NCBI GenBank assembly: GCA_028823235.1
Contig: JAPKBW010000002.1
Coordinates: 1-64,000, forward strand
DNA: 64,000 nucleotides
Reading direction: 5' to 3'
DNA from: Longimicrobiales bacterium
Lineage (GTDB): Bacteria > Gemmatimonadota > Gemmatimonadetes > Longimicrobiales > Gaopeijiaceae
A program made the translations under genes and the position numbers. Positions 1-64,000 of this stretch are shown one piece after another (positions within the stretch are counted from its first letter, which is position 1; each line of letters starts with the position of its first letter). The notes beneath the pieces are model-generated. The model was not told the origin of the DNA. It did not search any database and was given only the letters and a program-made list of their open reading frames with translations.

Positions 1-1289
1 TAGCCCAGCATCAGATCGTCGTGGTGCGGCTCGGTGTGCAAGAAACGCGTCTTCGCAAGAGTCTTGGTCCCCCGCTCGATCTTACTCGCCAAACGGTCAT
101 GCACCATCTGGCCCAACGCTTCGGCCTTCTCCGGCCGACGCGCCAATAGCGCGGTACCAAAAGCGTCGGCTGCGAAATCCACCTCCGTCAAGTCGACGAC
201 CTTCTTGCCCAAATCGCTGGCCAGGTCCACGACGATCTTCTCCACCGCCTCGTCGTCAACCTCGTCGCGTTGCTCAAAAAGCACCAATTGGCGCACCTTA
301 AGCGATTTCGCCGCGCCTTGCGTGATATAAAAGCGCGCCATCGGCAAACGGTGCAACGATGAGGCCGGATAACTCACGCCAGCCTCTTCTTCGATCGCCG
401 CCGCGACAATCCCGGCCTTAGCCTCACCGGCAGCGACAATTAGCGCGCAGCAGTCTTTGTTATGGACTATCGTGCCCAGCCCGATGGTGATCACTAGCCT
501 TTTACGCGCCACCTCGATACCACCGAGATCACTTGCAGCCGCCGCCTGTGTCTCGTAGTTAAGGCCCGTTAGCCGAGTCGTTGAAAAATGGTCCGAGCCG
601 CGCACATTAAATCCGACATGCCCGTCGGGACCAATGCCGCCCAGGAAAAAACCGATGCCGCCTAAGGCGCGAACCTGCATTTCAAACTCTTGGCACCACT
701 GATCGACGCGGTGCAGTACATCTTGCTGGACCTGCTCAAGACCCGGGCGGACTGCCCGGTGACGCAGCGAAAGATCCACTTCGCCGCCCGGCCAGACCTC
801 GCTTAAAGTCTCACCTGGCTTAAGGCCTATCTCGGCGCAATTGATCAGTAGCGCCTTGGCTGGGTCGAGGCCAAAACCGTCAATATAGAAGCGGTTCACA
901 TAGGAGTAGAAGCTATTGTCCTGGCCGGGTTCAATGGGGTAGAATTCGTCGATTTGCACAAAGTGCAGGCTGTGCAGATCCGGTTTGCGGTTCGGGTCAA
1001 TCCCCGCTTCTTCGAGTTCGCGGATGATCTTCGCCTCGCCCCAATGCGCCATCAAATGCTCGACCCAGCGGATAAAGTGCTCGGGGGTCTTGCCCGTCGG
1101 CAACGAGATCACTCCGCCGGGGTGGTCCTGGGCCCATTCGATAAAGCGCATCGCCGCCAATTTGCCCAACGCCGGAAAATTCTCGACCACGATGGTGTTG
1201 ATCTTCTCGGTCGGAGGATAGATCTCGGCAAAAGGCGAAGCCTCGACGGCCTTGCGCTCGACTACGGTCAATTCCCCTAGACCTGCCAT
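1..1289 (-). CDS. NagB-type glucosamine-6-phosphate deaminase fused to LmbE/PIG-L de-N-acetylase domain (3' truncated by window edge)
   Basis: The gene starts at 1289 with ATG behind a GAGAGGAG ribosome site and stays open for 429 codons to the window edge. The first ~300 residues read as a NagB/SugP isomerase domain: PTGKTPEHF near the start, then the deaminase signature GGIGPDGHVGFN with its catalytic Asp and His. At the far end HTEPHHDDLMLGY is the metal-binding start of a GlcNAc-PI de-N-acetylase (LmbE/PIG-L) domain. Such NagB-LmbE fusions are known; NagB converts glucosamine-6-P to fructose-6-P plus ammonia, and the second domain would deacetylate an N-acetyl sugar. The likely role is amino-sugar catabolism in the cytoplasm. 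Codon use is visibly more AT-tolerant (more TTA, AAA, ATA) than in the genes to the right. An acetate kinase remnant lies just upstream on the same strand. Confidence 0.9.
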   Translation of the reverse strand, partial: MAGLGELTVVERKAVEASPFAEIYPPTEKINTIVVENFPALGKLAAMRFIEWAQDHPGGVISLPTGKTPEHFIRWVEHLMAHWGEAKIIRELEEAGIDPNRKPDLHSLHFVQIDEFYPIEPGQDNSFYSYVNRFYIDGFGLDPAKALLINCAEIGLKPGETLSEVWPGGEVDLSLRHRAVRPGLEQVQQDVLHRVDQWCQEFEMQVRALGGIGFFLGGIGPDGHVGFNVRGSDHFSTTRLTGLNYETQAAAASDLGGIEVARKRLVITIGLGTIVHNKDCCALIVAAGEAKAGIVAAAIEEEAGVSYPASSLHRLPMARFYITQGAAKSLKVRQLVLFEQRDEVDDEAVEKIVVDLASDLGKKVVDLTEVDFAADAFGTALLARRPEKAEALGQMVHDRLASKIERGTKTLAKTRFLHTEPHHDDLMLG

Positions 1290-1344
1290 ATGCTTCAACT
1301 CCTCTCGCTGGAGGCCTGGATGACCCCTCGGGTCTCGCGCGCAA

Positions 1345-1720
1345 TCACCAATTCCCCTGCGATACTAGCGCCGGATCGCAATTGATGGCGGTAAAATGCT
1401 CAAGCTGCAAACGCTCCGCAGCCCGCTGCGATACGCATTTGTGCGAGGTGCCGTGGAATCCGTAGCGGCAAATGGTCTCTTTTCTTTCAGCTTATGCGGC
1501 AACGCCTATAAATAGGCCCGATCGGGTATAGTCTGCTGGAAGGTGGTATCAAAAACCATGACCTGCGGTAGATCAGAAAAATACGTTCGTCCGGCGCGAA
1601 TGCTCGCCAGATGCGCCACGTTGTGTAAAAGCGCTGACGCGGCACACGCCTCGATGCCTTGTTCGACTTCAGTCGTCAACAGCGCGGCCTCGAAGAATCG
1701 CTCGTGGAAGTGCGCGAAGG
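1345..1720 (-). pseudogene. ackA: acetate kinase (AckA) remnant, frameshifted and with in-frame stop
   Basis: Read on the minus strand, one frame gives LLTTEVEQGIEACAASALLH, then DLPQVMVFDTTFQQTIPDRA and YL followed by TAG (complement of 1506-1508) and ALPHKLKEK. A second frame continues with RYGFHGTSHKCVSQRAAERL. These match consecutive conserved blocks of acetate kinase (the PLHNPANL region, VFDTAFHQTMP, YLYALP and YGFHGTSHKYV). The piece therefore carries a nonsense change at a usually aromatic position, a frameshift near 1470-1480, and no start or C-terminal half. The catalytic HLGNG region is missing. It sits 5' of the NagB fusion in the same direction, so it may be the broken upstream neighbour of that gene. 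Assignment is by motif recognition only. Confidence 0.75.
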
Positions 1721-1983
1721 AGGTCTCCGTGGCCCGCTCGCTCGAGGATCTCTTGAGCGATCAATCGATGGCCTTCTTCGTCATCGACAGTAGGAACTTC
1801 AGCCACGCTGTCTTTACCTCAGTTGGTGCCTCGCACGACCAACCCCCCTGGGGAGGGCTCACCGCAGGGTACTATCGTTTATACGAGAAGGATGCTGTGG
1901 GATATGTGGTCGCATCGGCCACTGCGCCGTCCAATGAGTAAGGTGGTCTGCCCAGACGAAGGTGTTGTGAGGAGGTGTCGACG

Positions 1984-2286
1984 ATGAAACGGATGGTGTC
2001 TATGACGGCTTCGGTGCTCGTCTTCGCTCTAGGCGGCTGTGATGTCACGGACGTGGGTGAGGCCGACTTCTCGGGCAGCGGCGTGGTGACTTTCGTGGCC
2101 GTAGAGGGCGGCTGCTGGACGATCGACGCCGGGGCAGAGCGGTACGAGCCGATCAACTTGGCCGCAGCGTTTCGAGTTGACGGATTGGTCGTCACGTTTG
2201 AGGCGGACGATCGCCCGGACCTCGCGAGTATCTGTCAGGTCGGGCGTCTCGTTGAGATCAGGTCGATCGACGTTCCGGGGAACTGA
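1984..2286 (+). CDS. small secreted lipoprotein, conserved hypothetical
   Basis: The protein has 100 residues. ATG at 1984 follows a good GGAGG ribosome site a few bases upstream (an in-frame GTG at 1975 is less likely). It begins with a lipoprotein signal, MKRMVSMTASVLVFALGGC, with a lipobox ending at Cys19. The mature part has a pattern often seen in short Gram-negative lipoproteins: GGCWTID, then a Y-E-P-x-N-L segment, FRVDGLVVTFEA, and a second Cys in DLASICQ, suggesting a small beta fold pinned by one disulfide. I know no function. It stands alone upstream of the tRNA gene. Confidence 0.75.
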   Translation: MKRMVSMTASVLVFALGGCDVTDVGEADFSGSGVVTFVAVEGGCWTIDAGAERYEPINLAAAFRVDGLVVTFEADDRPDLASICQVGRLVEIRSIDVPGN

Positions 2287-2445
2287 GCCTCCCTATTGGC
2301 GCTCGCGGATGGCCGCGATGCCGAGTGGTTGGTTCGCTGAAGCCATGGAGAATAATACCGGGGACAGCCTCGACTGTTCTGCCATTGGTGAGGTCCAAAC
2401 CACGGGTTCCCGCAACTCCGCATGGGCACTAGCTTTTCCGCTCCT

Positions 2446-2519
2446 CGGGACGTGGCGCAGCTCGGTAGCGCACCTGAATGGGGTTCAGGGGGTCGCCGGT
2501 TCGAATCCGGCCGTCCCGA
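2446..2519 (+). tRNA. tRNA-Pro (anticodon GGG)
   Basis: A full cloverleaf can be folded: acceptor arms CGGGACG and CGTCCCG, a D arm with GCGC pairs, anticodon stem CCTGA/TCAGG around the loop ATGGGGT (anticodon GGG), and a T arm with GGTTCGAATCC. The 3' CCA is not encoded; the discriminator base is A at 2519. The anticodon arm and D arm closely resemble E. coli tRNA-Pro(GGG). Confidence 0.95.
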
Positions 2520-2527
2520 CTGAGGAG

Positions 2528-2558
2528 CCCGGAGTCGCATAAGCGGCTCCGGGTTTTT
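2528..2558 (+). terminator. Rho-independent terminator of tRNA-Pro
   Basis: CCCGGAGTCGC pairs with GCGGCTCCGGG around an ATAA loop (one mismatch) and is followed by five T residues at 2554-2558. It starts 8 bases after the tRNA end. Confidence 0.85.
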
Positions 2559-2559
2559 G

Positions 2560-2685
2560 TATCTGAGCCCGGATGGGTGCACGCCGAGCGGATTGTGGGA
2601 GAACGATCAGGCGTTGGTGCGGTACTATCAGGTCGACCCGGCTGGCTTCGACATTGACGCCTACTTCGCGTTGATCACTCCATAG
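2560..2685 (+). pseudogene. 3' tail of an unidentified protein-coding gene
   Basis: From the terminator to the TAG at 2683-2685 one frame reads smoothly as protein, including NDQALVRYYQVDPAGFDIDA and YFALITP before the stop. There is no start codon or ribosome site, and the tRNA terminator occupies the place where the rest of the gene should be. It looks like the surviving C-terminus of a deleted gene. I do not recognise the family. Confidence 0.35.
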
Positions 2686-2715
2686 CAGGGCAGCGCGCGG
2701 GCTTCCTGGGCCCTC

Positions 2716-3756
2716 CTAGTACAACCGAACCACATCCAGCTGATTTCGCAGCGGCTCCCCCGCACGCCATCTCCCCAGGTTCTCGCAGAATAAGTCCACT
2801 ATCCTTCGATTCTCCCGGTCGCTCGTACTCCCCGAGTGAGGACTGACGAGAACGTTCGGCATCGACCACAGTGGATGCTCCAGAGGCAGCGGCTCCTCCG
2901 CGAAGACGTCCAGATAGGCCGCGCCGAGATGTCCGCTCTCTAGTGCTGCGATGAGCGCGGGTTCGTCGATCAGTGAGCCCCGTCCGACATTCACTAGCGC
3001 TGCATCCCGAGGAATTACCGCGAGCTGCTCCGCGCCGATCATCTTTTCGGTCTCGGCTGTGTGCGGCGCGGCTAGCACCAGAAAGTCCGCCCGCGGAAGG
3101 AACTCCATGAGATCGTCGGGGCCGCACAGCTCATCCGCATGGACGGACGCCGGGTCAATTCCTTCTGGTCGGCGACGCACCCCCAGCACGGTGACTCCGA
3201 ACGCACCAGCGAGGCGTCCGGTCTCCTGGCCGATTGAGCCATACCCAACGATGACCACCGTGCGGCCCTCGAGGTCCGATCCCGCGAAGCGTTCCCACCT
3301 TTTCACACTCTGGGCATGTACGGTAGGTAGGAGGCCACGCATGTGGCCGAGCATGCTCATGAGGGCGAACTCGGCGAGCGGACGTGCGTGTACGCCGCTC
3401 GCGGTCGTGAAGACTGTCTCGGGCATCCGTCGCGGGTACTGCATGCGATCCACGAACTGGCCGATGCCCGAGCTGGTGGCCTGAAGCCATCGGACGTGGG
3501 GGGCGAGTTCGGGCAGGGCCTCCTTATTCGTTCGATCGAAGTCGAAGAGGATGGTGGCTCGACCGAGTAGCGCTCTCCACCGCTGTTCGTCGGCCTCGGA
3601 TCGTTCGCCGGCTTCTCCGGTGTGGTCCGCAGCGTACCGGGGCGGGCGCAGCAGCGAAGGCTCATGGACCACCTCAGCCCAGGGCGCCGCTTCTCTGACT
3701 CGCTCGACCAGGTATGCTTCGAGCCAGCTCGCGATCACGATGACTTCTTCGGGCAC
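2716..3756 (-). CDS. D-2-hydroxyacid dehydrogenase (NAD(P)-dependent)
   Basis: The 346-residue protein is a cytosolic member of the D-isomer-specific 2-hydroxyacid dehydrogenase family, which reduces 2-oxoacids or oxidises D-2-hydroxyacids. The nucleotide-binding motif GYGSIGQETG lies at ~171-180. The catalytic triad is visible: Arg259 in NVGRG, Glu288 in DVFAEEPLP and His307 in SPHSGS. The length is usual for the family. The substrate cannot be told from sequence; glyoxylate/hydroxypyruvate-type or phosphoglycerate-type reductases are both possible. The gene is divergent from the serine hydrolase at 3924, with about 167 bases between the two starts. Confidence 0.92.
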   Translation of the reverse strand: MPEEVIVIASWLEAYLVERVREAAPWAEVVHEPSLLRPPRYAADHTGEAGERSEADEQRWRALLGRATILFDFDRTNKEALPELAPHVRWLQATSSGIGQFVDRMQYPRRMPETVFTTASGVHARPLAEFALMSMLGHMRGLLPTVHAQSVKRWERFAGSDLEGRTVVIVGYGSIGQETGRLAGAFGVTVLGVRRRPEGIDPASVHADELCGPDDLMEFLPRADFLVLAAPHTAETEKMIGAEQLAVIPRDAALVNVGRGSLIDEPALIAALESGHLGAAYLDVFAEEPLPLEHPLWSMPNVLVSPHSGSTSDRENRRIVDLFCENLGRWRAGEPLRNQLDVVRLY

Positions 3757-3923
3757 TGAATTACTCCTGGGGCCACTACTGAGGTGGGGGCGAGCGTGAA
3801 ATCTAGCTGGGGGTGACGACTAGGATACGAGCCGAGGCGGCACGAGTCCCGTGACCTTCCAGCTCTTGTTGCTGTCGTTGTAAACTGCGCATAATCTGAT
3901 TTCTCCCTCATCGGTTGGATTCC

Positions 3924-5363
3924 ATGACGCATCTCTGTCAGCGCATCACCGTATCCGCTGTGGCGATACTCCTCGTCGCTCCCGCGCCATCGGCAGCGCA
4001 ATGGCCCTCGGATGACGCTGAGCCGAGAGAGTTCAGCCTCGCCATCAACGCGAAGATCCTCTGCTCGGGCGTCTTCGTGCAGGGCCGGGACGCGGGTGTG
4101 CACGCATACGCGGACCTCGAGCGCTTCGCTCACTTCGGCTGGGGAGACGACTTCGTCTACGACGTCGATGAAGATCGTCAGCGAGTCACGATGAGCGCGA
4201 CTGGAGTGCCCGACCGAGTCGCGCAATACAACGGTGACCAAGGGTGCAGCGTCCTCCCCCGTGGTGCAGACGACGTCTACTTTGAGCCCTCTGATGTCGG
4301 TGCGGAATGGCCACGCCGAAGCTGGGAGCTGTGGCCTATGGGCGAGCGACTACCGGACACGGCACTCCCCGCGGAGGTCGATGGCGATGCTGTGAATGCG
4401 GCGCTCGACTTCGCCATCGCGAACCACGAGCATGGGCAGAATACCCGGGCGGTCGTGGCCCTCTACAAGGGACGGGTCATCGGGGAGCGGTATGCGACCG
4501 GGGTCGCCCGGGACATGCCGCACCTGTCGTGGTCCGAGGGCAAGAGCATCACTGCCGCCCTTATCGGGGTCCTCATTCAGCAGGGCGCCCTGACACTCGA
4601 CCAGCCTGCGCCTGTCGCGGAATGGCATGAGTCATCGGACGACCCGAGGGCTGCGATCACGATCCGCAACCTGCTGAATATGAGCAGTGGACTCGATTTC
4701 AATAACTGGGGTCTGGGAGAGGACCGGTCGCTGTCGACGCAGAACCATCATTTTCGGATCTACTTCGACGGTATCAACGTCTTCGAGCATGCGGTCAGCT
4801 TCCCAATGGAGGCTGAAGCTGGTGAGCGTTGGGAGTATCTGAACTCGGACCCACTTACACTCGGCAGGATCGTGCGTGAGACCGTCGAAGCGCGCGGACA
4901 GGATTATCACGCGTTTCCGTGGACGGATCTGTTCGACAAGATCGGGATCAAGAACGCCGTCCTGGAAACGGACGCTTGGGGCAATTTCATTCTGCCCGGA
5001 TTCGACTACATGTCGGCCCGGGACTGGGCTCGGTTCGGTCAGCTTCACTTGCAGGACGGCAGGTGGGAGGACGAACAGATTTTGCCCTCGGGGTGGAGTG
5101 ACTTCGTGAGCACACCGGCTCCGGCCAGTACCAATCGAGGGTACGGCGGGTTGTTCTGGCTGAACGCAGGCGGCGCGATGGATCGTTTGCCGGCTGACGC
5201 CTACTGGCCGTCAGGCTTCATGGGTCAGATGACGATGATCGTTCCGTCGAGAGACGTGGTCGTAGTGCGATTGGGACCTAGTCCAGGCGGCTCAGGCGGC
5301 TACATGAACGAAGTGGTTGGGGACATCCTCGACGCGATTGGAGAACCGCCGGAAGGTAGGTAG
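3924..5363 (+). CDS. exported serine hydrolase of the beta-lactamase (class C / EstB) family
   Basis: The protein is about 479 residues. ATG at 3924 gives a clean signal peptide ending in APSAAQ; an in-frame TTG at 3915 is the only alternative. The nucleophile motif SxxK is S204-E-G-K207 (HLSWSEGKS), followed by the YxN motif in WEYLNSD. A C-terminal GFMGQ segment stands where HTG/KTG is found in true beta-lactamases. Members of PF00144 include esterases, 6-aminohexanoate-dimer hydrolases and D-aminopeptidases, so a periplasmic esterase or amidase is more likely than antibiotic resistance. The first ~150 residues before the catalytic domain are an extension of unknown role. The gene converges on the molybdenum hydroxylase, 15 bases away. 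Confidence 0.88.
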   Translation: MTHLCQRITVSAVAILLVAPAPSAAQWPSDDAEPREFSLAINAKILCSGVFVQGRDAGVHAYADLERFAHFGWGDDFVYDVDEDRQRVTMSATGVPDRVAQYNGDQGCSVLPRGADDVYFEPSDVGAEWPRRSWELWPMGERLPDTALPAEVDGDAVNAALDFAIANHEHGQNTRAVVALYKGRVIGERYATGVARDMPHLSWSEGKSITAALIGVLIQQGALTLDQPAPVAEWHESSDDPRAAITIRNLLNMSSGLDFNNWGLGEDRSLSTQNHHFRIYFDGINVFEHAVSFPMEAEAGERWEYLNSDPLTLGRIVRETVEARGQDYHAFPWTDLFDKIGIKNAVLETDAWGNFILPGFDYMSARDWARFGQLHLQDGRWEDEQILPSGWSDFVSTPAPASTNRGYGGLFWLNAGGAMDRLPADAYWPSGFMGQMTMIVPSRDVVVVRLGPSPGGSGGYMNEVVGDILDAIGEPPEGR

Positions 5364-5378
5364 TCTGCACTTCACGCC

Positions 5379-7526
5379 TCACCCCAGCCGAATCGGCATC
5401 GTTCGGACACGCTCCCCTGTGAGGGCGTAAATCGCGTTCGTGACCGCGGGGGCAATCGGTGGAGTGCCTGGCTCGCCGACTCCACCCGGAGCATCACCAC
5501 TCGGCGCGAGGACCACTTCAATTGTGGGTGCTTCGTTCATGCGGAGCATCTGATAATCGTGGAAATTGCTCTGCACCGCCCGCCCGCCCTCGATGTTGAT
5601 CTCTCCATACAGAGCAGCCGTGAGTCCGTAGATGATGCCGCTCTCCATTTGTGCCTGGACGATTCGTGGGTTTACCACCGTCCCACAATCGATAGCACAC
5701 CACACGCGGTGGACCCGGGGGCGTCCGTTCTCCACCGACACCTCGGCGACCTCGGCCACGTACGAACCGAACGACTCGACCACAGCGATTCCGCGGGCGC
5801 GGCCCTCGGGTGCAGGGGAGCCCCAGTCAGCGGCCTCTGCTACGGCGTCAAGAACGGCTATGTGGCGGGGGTGGGCGCCGAGAAGTGAGCGCCGGTAGGC
5901 GTAGGGGTCCTGGTCGGCCGAGTGAGCGAGCTCGTCGATGAATGACTCCACGACGAAGCCAGTGTGCGTATGCCCTACTGATCGCCAGAAGCCGACCGGT
6001 ATCGGGAGGTCGACCTTGGCGTACGTCATGTGGGCGTTCGGGACCGCGTAGGGGTGGTCCGACGCTCCTTCTGTCGATGTCGGATCCCTCTTCCCGGCGA
6101 AGTTCGCGACCGTGCCTGGCACCCATCCCGGCATCAGGCGTTCCAGTATGGACTGCATCGCCATCCGGTGATCCCATGCCTCGGGCATCCCGTCGGCATC
6201 GAGCGACGCGACTAACTCGTGGTAGGAGGCCGGTCGGTAGAAATCATGTTGCATGTCGTCTTCGCGAGACCAGATCACCTTGACCGGTCCTTCCACCATG
6301 CCCGCGATTTCGGCCGCTTCTTGCACGAAATCGCTTTCTGCTCGGCGCCCGAACCCTCCGCCGAGGAAGGTCGTGTGGACGTCTGTATTATCGGCGCTTA
6401 CACCAGCCGCCTTCGCGGCCACCTGCCGAGCGCCTCCTCCGATGATCGCCGGACCGTTCGGAAACTGCGTGGGCGCCCAGATGGTGCAGCGCCCTTCGTG
6501 CACCCAAGCCGTGCAGTTCATCGGCTCCATCGTGGCATGCGCGAGGTAGGGCAGGCGATAAACTGCCTGGTGTGTGGAAGTCGCCGAGGCCAGAGTCGCC
6601 GCGGTATCCCCCTCGTCACGTACCGTCCGTCCACTCACCCGGGCTTCCGTCCCTAAGTGCGCGAAGATTTCGGCGTCATTGAGAGTGGCTGCCTGCCCCT
6701 CATTCCAGTCGACGAGAAGTGCGTCCCGTCCGGCCTTCGCCGCGATGTATCCATTGGCCACGACGGCGACCCCCGACTCGATCTGAACCACCTCACCGAC
6801 GCCGGGAACGGCGAGCGCTGCCGTCGCATCGAATGAACGGACCGTTCCACCGAACACGGGGCAACGAGCGACCATCGCAATCCGTGTCTCTGGGGGTCCG
6901 GCGTCGATCCCGAAAATCGCTCGTCCGGTACTCTTGGCCTCGACATCGAGCCGTGCCACGGGTCGACCGATGATACTGAACTCCGAGGGGTCTTTGAGCA
7001 GAACGTCTTGCGGGACATCCAGAAGTGAGGCTTCTACCGCGAGGTCGGCGTAGGCGATCGTCGTTCCGTCGCCGGACACCGCCAACCCCTGGCGCGTCGT
7101 GACCTCGTCGGGCGAGACGGCCCACCGATTGGCGGCGGCGGCACTAAGCATCTGCCGGGCGGTGGCACCCGCTTCACGAAGTGGGCGCCACGACTCGACG
7201 ACACTGGTGCTGCCACCGGTGACCATCGTCCCGTAAGCATCATGGGCCGGCGCGAAGGCGAAGGAGACCTGGCCCCATTCGACGTCGAGTTCCTCTGCGA
7301 CGAGCTGCGACAGAGCGGTTGTCACACCCTGACCCATTTCCGCTCGAGGAATCATGACCGTGATCGTTCCGTCCGCGTCGATGCGGAGAAAGGCGTTGGG
7401 CGCCCAAGTCGCGTCGGTCTCGGGGAGGCCGGGGTCAGAGGTGGCCTTCCAGGCGATACCGAGAGTGAGCCCTCCACCGGCGACCACACCGATCTTCACG
7501 AAAGAGCGACGGGAGAGTCCTTTCAT
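5379..7526 (-). CDS. molybdopterin-binding large subunit of a xanthine dehydrogenase-family hydroxylase (IorB/aldehyde dehydrogenase type), Tat-exported
   Basis: The 715-residue protein starts with a Tat signal ([10 protein letters not shown], then a hydrophobic stretch), so it acts in the periplasm. The family hydroxylates aldehydes or N-heterocycles with water at a Mo-cytosine-dinucleotide centre. The C-terminal [15 protein letters not shown] carries the conserved catalytic Glu of the GxGE motif. The closest known type is isoquinoline 1-oxidoreductase or membrane-associated aldehyde dehydrogenase. It overlaps the small-subunit gene by the ATGA at 7523-7526, so the two are co-translated. No FAD subunit, cytochrome c or maturation chaperone (XdhC/MocA) is adjacent; electrons presumably go to a c-type cytochrome encoded elsewhere. 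Confidence 0.92.
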
Positions 7527-8023
7527 CGGTCATCACTCCCGCCCACGGGGGTCGAATCGGTGGCGTCACGCTGAGCCTGGATCTCCGCGGCCCGATGGAT
7601 CGCCCGCCGGATAGCACCGTATGCGCCACAACGACAGATGTTTCCTGACATTGCTGTGTCGATGTCGGTGTCGGTAGGGGCTCCTTCCGAGAGAAGCGCC
7701 GCTGCCGACATGATTTGTCCGGACTGGCAATAACCGCACTGAGGAACCTGCTCCTCGATCCAGGCTTCCTGGAGAGCATGGGGACCGTCCGCCGTAAGTC
7801 CTTCGATCGTAGTGATTTCGGTCCCTTCCGCACGATCCACGGTGAATTGACATGACCGGGTCGGTTGGCCGTCGACGAGGACTGTACAGGCGCCGCACAG
7901 CCCCACGCCGCATCCAAATTTGGTTCCACTGAGGCCGAGTGATTCGCGCAGCGCCCAGAGGAGGGGATGGCTGCCGGGAACGCTGATCTCTCGTCGCTCA
8001 CCGTTCACAGTGAAGGTCGCCAT
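7523..8023 (-). CDS. [2Fe-2S] small subunit of the same molybdenum hydroxylase (IorA type)
   Basis: The protein has 166 residues. ATG at 8023 ([15 protein letters not shown]) is the natural start; a longer in-frame extension to 8251 has no family support. The plant-ferredoxin-type cluster ligands are in [11 protein letters not shown] and the following TRSC. The second four-helix cluster domain has QCGYCQSGQ and NICRCG. It passes electrons from the molybdenum site of the downstream partner. There is no signal of its own, so it probably travels folded with the Tat-targeted large subunit. The last ~20 residues are a loose hydrophilic tail. Confidence 0.93.
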
Positions 8024-8242
8024 GGACGTGCCTGCCTCGCTCGTGGGTCGGGGTAATAAACTACGAACGGTCAACGGTGTGTGCAGGTCGAACCTCGACA
8101 GCTGCGACGTTCGTCGCCCACCTGCCCGGGGCGAACTCTTCCGCGTTCGCCGTAGATGAGCGGAGTAGACGGTGGTCGCCCTATCTTCGCCTCGTGGCCG
8201 CCCACCAAAACTCTCCTGCCCGCGACCCCTTGGACCCACTCC

Positions 8243-8572
8243 ATGATGCACCCAACTCCCTTGCGCCCCGAATCCTCAGCCGTATTCAACCCCGAGAAGA
8301 TGGGGAAGAGTACGATTTTTTCTTCGGCCCGCTTGTTGGTCGGGATCAACGCTTTCGAGCCGGGACAGGAGCACCGGCTCCATGCCCATGAGGGCATGGA
8401 CAAGGTCTATCACGTGCTTGAGGGATCCGGGCTCTTCCTTCTGGACGGGCGTGAGGCCGATATGGAAGCGGGAATCATGCTCGTGGCGCCTGAGGGTGTG
8501 CCCCATGGGATCCGTAACACGTCGAACGCTCGACTTGTCGTCCTTGTGGTGCTGGCTCCTGCGCCCGGATAG
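8243..8572 (+). CDS. small cupin-domain protein
   Basis: The protein is about 109 residues from ATG 8243 (ATG 8246 and an upstream in-frame ATG at 8156 are alternatives). It is a single cupin_2 barrel: motif 1 is [21 protein letters not shown], with two His and one Glu that can bind a metal, and motif 2 is [10 protein letters not shown] with the fourth His. Stand-alone cupins of this size may be isomerases, dioxygenases or ligand sensors, and the substrate is not evident. It is transcribed away from the molybdenum hydroxylase pair and ends before the convergent secreted protein at 8746. Confidence 0.8.
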
Positions 8573-8745
8573 TCGAGACTCTCCGTTGTAGTTCGCTTGG
8601 TCATCCTCCTCATACCGGGTCTCATGATTTCATTCGCCAGAATCCAGCCGTAGCGTCACGCGTTAACGGAGTACGGAGGCAGACTCCATCCGGTCATGCA
8701 GAGAGCAACTGATCGGGTGGTAGTGCGTGGGGCCGGGGGTCATTG

Positions 8746-9237
8746 TCAGCCCCCCGGCTCGCCCCCGCGTGGAGCCGCCGGTGCCGCTGGCGTGCACATC
8801 ACCAAGAAGTTGTAGAGGTGCTCACCCCGCTGCAGGAAGACGGCATCGCTGACCGTCATCTCCGCGTCCGTATTGAGCGCTATGGCCGAGTCGTAAAAAT
8901 TGAAAAGACAATCCGCGCCGTGCTGACGATATCGAAGCGACGCCTCGTTGGGGGCGTCGCGGGGATCTGGTGTCCGTTCCCAGCCTGACTCGGGCAGGAT
9001 CTCATAGAACTGGCGTGCCACCACCGCTGAGGACTCTGTCGTCGCACCTGCTGCAGTCACCCGGCATCCCGATACCATCGCCTGAGTCCGCCAATCGTCG
9101 ATTGTGTCGGGTTCGGTGATTACCGTCATGCCGATGACGTCACGCAGATGGCGTTCGGCGTCGAGGCACAGATCGAGCTGGGCTGACACGGCGGCAGGTA
9201 TCGTCATGGCGACACAAAATCCAGCCATGCCAACCAC
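8746..9237 (-). CDS. secreted hypothetical protein
   Basis: The protein has about 163 residues from GTG 9237. The N-terminus is a Sec signal (VVGMAGFCVAMTIPAAVSAQ); the frame is open further upstream through SQTKRALLGRA, which would complete a normal signal n-region, but no ATG/GTG/TTG is found there, so the true start is uncertain. The mature part has four Cys, at LDLCLDAER, VSGCRV, GADCLFNF and VMCTP, consistent with two disulfides. The tail is Ala/Pro/Gly-rich. I do not recognise a family. Confidence 0.6.
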   Translation of the reverse strand: MVGMAGFCVAMTIPAAVSAQLDLCLDAERHLRDVIGMTVITEPDTIDDWRTQAMVSGCRVTAAGATTESSAVVARQFYEILPESGWERTPDPRDAPNEASLRYRQHGADCLFNFYDSAIALNTDAEMTVSDAVFLQRGEHLYNFLVMCTPAAPAAPRGGEPGG

Positions 9238-9592
9238 AGCCCGACCAAGGAGCGCCCTCTTCGTTTGACTAGCGATGTGGATTTCTCTCCGGCGTGGGTC
9301 TATCAGATCTCTACAATAACCGTCAAGCGGACGTACGGGTCCGCTGATTGGAACCCCGACAGCCGCGCGCGCATGTTGCCGGGCGCAATCACTTGGTCGG
9401 ATTTGTTCGAGACGGGGCTAAAGGTATGTCGGCATATGCGGACACCACCTACGAAGAACTTCTGGGGCTGCAGCACTACATCTCGCCACGGGCTGAGGCT
9501 GGCCTTGTAGCCTAGGGTGTGGGATAATTTGATGCGGGAGCTACGGAGAGACCCTGAACTCGACCATACCTGAGACGGACGCACGAGGAATC
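9238..9592. other. intergenic stretch without recognisable gene
   Basis: 355 bases between the divergent starts at 9237 and 9593. Short open frames on both strands carry no motif I recognise. An AT-richer GGATAATTTG at 9522-9531 could be a -10 element for the downstream lipoprotein gene, but no -35 at normal spacing is visible. Confidence 0.4.
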
Positions 9593-10219
9593 ATGAAGAA
9601 TCTGCGATACAACTCCGGGGCCTGCGCCCTGCTGATGCTTTTCGGCACCGCATGTGGTGCACCTTCAGCTGAAAGCGCCTCAGACGCCGTCGCGTCCTCG
9701 GCGGCCGCAGCGGCAACTTCCATGGCCGGCGATCAGCGAGCCGCCATCGAGGTCGCTGCGGCAGCGCTTTCAGTCGCGACCGACATGGAAGTGAGGAGTG
9801 CCCGCAGCCCCATTCCGGGCGTGATTACTGCCGGCCAACCCACGCAGGAACAGCTCGAAGCTCTGAATGAGGCAGGCGTGACTCACTTCATCTCACTTCG
9901 TCCGACGGCAGAGGGTGGGGCCGGCTGGGAGGAGGCACACGCCGCGGACGGGTCGTACGACTTCGATCGGCTTCCCATATCAGGGGCTGCGTCTCTCACC
10001 CGAGAGAACGTCGACATCTTCGCTACAATGCTGGAGAAGACCGGAGGAGCGCCGACTGTTCTCTACTGCGCGAGCAGCAATCGCGTGGGGGCGATGTTGG
10101 CGTTGAAGGCCCACTGGATCGACGGCGTGGACGCGGCCGAGGCGTTCGAAATCGGACTCGCTGCCGGCATGACGCGATTGGAAGCGCCGGTCCGTGAGCT
10201 TCTCGGGTTGGAGTCTTAG
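9593..10219 (+). CDS. DUF442 / beta-lactamase-hydrolase-like phosphatase-fold lipoprotein
   Basis: The protein has 208 residues; ATG 9593 follows GAGGAAT. It begins with a lipoprotein-like signal ending in LFGTAC, followed by an Ala/Ser-rich linker to about residue 60. The C-terminal ~140 residues match the DUF442 protein-tyrosine-phosphatase-like fold: an opening PIPGVITAGQPTQEQLEAL segment, a VTHFISLRP strand and the P-loop-like YCASSNRVGAML. The loop is Cys-x4-Arg, not the Cys-x5-Arg of true PTPs, as is usual for this family. The enzymatic role is unsettled. The stop is directly followed by the GTG start of the amidohydrolase, so the two are probably one operon. Confidence 0.82.
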   Translation: MKNLRYNSGACALLMLFGTACGAPSAESASDAVASSAAAAATSMAGDQRAAIEVAAAALSVATDMEVRSARSPIPGVITAGQPTQEQLEALNEAGVTHFISLRPTAEGGAGWEEAHAADGSYDFDRLPISGAASLTRENVDIFATMLEKTGGAPTVLYCASSNRVGAMLALKAHWIDGVDAAEAFEIGLAAGMTRLEAPVRELLGLES

Positions 10220-11734
10220 GTGAGTTCTACCACCCGGTCTCGCGCCTGCTCGCGCGCGCTCCTCGGGGCTGCGCTGATGGCTGTAGCCGTGCCCACGATG
10301 GTGCTCGCGCAGGAGACGTATGATGTGGTCCTGAGCGGCGGCCGAGTGATGGACCCGGAGACGGGCCTGGATGCGATCCGGTACGTGGGCATCCGAGGTG
10401 AGATGATCGTGGCGATCTCCGAAGAGCCGCTCCAGGGCGAAACGATGATCGATGCGACCGGACTCGTCGTTGCTCCGGGCTTCATTGACCTGCACGCGCA
10501 CGGTCAGAGTAATCGCGCAAACGAGTTCCAGGCGCGCGACGGCGTGACGACGGCGCTGGAGTTGGAGTCGGGCGTGCCCAGTGTCGCTGGCTATCTGGGA
10601 AGTCGAGCCGGCGATGCCGTGCTTAATTTCGGTGCCACGATCTCACATGGAGCGTTGCGAACTGCAGTGATGCCTGAATACCGCGATGAGGTTCGCATGG
10701 CTTTGGCAGGGCTCAGTCTGGATCGGACCGAAGATGAACTCGAAGTGCTCGGGCGCGCCATCTCATTGGGCAACTATGACGCCCTCGATAAGGAGCACTA
10801 TCCAGAACTGCACGAACAGATCACGCAGGGCATGGCCGAAGGAGCCCTCGGTATCGGCATGCCGCATCAATATTATCCGGGCGCGACCCGCGATGAGATT
10901 TTTCGTCTTTTTGCTCATGCCGGTCCTGAAAAGTTCCCGATCTACACTCACGTCCGATCGATGGGAATTGACGCGATTCAGGAGGTCGTTGCGAATGCCG
11001 TAGCAACCGGCACGCCGCTGCATATCGTGCACCTGAATAGCTCTAGCCTTTGGGACATACAGACGAATCTCGACCTCATTCAGGGAGCTCAGGAAGCGGG
11101 TGTCGACGTGACGACGGAGGCGTATCCGTACACCGCCGCTTCGACGTCGCTCGAGTCGGCGATTTTCGACGAGGGGTGGCGGGAGCGCTTCCAGATTACC
11201 TACTCCGACCTGCAGTGGCAGGCGACCGGTGAGCGTCTGACCGAAGAGACATTCAACCAGTATCGAGCCGAGGGCGGCACCGTGATCATTCATATGATGC
11301 AACCGGAATGGATTGAGGCGGCGATGCGGGCCCCGCACGTCATGGTGGCGTCGGACGGGATGCCCTACGACCCCGGAGCACATCCCCGTAGCGCGGGCAC
11401 CTTCTCTCGCTTCCTCGGTCGGTATGTCCGTGATGACGGCGTCCTTTCTCTCATGGACGGCCTGCGTAAGATCACGTTGATGCCTGCTCAGCGCCTCGAA
11501 ACCGTCTCGCCGCAGATGAGGCGGAAGGGCCGGATCCAGATCGGGAGCGATGCGGACGTCACGATTTTCGATCCTGCCAGGATCATCGACACCGCCACGT
11601 TCGAAGATGACTTGTCATATTCACTCGGTGTCGAGCACGTGCTCGTCAATGGCGAGTTCGTGGTGCGGGACGGAGAGAATGTTGAGGGAGCGCGCCCGGG
11701 TCGCCCGGTGGTGGGAAGAAAAGTTGTCTTCTAG
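10220..11734 (+). CDS. exported N-acyl-D-amino-acid deacylase-like amidohydrolase
   Basis: The protein has 504 residues from GTG 10220, which abuts the previous stop. The signal peptide ends in MVLAQ. The amidohydrolase fold is shown by GFIDLHAHGQS (HxH), THVRSMG and VHLNSSS (later metal His residues), the Asp of ASDGMPYD, and the closing beta-sandwich with IQIGSDADVTIFDP. The arrangement is that of D-aminoacylases/N-acyl-D-glutamate deacylases, which release D-amino acids from N-acyl forms. Periplasmic location fits scavenging of bacterial cell-wall-derived or modified D-amino acids. The product end is followed by a long palindrome (11894-11919). Confidence 0.88.
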   Translation: MSSTTRSRACSRALLGAALMAVAVPTMVLAQETYDVVLSGGRVMDPETGLDAIRYVGIRGEMIVAISEEPLQGETMIDATGLVVAPGFIDLHAHGQSNRANEFQARDGVTTALELESGVPSVAGYLGSRAGDAVLNFGATISHGALRTAVMPEYRDEVRMALAGLSLDRTEDELEVLGRAISLGNYDALDKEHYPELHEQITQGMAEGALGIGMPHQYYPGATRDEIFRLFAHAGPEKFPIYTHVRSMGIDAIQEVVANAVATGTPLHIVHLNSSSLWDIQTNLDLIQGAQEAGVDVTTEAYPYTAASTSLESAIFDEGWRERFQITYSDLQWQATGERLTEETFNQYRAEGGTVIIHMMQPEWIEAAMRAPHVMVASDGMPYDPGAHPRSAGTFSRFLGRYVRDDGVLSLMDGLRKITLMPAQRLETVSPQMRRKGRIQIGSDADVTIFDPARIIDTATFEDDLSYSLGVEHVLVNGEFVVRDGENVEGARPGRPVVGRKVVF

Positions 11735-11893
11735 GAAGACTCAGCACCGAGTAAGCACGGCAACGAGCGCCCGCCGCAGACGGACGCCCGAGCTGTCGAA
11801 CCGACAGACCCGGTAACGAGGAGAGGATGATCACTCGCCGGCGAGCCGTGATCTCGCTGAGCGACGCACTCACATCTAGCCCGTCGAGCGCAT

Positions 11894-11919
11894 CCCCTGA
11901 CTTCCCAGGAAGTCAGGGG
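11894..11919. repeat. 26-bp near-perfect palindrome in a convergent intergenic region
   Basis: CCCCTGACTTCC, a CA spacer, then GGAAGTCAGGGG: 12 paired bases per arm without mismatch. It lies in the 306-base gap (11735-12040) between two convergent genes, which otherwise holds no gene I recognise. There is no T run on either side, so it is not a classical terminator, though a hairpin here could still end or protect transcripts of both genes. A dimeric regulator site is the alternative. Confidence 0.8.
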
Positions 11920-12040
11920 AGCGTGACCAGTTGGTGCACCTCTGCAGGGAAGGGCACCTGAGCCACGGCTGAGTCGAGAGTGGTGAGCTAGGTCACGAGT
12001 CCCGGTGCGACGATCGTCGCGAGGAAGAGCTTCGCCGGCG

Positions 12041-13282
12041 TCAGCGCTGGCCCGCTGGCTCCAACCTCAGGATCGCCGTCGGGGGACCGTCGACAAACCG
12101 ATCGCCACCGTCGAAGGCGAGATAAATGAAGCCGTCCGGTCCCTGCTGGACGTCTCTGATTCTCCCCATGTCCTGAATCAGTACTTCCTCCCGAGCGATC
12201 TCCTGGCCGTCGAGTCTCAGGCGGACGAGGCGTTGGCCACTCAACCCTCCGATGAGCATGTCGCCGCGCCACTCGGGGAATGCATCGCCCGTGTAGAAGA
12301 GCATACCGGCGACGCCGATCGATGGAACCCAGATGTGCGCTGGCGGCGCCATCCCGTCCTGATGCGTGCCGTGGTGGATGGCCTCGCCCGTTCGGTAGTT
12401 CACGCCGTAGCCGACGACAGGCCAGCCGTAGTTCGCACCGGGACTGAGGAGGTTCACCTCGTCACCGCCTTGAGGCCCGTGCTCGGTGAGCCACACGTCA
12501 CCCGTCTGCGGGTGGACCGCGAGGCCTTGGGCGTTTCTGTGCCCGTACGTCCAGATTTCGGGCAACATTTCTGCGCGGCCGACGAACGGATTGTCCTCCG
12601 GAATTCGCCCATCGTCATGAAGGCGGACCGTGGTGCCGTTGTGGTTCGAGAGATCCTGCGCTGGGTGTGCCGCTAGGTCACCGGTGGCGGGCCACTGCCG
12701 GTCGCCCAGTGTGACGTACATGTAGCCGTCACCGTCGAACGCGATCTTCCCCCCCCACATGGAGCTTCGCTCACTCCCGTTGCCGTCGGCTTTGGCATGA
12801 AAGAGTTCCTCGACGTCCGACATACGATCGTTCTCAAAGCGCCCACGAGCGACCGTCAGCGCGCCGAGTGAGTCGGCGCCGGGCTTCACATAACTCAGGT
12901 AGAGAAGCCGGTTCGCCGCAAAGTCCGGATGCAGCGCGACGTCGCGCAGGCCAGCCTGCTCGAGTCCGTTCATGGACATGGCCCCCCGCCCGAGAGCTAG
13001 GATGTCCGGGAGCCCTTCTACGGAGTCGGGCAGGAGGAGTCCGTCCCGCACGATGCGAAGCCGGCCGGGTCGCTCGGTCACGAGAAGGTCACCCTCAGGG
13101 GTGAACACCATGGAGAAGGGGTTCACGAGTCCGTTCGCCACCTCGACGATCTGAAAGTCGTGGTACGCGGTCTGTACGACGTCGCCGCTGTCCTGGCCGA
13201 GAGCGAAAGAGGAAGCTATGGCCGCACCGATCGCGAGAACGGCTACGGCGAGTGGTGTGCTACGGGGGAGGGTGCGGCTCAT
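12041..13282 (-). CDS. PQQ-dependent sugar dehydrogenase family (glucose/sorbosone dehydrogenase, GSDH)
   Basis: The 413-residue protein has a signal peptide ending in SSFALGQ, so it works in the periplasm. The body reads as the six-bladed GSDH propeller: NPFSMVFTPEGDLLVTERPG, GLRDVALHPDF and LYLSYV near the start, then a GKIAFDGDGYMYVTLGD segment, YGHRNAQGLAVHP and TEHGPQGGDEVN with the catalytic His. This matches aldose sugar dehydrogenases (YliI type) that use PQQ and oxidise sugars to lactones. No pqq biosynthesis gene is in the window. It is divergent from the amidohydrolase at 13435. Confidence 0.9.
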   Translation of the reverse strand: MSRTLPRSTPLAVAVLAIGAAIASSFALGQDSGDVVQTAYHDFQIVEVANGLVNPFSMVFTPEGDLLVTERPGRLRIVRDGLLLPDSVEGLPDILALGRGAMSMNGLEQAGLRDVALHPDFAANRLLYLSYVKPGADSLGALTVARGRFENDRMSDVEELFHAKADGNGSERSSMWGGKIAFDGDGYMYVTLGDRQWPATGDLAAHPAQDLSNHNGTTVRLHDDGRIPEDNPFVGRAEMLPEIWTYGHRNAQGLAVHPQTGDVWLTEHGPQGGDEVNLLSPGANYGWPVVGYGVNYRTGEAIHHGTHQDGMAPPAHIWVPSIGVAGMLFYTGDAFPEWRGDMLIGGLSGQRLVRLRLDGQEIAREEVLIQDMGRIRDVQQGPDGFIYLAFDGGDRFVDGPPTAILRLEPAGQR

Positions 13283-13434
13283 CGAGGACCTGTGTGCGAC
13301 GGAAGGGCAGGGGTTTTCGTACGAAATGAATACAGATGCATTTCCTCGACCGAAAGGATCGACCCTACTGACACTTGCCCCGAGGGCGGGTGGGTGAAAC
13401 CCTCAGCGTTCCAGTATCCAGCATGAGAGGTGAT

Positions 13435-14712
13435 ATGCGCTCCAGCATGATGACATTCGTTCCAACTCAGTCCGTTCGGACTGCGCTTTGTCTTCTCACC
13501 CTCACGGTGGTTGGTTGTACGAGTGCACCGGAGAACCCCGATGCCGTGGTTTTCAGCGGCGGACGGCTCATCACCGGCGACGGCGCGGTAATCGAGGATG
13601 CAGTCGTAGTCGTCGATGGCGATCGGATCATCGCTGCGGGTTCGCGGAGTGACACCGAGGCCCCTGCTGGCGCGACAATGGTCGACATGTCGGGCAAGAC
13701 GATCATGCCTACACTCGTGAACGCGCACTTTCACCTCTCATCCGACCGTCAGGAGCGAGTCGATCAACTCCAGCACATGGCGTACTACGGCTCCGGCTCC
13801 GCGCTCAGCCTTGGCCTCGACGTCGGTGACCTCGGCCTGACGATGCGCAGCGAGGCGATCCCAGACGGTGCTCGTTCGCAGTCGGCGGGACGTGGAATCA
13901 CGTCTCCCGAGCCTGGGCGATCTGAAGTGCCATACTGGGTGACGACGGAGGACGAGGCACGAGCCGCGGTACGCGAGCTGGCCGCGCAGAATGTCGATTT
14001 CGTGAAGATCTGGGTTGACTCACGCGGTGGTCAGTACGATCGCCTTTCGCCGGAGCTCTACGGCGCCGTCATCGACGAGGCCCATGCAAACGGTCAGCGT
14101 GTGACGGCTCACGTATTCACGCTCGAGGATGGTAAGGGGCTCCTGCGGGCGGGCATCGACGCATTCGCCCACGGAATCCGTGACATGGATGTCGATGATG
14201 AGCTTGTAGCTCTTTGGCTCGAACGGCCTGAGGTGGTTCTTGTGCCCAATCTGCCAGGGCCGGGTGTCGCGACTGACCTCTCCTGGCTCAGTGGGACGAT
14301 TCCCGCTGAGACTCTGGAGGAGATGCAGGCCGGTCAGGTCGATCGACCCGCCGCTCAGGAATCCTTCGGGATCCAGGCCCGGAATCTGGCTCGGCTGAGC
14401 GCAGAGGGAGTGACGATCGCTTTCGGTACGGATGGCGGCTCCCCGTGGGCTGCGCACCAGGAACTCGAAGACATGGTGCGGACGGGCATGTCTCCGGCCG
14501 ACGTCATCGTGGCCGCCACCTCGGCCTCCGCGGCAGTCATGAAGATGCCCGATGTGGGTACGATCGCTCCGGGAATGGTCGCTGATCTGTTGATCCTCGA
14601 CGCGAACCCGATCGACGATATCACGAACACGCGCCGCATCTCGGCGGTGTATTTGCGGGGACAGGCGATCGACCGGGACGCACTGGGAGCGCGGCTCCGG
14701 GGCGGCGAATGA
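13435..14712 (+). CDS. amidohydrolase-family lipoprotein
   Basis: The protein has 425 residues. ATG 13435 is preceded by GAGAGGTG at ideal spacing, which decides it over ATGs at 13375 and 13423. The signal ends in LTLTVVGC, a good lipobox. The metal-dependent amidohydrolase features are NAHFHL (HxH), VTAHVFT and FAHGIRD (metal His residues), the Asp in FGTDGGSPW, and a final GTIAPGMVADLLILDANP. These resemble imidazolonepropionase/prolidase-like (PF01979) proteins. It is probably anchored to the inner leaflet of the outer membrane and cleaves a cyclic amide or dipeptide; the substrate is unknown. Confidence 0.87.
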   Translation: MRSSMMTFVPTQSVRTALCLLTLTVVGCTSAPENPDAVVFSGGRLITGDGAVIEDAVVVVDGDRIIAAGSRSDTEAPAGATMVDMSGKTIMPTLVNAHFHLSSDRQERVDQLQHMAYYGSGSALSLGLDVGDLGLTMRSEAIPDGARSQSAGRGITSPEPGRSEVPYWVTTEDEARAAVRELAAQNVDFVKIWVDSRGGQYDRLSPELYGAVIDEAHANGQRVTAHVFTLEDGKGLLRAGIDAFAHGIRDMDVDDELVALWLERPEVVLVPNLPGPGVATDLSWLSGTIPAETLEEMQAGQVDRPAAQESFGIQARNLARLSAEGVTIAFGTDGGSPWAAHQELEDMVRTGMSPADVIVAATSASAAVMKMPDVGTIAPGMVADLLILDANPIDDITNTRRISAVYLRGQAIDRDALGARLRGGE

Positions 14713-14890
14713 ACGCTTAGCCTCAGGCCATCACGGCCTGCGACCTCCCCGGCAACGAGGCGGATGAGCGCATCTCACGGCGCCGATGTGATCGGGCTTG
14801 CGATCGCCCCGCCCATGGTCCTCGTCGAGGTGCCGGTGCAGCTGAGGTAGTTGTGTTTGTCCGAGGGAAAGAGGACGTCGCCCTCTCCCC

Positions 14891-16390
14891 CTACCGTGCG
14901 AAATTCCAGTTCTCTCGCACAGACTCGGTCCGTGACAGCATGACCCGCCGAATGGCCTCGACGACGTCCAGGTTGGATGCCGCGACGTCCCTGGCTTCAG
15001 CCGGATCTGCTTCCAGGTCGTACAGCTCGATCGGTGCGTCAGGATCATCGTGCCCACCTAGACGGACACCCTTCCAGCGCCCCATCCGGACAGCCTGTGC
15101 GCCATTCCACAGGCCGTGATACTCCCAGTACAGCGCGTCGTGCGCATTCTGGTTCGCCCCCCCGGTGAGCTCGGCCAGGAAGGAGATGCCATCGATGTCG
15201 ATGGGTGCCGAGACTCCGGCGAGGTCGGCGAAGGTCGGCATCATGTCCCAGAACGCCGATATGTGATCGCTCACGGACCCCGGTTCGATCTGGCCCGGCC
15301 AACGTGCAATGAACGGTACGCGTATTCCGCCTTCGTACACTGAGCCCTTGAGTCCGCGAAGCCCCGCGCTGCTATCGAAATACTCTGCGTCGACTCCGCC
15401 CGTATAGGTCGTCCCGTTGTCGCTGGTGAAGATCACTACCGTGTTTTCCGCGAGACCGAGCTCGTCGAGCCGTGCTAGGATCCGCCCGATGTGTGCGTCC
15501 ATTCGGGTGATCATACCGGCGTAGGTAGAGAACGGCCGGTAGTGCGGCAGATAGCTGCGGTCTCCCAGGTACGGCTCCTCATCGAAGGCACCTTCGTACT
15601 CGACGAGCGATGAATCAGGGACCTGCAGCGCGAGGTGAGGGACGGTGAAGGGCAAGTAGAGGAAGAACGGCTCGTCCTGGTGTTCGTCGAGGAACACCAG
15701 CGCATCGTCGGCCATGACGTCGAGTGAGTACTCGTTACCCTGATATTGCCGGTACTGCTCAGGGTCGGTGGGATCGTCGCCATCGAACCGTTGGTGAGGA
15801 CTGAAGTAGTCGTTGTCCAGCGGCACCCGTTCGCCGTTCCTCCACAGGTGTGTCGGGTAGAAATTGTGAGCAAGCTGCTGGTCGAGGTATCCGAAGAAGT
15901 AGTCAAACCCCTGATAGTGCGGCTGCCCGAGCGTCTCGCGGCCACCGAGACCCCACTTCCCGATCGCACCCGTCACGTAGCCAGCGTCCTGGAGCATCGT
16001 GCCGATGGTGTAGGTGCCGGAGTCGAGGGGCATCTGACCAAGCTCGTCGGGATCCGGATATCCACCGACCTCGTGGTTGTCGCGCACCTGAGAACGCAGC
16101 GTGCTGAGGCCTGTCAGGAGTGTCCCACGTGACGGGGCACAGACCGGACTGCCTGCGTAGTGGTTTGTGAGTCGCATTCCATCTGCGGCCAGCGCATCGA
16201 GGTTCGGCGTCCGAATTCGAGTCTGTCCGTAGGAGCCCAATTCGCCGTAGCCCAGATCATCGGCCAGCATGTAAACGATATTGGGCGGCCGAGCTGCCGG
16301 GTCCTCACCGCATCCGGCGAGAGCTCCACAGCCGGCGAGAGCGACGACCAACGATGTGGCTTGGGTCAGGCAACGCCTTAGGCTGCTCAT
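14891..16390 (-). CDS. formylglycine-dependent sulfatase, lipoprotein
   Basis: The 499-residue arylsulfatase-type enzyme has a lipoprotein signal ([12 protein letters not shown]). Metal residues appear in [15 protein letters not shown]. The modification motif C-x-P-S-R is in [15 protein letters not shown], where Cys would become formylglycine. [10 protein letters not shown] and [11 protein letters not shown] supply further active-site residues. It would remove sulfate esters from glycans or small molecules in the periplasm. It is encoded directly downstream of recQ with a 4-base ATGA overlap, an odd partner. No formylglycine-generating enzyme is in the window. Confidence 0.93.
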
Positions 16391-17919
16391 TCAGTGTCTC
16401 CGAGAATGATGTCCAGGAAGGTCGATCCATACTTCTTGAGTTTCGCCGGGCCTACACCGGGAACGTCGAGCATCTCGCCGTCGTTGCTCGGTCTCTGGAC
16501 CGCCATCTCCACGAGTACCTTGTCACTGAAGACGATGTAGGCGGGCACCTTCAGCCGGTCTGCCAGTTCCTTCCGCAGACCTCGCAGCTTCTGGAAGAGG
16601 GCGTCGTCTTCGGGAGTGAGCGAGTCTCCGGTAGTGCTGACGTGCCGCGATCGCCGTTTCGTGCCCTGGACGGCGCCGATCGCGCCCATCGCCTCGGCAG
16701 CGATCTGATCCGGCCCGATGCCCGTGCAGACATCACACGACGCGTCGCATGGCCCCATGACTTCATCGAAGTGCGCCAGGATCATCTGATGACGGCAGCG
16801 ATGTGCCTCGACAAGTTGAAAGAGGTCTACCGTCTTCTGCCGTTTCTGCTGGTAGACCTCGGGCTCGTCGATGTCACTCAAGAAGCGCTCGTGAAGCTTT
16901 ACGTCTGCCCACGAATAGAAGAGGAAGCAGTCACTCTGTAGGCCGTCACGGCCCGCGCGTCCCATCTCTTGATACCAGGACTCGATGTCCTTCGGCATGT
17001 CCCGATGGATGACGAAACGGACATTCGACTTGTCGATGCCCATTCCGAAGGCGACGGTCGCTACGATGACCTCGATCTCGTCGCGCTGGAATGCTTCCTG
17101 GTTTCGAGCTCGGTCCTGGTCCGGGAGGCCGGCGTGGTAGGGCAGGGCGTTCACTCCGTTCGCCTTCAGGAACGCACACGTCTGCTCCACTCCTTTCCGG
17201 CTCAGGCAGTACACGATTCCTGATTCGCCTTCTCGCCGCTTGATCAGTGAGAGGATCTCTTTCTTGGTATCCCCGGTCCCCTTCTTGCGGCAGCCGATCT
17301 CGAGGTTGGCACGGAAAAAAGAACCCTTGTAGCCGGCCGGCTTTCGCATGCCGAGCTGTCGCAGGATGTCCCGAGCTACCGGCCGCGTCGCGGTCGCTGT
17401 GAGTGCGAGCACTGGGACGTCGAGTCCTTCCTTCAGGCCGCGGAGACGACGGTATGAGGGACGAAAGTCATGCCCCCACTGGCTGATGCAGTGCGCTTCG
17501 TCGACGACCATCAATGAGATAGGGCACGTTGAGACAAAGTCACCCAGGCGGCCGTCGAAAGCCTCCGGGGCGAGATACACGAGCTCGTATTCACCGCGCC
17601 GAAGCGCGTCCAGCCGGGCATTTCGCTCGTCCCAGTCGAGGGTCGAATTGATCTCGACGGCTGCGAAGCCGAGCTCCTGCAGAGCATCGACTTGGTCTTT
17701 CATCAAGCTGATCAGCGGGGAAAGAACCAGGACCGTGCCTTCTAGAATGCGGGCCGGGAGTTGGTATGTGAGCGACTTGCCCGCGCCTGTGGGCATTACG
17801 GCGATGCAGTCCCTTCCCGCCAGCACTGCTTCAATGACTTCGTGCTGCCCGGGGCGAAATTCGTCGAACCCGAAGACATCACGCAGGACATCGAGTGCGC
17901 TGACTTGGGATATCTGCAT
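16387..17919 (-). CDS. recQ: RecQ-family ATP-dependent DNA helicase lacking the RQC winged helix
   Basis: The 510-residue protein is a 3'-5' superfamily 2 DNA helicase. [19 protein letters not shown] and [14 protein letters not shown] form the Q and Walker A motifs, [19 protein letters not shown] is the DEAH box with the aromatic-rich loop, and [20 protein letters not shown] and [10 protein letters not shown] are motifs V and VI. A Zn-binding module follows (HRCRHQ, then [10 protein letters not shown]). Only ~45 residues separate it from a C-terminal HRDC domain ([16 protein letters not shown], ending in [15 protein letters not shown]). The ~100-residue winged-helix RQC domain of typical RecQ, as in the ~609-residue E. 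coli protein, is absent. The start overlaps the stop of an upstream ORF (TGATG), and the end overlaps the sulfatase start. Confidence 0.93.
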
Positions 17920-18314
17920 CAGAACGCCACCACGATTCCGAACGTGAAGTCATGGCGCCGGATGTGTGAGCCGGCGGAGAGATTTCTCACGGTTTGGAAA
18001 GTGTCATCGAGGTTTTCAAACGAATTCACGTCGCCGTAAAATGACAGGTTAACCCTGGCGGCATTCTGTTGAACGAGCCTCGGTAGACCGATCGGCAGAT
18101 GATTGATGGACTCGTCCCGCGGAATTTCTTGGGAGTGAACTCTGCTGGGAGCCGCGATGGAGGCGGCCAGAGAGAGACGAGCGATGATCTCATGTTGTTC
18201 TGGGATGGCAGACAGCGATACGGCCGAGACCGTAAAAATTGTTCCAGCGAGCCACGAACATACAAGGTCTCCGGCGGCTCCGCGCATTGCAGCAACGATG
18301 TGCGAGGCGCACAT
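17919..18314 (-). CDS. small exported ORF with outer-membrane-barrel-like C-terminus, coupled to recQ
   Basis: The protein has 131 residues. A hydrophobic segment near the N-terminus ([20 protein letters not shown]) could be a signal. The C-terminal 45 residues alternate like two or three barrel strands ([17 protein letters not shown], then [11 protein letters not shown]) and end in Phe, as outer-membrane proteins do. Its TGA stop overlaps the recQ ATG as TGATG, so translation is probably coupled. It may be the remains of a longer barrel protein joined to its signal by deletion, or a genuine small gene. No family is recognised. Confidence 0.4.
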
Positions 18315-18341
18315 TCGCGCTCCCCGGGATGGAGCAATTCC

Positions 18342-18962
18342 ATGGATCGACGACAGGCCCTAAAACTGCTGGGCGCTTCGGCCGCAGTGGCTGGACTTAC
18401 GCCCTCGCAGCTGGCTGCGCTGCTGGATTCGGGACATCCCGCGATGCGGACCCGGGCCGCCTTCACGTCGGAGCAGCGTGAGACGGTCGCTGCGATGGCC
18501 GAGACGATCATTCCGGAGACAGACACTCCTGGGGCCGGTGAGGCGGGGGTGGCGGAATTCATCGAAGTGATCGTTTCGGAGTGGTACGCTCCGGATCAGC
18601 AGGAACGGTTTATGCGCGGACTCGCTCACGTCGACGAAAACAGCACCGCCCTTTTTGCAGTGCGGTTCCCATACACCGGACCTGAACGACAGACGGCGAT
18701 CCTTTCGGAGTTGGAGGCCGAAGGCACAGCACTGAACGCGGCCGCCACCCTAGCTGGTGGGGAAATGCCGCCGCCATTCTTCCATCAATTCCGAAGCCTC
18801 GTTCTTCATGGTTACTACACGTCTGAGGTCGGGATGGCGGAGGAGTTGATGTTCCGGAAGGTGCCGGGGCGCTTCAATGGCTGTGTGGACCTCGAGACCG
18901 TAACGAGGCCGATCCCCGATGAGTGGCCACCTGCGCGAGGACAAGGAGCCGCCCGTGGCTAA
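18342..18962 (+). CDS. gluconate 2-dehydrogenase subunit 3-like protein (glycoside 3-dehydrogenase small subunit type)
   Basis: The 206-residue protein starts at ATG 18342 with MDRRQALKLLGASAAVAGLT, a Tat-like exported leader. The body contains the family signature FTSEQRETVAAMAETIIPET followed by DTPGAGEAGV and FIEVIVSEWY, and later YYTSEVGMAEELMF. This small subunit is typically required for export and activity of a GMC flavoprotein partner, here the next gene, which overlaps it by 8 bases. In LacA/LacC-type glycoside 3-dehydrogenases the same pair oxidises C3 of sugars; in gluconate or sorbitol dehydrogenases it oxidises C2 or C5. Confidence 0.88.
   Translation: MDRRQALKLLGASAAVAGLTPSQLAALLDSGHPAMRTRAAFTSEQRETVAAMAETIIPETDTPGAGEAGVAEFIEVIVSEWYAPDQQERFMRGLAHVDENSTALFAVRFPYTGPERQTAILSELEAEGTALNAAATLAGGEMPPPFFHQFRSLVLHGYYTSEVGMAEELMFRKVPGRFNGCVDLETVTRPIPDEWPPARGQGAARG
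18943..18948 (+). promoter_or_regulatory. ribosome binding site deciding the GTG start of the GMC gene
   Basis: AAGGAG lies 6 bases before GTG at 18955, inside the end of the preceding gene. It favours 18955 over the in-frame ATG at 18919, which lacks a comparable site. Confidence 0.65.
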
Positions 18963-20643
18963 GCAGGAGCGGTACGATGCGATCGTCGTGGGATCTGGAA
19001 TCACCGGCGGATGGGCCGCAAAGGAGCTGACCGAGCGTGGGATGCGCGTGCTGGTGCTGGAGGCAGGCCGCCCCATCGATCCCAACCTCGACTATGTCAT
19101 GCTGAAGCAGCCCCATGAGCTGAAGTATCGAGGTCGGCGTGATCGGGAACGGCAGGAGAGAGAGCGGCCCATTCAGAGCACGTGCTACGCCTGTGACGAA
19201 TGGAGTGAGGATTTCTTCGTACGCGACGACCTGAACCCGTACACAACCGGAGAGGACAAGCCGTTCTCATGGATTCGGTCCAGACAGGTGGGTGGCCGTT
19301 CCATCGTCTGGGGCCGGCAGGTCTACCGGCTCAGCGACTTGGACTTCGAGGCGAATGCGAGGGACGGACACGGTGTCGACTGGCCGATCCGATATGCTGA
19401 CCTCGCACCCTGGTACGACCACGTGGAGCGATTCATCGGCGTGAGCGGTCGAGCGGAAGGGCTCCCCCAGCTGCCCGATAGCCAATTCCTGGCGCCCATG
19501 GACCTCAACTGTGCCGAACAGCATGTAAGAGAGGGCCTGACCCGCGCGTACGGGGGCGAGCGTCTTCTCACCATTGGCCGAGCGGCGATCCTGTCGGAGG
19601 ACCATCGCGACCGTAAGGCCTGTCACTACTGCGGCACGTGCGAGCGGGGCTGCACGACGCATTCGTACTTCAGTTCGCTCGCCGCCACGTTGCCCGCGGC
19701 CGCTGCGACCGGACGGATGACGCTTCGTCCATACAGTGTGGTGGAAAGCGTTCTCCGAGATCCGGCGACGGGGCTGGCCACTGGTGTCCGGGTGATCGAC
19801 GCAGAGACTCGCGAAGAGATCCAGTTCGAGGCACGTCTCGTGTTCATGTGTGCATCCGCGCTCGAGTCGGCACGCCTCCTCCTCAATTCGACGGACCAAG
19901 GGACGCCGGACGGACTTGGCAACTCATCGGGACAGCTGGGCCGGAACCTCATGGATCACACCATGGGGGGCGGCGCGGCCGGTTTTGTCGATGGAATGGA
20001 TGACAAGTGGATATACGGCCGTAGACCGAACGGGATCTACCTGCCGCGCTTCCGGAACGTGACTGATCAGCATCCTGACTTCCTCCGTGGCTACGCGTAT
20101 CAGGGTGGCGGGTCGCGGGCAGGGTGGGGCAGGGGGAACGACCTTCCCGGGTTCGGAGCCGATTACAAGCACGCGCTTCGGGAACCAGGACCATGGAAGA
20201 TGCGCCTGTACGGGTTCGGCGAGTGTCTCCCGCGCGAGTCGAACTACGTGACCCTCGACCCCGATACGGTCGATACTTGGGGCATTCCCGCGCTACAGAT
20301 CCACTGCGAGTGGAGCGACAACGAGCGTGCGGCGCTAGGAGACATGACCGTTCAGGCCGCGGAGATGCTTGAGGCGGTCGGTGTCAGGGACGTGTCATCG
20401 TTCACCGAAGACAATCCTCCCGGACTGACCATCCATGAGATGGGGACGGCACGCATGGGCCACGATCCGGAGACCTCTGTCCTGAATGAATGGAATCAGT
20501 CTTGGGACGTGCCTAACCTTTTCGTCACCGACGGCGCGTGCATGGCGTCGAGTGGGACTCAGAATCCGAGCCTGACTTACATGGCACTGACAGCGCGGGC
20601 CGTGGATCGCGCGGTAAAGCTGGTCAGCGACGGCGTCTTGTGA
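18955..20643 (+). CDS. GMC-family FAD oxidoreductase (glycoside 3-dehydrogenase / gluconate dehydrogenase large subunit type)
   Basis: The protein has about 562 residues from GTG 18955. The FAD-binding start is YDAIVVGSGITGGWAAKELT with LVLEAGRP; VGGRSIVWGRQVYR and a Cys-containing CHYCGTCERGCTTHS segment follow. The C-terminal GMC domain has IHEMGTARMGHDP and SSGTQNPSLTYMALTARAVD. The double-Cys segment and HEMGTARMG are typical of the LacA/gluconate-dehydrogenase branch. It has no signal of its own and is expected to leave with the Tat-targeted subunit 3. The third, cytochrome c subunit of such complexes is not adjacent. With the downstream Gfo/Idh and DUF1080 genes it likely oxidises glycosides at C3. 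Confidence 0.9.
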   Translation: MAKQERYDAIVVGSGITGGWAAKELTERGMRVLVLEAGRPIDPNLDYVMLKQPHELKYRGRRDRERQERERPIQSTCYACDEWSEDFFVRDDLNPYTTGEDKPFSWIRSRQVGGRSIVWGRQVYRLSDLDFEANARDGHGVDWPIRYADLAPWYDHVERFIGVSGRAEGLPQLPDSQFLAPMDLNCAEQHVREGLTRAYGGERLLTIGRAAILSEDHRDRKACHYCGTCERGCTTHSYFSSLAATLPAAAATGRMTLRPYSVVESVLRDPATGLATGVRVIDAETREEIQFEARLVFMCASALESARLLLNSTDQGTPDGLGNSSGQLGRNLMDHTMGGGAAGFVDGMDDKWIYGRRPNGIYLPRFRNVTDQHPDFLRGYAYQGGGSRAGWGRGNDLPGFGADYKHALREPGPWKMRLYGFGECLPRESNYVTLDPDTVDTWGIPALQIHCEWSDNERAALGDMTVQAAEMLEAVGVRDVSSFTEDNPPGLTIHEMGTARMGHDPETSVLNEWNQSWDVPNLFVTDGACMASSGTQNPSLTYMALTARAVDRAVKLVSDGVL

Positions 20644-20731
20644 GGAGGGCGGTCACCTGACCTTGGCTGGCGATTGATGAGGTCGATCTGCATTCTGTCG
20701 CACTTGATCGACTCAGCTTGAGAGCCGCACC

Positions 20732-22096
20732 ATGACGAAGCCCGGAGCCCCACAGTCCCGCCGCAACTTCATGGGGAGCCTCGCAGCAGGCGCCCTCGCA
20801 GCGGGCGCGACCCCTCACGTGCTCTCCGGGGCGGAACGCAGAAACGTCCGCACGATCGCTGCCCGGAAGTATCAGTCCGCTAATGACCAGATCCAGCTGG
20901 CTGTGATCGGGGCAGGCGGCATGGGCATGGCTGATGTCAGTACGGCGCTGCAGGTCCCGGGTGTAAGGCTCGTGGCCGCTGCGGACGTCTACCAGGGCCG
21001 ACTCGAGGCGACTCAGGAGCTATATGGATCGGACGTTTTTACGACCCGAGACTATCGTGAAGTCCTCGCCCGCGACGACATCGACGCGGTCATCATCGGG
21101 GCTCCGGACCACTGGCATATGCAAATGTCCGTCGACGCCCTGCGCGCTGGAAAGTCGGTGTATTGCGAGAAGCCGATGGTGCATCGAATTGAACAGGGTG
21201 CAGAGCTGATTCGAGCCCAGGAGGAGTCGGGCAAGACGTTCCAGGTCGGCAGCCAGGGCATGAGTTCTCTCGGCAACGAGAAGGCTCGTGAACTTCTTGC
21301 AGCGGGTGCGATCGGTGAGCTGAACTACGCCGAGGGGTTTTGGGCACGGAACGATCCGATCGGGGCTTGGCAGTACGCGATCCCTGAGGACGAGTCCGAG
21401 GAAACCGTGGACTGGGACATGTTTCTCGGGTCCGCCCCCCGGATCCCCTATGACCCACTGCGGATCTTCCGATGGCGCAACTATCGGGACTATGGCACCG
21501 GAGTCTCTGGCGACCTCTTCGTGCACCTCTTTTCGAGCCTTCACTTTGTGGCTCAATCCAAGGGTCCGCAGAAGATCATGGCCCAGGGGGGTCTCAGGTA
21601 CTGGAAGGACGGTCGTGAGGTGCCCGACGTTCTCTTGGGCATGTTCGACTATCCAGCGTCCGACACGCACCCCCCATTCAACCTGTCGCTGAGGGTCAAC
21701 TTCGTGGACGGGACTTCAGGCAGCACGTTCCTGCGCCTGGTCGGAAGTGAAGGCGCCATGGACGTGACCTGGACGGACGTCGTGCTTCGCAGGAACAAGG
21801 CCGTGAGTCCGACCGATGTCTTCATGCAGATGAAGAATGACGAGATGGAGCAGGCCGTGGCGGCGCGTGCTCAGATGCTGCCGCCGGCCGAGAGCTTCTA
21901 CACGGTAGAGGACGGTTATATGGGCGCTCATTTCGATCACTTCATGAATTTCTTTTCTGGTGTTCGCGAGGGTACGCCCGTTGCCGAGGATGCAGTCTTT
22001 GGTCTTCGGGCAGCGGCTCCAGCGCTGGCTTGCAACGACAGTTATTTCGATCAGAAGGTGGTTACATGGGATCCCGAAAAGATGGAAGTCCTGTGA
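20732..22096 (+). CDS. Tat-exported Gfo/Idh/MocA-family oxidoreductase
   Basis: The 454-residue protein begins with a Tat signal (SQSRRNFMGSLAAG-like; the visible text is PQSRRNFMGSLAAGALAAGA). The Rossmann motif is AVIGAGGMGMADVSTAL, and the family's catalytic EKP is in SVYCEKPMVHRIEQGAEL. Export implies a tightly bound NAD(P) that recycles within the active site, as for Tat-exported glycoside hydrolases and oxidoreductases of this family. Family members oxidise sugar hydroxyls, often C3. The TGA stop overlaps the GTG start of the first DUF1080 gene (GTGA, 22093-22096), so translation of the two is coupled. Confidence 0.9.
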   Translation: MTKPGAPQSRRNFMGSLAAGALAAGATPHVLSGAERRNVRTIAARKYQSANDQIQLAVIGAGGMGMADVSTALQVPGVRLVAAADVYQGRLEATQELYGSDVFTTRDYREVLARDDIDAVIIGAPDHWHMQMSVDALRAGKSVYCEKPMVHRIEQGAELIRAQEESGKTFQVGSQGMSSLGNEKARELLAAGAIGELNYAEGFWARNDPIGAWQYAIPEDESEETVDWDMFLGSAPRIPYDPLRIFRWRNYRDYGTGVSGDLFVHLFSSLHFVAQSKGPQKIMAQGGLRYWKDGREVPDVLLGMFDYPASDTHPPFNLSLRVNFVDGTSGSTFLRLVGSEGAMDVTWTDVVLRRNKAVSPTDVFMQMKNDEMEQAVAARAQMLPPAESFYTVEDGYMGAHFDHFMNFFSGVREGTPVAEDAVFGLRAAAPALACNDSYFDQKVVTWDPEKMEVL

Positions 22097-22899
22097 GCGG
22101 CGCGAATCAGCTGCGATTCGACTCGCCGGGGGCGAAATGGCCCTCCCTGTTTTTCCTCGCTGGCTTCGCTGCCGGATGCACGGGGGACCGGCCCGAGACG
22201 ATGCCGGCGGGAGCGGTCACGTACACGGCTGCGTCGCACAACGTGTTGACATCCGAGGAAGAGGCCGATGGATGGGCCCTCCTGTTTGACGGGACATCGA
22301 CGAGAGGGTGGCGCGGCTATGGCCGCGACGATTTCCCGTCCGGTGGGTGGGTCGTTGAACACGGACAGCTGGTCGGGCAGTCGACGAGCGGCGACATGGA
22401 CGGCGGTGACATCATCACGACCTCGGTCTTCACCGACTTCGAGCTCGTCTTCGACTTCAAGGTCGGGCCCGAAGGGAACAGCGGCGTCTTTTATCGAGCA
22501 CAGGAACAGGAGGGCGTAGGGCTGTGGCAGGTCGCGGCGGAGTACCAGGTGCTCGATGACCCGGCGTACATCGCCATGGGCACAATGGACATGAACATGC
22601 ATCTGACGGGCGAGAACTACGCTCTGCATGCCGCGGCCGAGAAGGACATGAACCCGACGGGTGAGTGGAATTCAGGCCGCATCGTGGTCGAAGGTGACCA
22701 GGTTCAGCACTGGCTGAACGGGCAGGTCACCGTCGAATTCGACATGTATACGGACGATTGGCAGGCGCGGGTCGATGCCAGCAAGTTTGGAGTCGAAGAG
22801 CACTATTCACGGGCTCCAATGGGGGCGATTGGCCTGCAGGATCACGGGACGCCGGTCTGGTATCGGAACATCAAGATCCGGCGGATCGCGGGAGGCTGA
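22093..22899 (+). CDS. DUF1080 (3-keto-disaccharide hydrolase domain) lipoprotein, copy 1
   Basis: The protein has 268 residues from GTG 22093, chosen because it makes the usual 4-base GTGA overlap with the preceding stop and has a GGAAG site upstream; ATG 22066 is the alternative. Lipoprotein signal LFFLAGFAAGC. The concanavalin-like DUF1080 fold shows the family marks: DGWALLFDGTSTRGWRGYG, GWVVEHGQLVG, FTDFELVFDFKVGPEGNSGV and NSGRIVVEGDQVQHWLNG. PF06439 is annotated as 3-keto-disaccharide hydrolase: it splits glycosides already oxidised at C3. It is probably anchored in the periplasm beside the oxidoreductases encoded upstream. Confidence 0.88.
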   Translation: MSGANQLRFDSPGAKWPSLFFLAGFAAGCTGDRPETMPAGAVTYTAASHNVLTSEEEADGWALLFDGTSTRGWRGYGRDDFPSGGWVVEHGQLVGQSTSGDMDGGDIITTSVFTDFELVFDFKVGPEGNSGVFYRAQEQEGVGLWQVAAEYQVLDDPAYIAMGTMDMNMHLTGENYALHAAAEKDMNPTGEWNSGRIVVEGDQVQHWLNGQVTVEFDMYTDDWQARVDASKFGVEEHYSRAPMGAIGLQDHGTPVWYRNIKIRRIAGG

Positions 22900-22903
22900 G
22901 GCG

Positions 22904-23536
22904 GTGCGTCTTCCACTGGCGCCGCTTCGCACGGTCGCGGGCGTGGTTGCCCTGAGCGTGGTGGTGTCGCTCCCTTACAGTGTGGCCGCCCAGGAGCCTG
23001 AATCGATCTTCAACGGCCGAGACCTCTCCGGCTGGACAATCCACGGCACAGAGCGCTGGTACGTCGAGGGCGGCGAGCTGATCTGCGAGAGCGGCCCGGA
23101 TGCCGCGTACGGCTATCTCCGCACAGATGCCACGTTTCGGGATTTTGAGCTTACGCTGGAGTTTCGGCAGGAGGCCGACGGAAACAGCGGTGTCTTCTTC
23201 AGATCGACGCTCGACGGCGTGATCATCACGGGCTGGCAGGCTGAGGTCGCGCCGCCCGGCCTGTTCTCAGGGGGGATCTACGAGTCGTACGGCCGCGGCT
23301 GGTTGATCCAGCCGGAGCCTGACCGGGACTCGGCGCTCCGTATGGGGGAGTGGAACGAGATGCGGGTCCGTGTTGTGGGCGATCATGTGACCACTTGGAT
23401 CAACGGCACAGAGATGATCGACCTCGTCGACGAGAAGATTGGAGAGGCGACAGGACACATCGCCCTGCAGATCCACGACGGCGGTGGGATCCGAGTTCGG
23501 TGGCGGAATATTCGAGTGGTCGATTTCGGGGGCTGA
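22904..23536 (+). CDS. DUF1080 (3-keto-disaccharide hydrolase domain) secreted protein, copy 2
   Basis: The protein has 210 residues from GTG 22904, 4 bases after the previous stop. A signal peptide ends in YSVAAQ. It shows the same family pattern in a shorter form: IFNGRDLSGWTIHGTERWYV, GGELICESG, FRDFELTLEFRQEADGNSGV and EWNEMRVRVVGDHVTTWING. It is soluble rather than lipidated, unlike copy 1, and clearly a distant paralogue. It ends 4 bases before the convergent aminotransferase stop, so the two transcripts must overlap or terminate tightly. Confidence 0.86.
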   Translation: MRLPLAPLRTVAGVVALSVVVSLPYSVAAQEPESIFNGRDLSGWTIHGTERWYVEGGELICESGPDAAYGYLRTDATFRDFELTLEFRQEADGNSGVFFRSTLDGVIITGWQAEVAPPGLFSGGIYESYGRGWLIQPEPDRDSALRMGEWNEMRVRVVGDHVTTWINGTEMIDLVDEKIGEATGHIALQIHDGGGIRVRWRNIRVVDFGG

Positions 23537-23540
23537 TCCC

Positions 23541-24710
23541 TCAGTCCAGCGCGCCCTTCATTATCGCGATGTCCGATTCAAACGAATCGGGAGAGAGGGG
23601 TCCGAAGGAGAAGCGGAAAAAATTGGCGAGGGGCGAGTCGTCTCCTCGACGGGCCATGTCGCAGTCGGTCCCCTTGAGAATCGCAGCACCTTTTTTGAAC
23701 AGCCGCTGATTAAACGTCTCGGCTGTCAGGTGTCCGGGAAGTCGGCACCAGTGATAGAACCCGCCATCTCCAGAGTAGAGTTCGAGTCCGAGGTCGCGGA
23801 AGGCTGCCTCGTACCGCGCCCGCTGCTCGCCGTAGTAGGCGGGCACGGCCTCTCTGGCCTTCGCGACTCGATCTTTCTCGAACAATTCCACGGCGTAGAG
23901 CTGCGATGGGTGCGATACGCCACCCATTCCGAACGACGAGAAGTTGCTCAGGATCTCAACGTTCTCTTTCGACGACACAATCCAGCCGACGCGAATACCT
24001 GGGGCCTGCAGCCCTTTGGTCGCGGCTCCGATCACGAAGAGGTTCGACTCGTCGATGTCCTCTACGAACTGTAGGGCACTTACCGGCGGGTCATGGAAGA
24101 ACTCGTATGCCTCATCAATGAGCACTCCGGTATCTCCCTTTGCTGCCTCGACGAGCTCCTGAAGCTCTGCACCAGACCTCGTCACACCCGTCGGATTGCA
24201 GGGGTTGCTCAGTAGCGCGAGTCGTCGCCCCTCGCCCCCCAGGTAGTCGGCCGCGGTCGGTTTGAATCCGTTCTCGATGCCGCTCGGTACCAGCTCGTAG
24301 CGCTTTCCCAGTCGCTCGAGGAGGTCGTAGTACGGAGTGTATTCGGTCTCCGCGATTCGGACGGTCGCATCAGGATCGAGGAAGAGCAGGGTCGAGACAA
24401 TGGCAGGTCGCCCGCCCGCGAAGACCATGACATTTTCGGCCTCGATGCCGGCATCGTAGCAGCGGTTGTAGTATCCCGCGATCGACTCCCGGAGCGCCGG
24501 CATGCCCCATGCTTTGGGATAGCGCAAATCTTCCCACCCGATATCGACGCTGGTTGGCATGGCTGGACCGCCAGGCAACTGGTCCGTCCGAGGGAAGCCC
24601 TGACTCCACGGGTGGGTACCGGCGTCCCCCATGTAGGAGCCAAACGAATCCATGAAAGCGTAGAGTGTCTCGTAGATGCCCATCGGGCGGACATAGCGCA
24701 GGAAACTCAT
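23541..24710 (-). CDS. PLP-dependent aminotransferase, class I/II
   Basis: The 389-residue protein is a cytosolic fold-type I aminotransferase. ALLSNPCNPTGVTRSGAEL holds the substrate- and cofactor-binding NPxNPTG motif, TGVLIDEAYEFF the PLP-ring Asp and Tyr, GAATKGLQAPGIRVGW the Schiff-base Lys, and FFRFSFG the carboxylate-binding Arg. The substrate is not determined. The ATG overlaps the stop of the M28 peptidase gene by ATGA (24707-24710), suggesting that peptides cut outside and amino acids used inside belong to one operon with the DUF1080 gene at 27295. Confidence 0.9.
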   Translation of the reverse strand: MSFLRYVRPMGIYETLYAFMDSFGSYMGDAGTHPWSQGFPRTDQLPGGPAMPTSVDIGWEDLRYPKAWGMPALRESIAGYYNRCYDAGIEAENVMVFAGGRPAIVSTLLFLDPDATVRIAETEYTPYYDLLERLGKRYELVPSGIENGFKPTAADYLGGEGRRLALLSNPCNPTGVTRSGAELQELVEAAKGDTGVLIDEAYEFFHDPPVSALQFVEDIDESNLFVIGAATKGLQAPGIRVGWIVSSKENVEILSNFSSFGMGGVSHPSQLYAVELFEKDRVAKAREAVPAYYGEQRARYEAAFRDLGLELYSGDGGFYHWCRLPGHLTAETFNQRLFKKGAAILKGTDCDMARRGDDSPLANFFRFSFGPLSPDSFESDIAIMKGALD

Positions 24711-26404
24711 CGGCGGCTCTCCTCGCGAATGGCGTGAAATTCAGTGCCCTCGTTCCAGTTGGGCCACACATCGGACTGGATGACCACCCGTCCGATCTCG
24801 TAATACAGCTGCACGTCGCTGACCGCGCCGGACAAGTCCCAAGACTCGTCGAACTCGTCTGACACCATGTGGTAGCGGTCAGAGTTGTACGCGTCGTTCT
24901 GCATCTGGCCGTACCCGGATCCGTGCTCGACGTGATCGATGCCCGGGCCGGGATAGATCATCGGCACGCCAAATTTCGCCAGCTCGAAGTGATCGGACCT
25001 GAAGTAGTAGCCCTTCTCAGGTTCAGGATCAGGATCGACTCGGCGTCCCTGTACCGTGGCTGCCGCATCGGCGATGCCATCGAGCTCAGACATGCCGTAC
25101 CCTTGCACCACCAGTTCACGGGTGGGTCCGAAGCTGCTCAGTCCGTCCATGTTTAGTCCGGCAACGGTTTGAGCTAGCGGGAAGACCGGATCCGCAGCGT
25201 AGTGCGCGGAGCCGAGTAACCCCTGTTCCTCAGCGGTCACCGCGAGAAAGACGATAGATCGGCGGGGCGCGGCGGGGCGTCGAGAATACGCTTCAGCCAG
25301 CTCGAGCAGCGCGGCGGTGCCGGACGCGTTGTCGTGCGCGCCGTTGTAGATACCGTCCTGCCCGGCAGCGACGAGCGCAGCGTCGGTTCCGAAATGATCC
25401 CAATGCGCCATGTAGATGAAGTAATCGTCCGGCGCTTCAGATCCAGGAAGAACCGCGATGACGTTCTTCGAGTCGGAGAAGCGCAGCGTGTTCGAGATCG
25501 ACGCCGAAAGGCTCATGTCCATGGAAGTCGCGGCCAGCTCGCCTGCATCGGCTTGGGCGGCCAGTTTGTCGAAGTCGAGTCCGGCACGTCCAAAGAGGCG
25601 GTGGGTCGTTTCCTCGGTGATCCATCCCTCGATCGCCACGTGGCCTGCGTTCCCATCGTCACTCTGAAGATTGAATTGCGGTCCGGTCCAGCTGTTGCGG
25701 ACTGTCTCCCATCCGTAGGCGGCCGGAGCCGTCTGATGCACGATCAGTGCGGCGGCGGCGCCTTGCCGCGCGGCTTCCTCGAACTTGTACGTCCACCGGC
25801 CGTAGTACGTCATCGTGTTGCCGGAAAACACGTCCGGATCCTGTGTGGCGAAGCCGGGGTCGTTTACCAGAATAACCACGGTCTTCCCCGCGACATCGAC
25901 GCCTGCATAATCGTCCCAACCGAATTCTGGGGCGACGATGCCGTAGCCCACGAAGACCATTTCAGAGTCCTGGACGCTGGACTCGTCGACGACCCGTGTC
26001 GTCCACGTCACGAAGTCGTCGGCATAGGCGAACGACATCGGGTCGCCCATACCGGTCACGCGGAACGGCGCGCGCTCCGGGTCAACCGTGATATCGACCA
26101 ATGGTACGTCCTGGAAGTAGCTATCCCCGTTCCCAGGCTCGAGGCCGAGAGAGGCGAAGTACTCCGAGATGTACGCGACAGTAAGCTCTTCACCGGGGGA
26201 AGAAGGCGCGCGTCCGCCGAACTCGTCAGATGCGAGGACAGCCATATGCTCCGCGATCTGGGCCTCTGTGATCGAGCCGGGACCACCGGCCCCGTCGTCG
26301 CCTTCATCAAAGACTGAGTCGGAAGCGGCGCCACCACAGTTGGCGAGGAATGCCAAGGCTATCGCGGCGGGCATGGCACGATGGATCTGTTTCATGTTGC
26401 TCAT
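24707..26404 (-). CDS. M28-family metallopeptidase, lipoprotein
   Basis: The 565-residue protein is a zinc aminopeptidase with a lipobox in LAFLANC (start MSNMKQ; an internal ATG three codons on is equally possible). A PA-like domain interrupts the catalytic domain around residues 140-260. The metal and catalytic residues are YMAHWDHFG (His, Asp), GAHDNASGTAALLELA (Asp), AVTAEEQGLLGSAHYA (Glu-Glu), GLNMDG (Asp) and DHVEHGSGYG (His). It would trim peptides in the periplasm or on the cell surface. It is the middle gene of a three-gene minus-strand operon. Confidence 0.92.
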   Translation of the reverse strand: MSNMKQIHRAMPAAIALAFLANCGGAASDSVFDEGDDGAGGPGSITEAQIAEHMAVLASDEFGGRAPSSPGEELTVAYISEYFASLGLEPGNGDSYFQDVPLVDITVDPERAPFRVTGMGDPMSFAYADDFVTWTTRVVDESSVQDSEMVFVGYGIVAPEFGWDDYAGVDVAGKTVVILVNDPGFATQDPDVFSGNTMTYYGRWTYKFEEAARQGAAAALIVHQTAPAAYGWETVRNSWTGPQFNLQSDDGNAGHVAIEGWITEETTHRLFGRAGLDFDKLAAQADAGELAATSMDMSLSASISNTLRFSDSKNVIAVLPGSEAPDDYFIYMAHWDHFGTDAALVAAGQDGIYNGAHDNASGTAALLELAEAYSRRPAAPRRSIVFLAVTAEEQGLLGSAHYAADPVFPLAQTVAGLNMDGLSSFGPTRELVVQGYGMSELDGIADAAATVQGRRVDPDPEPEKGYYFRSDHFELAKFGVPMIYPGPGIDHVEHGSGYGQMQNDAYNSDRYHMVSDEFDESWDLSGAVSDVQLYYEIGRVVIQSDVWPNWNEGTEFHAIREESRR

Positions 26405-26455
26405 GGTCGGATCGAAGGGGTTGCTATTCCAGTGGGGGCGGGCGGCCTTGTTTAC

Positions 26456-27295
26456 TCAGGCCCCCGGGTCCAAGTCTCGCAGGAGAACCTTACGAAACTG
26501 AACGGGATGACTTTCGCTCTGGAGGGCAATGTAGCCCCGGGAAAGTTCCGTGCCGTCGGGCTTGGCGGTGGGGTCGAAGCCTGTGACCACTCCACCACCG
26601 ACAACGGGGTGTTCGTAGACCAGCACGGTGTCGCCGTTCACAGCGTGGACGATCGACTTGTGACCGCGCACCCAGAGGTCGACCGTGACCCACGCCTCGC
26701 CGTGAAATGTGGGTGACGTCGAGTTGATGCAGTGCGCTTCGGTGAACACGCCGCCGATGTCCACATGGGTACCGGGCGTACACAGGTTTGCGGTCGCGCG
26801 CTCGTCAGTGCCGTCACCCCCGAGGAACTGCGCCTCGATCGAGACGGGAAAGTCCTGGTCTGCGAGCATCGATTCGGCACTCTGGGCGTGCAGCATCGCG
26901 CCACTGTTCCGAAGGGCCCAGTCCGGTCCGTCCTCCGCTTGCTCTCCGACGAATCGGTACTCGACACGTAGTTGATAGTGCGAGAAGGGCGTGTCATAGA
27001 AGAGGTGCCCAAAACGCTCGTCGAACGGACCATAGGCGTCGACGTCGGCGTCCCCCGCATAGCTCACGGTCAAAAGCCCGTCCTCGACTCGAAACGTATG
27101 GTATGGGTCTTCGCCCGCCTCGCTGCCGCGGATCTTCGGAGTCCACCCGGTCAGGTCTTCACCGTTGAAGAGGGCGGTCCAGCCGCTGGTTCCATCGCCA
27201 GAGGCGTCCGCCGGTTCTTTGTTCGATGAATCGGCTGCGCAGCCGGTGCAGAGCAGGGCGGTGAGCACGAGCGAGGTGACTTGGCGAATAGACAT
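26456..27295 (-). CDS. DUF1080 (3-keto-disaccharide hydrolase domain) lipoprotein, copy 3
   Basis: The protein has 279 residues, with lipoprotein signal SLVLTALLCTGC. GWTALFNGEDLTGWTPKIRG is the usual opening, followed by FRVEDGLLTVSY, HYQLRVEYRF, an insert about a missing or added water ligand region (ALRNSGAMLHAQ), and EAWVTVDLWVRGHKSIVHAV. It is longer than copy 2 and belongs to the subtype with a TPKIRG insertion. It is the first gene of the minus-strand operon DUF1080-M28-aminotransferase and faces the other two copies on the opposite strand. Confidence 0.88.
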   Translation of the reverse strand: MSIRQVTSLVLTALLCTGCAADSSNKEPADASGDGTSGWTALFNGEDLTGWTPKIRGSEAGEDPYHTFRVEDGLLTVSYAGDADVDAYGPFDERFGHLFYDTPFSHYQLRVEYRFVGEQAEDGPDWALRNSGAMLHAQSAESMLADQDFPVSIEAQFLGGDGTDERATANLCTPGTHVDIGGVFTEAHCINSTSPTFHGEAWVTVDLWVRGHKSIVHAVNGDTVLVYEHPVVGGGVVTGFDPTAKPDGTELSRGYIALQSESHPVQFRKVLLRDLDPGA

Positions 27296-27368
27296 GACGG
27301 TTGTGGTTGGGAATCTTATGATCCGGGGATCCTACCCGATGCGCCGGACGTTTTCCACTGGAGGCGAG

Positions 27369-27542
27369 ATGTCTGTACTGATCGATCGATTTGGGGCCAA
27401 TCGCAAAGCAGCGGACGCGTTTCTTGCTGCGATGGATGGGTATGGCTGCCTGACCCTGAGGGCTCCCGGAAAGTGGACACCGTCGCAATTCGTCGAGCCG
27501 CACACACTGAATCATCTCTTCCAGATGCCGGAGCAGTCATGA
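27369..27542 (+). CDS. small ORF coupled to creatininase, perhaps a DinB-like N-terminal fragment
   Basis: The 57-residue ORF starts at ATG 27369 behind a strong GGAGGCGAG site. Its TGA overlaps the creatininase ATG as ATGA, so it may drive that gene's translation. ADAFLAAMDGYG followed by RAPGKWTPSQFVE resembles the first helix and loop of DinB-superfamily proteins, where PGKWSPxQVxEH carries the first metal His; here the His is displaced. It is either a truncated DinB protein or a leader peptide. Confidence 0.45.
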   Translation: MSVLIDRFGANRKAADAFLAAMDGYGCLTLRAPGKWTPSQFVEPHTLNHLFQMPEQS

Positions 27543-28495
27543 GAATCAGAATCTGGTTAGGCCTACTCCTTGGGGGTGCGACGTTGGCTTCCGCCGCGAC
27601 TAGTGGTCGCCTGGACGCCCAGGAAAATCCGCTCCCTGCCGTGGAGAAGGTCCGCAACTACCTCCCCCACATGACTGTGCCCGAGGTGCAGGACCTGCTG
27701 AGCCGCTCGGACATGGTGATTCTACCCGTCGCCTCACTCGAACAGCACGGGCTGCATCTGCCCATTGGAACCGACTACCTGAATGGGGTGGAGAGGGCCA
27801 AGCTCATCGCGCAGCGCGCAGACGTTCTTGTGGCCCCGATTCTCCTTCCGGGGCAGTCGCCGTATCACATGGGCTTTGAGGGGACGGTCACGCTCCCCTC
27901 GCCGCTCATCCAGGAGGTGTACGTCGAGGCGGCCAAGAGCCTGATGACGCATGGCTTCAAGCGGTTTTTGGTTCTGAACGCACACGGAGGAAACGCTGCA
28001 ATCACACGGTTCATCGTTGATAGGATTAACCAGGAGACTGAGGGGATCGCAGTGGACCTCGGAGCCGTTCTGGGTCCCTTCAGGCAGCCGCTGGCCGGCA
28101 CACCTCAGTCTGACAATGCGCCCCCGGTGTTCGACCGCCACGGCGGGACCGGTGAAACGTCGAGCTCCATGTATCTCATACCGGAACTCGTGAATCTTGA
28201 TGTGGCTGTTCCGGCTGAGTTGACACTTCCCCCTCACATGGAGGCGATGCTTCCGGCGGTGATCGGAGGTGACCCGACAGCGCTCACGGTTTTCCTCGCA
28301 GAGGGGCTGAAGGACGAAGCGACCGGGAAGGGCACCTCGGCCGCTCAGATGTCGACGACCGGTGTGTGGGGCGTGAGGGATCCTGCCGAAGGCACAGCCG
28401 AGCGCGGGTGGGCGGACACTGAGTCGATGGTCACTGCCGCGGTCGCTTTCATCGAACGATGGAATGAGCTCAGACCTCCGGGGACCGGACGATAG
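27539..28495 (+). CDS. exported creatininase-family amidohydrolase (canonical metal site)
   Basis: The protein has 318 residues; ATG 27539 gives a signal peptide ending in RLDAQ. The creatininase metal ligands are all present: Glu, His and Asp in ASLEQHGLHLPIGTDYL, His in LNAHGGNAA, and Glu in HGGTGETSSSMYL. Enzymes of this family open cyclic amides (creatinine) or deformylate and hydrolyse related amides. Periplasmic export and the neighbourhood of hydantoin- and acyl-amide-cleaving enzymes fit use of lactam- or amide-type nitrogen. A hairpin and T run follow at 28539-28575. Confidence 0.9.
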   Translation: MRIRIWLGLLLGGATLASAATSGRLDAQENPLPAVEKVRNYLPHMTVPEVQDLLSRSDMVILPVASLEQHGLHLPIGTDYLNGVERAKLIAQRADVLVAPILLPGQSPYHMGFEGTVTLPSPLIQEVYVEAAKSLMTHGFKRFLVLNAHGGNAAITRFIVDRINQETEGIAVDLGAVLGPFRQPLAGTPQSDNAPPVFDRHGGTGETSSSMYLIPELVNLDVAVPAELTLPPHMEAMLPAVIGGDPTALTVFLAEGLKDEATGKGTSAAQMSTTGVWGVRDPAEGTAERGWADTESMVTAAVAFIERWNELRPPGTGR

Positions 28496-28538
28496 GCATG
28501 CGACTACGCGGGCGTCGGACTGGCATTGTGGGCTGACG

Positions 28539-28575
28539 GTGGGCGAGCCCGGACATGGGATCGCCCACGGTTTTT
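28539..28575 (+). terminator. probable Rho-independent terminator after creatininase gene
   Basis: GTGGGCGA (28539-28546) pairs perfectly with TCGCCCAC (28561-28568) across a 14-base loop, followed by TTTTT at 28571-28575. It lies 43 bases past the stop. Confidence 0.6.
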
Positions 28576-28904
28576 GTAACGATTTATGGAGTCGTCGGGG
28601 TCCATGATGCGAACGGAAATCCCACGATCGATGGGTTCAGCCATTGGGTCCAACGATGGCATCCGGAGCTACCGCGAGGTCGCTCACCCTGGGAACGGGA
28701 CGGCCCCGACGAACGATTGGTGCGGCTTCACGCTTGAAGCCGGCCTTAGGGGATAGGCTACCGGACTGCATCAGCCGGAGAGGCAGCTCCTACTGTCTTG
28801 CAAGAAGTACCTATCCGCCGAACCTCGCTCAGGCGGTTCAAGACGACGGCATCGTGATTGAGCCCGAGTGGCTGACGCCTGGGATGGCTCACATCAAGTC
28901 CTGG
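28576..28904. other. intergenic stretch without recognisable gene
   Basis: 329 bases between the creatininase terminator and the convergent RidA gene. Short frames on the plus strand (for example 28555-28737) read like non-coding or long-decayed sequence; no domain motif or ribosome site is visible. Confidence 0.4.
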
Positions 28905-29498
28905 CTACGACCGAATCTGCCAGTACGTCTCGATCTCGGTCGCCATCCCGCCCGGTAGCGAACTCATCCCAACTGCAGCCCTAGTTCCTTTCCCTGCGTC
29001 CTCGCCGAAGATCTGGACCATGAAGTCGCTGAAGCCGTTGATCACAAGGGGCTGATCGATGAAGTCCGGTGTGGCATTCACCATTCCAAAAGTCCGAACC
29101 AGCCGTTCCACTCGGTCGAGGCTTCCCAGCGCGTTTCGGACAGTCGCGAGAATGTTCAGCCCGCACTGATACGCCGCGGCCTGGCCCTGCTCGATCGAGT
29201 AGTCATCCCCGACTTTCCCCTGGAATCCGGGTCCGCCGTCCGGCGTGCGGGGCGTGTGGCCTGCTGCATACAGAACGTTGCCCACGACCACAGCCGGGAC
29301 GTAGGTCGCGATCGGACGCGGTGCGGTAGGGAGCTCAATGCCGAGTTCTCGGATCCGTGCTTCCGGACTGACCTGAGTGAGTCGCTCCAGTTCGGCCCCG
29401 GCGCTCTCCGCTGCCGACAGCCGGCCAGGCAAGAAGAGTCCGAGGCCCGCTGTCGCGGCGCCTCCGAAAAAGCTGCGACGGGTCGGTTGATTCGGCAT
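28905..29498 (-). CDS. Tat-exported RidA/YjgF-family protein
   Basis: The protein has about 197 residues from ATG 29498 (an in-frame ATG at 29522 adds eight residues). The Tat signal is QPTRRSFFGGAATAGLGLF. The RidA fold follows: VVVGNVLYAAGHTPRT, DYSIEQGQAAAYQCGLNILA, RVERLVRTFGMVNAT and GTRAAVGMSSLPGG, the last with the Arg that binds the carboxylate in enamine/imine deaminases. RidA proteins are normally cytosolic and hydrolyse reactive 2-aminoacrylate; export suggests a different substrate, such as a periplasmic imine produced by an oxidase. Confidence 0.87.
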   Translation of the reverse strand: MPNQPTRRSFFGGAATAGLGLFLPGRLSAAESAGAELERLTQVSPEARIRELGIELPTAPRPIATYVPAVVVGNVLYAAGHTPRTPDGGPGFQGKVGDDYSIEQGQAAAYQCGLNILATVRNALGSLDRVERLVRTFGMVNATPDFIDQPLVINGFSDFMVQIFGEDAGKGTRAAVGMSSLPGGMATEIETYWQIRS

Positions 29499-29657
29499 GA
29501 GCTCTACTGAGTTGGAGTGCAATGAATTGGTGAGGCGATCGAATCTCTGATCTAATCATAGGACAGCAGTCTGGAGCAGACGACCCAGGGATACCAAACG
29601 GGGCCCCGACCATGATGTGGTCCAGGCCCCGCGTTCTATCGACTGCTGAGAGGCAGG

Positions 29658-30968
29658 CTAGCTGATCGTCGCGAGCCCTACCTGTGCGAGCACCACCAGC
29701 ATGACGCGCTGTACCCCGATGTGGCCGTCGACATTGCGGAACCACTCGTCGAGAGAGTGTGCGCCTACGCCCTGACCACCACCACCAATGGTGATCGCCG
29801 GGATGCCCATGGAGATCGGGATGTTCGAATCCGTGGACGAGCGACCGAACGTCGGCTCGAGGCCCATGGCGCGCGTGACTGCGGCAGCCTGCTGCACATA
29901 CGGGTCGTCCTCGGCTACTTCACCTGACGGACGGTCACCAATGAGATCAACGTCGACCGTGAGCGCCGGGCCACGTGTCCGGAGATCATTCTCTTCCGAC
30001 ATTGCGTGCTGGATCGCACCCTGGAGAATCGCATCAACAGCGATGAGAGTCTCCACGCCCTGCGAACGCATGTCGATCTCCATCCAGGACTCGAACGGGA
30101 CCGAGTTCACGGACGTGCCGCCACCGACTCGGCCCACGTTGTAGCTCGTCCGGAACGGAGCGTTACGGGTGTACGGATCCGCGCCATCCTGGAAGTAGCG
30201 GATTGCCCTACCCATCGCGTGTGCCGGGTTTGCGAGGCCGAAGGCACCCCACGAATGTCCACCCGGTCCCTTGAACGTCACGCGGTAGCGATGAGACCCG
30301 AGACCCATGTGGGTGATACCCGTCGCACCGGTGCCATCGACCGAGATGAACTGGTCGATGCGAGGTCCGCCGTCCCGGAAGAGGTGCTTCATGCCGCGCA
30401 GATCACCGATTCCTTCTTCACCGACGTTCCCGATGAAGAGGATGTCGCCCTCGGTCCTGATGTTTGCGTCGTTCATCGCACGAAGCACAGCGAGCAGCGT
30501 CGCGAGCCCTCGTGTGTCGTCGGCGATGCCGGGTGCGAAGATCGTGTCACCCCGCTGGGTGATGCTCACATCCGTACCTTCAGGGAAGACCGTGTCCAGA
30601 TGACCAGCGATGGCCAACACTTCCCCACCACCCGTGCCGCGACGGAGCCCGATCACGTTGCCGATTTCGTCCGTCCAGGCACTATCCACGCCGATTTCGC
30701 GAATCATTTCCAGATACGCTGCACCGCGCTCGTCCTCCATGAACGGCGGTGCCGGGATCTGGGTGAGCGTGCGCAGGTCGTCCATCGTCTGTTCGTCTGT
30801 CGCTTCGATATGATCCATCGCGGACTGGACGACGGGGCTGCTCATGAGTTGGCGGATTTGGGCGTCGTAGTCCGACGCCGTCTGAGCCTGGAGCTCCGAG
30901 GCGACGGACACCAGCAGGCAGGTAAGGGCCGCGGCGGTAACAAAGGGGCGAAGGGAACGAGCTATCAT
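29658..30968 (-). CDS. exported M20-family metallopeptidase (peptidase T / ArgE-DapE-like)
   Basis: The protein has 436 residues; ATG 30968 gives a signal peptide ending in SELQAQ. The co-catalytic zinc site is visible: AIAGHLDTVFPEG (His, Asp), GIADDTRGLATL (bridging Asp), GNVGEEGIGDLRG (general-base Glu-Glu), and a C-terminal His in GVGAHSLDEWF. The dimerisation domain starts near HRYRVTFKGPGGHSWG. The role is periplasmic peptide or N-acyl amino acid hydrolysis. It shares a ~200-base divergent promoter region with the M20D gene at 31169. Confidence 0.9.
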   Translation of the reverse strand: MIARSLRPFVTAAALTCLLVSVASELQAQTASDYDAQIRQLMSSPVVQSAMDHIEATDEQTMDDLRTLTQIPAPPFMEDERGAAYLEMIREIGVDSAWTDEIGNVIGLRRGTGGGEVLAIAGHLDTVFPEGTDVSITQRGDTIFAPGIADDTRGLATLLAVLRAMNDANIRTEGDILFIGNVGEEGIGDLRGMKHLFRDGGPRIDQFISVDGTGATGITHMGLGSHRYRVTFKGPGGHSWGAFGLANPAHAMGRAIRYFQDGADPYTRNAPFRTSYNVGRVGGGTSVNSVPFESWMEIDMRSQGVETLIAVDAILQGAIQHAMSEENDLRTRGPALTVDVDLIGDRPSGEVAEDDPYVQQAAAVTRAMGLEPTFGRSSTDSNIPISMGIPAITIGGGGQGVGAHSLDEWFRNVDGHIGVQRVMLVVLAQVGLATIS

Positions 30969-31168
30969 GGCTTCTTGAACTCCAGTGGTACGATTTGCGA
31001 TCGGTCGATGGATGATGTGGCCCGGACTATGCGAAGGGCTGCGATCTCGCGGAAGGCCCCGAGGACGACATAGCGCACGTGACTTGTTCCAGCCGCACCC
31101 CTCTCCTACCGTCTCAGCGACCCGAATGGGTCCACCGATACCGGCACTGCACAAGGAGCACCTCGAAC

Positions 31169-32674
31169 ATGATGTTGCCTGGCACCTCAGACGTTCTACA
31201 TCGCTCGCGCCGTTCTCTGCACCGTCCTAGCCTCGCCGCCGCCGCCTTTCTGGTTTTGGCAACGCCGGTGTTCGCGCAGGATGCCAAGGATCAGATGGCT
31301 GCATTCATCGATGCGAACGCAGATCAGTTCGGCGAAACCGCTCAGGAGATCTGGGAGCTGGCTGAGGTCGGCTATATGGAGACCGAGTCGTCGGAGACCC
31401 TTCAGGGACTCCTGCGCGCCGAAGGCTTTGAGATCGCAGCCGGTGTGGCGGGAATCCCGACGGCGTTCGTCGCATCGTGGGGCGGAGGCGGCCCGGTCAT
31501 CGGGATCATGGGTGAATACGACGCGCTACCTGGCATCAACCAGAGTCGGTCTGCGGAGCGCGATCCGATTCCCGGGAAGATCGCAGGGCATGCGTGTGGG
31601 CATCACCTTTTCGGCACCGGCTCCGTGGCTGCCGCCATGGCGGTGAAGGACTGGCTCGAGGAGACGGGGACAACCGGCACAGTCCGTGTCTACGGTACGC
31701 CAGCTGAGGAAGGCGGCGCGGGGAAGGTCTACATGGTTCGAGCCGGCCTGATGAATGACGTGGACGCCATGCTGCACTGGCATGCGGGCTCCCGGAACGA
31801 CGCGAGCGCCTCGTCCTCGCTGGCCAACAAGTCGGCGAAGATTCGTTTCTACGGCCAGTCGGCCCATGCGGCGGCGGCCCCCTGGCGCGGCCGCTCGTCG
31901 CTCGACGGTGTCGAGGCGATGCACGACATGATCAACATGATGCGTGAGCATGTGACCCCGGCCAGCCGGATTCATTACGTGATCACTGCGGGTGGCTTTG
32001 CACCGAACGTCATTCCGGACTTCGCCGAGTCTTACATCTATGTTCGGCACCCAGACCCGGAAGAAGTTCGTCGGATGTTCGACCGAGTCATTTTGACGGC
32101 GGAGGGCGCTGCGCTCGGAACGGAGACCCGAATGGAGTACGAGGTCATCCACGGCATCTACAACGTGCTGCCGAACGCGGCTCTCGGGCGTGCGATGCAT
32201 GCGAACCTATCGCGCGTTGGAGGTGTGCCATACACGGCAGATGAAGTGCGCTTCGCTGAGATGATTCAGACCACGTTCCCGGATGGCGTGCCGCCCATTT
32301 CAAGTGCTCAAGATGTTCAGCCATTTGAAGTGATCGAGGTCGGGCAGGGGGGCTCGACGGACGTTGGAGACGTGAGTTGGACGATTCCGACGGCGGGTCT
32401 GAGCACTGCGACGTGGGTGCCGGGGACGTCTGCGCACTCCTGGCAGGCGGTTGCCGCCGGTGGGACAGAGATCGGGAACAAGGGCATGATCAACGCTGCG
32501 AAGGCGCTGGCGTTCACCATGCACGATCTCTTCACGAACCCGGCCCTGCTTGAAGAAGCCCGTACCGAGTTTCTGACCCGTCGCGGCCCCGACTACATCT
32601 ACGAGCCACTGCTCGGCGATCGCGATCCGCCGTTGGACTATCGGGCGAGCGTGATTGGGGGTTCGGGAAACTAG
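31169..32674 (+). CDS. exported M20D amidohydrolase (AbgB-like, p-aminobenzoyl-glutamate hydrolase type)
   Basis: The protein has about 501 residues from ATG 31169, behind AAGGAG; ATG 31172 is equivalent. A signal with a long n-region ends in TPVFAQ. Motifs: GIMGEYDALPG, GHACGHHLFGTGS (Cys-Gly-His-His cluster of M20D), GTPAEEGGAGKVYMVRAG and DAMLHWHAGS, plus VPGTSAHSWQ near the end. AbgB proteins hydrolyse p-aminobenzoyl-glutamate; in exported relatives the true substrate is usually unknown, probably an N-acyl or peptide-like amide. It is transcribed away from the other M20 gene. Confidence 0.9.
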   Translation: MMLPGTSDVLHRSRRSLHRPSLAAAAFLVLATPVFAQDAKDQMAAFIDANADQFGETAQEIWELAEVGYMETESSETLQGLLRAEGFEIAAGVAGIPTAFVASWGGGGPVIGIMGEYDALPGINQSRSAERDPIPGKIAGHACGHHLFGTGSVAAAMAVKDWLEETGTTGTVRVYGTPAEEGGAGKVYMVRAGLMNDVDAMLHWHAGSRNDASASSSLANKSAKIRFYGQSAHAAAAPWRGRSSLDGVEAMHDMINMMREHVTPASRIHYVITAGGFAPNVIPDFAESYIYVRHPDPEEVRRMFDRVILTAEGAALGTETRMEYEVIHGIYNVLPNAALGRAMHANLSRVGGVPYTADEVRFAEMIQTTFPDGVPPISSAQDVQPFEVIEVGQGGSTDVGDVSWTIPTAGLSTATWVPGTSAHSWQAVAAGGTEIGNKGMINAAKALAFTMHDLFTNPALLEEARTEFLTRRGPDYIYEPLLGDRDPPLDYRASVIGGSGN

Positions 32675-32694
32675 GGGCGACCCCAAGAGGGACG

Positions 32695-33427
32695 ATGTTC
32701 TCGCGAGCGTGGCGCCAGCTCGAGTGCCGTCACCGTGCCTGGCGGTATCGAGTCCGAAAAGACCCGCCGGAAGTTCGGTGGATGCGTGAAGTGATCCCAA
32801 GGGGCCACGGTCGTTGATGCCGGCGCGTACAAAGGCGGGTACACCTTCTGGATGCGTGAGGAGGTGGGCCCGCAGGGGCAGGTGTTCGCATTTGAGCCCC
32901 AGCCGGAGCTCGCGGACTTCGTCGGGCGCATGATCCAGGTCGTCAGCTGGCAGAACGTCCTCGTCGACTGTTGTGGATTGTCGTCCGAGGCGGGAGAGAG
33001 GGCACTCCATGCCCCCCTGGGAAGACCGAGCCAACAGGCGTCCCTCGTCGTCGAACGGACTGACGGACGTAGCTACGACCTTCCGCTTAAGACCCTGGAC
33101 GAGGCGTTCGCTGAGCATGATGGCCGGCCTGTGTCCCTCATCAAGTGCGGTGTGGAAGGACACGAACTCGATGTGTTTCTGGGGGAGGCGAGCCACGCTC
33201 GAGCGCGACCAACCTCGGCTGTTGTTCGAGTGCGAAGAACGACACGATCGCGAGCGAGGGGTTGGCGCTGTGTTCGAGTATCTAGAGTCGCTGGGCTATG
33301 TCGGCCAGGTCTTCATGGGCCGGGATCTGCTACCGCTCGATCAGTTCGACGTGAGGCTGCATCAGGACGAACTGAAGCGGCCCCCTATGCGAACAACTTT
33401 GCCTTCGTGCATACAGACGGTCTCTAG
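32695..33427 (+). pseudogene. FkbM-family methyltransferase, disrupted by three single-base indels
   Basis: ATG 32695 with an AAGAGGG site opens a frame reading RYRVRKDPPEVRWMREVIPRG, then stops. A second frame continues ATVVDAGAYKGGYTFWMREE (SAM-binding motif I of FkbM proteins), VGPQGQVFAFEPQPELADFV and SLIKCGVEGHELDVFLG. A third gives RATLERDQPRLLFECEER and EYLESLGYVGQVFMG. The second frame then returns for YANNFAFVHTDGL and the TAG at 33425. The shifts fall at GGGG 32801-32804 (one G short), GGGGG 33181-33185 (one G too many) and CCCCC 33382-33386 (one C short). Restoring these gives a normal-length ~245-residue protein. It is either a pseudogene or an intact gene hidden by homopolymer errors. 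Confidence 0.8.
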
Positions 33428-33822
33428 CTACGCCCGCGAATCCTCGCTGGTCCACGAAGTCTCTCGACTACCGCCCGGCCCTCCGAGTTTAGAAGCGAGC
33501 CTCTCGGTCGCCACTGTGTACGCGCAGCCGAAACAGACGACGTCCCCCGTCCCAGCGACCACGAGTCGGTGGCCCCACAACCAGCTCATCGAGCTGACGC
33601 CGCCGAGCGCGCCGCCTTCCTCGTTTGCTCGTTCACCGGGTGGCCGTCCGCAGCATCGGGGACGTCGAGGCCGTTCCACAGTGTTGTCCCAACCTTGCAG
33701 GTGCCTCCGGCCTCTCTACCTTGGCCGCCGTCGGTCGCCTTGGCCGGTCAGTCTGATCTGCATGAGAAAAGACCATATGCGTAAGGATAGTCCTGAGAAC
33801 GACGCGGGCTCGGAGGTGGAAC
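33428..33822. other. intergenic stretch without recognisable gene
   Basis: 395 bases between the fkbM-type pseudogene and dihydropyrimidinase. Both strands have open frames, but they look like high-GC noise; only the GGAGGTGG ribosome site at its right end (about 33811-33818) is functional in appearance. Confidence 0.4.
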
Positions 33823-35331
33823 TTGGGTGACGTACTGATTCGAGGTGGTACGGTCGTGTCTTCCACAGGCACGCAGAAAGCGGACGTCCTGATCCGTGAT
33901 GGCAAGATCATCGAGGTCGGCGCCGACCTCGCCGCCACACGGGGGGATAGCCCCGCGCACGTACTTGGTGGCTCCGTCGAGGTCATCGACGCCACCGGGC
34001 ACTTGGTCATGCCCGGCGGCATCGACACGCACACGCACCTGGCGCATCCGATCGGCCGTCTCGGTGTTACGACGGCGGACGACTTCTACACGGGGACCGT
34101 TGCGGCTGCGTTTGGAGGCGTGACCACCATTGTGGACTTCGCGCTGCAGGATCAGGGTGGCACACTGGCAGCGGCGCGTGATGGACGCCTCGGCGTGATC
34201 GCTCCCGATGCGGTCATCGACTACGGCTTCCACATCATCGTGACAGATGTGAACGAAGCGGTTCTTGGGGAGATCGAAGCACTGGTCGCTTCGGGATTTC
34301 CGTCGTTCAAGATTTACATGACATACGGGGACAAGAAGATCGCTGATGACGATCTGATTCTCCTCCTCGAACGTGCGGCTCAGCACGGTGGACTGATTTA
34401 CGCGCACTGCGAGAACGACTGTGCCGTGACGCATCTGATCGAGCGGCACCTTCACGAAGGAAAGACGGGGCCAGCGTACCACGCGACGAGCCGCCCGCCT
34501 GCTGTCGAAGCCGAGGCGACGAACCGGGCGATCATGCTCGCCGAGCTCGCGGGTGCACCCATCTGTATTGCCCACGTCACGTCAACCGGAGCGGCGGAGC
34601 ATGTGGCGGCGGCTCGTGCGCGGGGAGCATACGTCACGGCGGAGACCTGCCCACAGTATCTGGTTCTGGACGACTCGGTCTACGATCCGGCCGCGGGCTG
34701 CGAGGTGGCCAAGTTCGTTTGTAGCCCTCCGATGCGTGATGTCGCACATGTCGAGGCCCTCTGGAAAGCGCTGGCTGCTGGTTCGATCCAGCAGGTGTCA
34801 TCGGACCACGCGCCGTTCCGCTTCGAGGGACAGAAGACCGGTGGTTGTGACAATTTCACCCAGATCCCGAACGGGCTTCCCGGCATCGAGACCCGGCTCC
34901 CGATCCTGTTCACGGAGGGCGTGACCAAGGGACGCCTTTCGCCGGAGCGTTTTGTGGAACTCGTGGCCACCGGCCCGGCTCGGATCTTCAGCCTGGATAA
35001 CAAGGGCTCGATCGCGCCGGGCATGGATGCCGACATCATCGTGGTCGACCCCGACCGTGAAGTCGAGATCGACCCGTCTGTACTCCACTCCGCAGTCGAC
35101 TACAGCCCTTATCAGGGGATGAAGCTGCGTGGCTTCCCGACCTGGACGCTCTCGCGAGGCGAGGTCGTTGTGGCCGACGGGGAGCTTCTGGGCGAGCGGG
35201 GGCGTGGCGAGCGCGTCGAGCGCCAGCCGATTGATGCTGGTCCGGACTGGTCCGTCGGTCCAACTGCCGCCGAGGCCAGCCGGGTTGAGGCCACTCCCGT
35301 TGGGGCTACTTCGGAATCAGATCGTCCCTGA
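33823..35331 (+). CDS. dihydropyrimidinase / D-hydantoinase
   Basis: The 502-residue cytosolic cyclic amidohydrolase starts at TTG 33823, right after GGAGGTGG. The binuclear metal site is complete: DTHTHL (HxH), the carbamylated Lys in FPSFKIYMTYG, YAHCEND and CIAHVTSTGA (His residues) and SSDHAPF (Asp). The family opens dihydropyrimidines and 5-substituted hydantoins to N-carbamoyl amino acids. The C-terminal 40 residues (Arg/Glu-rich, then Ala/Thr-rich) are a loose extension. No beta-ureidopropionase/carbamoylase is adjacent; the convergent aspartoacylase-like gene overlaps its end by 26 bases. Confidence 0.92.
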   Translation: MGDVLIRGGTVVSSTGTQKADVLIRDGKIIEVGADLAATRGDSPAHVLGGSVEVIDATGHLVMPGGIDTHTHLAHPIGRLGVTTADDFYTGTVAAAFGGVTTIVDFALQDQGGTLAAARDGRLGVIAPDAVIDYGFHIIVTDVNEAVLGEIEALVASGFPSFKIYMTYGDKKIADDDLILLLERAAQHGGLIYAHCENDCAVTHLIERHLHEGKTGPAYHATSRPPAVEAEATNRAIMLAELAGAPICIAHVTSTGAAEHVAAARARGAYVTAETCPQYLVLDDSVYDPAAGCEVAKFVCSPPMRDVAHVEALWKALAAGSIQQVSSDHAPFRFEGQKTGGCDNFTQIPNGLPGIETRLPILFTEGVTKGRLSPERFVELVATGPARIFSLDNKGSIAPGMDADIIVVDPDREVEIDPSVLHSAVDYSPYQGMKLRGFPTWTLSRGEVVVADGELLGERGRGERVERQPIDAGPDWSVGPTAAEASRVEATPVGATSESDRP

Positions 35332-36307
35332 CCTCGTCGATGATGCCGTAAAAGCAGCACCATTCGCCTTCGAGTACCGAAGGACGTGACCGAAGTCCAA
35401 ACACCAGGCCGTCCTCGGGTGCTGCGACCTCGGCGGCCACCTCTCCGTAGAGATCGTAGATCTTTCCGAGGGGTGTGCCTGCGTCCATGGCTGTCTCGAA
35501 CGTCATCGCAGCGTCACCTACCCACATGCCCGATGCGGGTGCGAGGAGCGCCTCCTGGTGGCCCATCCGCCACTCGGCGGCGTAGGTGGCGTCTCCCGAG
35601 ACCATGCCATAGTGCTGCATGACGTTGTAGTAGCCGACAGCCAGATCCTCTGCGATCTCGTGGAAGTCGCTCGTGAGTGTGCGGCAGTTTCCACCGAGCT
35701 CGACCGTGACGCCGGCCTTACCCAACTCAGCCATCTTCGACGCCGGGTTTCCTCCGCCCACGCCACTGCGGAAGACCAAGTCCCACGGCTCGCCCATAGC
35801 GGCGGCGAGCTCGAGGCTCTGAGGATTGTCCGAGGCGAAGATCATGTGCGCGAGGTAGGAGTGCTCGCCTCCTGAGTGGATCGCGATCTGGAGATCACAT
35901 GCGTCCTTCATTGCGATCCAGTGCGCCCATGCCGCACGCTCCGTCGGGTAGCCGTCCGCGCGCCCGGGATACATGCGATTCATGTCGTACGTGAAGGAGT
36001 CGAGCGGGTCTCCACGCTTCCCAGCCTCGAAGGCCGGGACATTCATGGCACCCACGCCGACGACCGTTCCGGAGATCGCGGACGGGTCGAGTCGCTCGAA
36101 GAGTTTGAAGATCGAGAACGCACCCTCCGGTTCATCTCCGTGTGTCGCACCGTTGATCCATAACACCGGGCCATCGCTGGATCCGTGACAGACGAGCACT
36201 GGGATTTCCCGTTTCCGTCCGTCCACACTCGATCCATAGACGAGGGCAGCACGCCCTGACGTTCCGGCGTCAATGCTGCCGTTTCCGATCTCGAATGCAT
36301 CTCTCAT
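35306..36307 (-). CDS. succinylglutamate desuccinylase / aspartoacylase-family zinc hydrolase
   Basis: The 333-residue protein is an M14-related deacylase without an export signal. The zinc motif is NGATHGDEPEG (His-x-x-Glu), followed by YDMNRMYPGR and a later zinc His in LQIAIHSGGE. The C-terminal beta domain ends near LVFGLRSRPSV. Family members remove acyl groups from N-acyl amino acids (N-acetylaspartate, succinylglutamate) or related ectoine intermediates. It is the last gene of a minus-strand operon OsmC-FAH-Ldh-aspartoacylase, and its 3' end overlaps dihydropyrimidinase. Confidence 0.85.
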   Translation of the reverse strand: MRDAFEIGNGSIDAGTSGRAALVYGSSVDGRKREIPVLVCHGSSDGPVLWINGATHGDEPEGAFSIFKLFERLDPSAISGTVVGVGAMNVPAFEAGKRGDPLDSFTYDMNRMYPGRADGYPTERAAWAHWIAMKDACDLQIAIHSGGEHSYLAHMIFASDNPQSLELAAAMGEPWDLVFRSGVGGGNPASKMAELGKAGVTVELGGNCRTLTSDFHEIAEDLAVGYYNVMQHYGMVSGDATYAAEWRMGHQEALLAPASGMWVGDAAMTFETAMDAGTPLGKIYDLYGEVAAEVAAPEDGLVFGLRSRPSVLEGEWCCFYGIIDEVRDDLIPK

Positions 36308-36385
36308 GGCTTTTCGGGTCCTATCGTCACGTGTGTGAAAACTGGGTGTGAATGAAGATGGTCCGTGCTGAAATCCGTTCGGATC

Positions 36386-37462
36386 TCAGCCGATGGTCTC
36401 CAGCAGGAATGGGATGTCGTTTTCGCTCGCGAGAGCACGAATACTCTCGAACAGATCGCGTTGCAGGGGAATACCACGGCTCATACGTTCCGCGGCGCGC
36501 CGTTGCTCGGACTCGCCGGGGAGCTGGATCGGGTGCTCAGCGTCGATCGGATCCGCGGACATGATCTGCTCGATGAGCCGCTCTAGGCGGAGATCGAATG
36601 TCTCTCGTTCCATGAAGGCTTCGATATCGATCGCGATCATTGTGTGGGCGACGTCGAAATCCTGGTCATCCTGAAAGACATCTGTGCCGAACATTGAGCC
36701 GGTGAGGACCCCCGTAAGGACATCCGTGATCAGGCTCAGGCCGTAGCCTTTGTAGTCCCCCACGGGCAGAAGGGGACCCTCGTCCGCCGCCACAGGATCC
36801 GTCGTGCGCTCCCCGTCGGGAGTCAACGCCCAGTTGTCGGGCATTGGCAGCCCTTCGCGGGCGAGCCAGCGCATCATCCCTTTCCCCGACTGCGTCAGTG
36901 CCATGTCGAGGACGATCGGAAAATGGTCGCGGCGCGGGACAGCCATGCCCCACGGGTTCGTTCCCAGGACCGGTTGCGTGGCTCCCCAGGGGGCCATTTC
37001 GGCGCCGGCGTTCGTCATCGCGATTCCTATCAGCCCTTCATCGGCCGCATGCTTCGCGTGGTAGCCGGAGGTGCCGAAGTGATTCGAATGTTGGACTGCG
37101 ACCATTGCGATGCCCGTCGTACGGGCCTTTTCGATGGCTCGGCTCATGGCGCGGTGGCCAGCGACGTATCCTAGACCGTTGCCCGCATCGAGGAGGGCGG
37201 TCGAAGTGCGATCAGCCACCCAGGTCATGTGGGCGTCACCGACCAGTCCACCGTTTCTGAATCGCCGCGCGAAACGAGGGAGCTTCTCGAAACCCTGGCC
37301 CTGGCCTGGGTGCCACCACAGGGCCGCAGTGAGGATGCCGTCGGCGTTGATCCGGGACTCCTCTTTGTTGGCGCCCAGGCCTGCGAAGAACGTTTCGAGG
37401 AATGCACGCCCAGACGCCTGACTGACGCGCACGGTGTCGAGTGCGTCAGTCAGGTCATACAT
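36386..37462 (-). CDS. Ldh-family (malate/L-lactate/ureidoglycolate-type) NAD(P)-dependent dehydrogenase
   Basis: The 358-residue protein belongs to the non-Rossmann Ldh_2 family (YiaK, AllD, ComC types). Family blocks are AMVAVQHSNHFGTSGYHA with the catalytic His, MTNAGAEMAPWGATQPVLGT, NPWGMAVP and VGDYKGYGLSLITDVLTGVL. It oxidises or reduces 2-hydroxy/2-oxo acids, including ureidoglycolate in purine breakdown. Given the neighbouring hydantoinase and acylase, a carbamoyl- or acylamino-acid-derived oxoacid is plausible but not shown. It lies 43 bases after the FAH gene on the same strand. Confidence 0.9.
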   Translation of the reverse strand: MYDLTDALDTVRVSQASGRAFLETFFAGLGANKEESRINADGILTAALWWHPGQGQGFEKLPRFARRFRNGGLVGDAHMTWVADRTSTALLDAGNGLGYVAGHRAMSRAIEKARTTGIAMVAVQHSNHFGTSGYHAKHAADEGLIGIAMTNAGAEMAPWGATQPVLGTNPWGMAVPRRDHFPIVLDMALTQSGKGMMRWLAREGLPMPDNWALTPDGERTTDPVAADEGPLLPVGDYKGYGLSLITDVLTGVLTGSMFGTDVFQDDQDFDVAHTMIAIDIEAFMERETFDLRLERLIEQIMSADPIDAEHPIQLPGESEQRRAAERMSRGIPLQRDLFESIRALASENDIPFLLETIG

Positions 37463-37505
37463 GGACCCGTCCCCAGTCGTAACCTGCGTGAGCAGGATCC
37501 CTCGC

Positions 37506-38672
37506 CTACCGGTTGCCTCCCGGACGATAAACCCGCACTGGGGTCAGGTTCGCTCCGGTAAGGCCCGTCGGCTCGTCCTCGCTCACAACCGGCATGTTCA
37601 GCGTACCGATACCGTCGATCGTGGCGCTGATGACCTCGCCTGCCTGCAGGAAGCGCTGCTCGCCTCGGACCGCAGTGCCCATTCCTGTGCCGCCTGACGT
37701 GCCGTTGTTGATCACATCTCCGGGGTACAGCGTGATGATCGAGGAGCCGTACTCTACGAGCTCCCAGAGTGTGTGGATCATGTCGCCCGCGGTCGCTTCC
37801 TGCATGACCTCGTCGCCGACGTTGAGCGTCTGTCGCAGGATCTCCATCGGGTTGCCGTAAAACTCCTTTGGCACAATCCAGGGACCCATGGGTGCGAACG
37901 TGTCGTGGCCTTTTCCGACGAACCAGTCAGAGGTGAGCGGGTTGCCGCCCGGAGGCCGCCCACCGCGATCCGAAATATCCATGGTGACCAAATATCCGAA
38001 GATGTGCGCCTCGGCATCGTTCGCAGAGATGTACTTCCCGGCCCGCCCGATGACCGCGCCGAGCTCGACTTCCCAGTCGATCCGGGTCCGGCCCCAAGGA
38101 AGGATGATCGGTTGACCATCTCCCACTACCGCGCCTCGACTCGGCTTCATGAAGAGGTATGGCACACCGCGATTTTCGCGTCGCTGACGACGAGCCTCCT
38201 CGCGGTTCGCATCATCTCCGGTCTCGTTGACGTGACTGTAGAAGTTCACGGCTGCATTCAGAATTTTCCCCGGATACATGATCGGCGGCAGCGTCTGGAC
38301 TTCGTCGAGATCGTAGACGTACTCGGCACGAGTGCCGGTGATCATGTCGTTCGCCACGACGTAGTTCACGATCTCGTAAAGGCGAGCCTTCATGCCGTAC
38401 TCGTAGCGCGAGATCAGCTCGAGCATGTCGGCGGGAAGCGGAATCGCCGGATACGCGGCGTTTCGCTCCAGCGCGGTGTTCGCTCGGTTCAGCTCGACGA
38501 TGTACTGGTCGCGCAATACGATCGCGACCTGGGGTGCGCCCTCGATTTCGAAGGTGCCGACTTTGAATGGCTCCGCGATGTCCATCTGAGCCGCTACAGG
38601 GGCGGCCGGCGCGATGGCGAGTGGCGCGAGCGCGAACAGCAGTGAGATGGGCGATCGACGACGCATGTTCAT
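37506..38672 (-). CDS. fumarylacetoacetate hydrolase (FAH)-family protein with a signal peptide
   Basis: The 388-residue protein has signal LLFALAPLAIAPAAPVAAQ, unusual because FAH enzymes are normally cytosolic. The FAH fold shows NAAVNFYSHVNETGD, the metal ligand region IDWEVELGAVIGRAGKYI with acidic residues, FGYLVTMDISDRGG, WFVGKGHDTFAPMGPWIV and LYPGDVINNGTSGGTG. The family cleaves C-C bonds or decarboxylates/hydrates diketo acids. An N-terminal ~100-residue extension precedes the catalytic part. It sits in the minus-strand operon between OsmC and Ldh. Confidence 0.9.
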   Translation of the reverse strand: MNMRRRSPISLLFALAPLAIAPAAPVAAQMDIAEPFKVGTFEIEGAPQVAIVLRDQYIVELNRANTALERNAAYPAIPLPADMLELISRYEYGMKARLYEIVNYVVANDMITGTRAEYVYDLDEVQTLPPIMYPGKILNAAVNFYSHVNETGDDANREEARRQRRENRGVPYLFMKPSRGAVVGDGQPIILPWGRTRIDWEVELGAVIGRAGKYISANDAEAHIFGYLVTMDISDRGGRPPGGNPLTSDWFVGKGHDTFAPMGPWIVPKEFYGNPMEILRQTLNVGDEVMQEATAGDMIHTLWELVEYGSSIITLYPGDVINNGTSGGTGMGTAVRGEQRFLQAGEVISATIDGIGTLNMPVVSEDEPTGLTGANLTPVRVYRPGGNR

Positions 38673-38708
38673 GTCCTTGGTTTGTGGAAGGACAGGAGAT
38701 TGCGACTG

Positions 38709-39224
38709 CTAATCGGGTCGCACAACCTCCAGTGAACTCTCCGGCGTCTGTCCGCGAGCGAACACATCGACGTAGGGGCTCCGCGCGTGCGTAAAGTCTT
38801 TGACGCGCTGGAGGTCTTCCTCGGGCGCGTCACTCACCACCGAGATTGTGTACCGGACGTTGATGTATCCGGCGACGCTGTCCGATACACCGAAGAGCGC
38901 TGCGTCATCGAAGTCAGCTTGCACTTCCACCTCGACACTCTGTACGGGAACGCCGAGCCGTGCGGCTTCCATCACGTACACGATTGCGACACAAGACCCG
39001 AGCGCGGCGCGACCCAGCACTCCGGGCGTCGGCCCCTCACCACCACCACCGGCCTTCGGCGACATGTCCGCGACCAGTTTCCACGGACCTTCTTCGATAT
39101 GGCACGTGAGCTTGTTGTCGACGCGGGCGCGGGACGTAGCTGTGTTCAGCCCCCGCTCCGGATCTTTCTTGAACATCTCCGAGATCCACTGGTGCGCTGT
39201 CGCTATAGGACTGAGGTCGATCAT
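38709..39224 (-). CDS. OsmC-family protein lacking the usual second cysteine
   Basis: The protein has 171 residues. The N-terminal strand region (LTCHIEEGPWKLVADM) is followed by the helix with the peroxidatic-type Cys78 in GVLGRAALGSCVAIVYVMEA. In OsmC/Ohr peroxidases the resolving Cys lies in a later CP motif; here that place reads ARSPYVDVF, with Ser149. The protein may use an external thiol or not be a peroxidase at all. It is first in the operon OsmC-FAH-Ldh-aspartoacylase and divergent from the M20 gene, with about 150 bases between. Confidence 0.86.
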   Translation of the reverse strand: MIDLSPIATAHQWISEMFKKDPERGLNTATSRARVDNKLTCHIEEGPWKLVADMSPKAGGGGEGPTPGVLGRAALGSCVAIVYVMEAARLGVPVQSVEVEVQADFDDAALFGVSDSVAGYINVRYTISVVSDAPEEDLQRVKDFTHARSPYVDVFARGQTPESSLEVVRPD

Positions 39225-39376
39225 GAAAGGAGGGTGTTGGAGTGGACGCTGGCCTGCTCGGTGAGTGGCCCCCGATGATATGTATATGGGAATATCACGG
39301 CACGGAGGTCAGTGAGAATTTTCCCCCGGTGCGCTCCCGCTCTAGAATGGCGGTCCCTTAAACAGTGAGCCGAAGC

Positions 39377-40678
39377 ATGCGCCGTCCTTTCTGCACACTC
39401 GCCGCCATCGCACTTGGTGTTGCGTCGCCCATCGGGGCCGCCGCACAGGATCCCGGCATCGATGCCGCGGTCGAGCGGTACGTCGATCAGATCATCGAGA
39501 TGCGTCACCAGATCCACGAGAACCCGGAGCTCGGGAATCGGGAGTTCGAGACCGCCGCGCTCGTCGCGGCTCATCTCCGTTCTCTGGGGTTCGACGAGGT
39601 GACGACCGATGTAGCGCACACGGGCGTCGTCGGAATCCTCATCGGTGGGCTTCCTGGGGATACCGTTGCGGTCCGTGCGGACATGGACGCGCTGCCGGTC
39701 ACGGAAGGGACGGGCTATGATTTCGCCTCGACGGTTCGGACCGAGTACCTCGGGCAGGAGGTCGGGGTCATGCACGCGTGCGGACACGACATCCACGTGG
39801 CGGTTCAGCTTGGCGTCGCCTCGGTTCTCGCCTCTATCCGTGACGAGATCCCTGGCGTGGTGAAGTTCATTTTCCAGCCGGCCGAGGAAGGCCCGCCGCC
39901 GGGAGAGGAGGGTGGGGCCGATCTGATGGTGCGCGAGGGCGTGCTCGACGGACCGCGCCCGTCAGCCATCTTCGGACTCCATACGCTCGCTGCAATGGAG
40001 GTTGGCACGCTGGGCTACGCGACCGGACCGGCGCTCGCGGCGGTCGATGGTTTCAATATCCGGATCATCGGACAGCAGGCGCACGGGGCGTATCCGGAGC
40101 TGGGAATCGATCCGATCGTCATAGCGGCACAGGTCGTGATGGGCCTTCAGACGATCCGTTCGCGGAATCTTCCTTCGCTCGAGCCGAGTGTCGTGACCGT
40201 CGGTCGGATCAGCGGCGGGACACGTCGCAACATCATCCCCGAAGACGTGATCATGGAGGGAACGGTACGGACGTACTCGCCGCAGGTACGCGACGACATC
40301 GAGCGCCGGATGGAGGAGATCGTTGCCGGGATCGTGGCGGCGGGGGGCGGTCAGTACGAGCTCCAGTACGACCGCGGTACACCTGCGACTATCAACGACG
40401 CGACGCTGACACAGCAGATGGCGCCCACGCTCTCGAAGATCGTCGGGGACAAGGTCGAGGTCCTGGACCCAGTCATGGGTGGAGAGGACTTCGCGTACTT
40501 CGCGAATGAGGTGCCCGGGTTCTTCTTCCGTCTCGGCATGGTCGCGCCGGGCGAAACATCTGGTGGACACCACACGCCGACGTTCAAGGCAGACGACGCG
40601 TCGATTCCTGTGGGGATGCGTGCGATGTCGAATCTGCTCATCGACTATCTGAAGAGCCGTCCGAGGATGCAGCCATGA
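39377..40678 (+). CDS. exported M20D amidohydrolase (hippurate hydrolase / N-acyl-L-amino acid amidohydrolase type)
   Basis: The protein has about 433 residues from ATG 39377 (GTG 39365 adds four residues). Signal peptide ends in GAAAQ. Motifs: VAVRADMDALPV, VMHACGHDIHVAVQLG with the Cys-Gly-His metal cluster, FIFQPAEEGPPPGEEGG, FGLHTLAAMEVG and VMGGEDFAYFANEVPGFFF. A TAGAAT element at 39343-39348 may be a -10 box, without a convincing -35. The product removes acyl groups from amino acids or peptides in the periplasm. Its stop overlaps the tricorn start as ATGA (40675-40678), so the two are translated together. Confidence 0.92.
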   Translation: MRRPFCTLAAIALGVASPIGAAAQDPGIDAAVERYVDQIIEMRHQIHENPELGNREFETAALVAAHLRSLGFDEVTTDVAHTGVVGILIGGLPGDTVAVRADMDALPVTEGTGYDFASTVRTEYLGQEVGVMHACGHDIHVAVQLGVASVLASIRDEIPGVVKFIFQPAEEGPPPGEEGGADLMVREGVLDGPRPSAIFGLHTLAAMEVGTLGYATGPALAAVDGFNIRIIGQQAHGAYPELGIDPIVIAAQVVMGLQTIRSRNLPSLEPSVVTVGRISGGTRRNIIPEDVIMEGTVRTYSPQVRDDIERRMEEIVAGIVAAGGGQYELQYDRGTPATINDATLTQQMAPTLSKIVGDKVEVLDPVMGGEDFAYFANEVPGFFFRLGMVAPGETSGGHHTPTFKADDASIPVGMRAMSNLLIDYLKSRPRMQP

Positions 40679-43600
40679 AGAACGTGAACGTCGCTGGTAT
40701 CCGGTCGGCGGGTGCCGCCGCCCTCCGCGTGCGTACCGGGAACGCGTTCCTAGCCGGCCTGCTAGTGTCGGTCACGAGTGTGTTCGCCACCGACGCCGCC
40801 GCTCAGACTCGCTTCCTTCGCCAACCGTCCGTAAGCGCGACCGAGATCGCCTTCGTGCATGCGAACGACATCTGGGTCGTCGGGCGTGATGGAGGGGCCG
40901 CTCGTCGACTCACGACGAATGAGGGCGCGGAGACCGAACCTGCGTTCAGTCCGGACGGCCAGTGGATCGCGTTCACAGGGCAGTACGACGGGAACCAGGA
41001 TGTCTACCTGGTCTCCGCGACCGGTGGGCAGCCACAGCGGCTGACGTGGCATCCGAGTGCAGATGCCGTTCAGGGCTGGACGTCAGAAGGGGACATCCTC
41101 TTCCGCTCTGGCCGCGAGGCCGTCCCGACCCGGCTCTGGAAGTTCTTCAGCGTGTCCCCTCAGGGCGGATATCCCGAGGCGCTGCCCGTTCACCAGGCCT
41201 ACCAAGGCGAGATGAGTGAGGACGGCTCGATGCTCGCCTATCAGGAAATTCAGCTGTGGGACCCGGGTTGGCGGAACTACCGCGGTGGCCAGGCACAGCC
41301 GGTGCGGGTCGTGTCGCTGCCTTCGCTCGACCTGCAGACGCCATCCTGGGAGGGGGAGCGTCATCTCGATCCGTCGTGGATGGACGGATCGGTCTACTAC
41401 ATGTCCGAGCGCGACTACGCGAGCAATGTGTGGACGTACGACCCGGCGACCGGACAGGATCGCCAGCTCACCCAGCACGCGGACTTCGATGTGATGAGCC
41501 TGGATTCCGGACACGGCGTCGTGGTCTACGAGCAGGCCGGGTATCTGCATGAGTGGGACGCTGGGACCGGCGCGACCCGGCAACTCGACATTCAGGCGGC
41601 CGGAGATCAGAACTGGGCGCGCTCCCGCTGGGAGGACGTTGGCGGCAACCAGCTGACCAATGCACGGCTTTCGCCAACCGGGAAACGCGCGCTCTTCCAG
41701 CACCGCGGAGACATTTTCACCGTTCCGGTCGAGCAGGGCAGCTGGCGCAATCTCACGCAGTCGCCGGGCGTCGCCGACAGGCACCCGGTGTGGTCGCCGG
41801 ACGGCGAGCAGGTCGCCTGGTTCAATGACGAGTCGGGCGAGTATGGGCTCGTGATTGCCGACCAGGATGGCGGAAACGCTCGACGAATCGAGATATCCGA
41901 ACCGTCATTCTATTTCTTGCCGACTTGGTCTCCGGACGGCTCGAAGCTCGCGTTTACTGATACACACTACCGTGTGCTCGTAATGGACGTCGCTTCCGGC
42001 GACATCGATCACGTCGACACCGATCGCTACGCTCACCCCGAGCGAACAATGAACCCGGAGTGGTCACCGGACTCCCGATTCATCACCTATGCCCGTCGTC
42101 TCGACACGCAACTACGTGTCGTCGTCGTGCACGACACGGAAACGGGCGAGACCCATCAACTGACGGACGGAATGGCCGATGCCATCTCGCCGGTGTGGGA
42201 TGCTTCGGGGGACTACCTCTACTTTCTGGCGTCGACGAACTACGGCCTGAACACTGGCTGGCTCGACATGACGTCGTTCGACCACCCCGTCACGCGTGCG
42301 CTGTATGTCGCGATCCTCGACGCCGATGGTGCCTCGCCGTTCCTCCCGCGCAGTGACGAAGAGGGGACGGGCGAGGCCACGGATGCCCACACCGCTGGGA
42401 AAGACGGTGATACGCAGGATGCCCCGTCGGTCACGCTCGACGTTGCCGGTATCGAGTCACGCATCGTCGCCGCGCCCGTCCTGCCCCTGAGGAACTACAC
42501 GGGACTCGTTGCCGGTCCGGCTGGTCAGGTCTTCGTTTCCGAGAGTGTGCTGAACGAGCCCGGGGCGACGCTGCATCGCTACAGCCTGAAAGATCGGGAG
42601 CCGATGGAGTACGCCACCGCCATCGTGAGTGCCACCGTTTCGAACGATCGCAAGAAGCTCCTCATGCGTTCCGGTTCTTCGTGGACCGTGACCAACACCG
42701 CCGGCGGTGCGCCCAGCTCTTCCGACGGCCACCTCGCCCTGGGTGGTATGCGCATTCGCATAGAGCCCCAGGACGAATGGGGTCAGATGCTGCGTGACGG
42801 CTGGCGCTTCATGCGCGACTTCCTCTACGTCGACAATCAGCACGGCGCCCCGTGGGACGACGTCTGGCAGTGGTACTCGGACTGGCTGCCCGATGTCGAG
42901 CACCGCTCTGACTTCGGCCAGTTGCTCGACATGGTGTCCGCAGAAATCGCCGTCGGACACTCTTATGTGCGCGGAGGCGATTTCCCTGACCTCACGAGTC
43001 CCCGTACCGGACTTCTCGGCGCGGATATCGTAGCGTCCAACGGCGGTTATCAGATTTCCCGAATCTACACCGGAGAGAACTGGAACCCCGGGCTCACCGG
43101 ACCGCTGGCGCACGCTGGACTCGGCGTGTCGGAGGGCGACTATATCGTCGCGGTCGAAGGCCAAGTTCTGTCCGCACCGACAAACCCGTTCGAGCTCCTT
43201 GAAGGCACAGCTGGGCGCACGGTTCGCATTTCGGTGAACTCTTCGCCATCGGTGAAGGGTGCCCGCGAAATCATCGTGGAGCCGACTGGTGACGAGGGGC
43301 AGCTACGGAGCTGGGCGTGGGTCGAAGACAATCGTCGGAAGGTCGATGAGATGAGTGACGGCCAACTCGCGTACGTCTGGCTCCCGAACACGGGACAGGG
43401 CGGCTACACCTACTTCAACCGGATGTATTTCGCACAGCAGGACCGGAAGGGTGCGGTCATAGATGAGCGGAACAACGGTGGCGGGTCAGCTGCGGATTAT
43501 ATTGTGGATCTCATGGCACGCGAGCTCACCGGCTACTTCAACTCGAAGGCCGGAGACAAGAAGCCGTGGACGCAGCCGATGGCAGGCTTGTTCGGACCGA

Positions 43601-43986
43601 AGGTCATGATTATCAACGAACGCGCAGGATCGGGTGGTGATCTCATGCCCTACCTCTTCCGCTTCCGAGGCGTCGGGCCGCTGGTGGGCACGCGTACGTG
43701 GGGCGGACTGGTCGGCACGTGGGATACGCCACCGCTTCTCGATGGGGGGAGTTTTGTTGCGCCGCGTGGTGGATTCTTCGACGTGAACGGAGAGTGGGCC
43801 ATTGAGGCCGACGGCATCGCGCCGGACATCGAAGTGATGAATACGCCGAAGGAAGTCGCCACGGGACGCGATCCTCAGCTGGAGGCGGCGGTCGCTGAGG
43901 CGCTTCGCCTCCTGGAAACCGAGGGTGTCGAGCTCATGGCGGAGCCGGCTGCCCCGGTCCGATACCGGAGGCCGGGCGGACGGTAG
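40675..43986 (+). CDS. exported tricorn-type protease (propeller, PDZ, S41-like serine protease)
   Basis: The 1103-residue protein starts with an export signal ending in ATDAAAQ. TolB/WD-like repeats fill the first ~600 residues (EPAFSPDGQWIAFTG and several SPDG turns), as in the two propellers of tricorn. After a linker come a C1-like domain, a PDZ domain (LAHAGLGVSEGDYIVAVEG) and the protease C2 domain: GAVIDERNNGGGSAADYIVD, NERAGSGGDLMPYLFR with the nucleophilic Ser, and EADGIAPDIEV near the catalytic Glu; the His is probably in VGHSYVRGG. Archaeal tricorn is cytosolic and feeds aminopeptidases; here an exported form is coupled to an exported M20 enzyme. Confidence 0.93.
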   Translation: MKNVNVAGIRSAGAAALRVRTGNAFLAGLLVSVTSVFATDAAAQTRFLRQPSVSATEIAFVHANDIWVVGRDGGAARRLTTNEGAETEPAFSPDGQWIAFTGQYDGNQDVYLVSATGGQPQRLTWHPSADAVQGWTSEGDILFRSGREAVPTRLWKFFSVSPQGGYPEALPVHQAYQGEMSEDGSMLAYQEIQLWDPGWRNYRGGQAQPVRVVSLPSLDLQTPSWEGERHLDPSWMDGSVYYMSERDYASNVWTYDPATGQDRQLTQHADFDVMSLDSGHGVVVYEQAGYLHEWDAGTGATRQLDIQAAGDQNWARSRWEDVGGNQLTNARLSPTGKRALFQHRGDIFTVPVEQGSWRNLTQSPGVADRHPVWSPDGEQVAWFNDESGEYGLVIADQDGGNARRIEISEPSFYFLPTWSPDGSKLAFTDTHYRVLVMDVASGDIDHVDTDRYAHPERTMNPEWSPDSRFITYARRLDTQLRVVVVHDTETGETHQLTDGMADAISPVWDASGDYLYFLASTNYGLNTGWLDMTSFDHPVTRALYVAILDADGASPFLPRSDEEGTGEATDAHTAGKDGDTQDAPSVTLDVAGIESRIVAAPVLPLRNYTGLVAGPAGQVFVSESVLNEPGATLHRYSLKDREPMEYATAIVSATVSNDRKKLLMRSGSSWTVTNTAGGAPSSSDGHLALGGMRIRIEPQDEWGQMLRDGWRFMRDFLYVDNQHGAPWDDVWQWYSDWLPDVEHRSDFGQLLDMVSAEIAVGHSYVRGGDFPDLTSPRTGLLGADIVASNGGYQISRIYTGENWNPGLTGPLAHAGLGVSEGDYIVAVEGQVLSAPTNPFELLEGTAGRTVRISVNSSPSVKGAREIIVEPTGDEGQLRSWAWVEDNRRKVDEMSDGQLAYVWLPNTGQGGYTYFNRMYFAQQDRKGAVIDERNNGGGSAADYIVDLMARELTGYFNSKAGDKKPWTQPMAGLFGPKVMIINERAGSGGDLMPYLFRFRGVGPLVGTRTWGGLVGTWDTPPLLDGGSFVAPRGGFFDVNGEWAIEADGIAPDIEVMNTPKEVATGRDPQLEAAVAEALRLLETEGVELMAEPAAPVRYRRPGGR

Positions 43987-43988
43987 GT

Positions 43989-44393
43989 ATGATCTTTGGG
44001 CCATGCACCCAAGCGCATCGGGAGCGGTGCCTCTGCCTCTTCGACGCGAACTGCCCTGAGTTTCTTCGCGCCCAATGAGCGGGTGGCGTACGAGGCGTTC
44101 CTCGACCCCGGCCTTGAGGGGTACCTGGTCGGCATCGTTGACGATGAGCTCGTGGGTGCGTTCGGCATGCACGACGCCGAGGGCTATTATCTTCTCTGGA
44201 TCCTGATCGACCCGGCTGCGCAGGGTCGCGGGGTGGGTTTGGCGACGATGACCCGGGTCCTGGAGATCGGCGATGGCCGGGCGATCTCAATCGCGGCGAG
44301 TCACAAGTCCGCTCCGTTCTTCGCTCGGTTTGGTGCGCGGGTCGTGGAGGAGACTCCCGATGATTGGGGCACAGGGTGGACATGGAGTTGTAG
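43989..44393 (+). pseudogene. GNAT-family N-acetyltransferase, disrupted by two frameshifts
   Basis: ATG 43989 opens MIFGPCTQAHRERCLCLFD and then ANCPEF. One extra base near 44064 breaks the frame before FFAPNERVAYEAFLD, VGIVDDELVGAFGMHD, LLWILIDPAAQGRGVGLATM (acetyl-CoA loop QGRGVG) and APFFARFGARVVEETPDDWG. One missing G in GGGG 44366-44369 breaks it again before HRVDMEL and TAG at 44391. With both corrected, a normal ~134-residue GNAT protein is restored. It starts 2 bases after the tricorn stop. Confidence 0.75.
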
Positions 44394-44434
44394 TCGTTCG
44401 TCTATTTCACGGCTGAGGGATGAGCTGACTCAGG

Positions 44435-44647
44435 TCAGTCCTCCTGCCCTTCTAGCAGATATCGCTCGAGCCAGCCGCCTGTGAGCTGGACGCCATGCCG
44501 GGCGTCGCCGCCTCTGAATCCGTGCCCCGCCTCTGGGAATTCGACGAGGTCTGACATGATCTCAGCACCCAGCAGGGCTTGGTACATCCGCTCGCGGTGA
44601 TCAAGTGGAACCAGGTTGTCTGCCGTCCCCATGCTACATGGGACCAA
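44435..44647 (-). pseudogene. C-terminal remnant of an alpha/beta hydrolase (dienelactone/S9-like)
   Basis: About 70 residues remain: GTADNLVPLDHRERMYQALL carries the triad Asp region and VEFPEAGHGFRGGDARHG the triad His, followed by GWLERYLLEG. The nucleophile Ser half is absent; the frame is closed by TAG just upstream and the coding sequence at 44667-45761 begins beyond. It resembles the last part of BD-FAE or prolyl-oligopeptidase-like esterases. It is likely a deletion remnant. Confidence 0.7.
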
Positions 44648-44666
44648 CTACATGCTCACTCCCGGC

Positions 44667-45761
44667 CTACTCCCCACCCTCCATCTTCCACATCGCCAGC
44701 CCACCCGGCTGAAAGTGCAGCGGTGTGCTGGCCACGACCGCGCCGGCCGCGATGTCGATGATATCCACCGTTCCGCGCGTCGCACCGACCGACTCATTCG
44801 ACACGAACGCGAAGCGTCCGTCTGGGGTAATCGCCACACCATGTGTCACCGGCTGAGACGTCGCTATGCGGGTTTCTTCACCCGTCTCCAGATCGAAAAT
44901 GGCTACGGACTGGGCGCCTTTGAGCGTTACGACCAACTTCTGGCCGTCGGGCGTGATGTCCAGGTTGTACGGACCCGCCCCCGTGGGGAAGCGCCGGAGC
45001 ACCTCCATCGATTCGGCATCGATCTCGAGCACGTCGCCGCGGCCGTTGCATGGCACATAGATACGGGTGTCATCTGGACTGAGCAGGACCCATGTCGGCT
45101 TGCAGATCTCACCGCCCATGGCCATTCCGCCCATGTCGTGGTCCGCGGCCATCACGTGCTCCTTCCCGCCGGTGAGCATCATCCTCCGCTGGACGTCCAT
45201 GCCCTGGACGCTCGATTCGACGAGCTGGTCGGACATCATGCATGTCGAGTAGTGACGCGTGCCGTCGCGGCTGACGCGGCTGCCGTGGGGCATCACGCAC
45301 GTTTCGATCTGCGTGATCTCGCTCATCATCGGCGTGAACACAGCCGAGACCGAACTCGGTAGGTGATCGCCGTGAAGATTGAAGTTCACCACGAACAATG
45401 ACGACCCGTCTGGCGTCATCGACATGGTCGCGGGAAAGAGTCCGACGTACGCCGAGTCGACGAAGCGGTCGGTCCCGGTCTCCATCTGCCAGACCTGCCC
45501 ATATGGCTGACCGTGGGCGATCGAGACGTACCAATGCGTACCGGTCGGTGACACGGCGATGCCGTGGGCCCCATCGATATCAGCAGGATGCGGCCCTACG
45601 GTGATCGCCTTCTCTTCGACGACCTCGGTCCCGTCGAAACGGACGAGGCTCACGATGTCCGAGGACTCGTTGGCGACATACGCCCAGTAACTGGGATGGG
45701 ACTGTGCCGCGACCGGACTCGTCAGTGCTAGCCCAGCCGCGAGTAGAAGCCGCTTCGTCAT
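44667..45761 (-). CDS. exported YncE/YVTN-type beta-propeller protein
   Basis: The protein has 364 residues; ATG 45761 overlaps the upstream stop as TGATG, and gives the signal MTKRLLLAAGLALTSPVAAQ. Repeats of the YVTN type recur: WAYVANESSDIVSLVRFDG, GIAVSPTGTHWYVSIAHG, SMTPDGSSLFVVNFNL, LSPDDTRIYVPCNGRGDVLE, ITPDGQKLVVTLKGAQSVAI and AITPDGRFAFVSNESVGAT. A Met/His/Gly-rich loop (ADHDMGGMAMGGE) and two Cys near residues 200-230 hint at metal binding. It is an extracellular binding propeller of unknown ligand, co-translated with the LVIVD protein. Confidence 0.85.
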   Translation of the reverse strand: MTKRLLLAAGLALTSPVAAQSHPSYWAYVANESSDIVSLVRFDGTEVVEEKAITVGPHPADIDGAHGIAVSPTGTHWYVSIAHGQPYGQVWQMETGTDRFVDSAYVGLFPATMSMTPDGSSLFVVNFNLHGDHLPSSVSAVFTPMMSEITQIETCVMPHGSRVSRDGTRHYSTCMMSDQLVESSVQGMDVQRRMMLTGGKEHVMAADHDMGGMAMGGEICKPTWVLLSPDDTRIYVPCNGRGDVLEIDAESMEVLRRFPTGAGPYNLDITPDGQKLVVTLKGAQSVAIFDLETGEETRIATSQPVTHGVAITPDGRFAFVSNESVGATRGTVDIIDIAAGAVVASTPLHFQPGGLAMWKMEGGE

Positions 45762-47794
45762 CAGGTAATCGGACGTGGACGCGCGTGCTTCACCACCCAC
45801 AGCCCGCTCGTCATGTCACTCACGAACAGGTTGCCTTTGAACGGCTGCGGGCCCCATGCGTTCGCGCTGTTCGCGGCCAGACCTTCACCCTCGGCCGCCT
45901 CGGTGCGGTAGAAGCCAAGCTCGCGACCTTGGCGATACAGATCACCCCGTAGCGTGCCGCTCACATCCACAATGCGCAGACCACCCTGGTAGTAGGCGAT
46001 GTACAGCACGTCATCTTCGATCCAGACGTTGTGCGCACCGGCCTCGGGCAGGTCGTACTTGGCGACCTGTCGTGGGTTGTCGATGTCGCTGACGTCGACA
46101 ACGTGAATGAATCCACGCATGCCGTCCGACGTCCCGATCTCATCACCCAGGAAGACGTAGTCGCGCGTGCGCCACGCGACGTGCGTGTTGCCCTCGGGAT
46201 ACTTGATCGCCGAAACGAAGACCGGGTTGTGCGCTGAGCCGCCGTGCGTTCCGGCACCGACGTCGACGATGACCAACCCATCATTCCAGTAACTGAGGTA
46301 CGCGTAGCCGTCCTCGGCCCAGACATCGTGGAGCGACTTGTTCGTGTCACCCTCTTTGATTTCGAAGCGGCCGGCGTGCTTGGGGTTGGCCGGATCGCTC
46401 ATGTCGATGATGTGCATGGCGCTCGTGCCGTTGTTCACGGCGTACACGGTCTCACCCATGATCCAGACGTTGTGGATACCACCGGTGAGGCTGTCGGTGA
46501 GCTCGGCCATGATGGTCGGATGCGCCGGGTCGGCCAGGTCGAGCACGACGATGCCGTTGCGGCGCGTGCTCGCACCCTCACGTGTGATGATCGCCCAGCT
46601 GGCATCGTCACTGACCTTCACATCGTTCACCACGCGGGCATCGACGACGACGGAATCGAGCAGCGCGATGTTGGTCGGGTCCGTGACGTTCCAGACGAAC
46701 ATCCGCTGGCCGCCTCCCTGGGCGTGCGTGCCCGTGTAGGCGTAGTCTTCCCCGTCCGCGCCCTCGAAGACCCACAGGTCGGAGGTCGAGACTTCGGAGC
46801 GGGCACCGTGATCGAGTAACTCGACGGTCTGCGGCTCAGGACGCGGCGTGACCTCGACTACTGCCGCAGCTGATGCGCTGCCTGTGCTTGCGATCACTCG
46901 GTAGGCTCCGGTTTCTTCAGCAACGAACGTGCCGTCGCTATAGACGAAGCCGCCCGTGCCCTCGAGTCCCGAAACTGCCAGATCGAGCGCGATGTCGGTG
47001 ACCGCGTTGCCGTTCGCATCCGTGGCGACGATGTCGAATTCGACCACATCTCCCCGGCGTGTCGACGTGGAGGACGGGGACATGGAAATCGATGTCACCG
47101 GGTTCGTGGCGACCATGACCGGGTAGTCGACCGATACGCCGCCCTCGGTGGCTGCCGTGAGCGTGGCGTTTCCTGCGGACATGCTCGTGAGGATGCCTGA
47201 TCCCGTGACCATGGCGACGGACGGATCCGATGACGTCCAGATGATCTGCGCCGTGGCGTGCGCATCACCCTGCGTGGTCATGATCGTGCCGGCCATCTGG
47301 AGTGATGTGCCCGTGTAGAGCATGTAGTCCGGCTCGGCGATGTCGATCGATGCCGCCGGATAGTCGAGCACCGTGACCGGGATCTGTCCGACCTGGCGAG
47401 CACCCGCGGTGCCTCGCACGCTGCCCTGATCAAGCGGGACCATCACGATGGCCGTGAGCATTCCCGCACCCGGCTGCTGACCTGTGAGGTCGACACTCGC
47501 GCCTTCAATGGGAGCGAAGCGTGGACTCACGCCGGCCTGCGCCATGATGATGGCCACGGCGCCCTGGACTGCATTGCCGTTCACGTCATACATGCCGGTC
47601 GCCAGGGTGACGGTCTCCCCGCGCGCGACGGTCAGTTCATCGGAGCCGAAGCGGACCTCGGTGACCATGGCACCTGCTGCGCGCTGGTCATCGGTGGCCT
47701 GAGGGAACTGCGCTGCGACTGGGGCCGCGGCTGCCGCAGCGAGTACGGCCGCGAGGGCGAGGCTGGTCAGAGCCGAGGGGATCGATCGGGTCAT
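45761..47794 (-). CDS. secreted protein with bacterial Ig-like domains and LVIVD-repeat propeller
   Basis: The protein has 677 residues; ATG 47794 begins a signal ending in AAPVAAQ. Residues ~40-340 form several Big_2/invasin-like Ig domains (GETVTLATGMYDVNGNAVQG, IIWTSSDPSVAMVTG, FDIVATDANGNAVTD). The rest is a propeller of LVIVD-type repeats: RNGIVVLDLADPAHPTIMA, MHIIDMSDPANPKHAG, DGLVIVDVGAG, FIHVVDVSDIDNPRQVA and GGLRIVDVSG. Such proteins are surface-exposed and probably bind partners or ligands. It shares TGATG coupling with the YncE-type gene downstream. Confidence 0.88.
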   Translation of the reverse strand: MTRSIPSALTSLALAAVLAAAAAAPVAAQFPQATDDQRAAGAMVTEVRFGSDELTVARGETVTLATGMYDVNGNAVQGAVAIIMAQAGVSPRFAPIEGASVDLTGQQPGAGMLTAIVMVPLDQGSVRGTAGARQVGQIPVTVLDYPAASIDIAEPDYMLYTGTSLQMAGTIMTTQGDAHATAQIIWTSSDPSVAMVTGSGILTSMSAGNATLTAATEGGVSVDYPVMVATNPVTSISMSPSSTSTRRGDVVEFDIVATDANGNAVTDIALDLAVSGLEGTGGFVYSDGTFVAEETGAYRVIASTGSASAAAVVEVTPRPEPQTVELLDHGARSEVSTSDLWVFEGADGEDYAYTGTHAQGGGQRMFVWNVTDPTNIALLDSVVVDARVVNDVKVSDDASWAIITREGASTRRNGIVVLDLADPAHPTIMAELTDSLTGGIHNVWIMGETVYAVNNGTSAMHIIDMSDPANPKHAGRFEIKEGDTNKSLHDVWAEDGYAYLSYWNDGLVIVDVGAGTHGGSAHNPVFVSAIKYPEGNTHVAWRTRDYVFLGDEIGTSDGMRGFIHVVDVSDIDNPRQVAKYDLPEAGAHNVWIEDDVLYIAYYQGGLRIVDVSGTLRGDLYRQGRELGFYRTEAAEGEGLAANSANAWGPQPFKGNLFVSDMTSGLWVVKHARPRPIT

Positions 47795-47872
47795 GCGGTG
47801 TTCCTGGGATGCGGGGCGGGCCGGTCCGAGCGTTTCGGTGGGTCCGCCGAAGTGGGTTTGTGCGCCTAGTAT

Positions 47873-47917
47873 GGGCGGGCGGGGAAGGTAGGCGGGGGGG
47901 TGGGAGGAGGGGAGGGG
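47873..47917 (+). other. G-rich tract with G-quadruplex pattern in divergent promoter region
   Basis: Within 45 bases there are at least six runs of three or more G separated by short spacers. The tract lies 79 bases upstream of the LVIVD gene start on the opposite strand, in the 373-base gap (47795-48167) between two divergent genes. The rest of the gap shows no gene. A quadruplex here would form on the template strand for the minus-strand operon. Confidence 0.6.
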
Positions 47918-48167
47918 AGCGTGCACAGGTCGATGCATCATGTGCCCCGCTAGACCGACAGCACTTGCGTTGGTTGGCGCTGAGCGGCTCGGCCTTTGTG
48001 TGTGGCATAGATAGGAAGCGTGCACGGCCGTGGGCATAGCCGCCTTCGGTCCACCCACAATTCCATCGGTCTCGAAGGGCGTTCATGGCGGGCAGCCCCC
48101 TCAACCCATTTCGCGTTCCGAATGATTTCTCCGTCCCGACTTGTGTCGCTATTTCTCCTGACGGGCG

Positions 48168-50471
48168 GTGACGATATCCTGTCCCGCGACATTCGACCCC
48201 TTGCTGGCCCGAGACCGCACATTGAGCGCTAACACCCGTGGAGGCGCCCGCCTGGTCCTTGTCATGCTTGCCGGTCTGGGGACCTTCGCAACTCCCGCGA
48301 TCTCACAGGTCACGCCGAGCGACTCTGCGAGCACGGCGCTGATCGACCCAGACCTGGCTCCTCGGCCATCAGCCTCTGCCACACGGGCCACGGGCCCCGT
48401 CAGCGTTGACGGAGTGCTGGACGACGCGACCTGGAGCGCGGCGGCTGTCATCAGCGATTTCTGGCAGCAGAAGCCGTTCACTGGCGCACCGGCTACGGAG
48501 CGTACCGAGGTCCGCATTCTGTACGACGACCAGAACCTGTACATCGGGGCCGAGTTGCACGACCAGCCAGGATATCGCCCGATCATCCCGACGCTGAAAC
48601 GGGATCCGAACACCCGGGACGGTGATGCGTTCGGCGTCATGTTCGACCCGTTCCTCGACGGGAAGACGGTCTTTTCTTTCTTCTTCAATCCGGGGGGTGC
48701 TGTTCGCGACATGCAGTCCGCCGACGACGGGCGTATCAACAACGCCGCGTGGGATGCGGCCTTCGATCTGCGCACCCGAGTGCATGACAGCGGCTGGACG
48801 CTCGAGTTGGCGATCCCCTGGTCGCAGCTCCGATTCGACCCGACTCGTGAGGAGCAGGTGTGGGGCATGAACCTGCTCCGGCGCATCCGGAGAAAGAACG
48901 AGGATTCTACATGGGCGCCGATGGATCTGCAGTGGCAGATCTATGTCAGCTCGCGAGGGGGCACGTTGCACGGCCTCGACGGGTTGGAGACGGTTCGGAA
49001 CCTCTCGATCAAGCCTTTCGCCCTCGTTTCGGAGCCCTCTGGTGATCTCCAGGTCGACACCGAGACGAGCTTCGAGGTCGGCGGAGATCTGAAGTACGGC
49101 ATCACGCCGGGAATGACGCTCGACCTCACCTTGAACACGGACTTCAGTCAGGTCGAGGTCGACCAAGAGCAGGTCAATCTCACGCGCTTCTCCCTGTTCC
49201 TGCCGGAGAAGCGTGAGTTCTTCCTGGAGAACGCGGGCGTCTTCCAGTTCGGCGACCAAGGCACCTACTCGACGCGCACCGGAGCGACGAGTCGGGATTT
49301 CACCCTCTTCCACTCGCGACGCATCGGACTCGCGCCCAATGGCTCGCCACTTCCGATTCTCGGAGGAGGGCGAGTGACCGGTACGGCAGGGCCGGTTTCG
49401 CTGGGCGTCCTGAACATGCAGACACTGCGGGACGGAGACTTCGACCCGGAGAATCTTACCGTGGCTCGTGTGCGGAGCGAGCCCGTGACTGGCCTCACCG
49501 TGGGTGGGCTCTTTGGTAACCGGGCGACGACGGACGGGAGTTCCGCGACGAACCAAAGCTATGGCGTGGACGCTGACCTCCAGGCGATCAACGGCTACCT
49601 GCTCGTGCAGTCGTACCTCGCAGCCACTGAGGGCCAGGATGCGATGGGAACGCCGATCGCGCGACAGTGGGCCGGGCGTTTCTCCGCGGGGTGGCGCGAT
49701 CCGTTCTGGGAGATCTTCGCGCTATACCGCCACTTCGACGATGGCTTCGATCCCGGCATGGGTTTCGTGCGCCGCACAGGGATCGACCACTCCTACGCGA
49801 CGATCGGCATTCGACCTCGACCCAACTGGCCCTGGATTCTTGAGCTGAACCCCTACGTTGAGTCGCAGGTCTTCGCGAACCCCGGGGGTCTCATGGAGAC
49901 GCGCCTGCACACTGGGGGCCTGGATCTGGATTTCCGTGACGGAAGCTCGGCGTCTCTAGGCGTGACCGATCGTTTCGAGCACGTCTTCGAACCATTCGCG
50001 GTTCGCGGCGCGGAGGTCATGCCGGGGCGGTACGACTTCCGTGAGGGGTCGGCCTCTTACCAAACGAGTGGCGCGCGCCGAATTTCAGGACGGGTGAACG
50101 TCGGCGGTGGTGGCTACTTCGGCGGCGATCGTTTTTCGGTAGGAGGAAATGTCCTCGGCCGTCTCGGACATCAAGTTCTCCTCCGACTTTCGGCGAATCA
50201 CAATGTGATCGAGCTGCCCGAACGGGCGGTGACCACCGCGGACGTCTACCGCGCGAATCTGGACGTGTTCTTTTCGGTGCGCCTGATGACCAGCGCTTTC
50301 GTCCAGTACAATGCAGCCTCAGAGGAGTTCGTGACCAATCTTCGCTTCCGTTGGATTCACGCCCCTCTGTCGGACCTTTACCTCGTCCTCACGGAGCGTC
50401 GTGACACCGTCGGTGACCGAGTTCTCGAACGCTTCATTACGCTCAAGTTCACGAAGTTGCTGGCGTTCTAG
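48168..50471 (+). CDS. DUF5916-type outer-membrane protein with CBM9-like N-terminal domain, copy 1
   Basis: The protein has up to 767 residues (GTG 48168; TTG 48222 or ATG 48264 would give a more normal signal, ending in ATPAISQ). The CBM9-like domain follows: GPVSVDGVLDDATWSAA, TEVRILYDDQNLYIGAELHD and SGWTLELAIPWSQLRFD. The DUF5916 barrel begins near GMTLDLTLNTDFSQVEVDQE and LTRFSLFLPEKREFFLENAG, and the protein ends in the typical aromatic LLAF. It is probably an outer-membrane carbohydrate- or metal-linked barrel; the function of the family is not established. A second copy lies at 56563. Confidence 0.88.
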   Translation: MTISCPATFDPLLARDRTLSANTRGGARLVLVMLAGLGTFATPAISQVTPSDSASTALIDPDLAPRPSASATRATGPVSVDGVLDDATWSAAAVISDFWQQKPFTGAPATERTEVRILYDDQNLYIGAELHDQPGYRPIIPTLKRDPNTRDGDAFGVMFDPFLDGKTVFSFFFNPGGAVRDMQSADDGRINNAAWDAAFDLRTRVHDSGWTLELAIPWSQLRFDPTREEQVWGMNLLRRIRRKNEDSTWAPMDLQWQIYVSSRGGTLHGLDGLETVRNLSIKPFALVSEPSGDLQVDTETSFEVGGDLKYGITPGMTLDLTLNTDFSQVEVDQEQVNLTRFSLFLPEKREFFLENAGVFQFGDQGTYSTRTGATSRDFTLFHSRRIGLAPNGSPLPILGGGRVTGTAGPVSLGVLNMQTLRDGDFDPENLTVARVRSEPVTGLTVGGLFGNRATTDGSSATNQSYGVDADLQAINGYLLVQSYLAATEGQDAMGTPIARQWAGRFSAGWRDPFWEIFALYRHFDDGFDPGMGFVRRTGIDHSYATIGIRPRPNWPWILELNPYVESQVFANPGGLMETRLHTGGLDLDFRDGSSASLGVTDRFEHVFEPFAVRGAEVMPGRYDFREGSASYQTSGARRISGRVNVGGGGYFGGDRFSVGGNVLGRLGHQVLLRLSANHNVIELPERAVTTADVYRANLDVFFSVRLMTSAFVQYNAASEEFVTNLRFRWIHAPLSDLYLVLTERRDTVGDRVLERFITLKFTKLLAF

Positions 50472-50645
50472 GGGAGGCCCACCAGGCCACGAGGAAGGAA
50501 AGAGTCGCAGCCTGTAGTGCTGCTTCCGCTGGGGGTCATGTCCGAGCCCGCACGACTCTTCCAGCGTGCGGGTTCCACCGCGATAAAGGGTTGCAGATGC
50601 TCTTCGCTCGGGGTCTCGGTGCGAGCTCCCACCCTCCTGAATCCC

Positions 50646-51554
50646 CTAGCGGTTCGCCCGACGCGCCTCGATTGCGACAACCGTTACATCCGCGCGGAAC
50701 TGAGCGATCTTACGCCCGATCTCCAGCCCCTCAGCCTCATCCATCTGGAGGCTGTTGATGTGATCGAGATTCACGCGCTGGCGTTGTGGCAGCCGGATGT
50801 GATCCGGGCTGTCGTTCATGATCAGTGACGAGATGTAGTAGTCGTCGTGGTAGCCATCGAGGTCTTTGTTGAGCTCGACCTTCCCGAGCACCTCGTTCTG
50901 GTATTGAAGTACATCACCGTAGTTGTAGTATTCGCGGATATGCGCGACGAGTACGTCATCATCACCCCAGGCAGCGGTGAGATTTTCTGCCACGCCGGCC
51001 AGCATACTTTGGTTACTGCCGCTATCGCCGAGGAAGAAGATCTCGGTGAAGCCCTGCGCCCGCAGGCTGGTTGCCATGTCCTTCAGGACCGCCGAGAGCG
51101 TCGCCGGTGAGAGAACAAGGCGACCGGGAGTTTCTGTCCCGTTGGGGTCGCCCTGGTCAATCATCACGATGGGCGCGACGAGGGTGTGGCCGAGTGTCCG
51201 CGCGATCGCGTCGCCCATGACCTTGAGCACGTGGTTGTGCTTTCCGGTCGTGAGATAGGGGCCGTTCGCCTCCATCGTTCCGTTCAGGATGAGCGCCGTC
51301 TTGTAACCATACGTGCCGACCAGATCGCGCATCTCGAGGATGGTCAGTTCGGACATCCAGACGTTGTCCGCTATCGCGATCGGTAACGCCATGTCGTAGC
51401 TGTAGGGTGCGGGCACGCGCTGGTCCGCCGGACGGATGACCTCGGGTGGCGGAGGCCTTTGCCCACGGCCCCTCCCGGCTTGGGCCATGATGGAGGTTGG
51501 CGCGATTGATATTGCGAGCGTGAGGGCGATTACGGTGGACGACAATCTCTTCAT
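50646..51554 (-). CDS. creatininase-like protein with non-canonical metal site, exported
   Basis: The 302-residue protein has signal LTLAISIAPTSIMAQ. The creatininase fold is recognisable (SELTILEMRDLVGTYGYKTA, then EIFFLGDSGSNQSM). However, the EQHGxHLPxxTD block reads EANGPYLTTGKHN: Glu95 is kept, His becomes Asn97 and Asp becomes His106. The HGGN block reads S178-G-S-N181, so its His is lost. A His/Asp-rich DGYHDDYYISSLIM replaces the Glu-bearing segment. The protein therefore cannot bind two metals as creatininase does, though a new site is possible. A similar form is known in exported proteins of uncharacterised role. Convergent with the DUF5916 gene. Confidence 0.8.
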   Translation of the reverse strand: MKRLSSTVIALTLAISIAPTSIMAQAGRGRGQRPPPPEVIRPADQRVPAPYSYDMALPIAIADNVWMSELTILEMRDLVGTYGYKTALILNGTMEANGPYLTTGKHNHVLKVMGDAIARTLGHTLVAPIVMIDQGDPNGTETPGRLVLSPATLSAVLKDMATSLRAQGFTEIFFLGDSGSNQSMLAGVAENLTAAWGDDDVLVAHIREYYNYGDVLQYQNEVLGKVELNKDLDGYHDDYYISSLIMNDSPDHIRLPQRQRVNLDHINSLQMDEAEGLEIGRKIAQFRADVTVVAIEARRANR

Positions 51555-51639
51555 CGGACTCTCTCTTCAGGCACGGGGCGGCCCGGGCTCGGGCCTGTTG
51601 ATCTTTGATCTGTTCGGTAAATAACCGTCAGGCCGGAAG

Positions 51640-51880
51640 TCAGCCAGCGGTAGGGGCGTCGCTGGGTAGGTCGGAGGTTCTTAGTACGACGTGACGAGCG
51701 GTCGCGTCGAGGTCCCGATCCGCGGCGAGGACTGGTCGATCTTCGCTCAACGCGATCGCGGCGGTGAGGCATTCGATCATGGATCGGAGAGACTGCCGAC
51801 TGGCGTCGGACCGTGCGCTGGATCAGGGCTGCGTCTTCAAAGCCAGCCAGGCCTTCCACGTCGAAGAAGTTGAAGTTCAT
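51640..51880 (-). pseudogene. VapC-like PIN-domain toxin remnant, frameshifted
   Basis: One minus-strand frame reads VEGLAGFEDAALIQRTVRR; after a shift near 51795-51830 another reads RQSLRSMIECLTAAIALSED, then RPVLAADRDLDATARHVVLR, ending at TGA (complement of 51640-51642). The order (second acidic helix, SMIECLTAAIAL with its Glu, and DRDLD) matches the second half of VapC ribonucleases. The first half with the leading Asp and any VapB antitoxin are absent. It is a dead toxin-antitoxin relic. Confidence 0.6.
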
Positions 51881-51991
51881 ATGGCCGTTGCTGCGAGCGG
51901 CTCTAGTCCCGAGTTGCTAGGACTCGACCGCATCCGGCCAGACCAACAGCGCCTGAACTGGCCTCGAGACTGCCGGGCAACGACTACCTGA

Positions 51992-53674
51992 CTACATCCC
52001 CCCGAACAGCCCTCCGAAGAAATCTCCGACATTCCATGACGGTCGTGCGTCTTCCTGCGCCACGATGTACCCGGTCAGGAAGTTCACTTTCGCGTGATCC
52101 GCACCTGCTTCGAAGTCGAACCCCTGGTCGGCTTCGTCGAAAGGAGTGTGATAACGCTCCTGACGGAACGCGGTGTTGATCGCTCCGCCGTCGCGCTCGT
52201 CGCCTGTCTCGAAGCCACCCTTGATGAACAGTGCCGGGATGCCCTGGCGAATGAAGCTGAAGTGATCGCTTCGAATGAAGAGCACCTGTTCCGGAATCGG
52301 ATCCGGCCCGATTCCCATACCAAGATGCTCGGCTGCCTGGGCCACGCTTCCACCCATGCTCGAGTGTTCGGCACCGTACGGTACGATGTCGAGTAGCGGA
52401 TGGAAGAGGAACGGCATGTCGAGCGAGAAGTTCGCGACGAGGCTCGACTGTGGGACCGTCGGGTTCTGGACGAAGTAGTCCGAGCCGAGCAGGCCCCACT
52501 CCTCCGCGGTGACGATCATGAAGAGGACGGATCTCCGCGGTGCGGTCGGAAGGCTCGCGTACGCTCGCGCGATCTCCAGAACGATCGAGACCCCCGAGGC
52601 GTTGTCGTGCGCCCCATTGTAGATGTCATCGCCGTCGACCTCGACGCCCACGCCGAAGTGGTCGACGTGCCCGACGTAGGTGACGTACTCGTCCCGCAGG
52701 TCCGGGTCGCTTCCCTCCAGCTTCGCGATGACGTTGTGGCTGTTCACATCCCGGTGCGTTGTCGTGGTCCGCATGGAGATCGTAGCGGCGAGATCGAACG
52801 CCTGGGGCTGATTCGTCGCAGCGGCCTCGATCGCCGCGTCGATTGAGGTCGGCGCACCCTGGAAGAGTGCGCCGGCCGCGGAGTGGTTGAGGGAGGCCGA
52901 GCCCCGCATGGCCACATTCCCACGATTCGGCGCCCCTGATGCGTCCAGCCACGCGAAGCTCCCGCGCTTCGCCCGCGCCGCATTCACGTCCCAGCGGAGC
53001 CGTGGATCGTTCGGCGCCCAGAATGCGAGTGTGCCTAGGGCTCCGCGGGCGATCGCCTCGGCACCCTTCGTGCCGCCGGACGAGTAGTACGCCCGCTCGT
53101 TGCTCGGGAACGAGGCCGGTGCTCCGCTCAGATAGAGGACGACCTTTCCTTCGACATCGACGTCTGCGTAGTCGTCGTAGCCCAGGTCAGGCGCGCTCAC
53201 GCCAAAGCCGACGAATACCACGCCCGCGTCTTCGATCTCGACCGTCTCGCGCAGCGGATCGGCACCGAGGTAGAAGTCGCGGTCATACTGCATGGTCGTC
53301 ACGCCGCCTCCGTTCGTGATCGTCATGCCGCTCGCACTCTCGACCACGGTACTGTGTCGGAGGGGCACTGCCTGACGATAGGTCCCGTCTTCTCCCGCCG
53401 GCTTGAGCTCGAGGCTCTTCAGAGCTTCCTCCGCGTAGCGGGCTCCGCCCTCGTAGCCCGGCGTGCCGGGTGCTCGGCCCGCGAGCGAGTCATGGGCGAG
53501 GACTCCGATATGGTGTTCGATGGCGTCGGCCTCGATTGCTGCCAGAGCAACCGCGACCTCTGGAGTGTCGAGGGACACCGGAGCGCCGCCGTCGCCCGAG
53601 CCACCACATCCGGCAAGCGCGAAGGACGAGAGAGCGAGGACGGAGAGCAGGGGGCCGCTGTTGCGAACTACCAT
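51992..53674 (-). CDS. M28-family metallopeptidase, lipoprotein (second copy)
   Basis: The 560-residue protein has lipobox LSSFALAGC. Layout matches the other M28 gene: PA-like insert at ~150-270, then YVGHVDHFGVG (His, Asp), GAHDNASGVSIVLEIA, IVTAEEWGLLGSDYF (Glu-Glu) and NFSLDM (Asp), and a late His in RYHTPFDEADQG. It is expected to trim peptides on the periplasmic side. It stands alone, followed on the same strand by the VapC relic. Confidence 0.92.
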   Translation of the reverse strand: MVVRNSGPLLSVLALSSFALAGCGGSGDGGAPVSLDTPEVAVALAAIEADAIEHHIGVLAHDSLAGRAPGTPGYEGGARYAEEALKSLELKPAGEDGTYRQAVPLRHSTVVESASGMTITNGGGVTTMQYDRDFYLGADPLRETVEIEDAGVVFVGFGVSAPDLGYDDYADVDVEGKVVLYLSGAPASFPSNERAYYSSGGTKGAEAIARGALGTLAFWAPNDPRLRWDVNAARAKRGSFAWLDASGAPNRGNVAMRGSASLNHSAAGALFQGAPTSIDAAIEAAATNQPQAFDLAATISMRTTTTHRDVNSHNVIAKLEGSDPDLRDEYVTYVGHVDHFGVGVEVDGDDIYNGAHDNASGVSIVLEIARAYASLPTAPRRSVLFMIVTAEEWGLLGSDYFVQNPTVPQSSLVANFSLDMPFLFHPLLDIVPYGAEHSSMGGSVAQAAEHLGMGIGPDPIPEQVLFIRSDHFSFIRQGIPALFIKGGFETGDERDGGAINTAFRQERYHTPFDEADQGFDFEAGADHAKVNFLTGYIVAQEDARPSWNVGDFFGGLFGGM

Positions 53675-54234
53675 GAGGACATCCTGAGATTCGTGCGTGG
53701 ACAGGCCGACAGCATGCGGAGTGCATCGTGTGGCCGCAACGCCTCAGCATCCTCGGTCCTTACGCTCGGAGCGAAGTGCTGGAGCGGGGCTGCAGACCTT
53801 CCCGTGGCGCTCGTGTGAGCACGAGGTACTCGACCCGGTGACCGGCAGACCAAGTTACCTTCTCTGAACGAACCCCGTCCTCGTTCACGATGAGGATATC
53901 CGCACCGACACTCGCTGTCTCGGGAGCTGTGTCGAGCCAACCGGCACCGCTCGCGGCAAGGCATGTGGCCACGTGCCGAATGCCGCCGACCATGAACTGG
54001 CGATCCTTGGCCGAAACATTGAGTGCTCCGGTCCCTCGTCTACTCAGGCGATGGCGGGAAGGGAGCTCTTTGGGTGACTTCGGTCCGCCCGTTAGGACTC
54101 GGGCAGACTGGCCCTGCGGACTCGGGTGCTTCTGGCTCCGGACGTTACGTGGCGCTGCTAGCCGACCACGCATAGTCTTCGGCTCACGGTCCAGAATGCG
54201 TGTCTTCGAAAAGGATAAAACCGTGCCTCACAGA
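53675..54234. other. long intergenic stretch upstream of M28B peptidase gene
   Basis: 560 bases. A minus-strand frame (53760-54173) includes ADILIVNEDGV and VTWSAGHRVEYLVLT, which read somewhat like protein but lack a start site and a known motif. The plus strand is open into the peptidase gene but without family support before 54196. Confidence 0.35.
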
Positions 54235-56397
54235 ATGTCCGATTGGCTGCGCCTGGGCGTAACGGGCTACTTTGTCTTGTTGGCCTTTTCTTTTGTAGTG
54301 CCAGCGACTGCTGCGGGGCAACAGTTGCCTAAATTGCTAGGGTTTTCGCCGGAGGAAGCCGCGCGTCAGCTCGATTGGGAGCGGATCATGGCGACCGTGC
54401 CCGACGCTGAAATCATGCGAGGCTACCACTACGATCTCACGCGACGCCCCCACCACGCGGGAACGGAAGAAAACTACCAACTCGCGCTTTATCTGCGTGA
54501 CTTGTGGGACGACTTCGGCTTCGAGACCGAGATGGTGAAGTACGACATCCTGATTCCTTGGCCCGAGAGCCTCGAGCTTCGCCTCACAACTCCGGAGCGT
54601 ATCGAGCTGGCGGTCACCGAGCCTCCCATGGAAGAGGATCCGGACACCTACATTGAGGGTGGGCTGCCGGGGATGGCCGCTTATGTCACCTCAGGGCATG
54701 CAATCGGAGAGGTCGTTTACGCCAATTACGGCCGTATCGGCGACTACCGACACCTCGACGCCATGGGGGTATCGCTGAAGGGCAAGATCGTACTCGTGCG
54801 CTACGGCGGAAGCCCCGCCCAGATGCGCGGGATGAAGGTGAGGGAGGCCGCCGAGCGAGGCGCTGTCGGCGTGGTCATCTACTCCGACCCGGAAGATGAC
54901 GGGTACGTGAAGGGAGATATCTATCCGGATGGTCGTTGGCGTCCGTGGGAGGGCATCCAACGAGGAAGCTTCCTCGACGTACCGATCTATCCGGGTGACC
55001 CGCTCACCCCTTTCGAGCCATCGATTCCGGGAGTGGAGCGGATCTCGTTCGAGGAGGCTGGCAACATTCAGCGCATTCCGGTGCAGCCGATCTCTTATGG
55101 TGAGGCGTTGAAGATCCTGCGCCACGTGGGAGGGGACTTCGTGCCGCCGGATTGGCAGGGAGGGCTGCCGCTGACCTATCACATCGGACCGGGGCCGGCC
55201 GAGATCGAGATGGACGTGCAGTACGACTATCAGCAGCGCCCGGTGTGGAATGTTTTTGGTCGCGTTCAAGGTGCAGTGGAGCCCGAGAAGTTCGTCCTTG
55301 CGGGCGGCCACCGGGATGGGTGGGTGCTTGGTGCGCGCGATCCGACGAGCGGAGCGGTCTCCCTGCTCGAGACAGCGCGTGGTGTGTCCGAGGCGGTGCG
55401 CCAAGGCTTCCAGCCTCGTCGCAGCATCGTGTTTGCGAGCTGGGGTGGTGAAGATTTTTTCCTGCTTGGCTCGACCGAGTGGGGTGAGCAATTCCGCGAG
55501 GACCTGCAGGAAAACATGGTCCTTTACATCAATCGGGAGTCCTATACCGCTGGTGACTGGAGTGCTTCGGGCAATCATTCTCTTGAGCGATTCGTCGTCG
55601 AAGCGACCAGAGATGCGTCGCACCCCGAGGCGACGAGCTTGTACACGGCGTGGGCGGGACAAAGTCCTGGCCAGGCTCCCGGTTTGGGTGCCCTTGGTTC
55701 GGGCTCGGATTACACCGTCTTCCTCGACCACCTCGGAGTTCCGTCTCTGAGCTTGGGGTACGGTTCCCCGAATGGGATCTACCACTCGCTTTACGACACC
55801 TTCGAGTATTACCAGCGTTTTGGAGATCCGGGGTATCGTTACGGTGTGGCCCAGGCGGATGTTGTGGGGCGCATGGTCATGCGGATCGCCAACGCTGAAG
55901 TGCTCCCATTCGATTTCGCGGATGCCGCGACGACTATCGCCGGCTATGTCGATGAGCTGCTGGAGCTAGATTCCGATGTCCAGATCCGAGATGAACTGCG
56001 TGCGATCGGCTTGGCCAACGCACGGCTACGGTTCGCCGGGAGAGAAGCTAATGCGTCTTTTGGACGGGTCCTTGAGGGCGGGTCCGACTGGGTAGAAGAG
56101 CACGCTGACGCTTTGGCGGAGGTCAATCAGCTCATCATGGACACCGAGCGTGCTTTGCTCGACGAGCGCGGACTCTGGCGACGCCCGTGGTACCGAAACC
56201 TTGTGTACGCCCCGGGCTACTACGAGGGCTACGCGGCCAAGACGCTGCCCGGTGTACGTGAAGCGATCGAGGAAGGCGAGTGGGCCATAGCCCGTGAACA
56301 GGCGGGGATGTTGATCGATGCCCTCGACCGCGCGACGGCGATTGTGACGGAGGCCGGCGAAAAAGCTCGGGCCATTGCGCCCAGACTGGTTAGCTGA
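54235..56397 (+). CDS. M28B carboxypeptidase, glutamate carboxypeptidase II (PSMA)-like, exported
   Basis: The protein has about 720 residues from ATG 54235, which gives a clean signal ending in TAAGQ (ATG 54196 adds 13 residues). All PSMA domains are present: a protease part, a PA insert (GKIVLVRYGGSPAQMRGMKV) and a C-terminal helical dimerisation domain. Metal ligands by alignment: His359 and Asp369 (GGHRDGWVLGARDPTSG), Glu406-Asp407 (WGGEDFFLLGSTEW), Glu435 (YINRESYTAG) and His517 (GIYHSLYDTFEYY). Compared with PSMA, the ligand Glu425 is Asp407 and the ligand Asp453 is Glu435. It cleaves C-terminal Glu or similar residues. Confidence 0.92.
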   Translation: MSDWLRLGVTGYFVLLAFSFVVPATAAGQQLPKLLGFSPEEAARQLDWERIMATVPDAEIMRGYHYDLTRRPHHAGTEENYQLALYLRDLWDDFGFETEMVKYDILIPWPESLELRLTTPERIELAVTEPPMEEDPDTYIEGGLPGMAAYVTSGHAIGEVVYANYGRIGDYRHLDAMGVSLKGKIVLVRYGGSPAQMRGMKVREAAERGAVGVVIYSDPEDDGYVKGDIYPDGRWRPWEGIQRGSFLDVPIYPGDPLTPFEPSIPGVERISFEEAGNIQRIPVQPISYGEALKILRHVGGDFVPPDWQGGLPLTYHIGPGPAEIEMDVQYDYQQRPVWNVFGRVQGAVEPEKFVLAGGHRDGWVLGARDPTSGAVSLLETARGVSEAVRQGFQPRRSIVFASWGGEDFFLLGSTEWGEQFREDLQENMVLYINRESYTAGDWSASGNHSLERFVVEATRDASHPEATSLYTAWAGQSPGQAPGLGALGSGSDYTVFLDHLGVPSLSLGYGSPNGIYHSLYDTFEYYQRFGDPGYRYGVAQADVVGRMVMRIANAEVLPFDFADAATTIAGYVDELLELDSDVQIRDELRAIGLANARLRFAGREANASFGRVLEGGSDWVEEHADALAEVNQLIMDTERALLDERGLWRRPWYRNLVYAPGYYEGYAAKTLPGVREAIEEGEWAIAREQAGMLIDALDRATAIVTEAGEKARAIAPRLVS

Positions 56398-56562
56398 TGA
56401 TGTGGTCCGTCGCGGGAGTTCCCGGTCACGAGTCACGTGAGCGAACTAGCGTCAGAGGCACACCGTCAGCAACGGTTGTGCCCCATGGGTCTTCACTAAC
56501 GACCCTGCTTACTTAACTGCATCCACATCATCGACCACCAATTTTCCTTCGGCCGAGCGTCA

Positions 56563-58797
56563 GTGGCGGTGATCTGGCGTACGATCGGACTGGTTTTATT
56601 GGTCGCTGCGCTGACGGGTTCGACGATGGTGTACGCCCAAGAAGCGGGGATCTCACCGGGGCCCGTTGCGCCGGAGAGCCTGGCCCGACCGAGCCTCCGC
56701 GCGTTTCGAGCCCAAGGCCCCATTACGCTCGATGGGCTATTAGACGAGGGATCCTGGAGCGTCGCAGATAGCACGACGGGCACCTTCTGGCTGACTCAGC
56801 CGGAGGCGGGGTTCCCGGCCCCAGACCGTACGGTGATCCGCATGATGTACGACGACGAAGCGCTGTACATGGGCGCCGTTCTTTACGATCCGGAACCCCA
56901 CCGATTGGTCTCTGCCGGACTTGAGCAGGATTTCAGCCCTCAGGCTTCCGACATGTTTGGCGTGGCGATCGATGCGAGCCGCGACAAGCAGAGCGCGTAC
57001 GTCTTCGGTGCGAACCCCGCGGGTGCGAAGTGGGACGCCCAGTCGTTCAACGACGGGGCCGCGATCAACTCGGCGTGGGAAGGTATCTACGAGGTCGAGA
57101 CGAGTACCTTCGCCGAAGGTTGGATCATGGAGATGCGGATCCCTCTGACCACTCTCCGCTTTCCAGGAGGAGAGGGCGAGCAAACCTGGGGGCTCAACTT
57201 CAGCCGTCAGGTTCGGCGCCGGAACGAGTACGCCACCTGGGCGGCGATTCCCCGGCAGTTTAGAATTTTTCGGATGTCTGAGGCGGGTACACTTGAGGGC
57301 TTGCCAGCGTTCGAGCCCGGTCGGAATCTACAGGTCAAACCGTTCTTCACTGGATCGAGCCGTGAGGGTCAACAATACCCCGATGGCGCCGTCCGCGAGT
57401 ACGACGTGGGATTCGACGCGAAGTGGGCCGTAACACCGCGACTCGTCATGGATCTCACGGCGCTTACGGACTTCTCTCAGGTCGAGGCGGATGAGGAGCA
57501 GGTCAACCTGACCCGATTTTCACTCTTCTTTCCAGAGAAGCGGGACTTTTTCTTAGAAAACGACGGCATTTTCACCTTCGCGGACGATGCGGCTCGGGCT
57601 TTCAGGTCCGGAGCTAGTCCTCGGAATTTCAAGCTCTTTCACTCCCGCAGAATCGGGCTTTCCGACTCCCGTGAGCCTCTGCCGATCGGTGGAGGCGCCC
57701 GTCTTTCCGGTCGCATCGGTCGCTACGAGGTCGGGCTCATGGAGATGCAGACGCTACGCGAAGGGAATAGTCCGGCGGAGAATTTTGCGGTCGCGCGGGT
57801 GCGTCGCAGTGTTTTCACGCGATCGGACGTCGGCTTCATTTTCGTGAACCGCCAAGCGACTTCTCTCTCCGCCGGGGAGAGCTACTCCAGGGCCGGTGGA
57901 GTGGACGCCAATTTCCGCTTTGACCGGCTACAGGTGAACGCGTACGCCGCTCTCACGGAAGACCCGGGCCCCGACGGTGACCGGTCTATCGGGACCGTGC
58001 AAGTGGGGTGGCGAGATCCGGTCTTCGACTTCTCGGTCCTCGGAAAGCACGTAGGCGGTGACTTCAGACCTGAGGTCGGATTCGTGAGTCGGACTGACGT
58101 CAACCAATGGTTCGGCTCCGGGGGGGTGCACCTTCAGAGGCCCGTGTCATGGCTTACGGAGGTGAACCCATATATCGACGTAACCGAGTCCTACTCAGCT
58201 AGCGGAGACTTTGAGAGTCGCGAGGTCAAGCCCGGCTTGACCGTGATCGCCAACGACGGGGGCCGCTTCAGTGCTGACTTCTCCCGTCGACAGGAGCATG
58301 TGAGCGAGGCAAGCACGATCCTTGGTGTCCCACTGGCGGCCGGAGACTACGCGTTCGATGTAGTATCCCTCAGTTACACCTCCAGTGGTGGTCGCATCCT
58401 GTCTGGCAACGTCAAGTTCAGCACCGGCGAGTTTTTCGGCGGCGATCGGTCATCCGTATCCGGAACAGTGACGATCAGGCCCAACGAGCACCTACTTCTC
58501 GAGGGGAGTGCGCAGAGGAATCGTATCGAACTGGGTGGGGCCCCGATCGATGCAGATCTTTTTCGTGGGCGCATGCAGTTCGGATACAACACACGCACTT
58601 TCCTCTCGTCATTCGTGCAGTACAACCGTGTGGCGAAGGAGCTGGTTACAAATGTGCGCTTCAACCTGATCCATGCACCGCTCAGCGATATTTTCCTGGT
58701 CTTTTCCGAGCGCCGTCGAACCCAGCCGATCGCAGGTGAAGCCATGGTTATCGATCGGGGACTCACCCTCAAGGTGACGCGTCTCGTCCAGTTCTGA
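56563..58797 (+). CDS. DUF5916-type outer-membrane protein with CBM9-like N-terminal domain, copy 2
   Basis: The 744-residue protein starts at GTG 56563 with a signal ending in MVYAQ. Same architecture as copy 1: GPITLDGLLDEGSWSVADST, TVIRMMYDDEALYMGAVLYD and EGWIMEMRIPLTTLRF, then LTALTDFSQVEADEEQVNLT and FSLFFPEKRDFFLENDG, ending in LVQF. It follows the M28B peptidase by 165 bases on the same strand and may share its transcript. The pairing of DUF5916 barrels with large exported peptidases recurs in this window. Confidence 0.9.
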   Translation: MAVIWRTIGLVLLVAALTGSTMVYAQEAGISPGPVAPESLARPSLRAFRAQGPITLDGLLDEGSWSVADSTTGTFWLTQPEAGFPAPDRTVIRMMYDDEALYMGAVLYDPEPHRLVSAGLEQDFSPQASDMFGVAIDASRDKQSAYVFGANPAGAKWDAQSFNDGAAINSAWEGIYEVETSTFAEGWIMEMRIPLTTLRFPGGEGEQTWGLNFSRQVRRRNEYATWAAIPRQFRIFRMSEAGTLEGLPAFEPGRNLQVKPFFTGSSREGQQYPDGAVREYDVGFDAKWAVTPRLVMDLTALTDFSQVEADEEQVNLTRFSLFFPEKRDFFLENDGIFTFADDAARAFRSGASPRNFKLFHSRRIGLSDSREPLPIGGGARLSGRIGRYEVGLMEMQTLREGNSPAENFAVARVRRSVFTRSDVGFIFVNRQATSLSAGESYSRAGGVDANFRFDRLQVNAYAALTEDPGPDGDRSIGTVQVGWRDPVFDFSVLGKHVGGDFRPEVGFVSRTDVNQWFGSGGVHLQRPVSWLTEVNPYIDVTESYSASGDFESREVKPGLTVIANDGGRFSADFSRRQEHVSEASTILGVPLAAGDYAFDVVSLSYTSSGGRILSGNVKFSTGEFFGGDRSSVSGTVTIRPNEHLLLEGSAQRNRIELGGAPIDADLFRGRMQFGYNTRTFLSSFVQYNRVAKELVTNVRFNLIHAPLSDIFLVFSERRRTQPIAGEAMVIDRGLTLKVTRLVQF

Positions 58798-59162
58798 TCC
58801 CGGCTTGAGGACAACGCGAGCGGCTAGCGTGGCTCCACCAACAACGGGGCGCTGAGAATTCCCAACTCAAGCTCACGGCAAAGCGGAGTGGAACACGTCC
58901 GGGGGGGCATGGTGATCCAGTGTTTCACGGGCCGAGGCCTTCCGTTGCCCCCGAATCACCGGCTCGTGAGTGGGCGGCTATGCCCACGTTCCCCACGCTC
59001 TTGGCAAACATTAACAAAGAGGATTTCGCCCGTTCGATCCTGGCTCTCGGCCACTGATGTAACGCGTTGTGCTGCGTGAAATGAGCGAGCAGTTTCAAGG
59101 GTGCGCCCATTCGTCACCTGCCGCACAACGCACCTGGGCACCCAACAATTGGAAACAAGACC
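58798..59162. other. intergenic stretch without recognisable gene
   Basis: 365 bases between DUF5916 and M81 genes on the same strand. Short open frames show no motif or ribosome site. No hairpin with T run was found. Confidence 0.4.
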
Positions 59163-60737
59163 ATGGACTCGTTTGAACGAACGCCTTGGACGCGTGGGCT
59201 CGGGGCTACCCTCCTCCTTCTGGTGTGCGCCCTGGCCTTCACCGGCTGCACCTCCGACGGCCAAGGCGACTATCGTGTGGCTGTCATCAAATTCCAACAA
59301 GAGACGTGCACCTTCTGCCCGGGTGGGGATGCGCCGACGGAAGATTGGCTGCGCCTCGGTCCACTTCTCGTCGCCGACCAAGTTCTCACTGACGGAGGGG
59401 GGTACATCGATGGCTTTGTCGCGCAGGCCGCTGACTACCCGGACGTAGAGCTCCTCGGTCTTACGTCTCCGGACAATCTCTTCGGTGGTTCGTCCCGTTC
59501 ATGGAGTACCCAGGAGTCGTTCGACACCTTTGTGGGTGGCATGGTGGAGGAGCTCAAAACGGCGCTTCCTGTGGATGGTGTCTATCTGGCTCTGCACGGA
59601 GCGTTGGCCGTTCGTGGGGTCCCCCGCCCGGAAGCGGAGATCGCTCGGCGCTTTCGTGAGATCGTCGGGCCGGATGTGCCAATCGCGGGCACGTTCGACC
59701 TACATGGCAACGAAGATGAGCAGTTCCTAGAGCACGCTGATTTCGCATTCGTGACGAAACGGTTCCCGCATTACGACGACGCGATCCAGGGCGCGCGAGC
59801 TGCCCGAGCGCTTCATCGCGCGATGTCGGGCACCTACACCTCGACGACTGCCACCCGGAAGCCCGGTATCATCACGCCGACGGTCCTCCAATGGACGGGA
59901 GCCGCGCCCGCCAGTGATATCATGGAGCGCGCGCGTCGCTGGGAGGCGCGCGCGCAGGATGTCTTCGTGAGTGTCTTCTATGGCTTCCCTTGGTCGGACG
60001 TGCCGGACGTCGGGGCGACCGTCCACGTGATGACGAACAACGATCAGGCTCTCGCCGACGAGATCGCGGACGACATGAACGAGTATATGTGGCGTGTGCG
60101 TGAATCGTTCGCGAACGGTGGTTTCCCTCGCCCTAACGCGGCGGCGCCCATGGTCGTAGAGGCCATCGCAAACGGACAGACACCCGTTGCCATCGGAGAC
60201 TACTCGGATCGGCCCGGCGACGCTACGCATATCACTCGTGCGTTCGACGCAGCCGGGGTGTCCAGAGTTCTATACGGCGCGATCAGTTCGCCCGCGACGC
60301 TCGACGCACTGCAGTCTGTCGGTGCTTCTGTCGGTGATGCCTTCGACTATGAAATCGGTGGTTATACCGCATCCGGCGGAGACCCGTACCGCATCGAGGG
60401 CACGATCGTGTACGTGGGTCCTTGGGCCGGCTACGATTACACCGCGGTCGTGAACTACGGAGACGGCAACACGGTATTCATTGCGCCGGCGTACACGCAG
60501 ATCATGTATCCGGAGGACTTCGCGGTGGGTGGGATTGACCCGGCGGACTACGATGTCTTTGTGGTGAAGTCGCGCGCTCACTTCCGTCGCGGCTTTGATG
60601 AGACGGGCTTCGCCAAGACGATCATCATCGTCGAGGCGACTGGGCCTTTCATGGGGACCACGTTCCTTGATGCGCTGCCGTACGAAAACGTCGACCTGAG
60701 TATGCTCTACCCTTACGGGGCACCCGTGGCTCGATGA
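59163..60737 (+). CDS. M81-family metallopeptidase (MlrC-like), lipoprotein
   Basis: The 524-residue protein has lipobox ALAFTGC. The MlrC fold is shown by VAVIKFQQETCTFCPG (family ExNTFxP region, with Cys in place of Asn), VYLALHGALAVRG, IAGTFDLHGN with metal residues, and TKRFPHYDDAIQGA; a C-terminal domain starts near PVAIGDYSDRPGDATH. MlrC takes part in microcystin-fragment breakdown; relatives hydrolyse varied peptides or amides. Lipidation and export are unusual for the family. A 22-bp palindrome lies downstream at 60839. Confidence 0.9.
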   Translation: MDSFERTPWTRGLGATLLLLVCALAFTGCTSDGQGDYRVAVIKFQQETCTFCPGGDAPTEDWLRLGPLLVADQVLTDGGGYIDGFVAQAADYPDVELLGLTSPDNLFGGSSRSWSTQESFDTFVGGMVEELKTALPVDGVYLALHGALAVRGVPRPEAEIARRFREIVGPDVPIAGTFDLHGNEDEQFLEHADFAFVTKRFPHYDDAIQGARAARALHRAMSGTYTSTTATRKPGIITPTVLQWTGAAPASDIMERARRWEARAQDVFVSVFYGFPWSDVPDVGATVHVMTNNDQALADEIADDMNEYMWRVRESFANGGFPRPNAAAPMVVEAIANGQTPVAIGDYSDRPGDATHITRAFDAAGVSRVLYGAISSPATLDALQSVGASVGDAFDYEIGGYTASGGDPYRIEGTIVYVGPWAGYDYTAVVNYGDGNTVFIAPAYTQIMYPEDFAVGGIDPADYDVFVVKSRAHFRRGFDETGFAKTIIIVEATGPFMGTTFLDALPYENVDLSMLYPYGAPVAR

Positions 60738-60838
60738 GTTCAGATTGGCGTGACCCACTGAAGCGAGACCAGCGCGGATGTTAGGATTTAGCTCTGGTCG
60801 CTGAAAAATCCGGGAGGTCAGAATGAGCAGGAGACCAC

Positions 60839-60860
60839 ACAGACTGAAGCTTCAGTCTGT
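60839..60860. repeat. 22-bp perfect palindrome in a convergent intergenic region
   Basis: ACAGACTGAAG joined directly to CTTCAGTCTGT. It lies between the convergent M81 and DUF1684 genes, with no T run after it on either strand. It could be a hairpin protecting both transcripts or a dimeric protein site. It has no sequence likeness to the palindrome at 11894. Confidence 0.8.
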
Positions 60861-60900
60861 TTCGGCTGACCCAGTCAATCTGGGGACATACGACGGCTAA

Positions 60901-61848
60901 CTAACTTCCGTCGGGTAATTTGTCAGGCCGCTTCTCTCCGGCGGTCACATGCATTGTGAGCCAGTTCGCCCGTGGCGGGAGAGCACACACCGAGAAGCCC
61001 GTAAAGACGCAGGGAGCGTTGTACCCCCGATTGAAGTCGATCGTCGTCCAGCCTCCTTCATCGACTAGCAGGGGCCGGATGTATCGCCCCGCCTGGTAAG
61101 TCTCAGTGGTGGCCGTTGAGTCCCACATCATCACGAAGTAGCTCGTGCTGGTCGGAGTCTGTGTGGCGATCAACCTGTGTTCTCGGCCGTCCTTTTCAAA
61201 GACCAACTCGCCTGGCGCCGTGTACTCAATGGTGCCGCCAGTGACGTCCGGAACCGTGAGTATGATCGGTTCCGGGTAGAGCTCCATACGTGCCTGGAAT
61301 CGCCACGCCGGATCGACCGCATAGAACTCCGGGAGCAGAAAACCCTCAATGTCCGGATGATCTTCGTCCCACGCCCGCAGCCAGAGTCGGTCGGACCCCC
61401 GCTCTGAGTGGACGCGCAGGCCGAGTGACCCGAGTTGTAGCCGAGTCGGATCATCCATACGGTCGTGACGAAGAGCCATCGACTCCGTGACCTCATCGCC
61501 TTCGAAGAGCCCGATCCCTGATCCGCTCTCCGGAACGAGTCGCACGTCCATGCCTGATCGATGAAGTGTGCCCGCAAAAGCTGGAGAGTCCTCCTCCGGC
61601 ATCGTGATCCCGATTCCGTACTCGGAGCCGAATCGCGTTTCGCCCTCGGGCAGGTTCCACAGCCCGATCCAGAGCAGAGGGCCGTTCGGTGGAGTCACCG
61701 TCTTCCGTTGACGATCGATACGCCACTCTTCGTGCTCGGTGAGAAAAACGATCTGGTCGACCGGCGGAGGTTCTGGCCATGGCTCGCCACATCCGACGAG
61801 CAGGGTCGCGGAAAGAGTGGCAACAATGGAGAGGGTTCGGATGTTCAT
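60901..61848 (-). CDS. DUF1684-family lipoprotein
   Basis: The protein has 315 residues from ATG 61848 with lipobox SATLLVGC (an in-frame ATG at 61896 is less likely). DUF1684 features appear late: GGWTTIDFNRGYNAPCVFTG and FSVCALPPRANWL, which hold the family's Asn, Pro and Cys pair. The first ~150 residues include the family opening EHEEWRIDRQRKTVTPPNGP. The function is unknown; it is anchored in the periplasm or outer membrane. Convergent with the M81 gene. Confidence 0.87.
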   Translation of the reverse strand: MNIRTLSIVATLSATLLVGCGEPWPEPPPVDQIVFLTEHEEWRIDRQRKTVTPPNGPLLWIGLWNLPEGETRFGSEYGIGITMPEEDSPAFAGTLHRSGMDVRLVPESGSGIGLFEGDEVTESMALRHDRMDDPTRLQLGSLGLRVHSERGSDRLWLRAWDEDHPDIEGFLLPEFYAVDPAWRFQARMELYPEPIILTVPDVTGGTIEYTAPGELVFEKDGREHRLIATQTPTSTSYFVMMWDSTATTETYQAGRYIRPLLVDEGGWTTIDFNRGYNAPCVFTGFSVCALPPRANWLTMHVTAGEKRPDKLPDGS

Positions 61849-62201
61849 GGTAGGGGGCGAACATCGGGCGCGGATGCGCGCTAGGTCAAGCGACAAGCAG
61901 GCGCGACCGAGAATTCGATGCCAGGTGGATACCGTCCATGACAGCGCTCACCGAGCGACAACGCAGTTTTCACGGAGACCACCCAGCTCCCTCTTGATGG
62001 TGTCCCGAATCCGCTGGCCCCCGCGGAGCGTCCGTACCACGGCAGGCATAGCACACCGCCATGGTTTACCCTGAGATGTGAAGCCGAAGAGGGTCTCGTC
62101 CCATCTGAAACACGGAAGGCAGATTTCCCCTAGAAGACAGCGTGGTCGGAGCCCCGGGACGGGGGACTCAGGTGGGAGAGATTCAGAACAGGGTGTGTGG
62201 C
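61849..62201. other. intergenic stretch, possibly a decayed minus-strand gene tail
   Basis: 353 bases. A minus-strand frame ending near 61948 reads FRWDETLFGFTSQGKPWRC and RTLRGGQRIRDTIKRELGGL, which looks more like protein than chance does, but it has no start site and I do not recognise it. Confidence 0.35.
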
Positions 62202-62392
62202 ATGATAGTGATGAGGTTGGGGACAGCACTGACGGCCTCCGGGATCATCGGCTTCTTTTTGCTCGAAGCCTGGGTCATGGGACTGTTCGCAGTGGCCTCA
62301 AGGTTTTTCTCATCTCACTGGGTGTCGTGGGCGAGTTCGGGATTGGGTTCTTCGTTTGTCGCCGTTCACAGAAGGCGAGCGCGGAAGTCTGA
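62202..62392 (+). pseudogene. small two-TM protein split by a frameshift
   Basis: ATG 62202 (or 62211) gives MRLGTALTASGIIGFFLLEA and WVMGLFAVAS, a membrane helix; after a one-base shift near 62297-62305 the next frame gives GLKVFLISLGVVGEFGIGFF and VCRRSQKASAEV before TGA at 62390. Joined, this is a normal ~63-residue protein with two membrane segments. No family is known to me. The break may be real or an assembly error. Confidence 0.5.
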
Positions 62393-62507
62393 CCCTCGAC
62401 GCTCAACCCTTGTCACGCTTTATTGGTTCACGCTCTGATTGACCGCGTGACACGCGGGTTGCCCGCACTCCCCGATCCCCGTCAGCCCTTTGTTTGATCT
62501 GTTAAAG

Positions 62508-63173
62508 ATGTGCCCGCATGTGCGCGGGGTGCCGCTCGCGTGCCTCGCCCTGCTGGCGATGGCGCCATTGGCTTTTGCGCAGGAGGCAGCAGTTCCAATC
62601 GAGCTGTTTGCCGGAGACTCTGTGCGGATCAACCGCGAGATGGTCGGGCGAATCCTTCGCATCGACGGACCGAACATGGTCGTTGTCAGTCGAGGGATCC
62701 CCAAGTGTCGGGCTGGACAAATGCACGGCGACGCGCCCATCTGTGACCCGGCTCCGCTGATCCGTGACGAGATGCTGCTCAACGAGGTAACCGTCGAGAA
62801 GCGGACCCAGAAGTCACATATCAATATGCGGACGGTCCTCGGCGGGGTCGTCGGCGTGGTCGCTTTCGGGGCTGCCGGCTACTACATCGGACCGGCGTTT
62901 GGCTTTGGGAAGGTCGAGGGGTGTGTGCTCAATGACGCCTCCTCGCTTGTTCAATGCTCGCTGGAGGATACGGTTCCGGCGGACGAGTATCGGGCGCGCC
63001 AGCTGAAAGCCGACCAGCGCAGGGGCGTGCTTTTCTTCGGAGCGATAGGCGGATCAGCTGTCGCTATCCTGGCAAGGAAGCTGTCCGTGGGTTGGGTAGA
63101 GGTCGTGCCACAGATCCCGGTGAGTTCGATGGACCCGTGGGGCGTGTCAATTACGATCCCTGGCGTGCATTAG
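62508..63173 (+). CDS. exported hypothetical protein with glycine-rich membrane segments
   Basis: The protein has 221 residues from ATG 62508 (TTG 62490 possible); signal ends in APLAFAQ. The first half is a beta-rich region (IELFAGDSVRINREMVGRIL) with two Cys in PKCRAGQ and APICDP. Two Gly/Ala/Val segments follow, VLGGVVGVVAFGAAGYYIGP and VLFFGAIGGSAVAILA, typical of proteins with a glycine-zipper pair. No family is recognised. Its end overlaps the convergent methyltransferase by 4 bases. Confidence 0.7.
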   Translation: MCPHVRGVPLACLALLAMAPLAFAQEAAVPIELFAGDSVRINREMVGRILRIDGPNMVVVSRGIPKCRAGQMHGDAPICDPAPLIRDEMLLNEVTVEKRTQKSHINMRTVLGGVVGVVAFGAAGYYIGPAFGFGKVEGCVLNDASSLVQCSLEDTVPADEYRARQLKADQRRGVLFFGAIGGSAVAILARKLSVGWVEVVPQIPVSSMDPWGVSITIPGVH

Positions 63174-63856
63174 GCCTTCCGCATCAACAGGTAGTCTGCC
63201 CCAAGTCCCGTGAAGTGACCAGAGACGTCGGCTTCCGCTACGAACCCTGCGGTTTGAAGCGCATCGGACACTTCGCTTCGGGTCCAGTACCGGATCGGAA
63301 AGTGGTCCCGGTAGGCCTCTTCGCCTTTCTCTGTGTGCACCACGGTGTGCTCAGAGTAGTTGTAGTGCCCGCCGCCCGTGGGGCGGATCTGGACCGTGCG
63401 GATGATCTGGTCGTCGTCGTAGTCGACATCCACAAAAACGGACTCGTGCGGAACGTCGAGAAGGAAGAGGCCGTCGGTTTTCAGCGACCCGCTCACAGCT
63501 CCGAAAGCCGAGGAGAGGGTCTCCGGCTCGAGAAGGAACGCGATCACCGTGAAAACACAAAGCGCGAGATCGTGGCTCGGCGCGCCCCGGTAGTGCTCCA
63601 TGGAGCATTCGGCCGCCGTGACGCGGGCAGTGGTGTCAGAGGGAAGCGCCTCCAATGACCGTGTCAGTTCCGCGTGCATGCCGGCCGACGGCTCGACCGC
63701 TGTGACTCGATAGCCTGCTTGGGCGAGCGGGAGGGTCAGTCGGCCGCAGCCGGCCCCGAAGTCGATGACGTTGCTGCCCCGAGGCACGCGGCCTTCGACC
63801 TCAGCCATCGCCGATGAAGAAAGGCGGCCATAAAGCGATCCGTAGGTGCGCTCCAT
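63170..63856 (-). CDS. class I SAM-dependent methyltransferase
   Basis: The protein has 228 residues from ATG 63856. SAM motif I is VIDFGAGCGRLTLPLAQAGY, the acidic loop is VTAVEPSAG, and a DLALCVFTVIAFLLEPETL motif-IV region follows. Upstream the frame stays open and reads PHDSWAQHYESV, which looks like the natural N-terminus of such enzymes, but there is no ATG/GTG/TTG before a stop; CTG at 63902 would be the only candidate and would overlap the preceding gene's stop. The substrate (small molecule or cofactor) is unknown. Confidence 0.85.
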   Translation of the reverse strand: MERTYGSLYGRLSSSAMAEVEGRVPRGSNVIDFGAGCGRLTLPLAQAGYRVTAVEPSAGMHAELTRSLEALPSDTTARVTAAECSMEHYRGAPSHDLALCVFTVIAFLLEPETLSSAFGAVSGSLKTDGLFLLDVPHESVFVDVDYDDDQIIRTVQIRPTGGGHYNYSEHTVVHTEKGEEAYRDHFPIRYWTRSEVSDALQTAGFVAEADVSGHFTGLGADYLLMRKA

Positions 63857-63897
63857 GACCGACTCATAGTGTTGGGCCCAACTGTCGTGCGGACGTG

Positions 63898-64000
63898 TCA
63901 GTTCTCGTTCTCAGTTTTTACCGGGACTCCGGCTTTTGTGAGTTCGCGTGTCACGGCCCGTCGGATATGGCCACTGGCAGTCAGGCGCTCGCCGGTGACG
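63898..64000 (-). CDS. C-terminal fragment of a gene cut by the window edge
   Basis: The last 33 codons are visible: GERLTASGHIRRAVTRELTK followed by AGVPVKTENEN and TGA (complement of 63898-63900). The tail is basic, then acidic. The product is not recognisable. It is upstream of the methyltransferase on the same strand, nearly touching. Confidence 0.55.
   Translation of the reverse strand, partial: VTGERLTASGHIRRAVTRELTKAGVPVKTENEN

Follow-up and report, generated by a model that had tools for sequence, protein, structure and literature searches.

The gene P0001 of a Longimicrobiales bacterium encodes an M28B peptidase in which two metal ligands of the active site, a Glu and an Asp in canonical family members, have been exchanged for an Asp and a Glu. 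The exchange is neither chance nor error: it marks a small clade of Gemmatimonadota proteins that is under strong purifying selection. What an earlier note on the window (the whole stretch of 64,000 nucleotides analysed here) had described as a matched swap is better read as two successive changes. The best reading, in our view, is that the lengths of the terminal ligands have been re-set in what would be an active, secreted, two-metal exopeptidase.

A GCPII-like peptidase and its metal ligands

The open reading frame of P0001 starts with an ATG at 54235 and is open throughout to the stop at 56397. The protein is full length: Pfam finds PA, Peptidase_M28 and TFR_dimer domains in one chain, above the curated cut-offs, and the closest solved structures are human glutamate carboxypeptidase II (GCPII, E about 1e-111), GCPIII and the NAALADase-like protein. 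An AlphaFold2 model (mean pLDDT 94, from a 44-row alignment; helix 3-27 is of low confidence) has the fold of GCPII (PDB 3d7f; TM 0.85, rmsd 2.5, about 700 columns). Domains, alignment and fold thus bear out the PSMA-like (M28B) identity proposed in the earlier note. The features, all on the forward strand, are as follows.

54235..56397, +, M28B (PSMA/GCPII-like) peptidase gene P0001, 720 aa (ORF, Pfam, HMMER alignment, AlphaFold2 model)
54235..54321, +, probable signal peptide, residues 1-29 (read from sequence: a hydrophobic core followed by ATAAGQQ)
54706..54966, +, PA domain, residues 158-244 (Pfam PF02225, E 2.4e-9)
55249..55812, +, Peptidase_M28 catalytic domain, residues 339-526 (Pfam PF04389, E 6.4e-18)
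55309..55311, +, His359, corresponding to GCPII His377 (metal site 1, Zn2; alignment to GCPII)
55336..55341, +, Arg368-Asp369, with Asp369 corresponding to the bridging ligand Asp387 (alignment to GCPII)
55444..55446, +, Gly404, corresponding to GCPII Asp422 (121-row alignment)
55450..55452, +, Glu406, corresponding to the catalytic base Glu424 (alignment to GCPII)
55453..55455, +, Asp407, corresponding to the ligand Glu425 (metal site 3, Zn1), Glu to Asp (alignment to GCPII)
55534..55539, +, Arg434-Glu435, with Glu435 corresponding to the ligand Asp453 (metal site 4, Zn2), Asp to Glu (alignment to GCPII)
55780..55785, +, Tyr516-His517, corresponding to the oxyanion-hole Tyr552 and the ligand His553 (alignment to GCPII)
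56095..56343, +, TFR-like dimerisation domain (TFR_dimer), residues 621-703 (Pfam PF04253, E 6e-21)

In GCPII, Zn2 is bound by His377 and Asp453 and Zn1 by Glu425 and His553, with Asp387 as the bridging ligand, Glu424 as the base and Tyr552 as the oxyanion-hole residue (PMC8538779). The HMMER alignment of P0001 to GCPII has zero gaps through FASWGGEDFFLLGSTEW versus FASWDAEEFGLLGSTEW and through YINRES versus YINADS, and since both motifs align without gaps, any other register is implausible. The ligands are therefore in place rather than elsewhere in the alignment. Both replacements named in the earlier note, Glu425 by Asp407 and Asp453 by Glu435, stand with exact residue numbering, as does the retention of Glu406, His359, Asp369 and His517.

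The architecture, the fold, the His/Asp/His ligands, the catalytic Glu and the oxyanion Tyr are common to P0001 and GCPII/GCPIII, and the second-shell counterparts of GCPII Asp379 and Asp520 are also retained. Differences from GCPII are the two exchanged ligands, the change of Asp422 to Gly, and the glutamate-pocket and S1 arginine positions. All five metal positions still hold side chains able to bind metal. P0001 thus has the three-domain chain, the GCPII fold, the catalytic Glu, both metal His and the bridging Asp of M28B, but Asp407 and Glu435 where the family has Glu at site 3 and Asp at site 4. Because M28B also includes members that lack metal ligands, such as the transferrin receptor, we regard P0001 as a variant of the family and not as a non-member.

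Two arginines, Arg368 (55336-55338) and Arg434 (55534-55536), directly precede the bridging Asp and Glu435. Both are invariant in a seven-member clade (the NRES clade, described below) and uncommon in the other aligned rows, and may belong to the re-set site.

Distribution of the exchange and gene neighbourhood

Homologs were gathered from the genus, family, order, class and phylum of the window and aligned with human GCPII, giving 121 non-redundant rows. The canonical pair (H-D-E-E-D-H) is present in 114 of these, namely 113 bacterial proteins and human GCPII. Four rows have the exchange: the window protein, L022 (= G048), L023 (= G049) and L057 (= G345). The remaining three, L058 (G165), L145 (G073) and L144 (G297), have Glu at the second site alone. 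The other exchange proteins are 73-74% identical to that of the window and have the same exchange in other codons; the four come from four Gemmatimonadota genomes, each a different species, in three genera and two families. Comparison with many bacterial M28B sequences, which the earlier note had proposed as a check, thus makes the exchange a clade mark.

Wider searches kept the clade small. When searched with the clade alignment, 84,980 species genomes yielded two records only, apparently the G049 and G345 contigs. Among the viral contigs searched there was no relative, and a plasmid search gave a single relative, of 39% identity. The DNA pattern for Tyr-x-Asn-Arg-Glu-Ser-Tyr matched seven of 394 genomes of the class, which are the four exchange genomes together with G165, G073 and G297; the reversed control had no match among the matches listed. 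Of 395 genomes searched for an Asp at the first site with a DNA pattern for W-[DG]-[AG]-E-D, the exchange genomes were the only four to match, so that no genome had the Glu-to-Asp change without the second-site Glu, although the change could be missed in other contexts because the pattern fixes this one. In the literature, of which our coverage was partial, we found no published report of an M28B site that has an Asp/Glu pair but is otherwise intact.

The window genome also encodes a canonical paralog, L002, with 37% identity to P0001. Gemmatimonadota M28B paralogs, including L002, are approximately 35-45% identical to P0001 and alike in domain architecture by alignment, but all have the Glu/Asp pair, retain Asp422 and fall on separate branches of the tree. 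Five canonical homologs, L052 (G121), L062 (G414), L113 (G155), L126 (G057) and L133 (G340), have a single in-frame stop within the stretch that matched; these are possibly pseudogenes or assembly errors, and some of the stops may be at the edge of the match.

There is no conserved operon around the exchange genes, whose neighbours are unshared among the exchange genomes except that a DUF5916-type gene lies near the copy in G048. This gene (L146:6727-9108) is some 2.5 kb away from the exchange gene of G048 and is 45% and 42% like two DUF5916/CBM9-like genes of the window, themselves related to each other, which flank the region at 48168-50471 (+) and 56563-58797 (+). The stretch around P0001 is rich in predicted hydrolases. 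Directly upstream and divergent lies a second M28 peptidase (51992-53674, -), with an M28 domain only and canonical-looking motifs; a creatininase-family gene is found at 50646-51554 (-), an M81/MlrC-like gene at 59163-60737 (+), and an additional M28 match just beyond the window (G000:C2:73796-74092).

Order of the two changes

We built a tree with the two trait residues masked. Support (bootstrap/SH-aLRT) is 92/85 for a clade of seven members, 100/100 for the exchange proteins and 99/98 for L058, L144 and L145, which form the sister group of the exchange clade. Like P0001, these three proteins have Asn-Arg-Glu-Ser, in which the Glu occupies the Asp453 position, and an Arg before the residue corresponding to the bridging Asp387; unlike P0001, they keep Glu at the Glu425 position, and are thus single-change intermediates. 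Parsimony makes it most likely that the Asp-to-Glu change arose at the base of the seven-member clade and that the Glu-to-Asp change followed on the stem leading to the exchange proteins. Given these relatives, a single simultaneous swap is not supported: the two changes are separable, and in this respect the matched swap of the earlier note is not borne out.

Since L058, L144 and L145 have only Asp to Glu, this change is evidently tolerated alone. Glu to Asp, on the other hand, is seen only on a Glu background, which makes compensation plausible. The seven-member clade, however, holds approximately 10% of the total tree length, so an unrelated Glu-to-Asp change would land there about one time in ten by chance, and the evidence that the two changes compensate each other is suggestive only. 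The compensated metal site put forward in the earlier note is a suggestion based on a single nested pair of changes.

The stem of the exchange clade is long, at 1.29 changes per column compared with 0.09 for the median inner branch. The counterpart of GCPII Asp422 is Asp in all 114 canonical rows, but L144 and the four exchange proteins have Gly there. Glu to Asp is placed on the same long, fast branch as the loss of an otherwise invariant Asp. The long stem and the loss of Asp422 also fit a relaxed or changed function.

Function of the exchanged site and competing explanations

Pairwise Nei-Gojobori dN/dS is 0.05 between L022 and L023, and 0.06-0.10 between the window protein and the other exchange proteins, with L022 at about 0.1, the latter values being rough because dS is near saturation. 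The exchange proteins are approximately 80% identical to one another over the catalytic domain and 81-88% over the PA domain, compared with approximately 60% over the dimerisation domain, and all four share both metal His, the bridging Asp, the catalytic base and the oxyanion Tyr without variation. This pattern of conservation would be that of a working enzyme, and the low dN/dS and the better-kept catalytic domain support the view of the earlier note that function has not been lost. Altered metal use by the exchanged site, which that note had also raised, is plausible.

We consider it fairly probable that, as a whole, the data reflect an active, secreted, dimeric two-metal M28B exopeptidase whose ligand lengths were exchanged in two steps. 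Such an enzyme would keep two metal ions and the mechanism of the family, with Glu406 deprotonating a metal-bridging water and Tyr516 sitting in the oxyanion hole. Asp407 would replace Glu at the metal of His517, and Glu435 would replace Asp at the metal of His359. The Asp-to-Glu step would have come at the base of the small clade, and the Glu-to-Asp step, with Asp422 to Gly, on one fast-evolving branch. With one ligand shorter and the other longer, the metal pair would, in the simplest case, slide along its axis with its spacing kept. A fuller version, in which two compensating steps traded the ligand lengths, shifted the metal pair and gave a new metal or substrate preference, while the single-change type is still extant, is a conceivable but unlikely account.

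As for the substrate, GCPII binds the alpha-carboxylate through Arg210, Tyr552 and Tyr700, and Asn257 and Lys699 hold the side chain of the glutamate. The first three have retained counterparts in P0001 (Arg198, Tyr516 and Tyr666). Asn257 and Lys699 correspond to Ser245 and Gly665, so that the pocket is not that of GCPII proper, and the S1 arginines 463, 534 and 536 correspond to Ser, Ser and Gly. This combination suggests that the C-terminal residues or dipeptides cleaved off are other than glutamate; the enzyme would be a carboxypeptidase or dipeptidase with no preference for glutamate, like its canonical relatives in the phylum.

It is also possible, though we think it rather unlikely, that the exchange reflects changed chemistry, with another metal pair or a non-peptide reaction such as acyl-amino acid or amide hydrolysis. 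The long stem, the lost Asp422 and the clade-specific Arg368 and Arg434 beside the ligands would agree with this, as would the canonical paralogs in the exchange genomes (L002, L118, L119 and L125), whose presence would leave the exchange copy free to change. A further argument comes from M20 peptidases. Their second terminal ligand is Glu, as in P0001, in the working enzymes carboxypeptidase G2 (CPG2) and aminoacylase-1, and Glu versus Asp at this equivalent position is reported to separate aminoacylases and carboxypeptidases from aminopeptidases and dipeptidases (PMC6271292). These M20 enzymes, which belong to a different family of clan MH, retain a Glu after the catalytic Glu and have another dimerisation domain. 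The rule, however, is not simply transferable to M28B, since GCPII is a carboxypeptidase with Asp there. The absence of a conserved neighbourhood that would hint at a pathway also speaks against changed chemistry. (According to one sentence in section 5 of PMC6271292, AAP has Glu at the CN2 Asp195 position. This disagrees both with Table 1 of PMC7522609, which gives Asp179 for 1amp, and with what PMC6271292 itself states later, where CPG2 and aminoacylase-1 are named, and is probably a slip. Our search for papers on DapE ligands found none.)

It is improbable that P0001 is, in the manner of GPAA1 or the transferrin receptor, a pseudoenzyme that is losing its metals and is retained for a role in binding or dimerisation. 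Human GPAA1, the M28-like GPI transamidase subunit (GPAA1/GAA1), does have the same exchanged pair at the two positions, Asp188 and Glu226 (PMC7522609 Table 1), and cryo-EM and mutants indicate that its site does not bind zinc and is not a working one (PMC9098846). But GPAA1 lacks both metal His (replaced by Pro149 and a Tyr), a loss that is absent from the exchange proteins, which keep these along with the bridging ligand, the catalytic base and the oxyanion Tyr. Of the three domains, furthermore, the dimerisation domain is the one under the weakest selection in the clade; the PA domain and the catalytic domain are the most strongly constrained.

Near-neutral drift, in which either acid works at either position with no functional effect, is very doubtful. 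The maintenance of Asp to Glu alone in three lineages, and the use of either acid at the second position by M20 enzymes (PMC6271292), are in its favour, but the invariance of both positions in 114 of 114 other rows means that they are not free in general. Finally, a sequencing, assembly or alignment artefact can be dismissed, even though every member genome is a draft and at least two are metagenome-assembled: an alignment shift or frame error is ruled out by the gap-free alignment of both motifs, anchored on either side, and a sequencing error by the recurrence of the exchange, in differing codons, in four independent genomes, which leaves no correction to a standard Glu/Asp pair.

Because relatives with the first change alone are extant, the origin of the exchange can be studied step by step. 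With natural one-step and two-step proteins, one could measure how each ligand influences metal choice, spacing and specificity, and the clade offers a test of compensation in the evolution of first-shell metal ligands. If, on the other hand, the activity proves ordinary, both positions would tolerate either acid, and motif-based calls of active and inactive metallopeptidases would be weakened.
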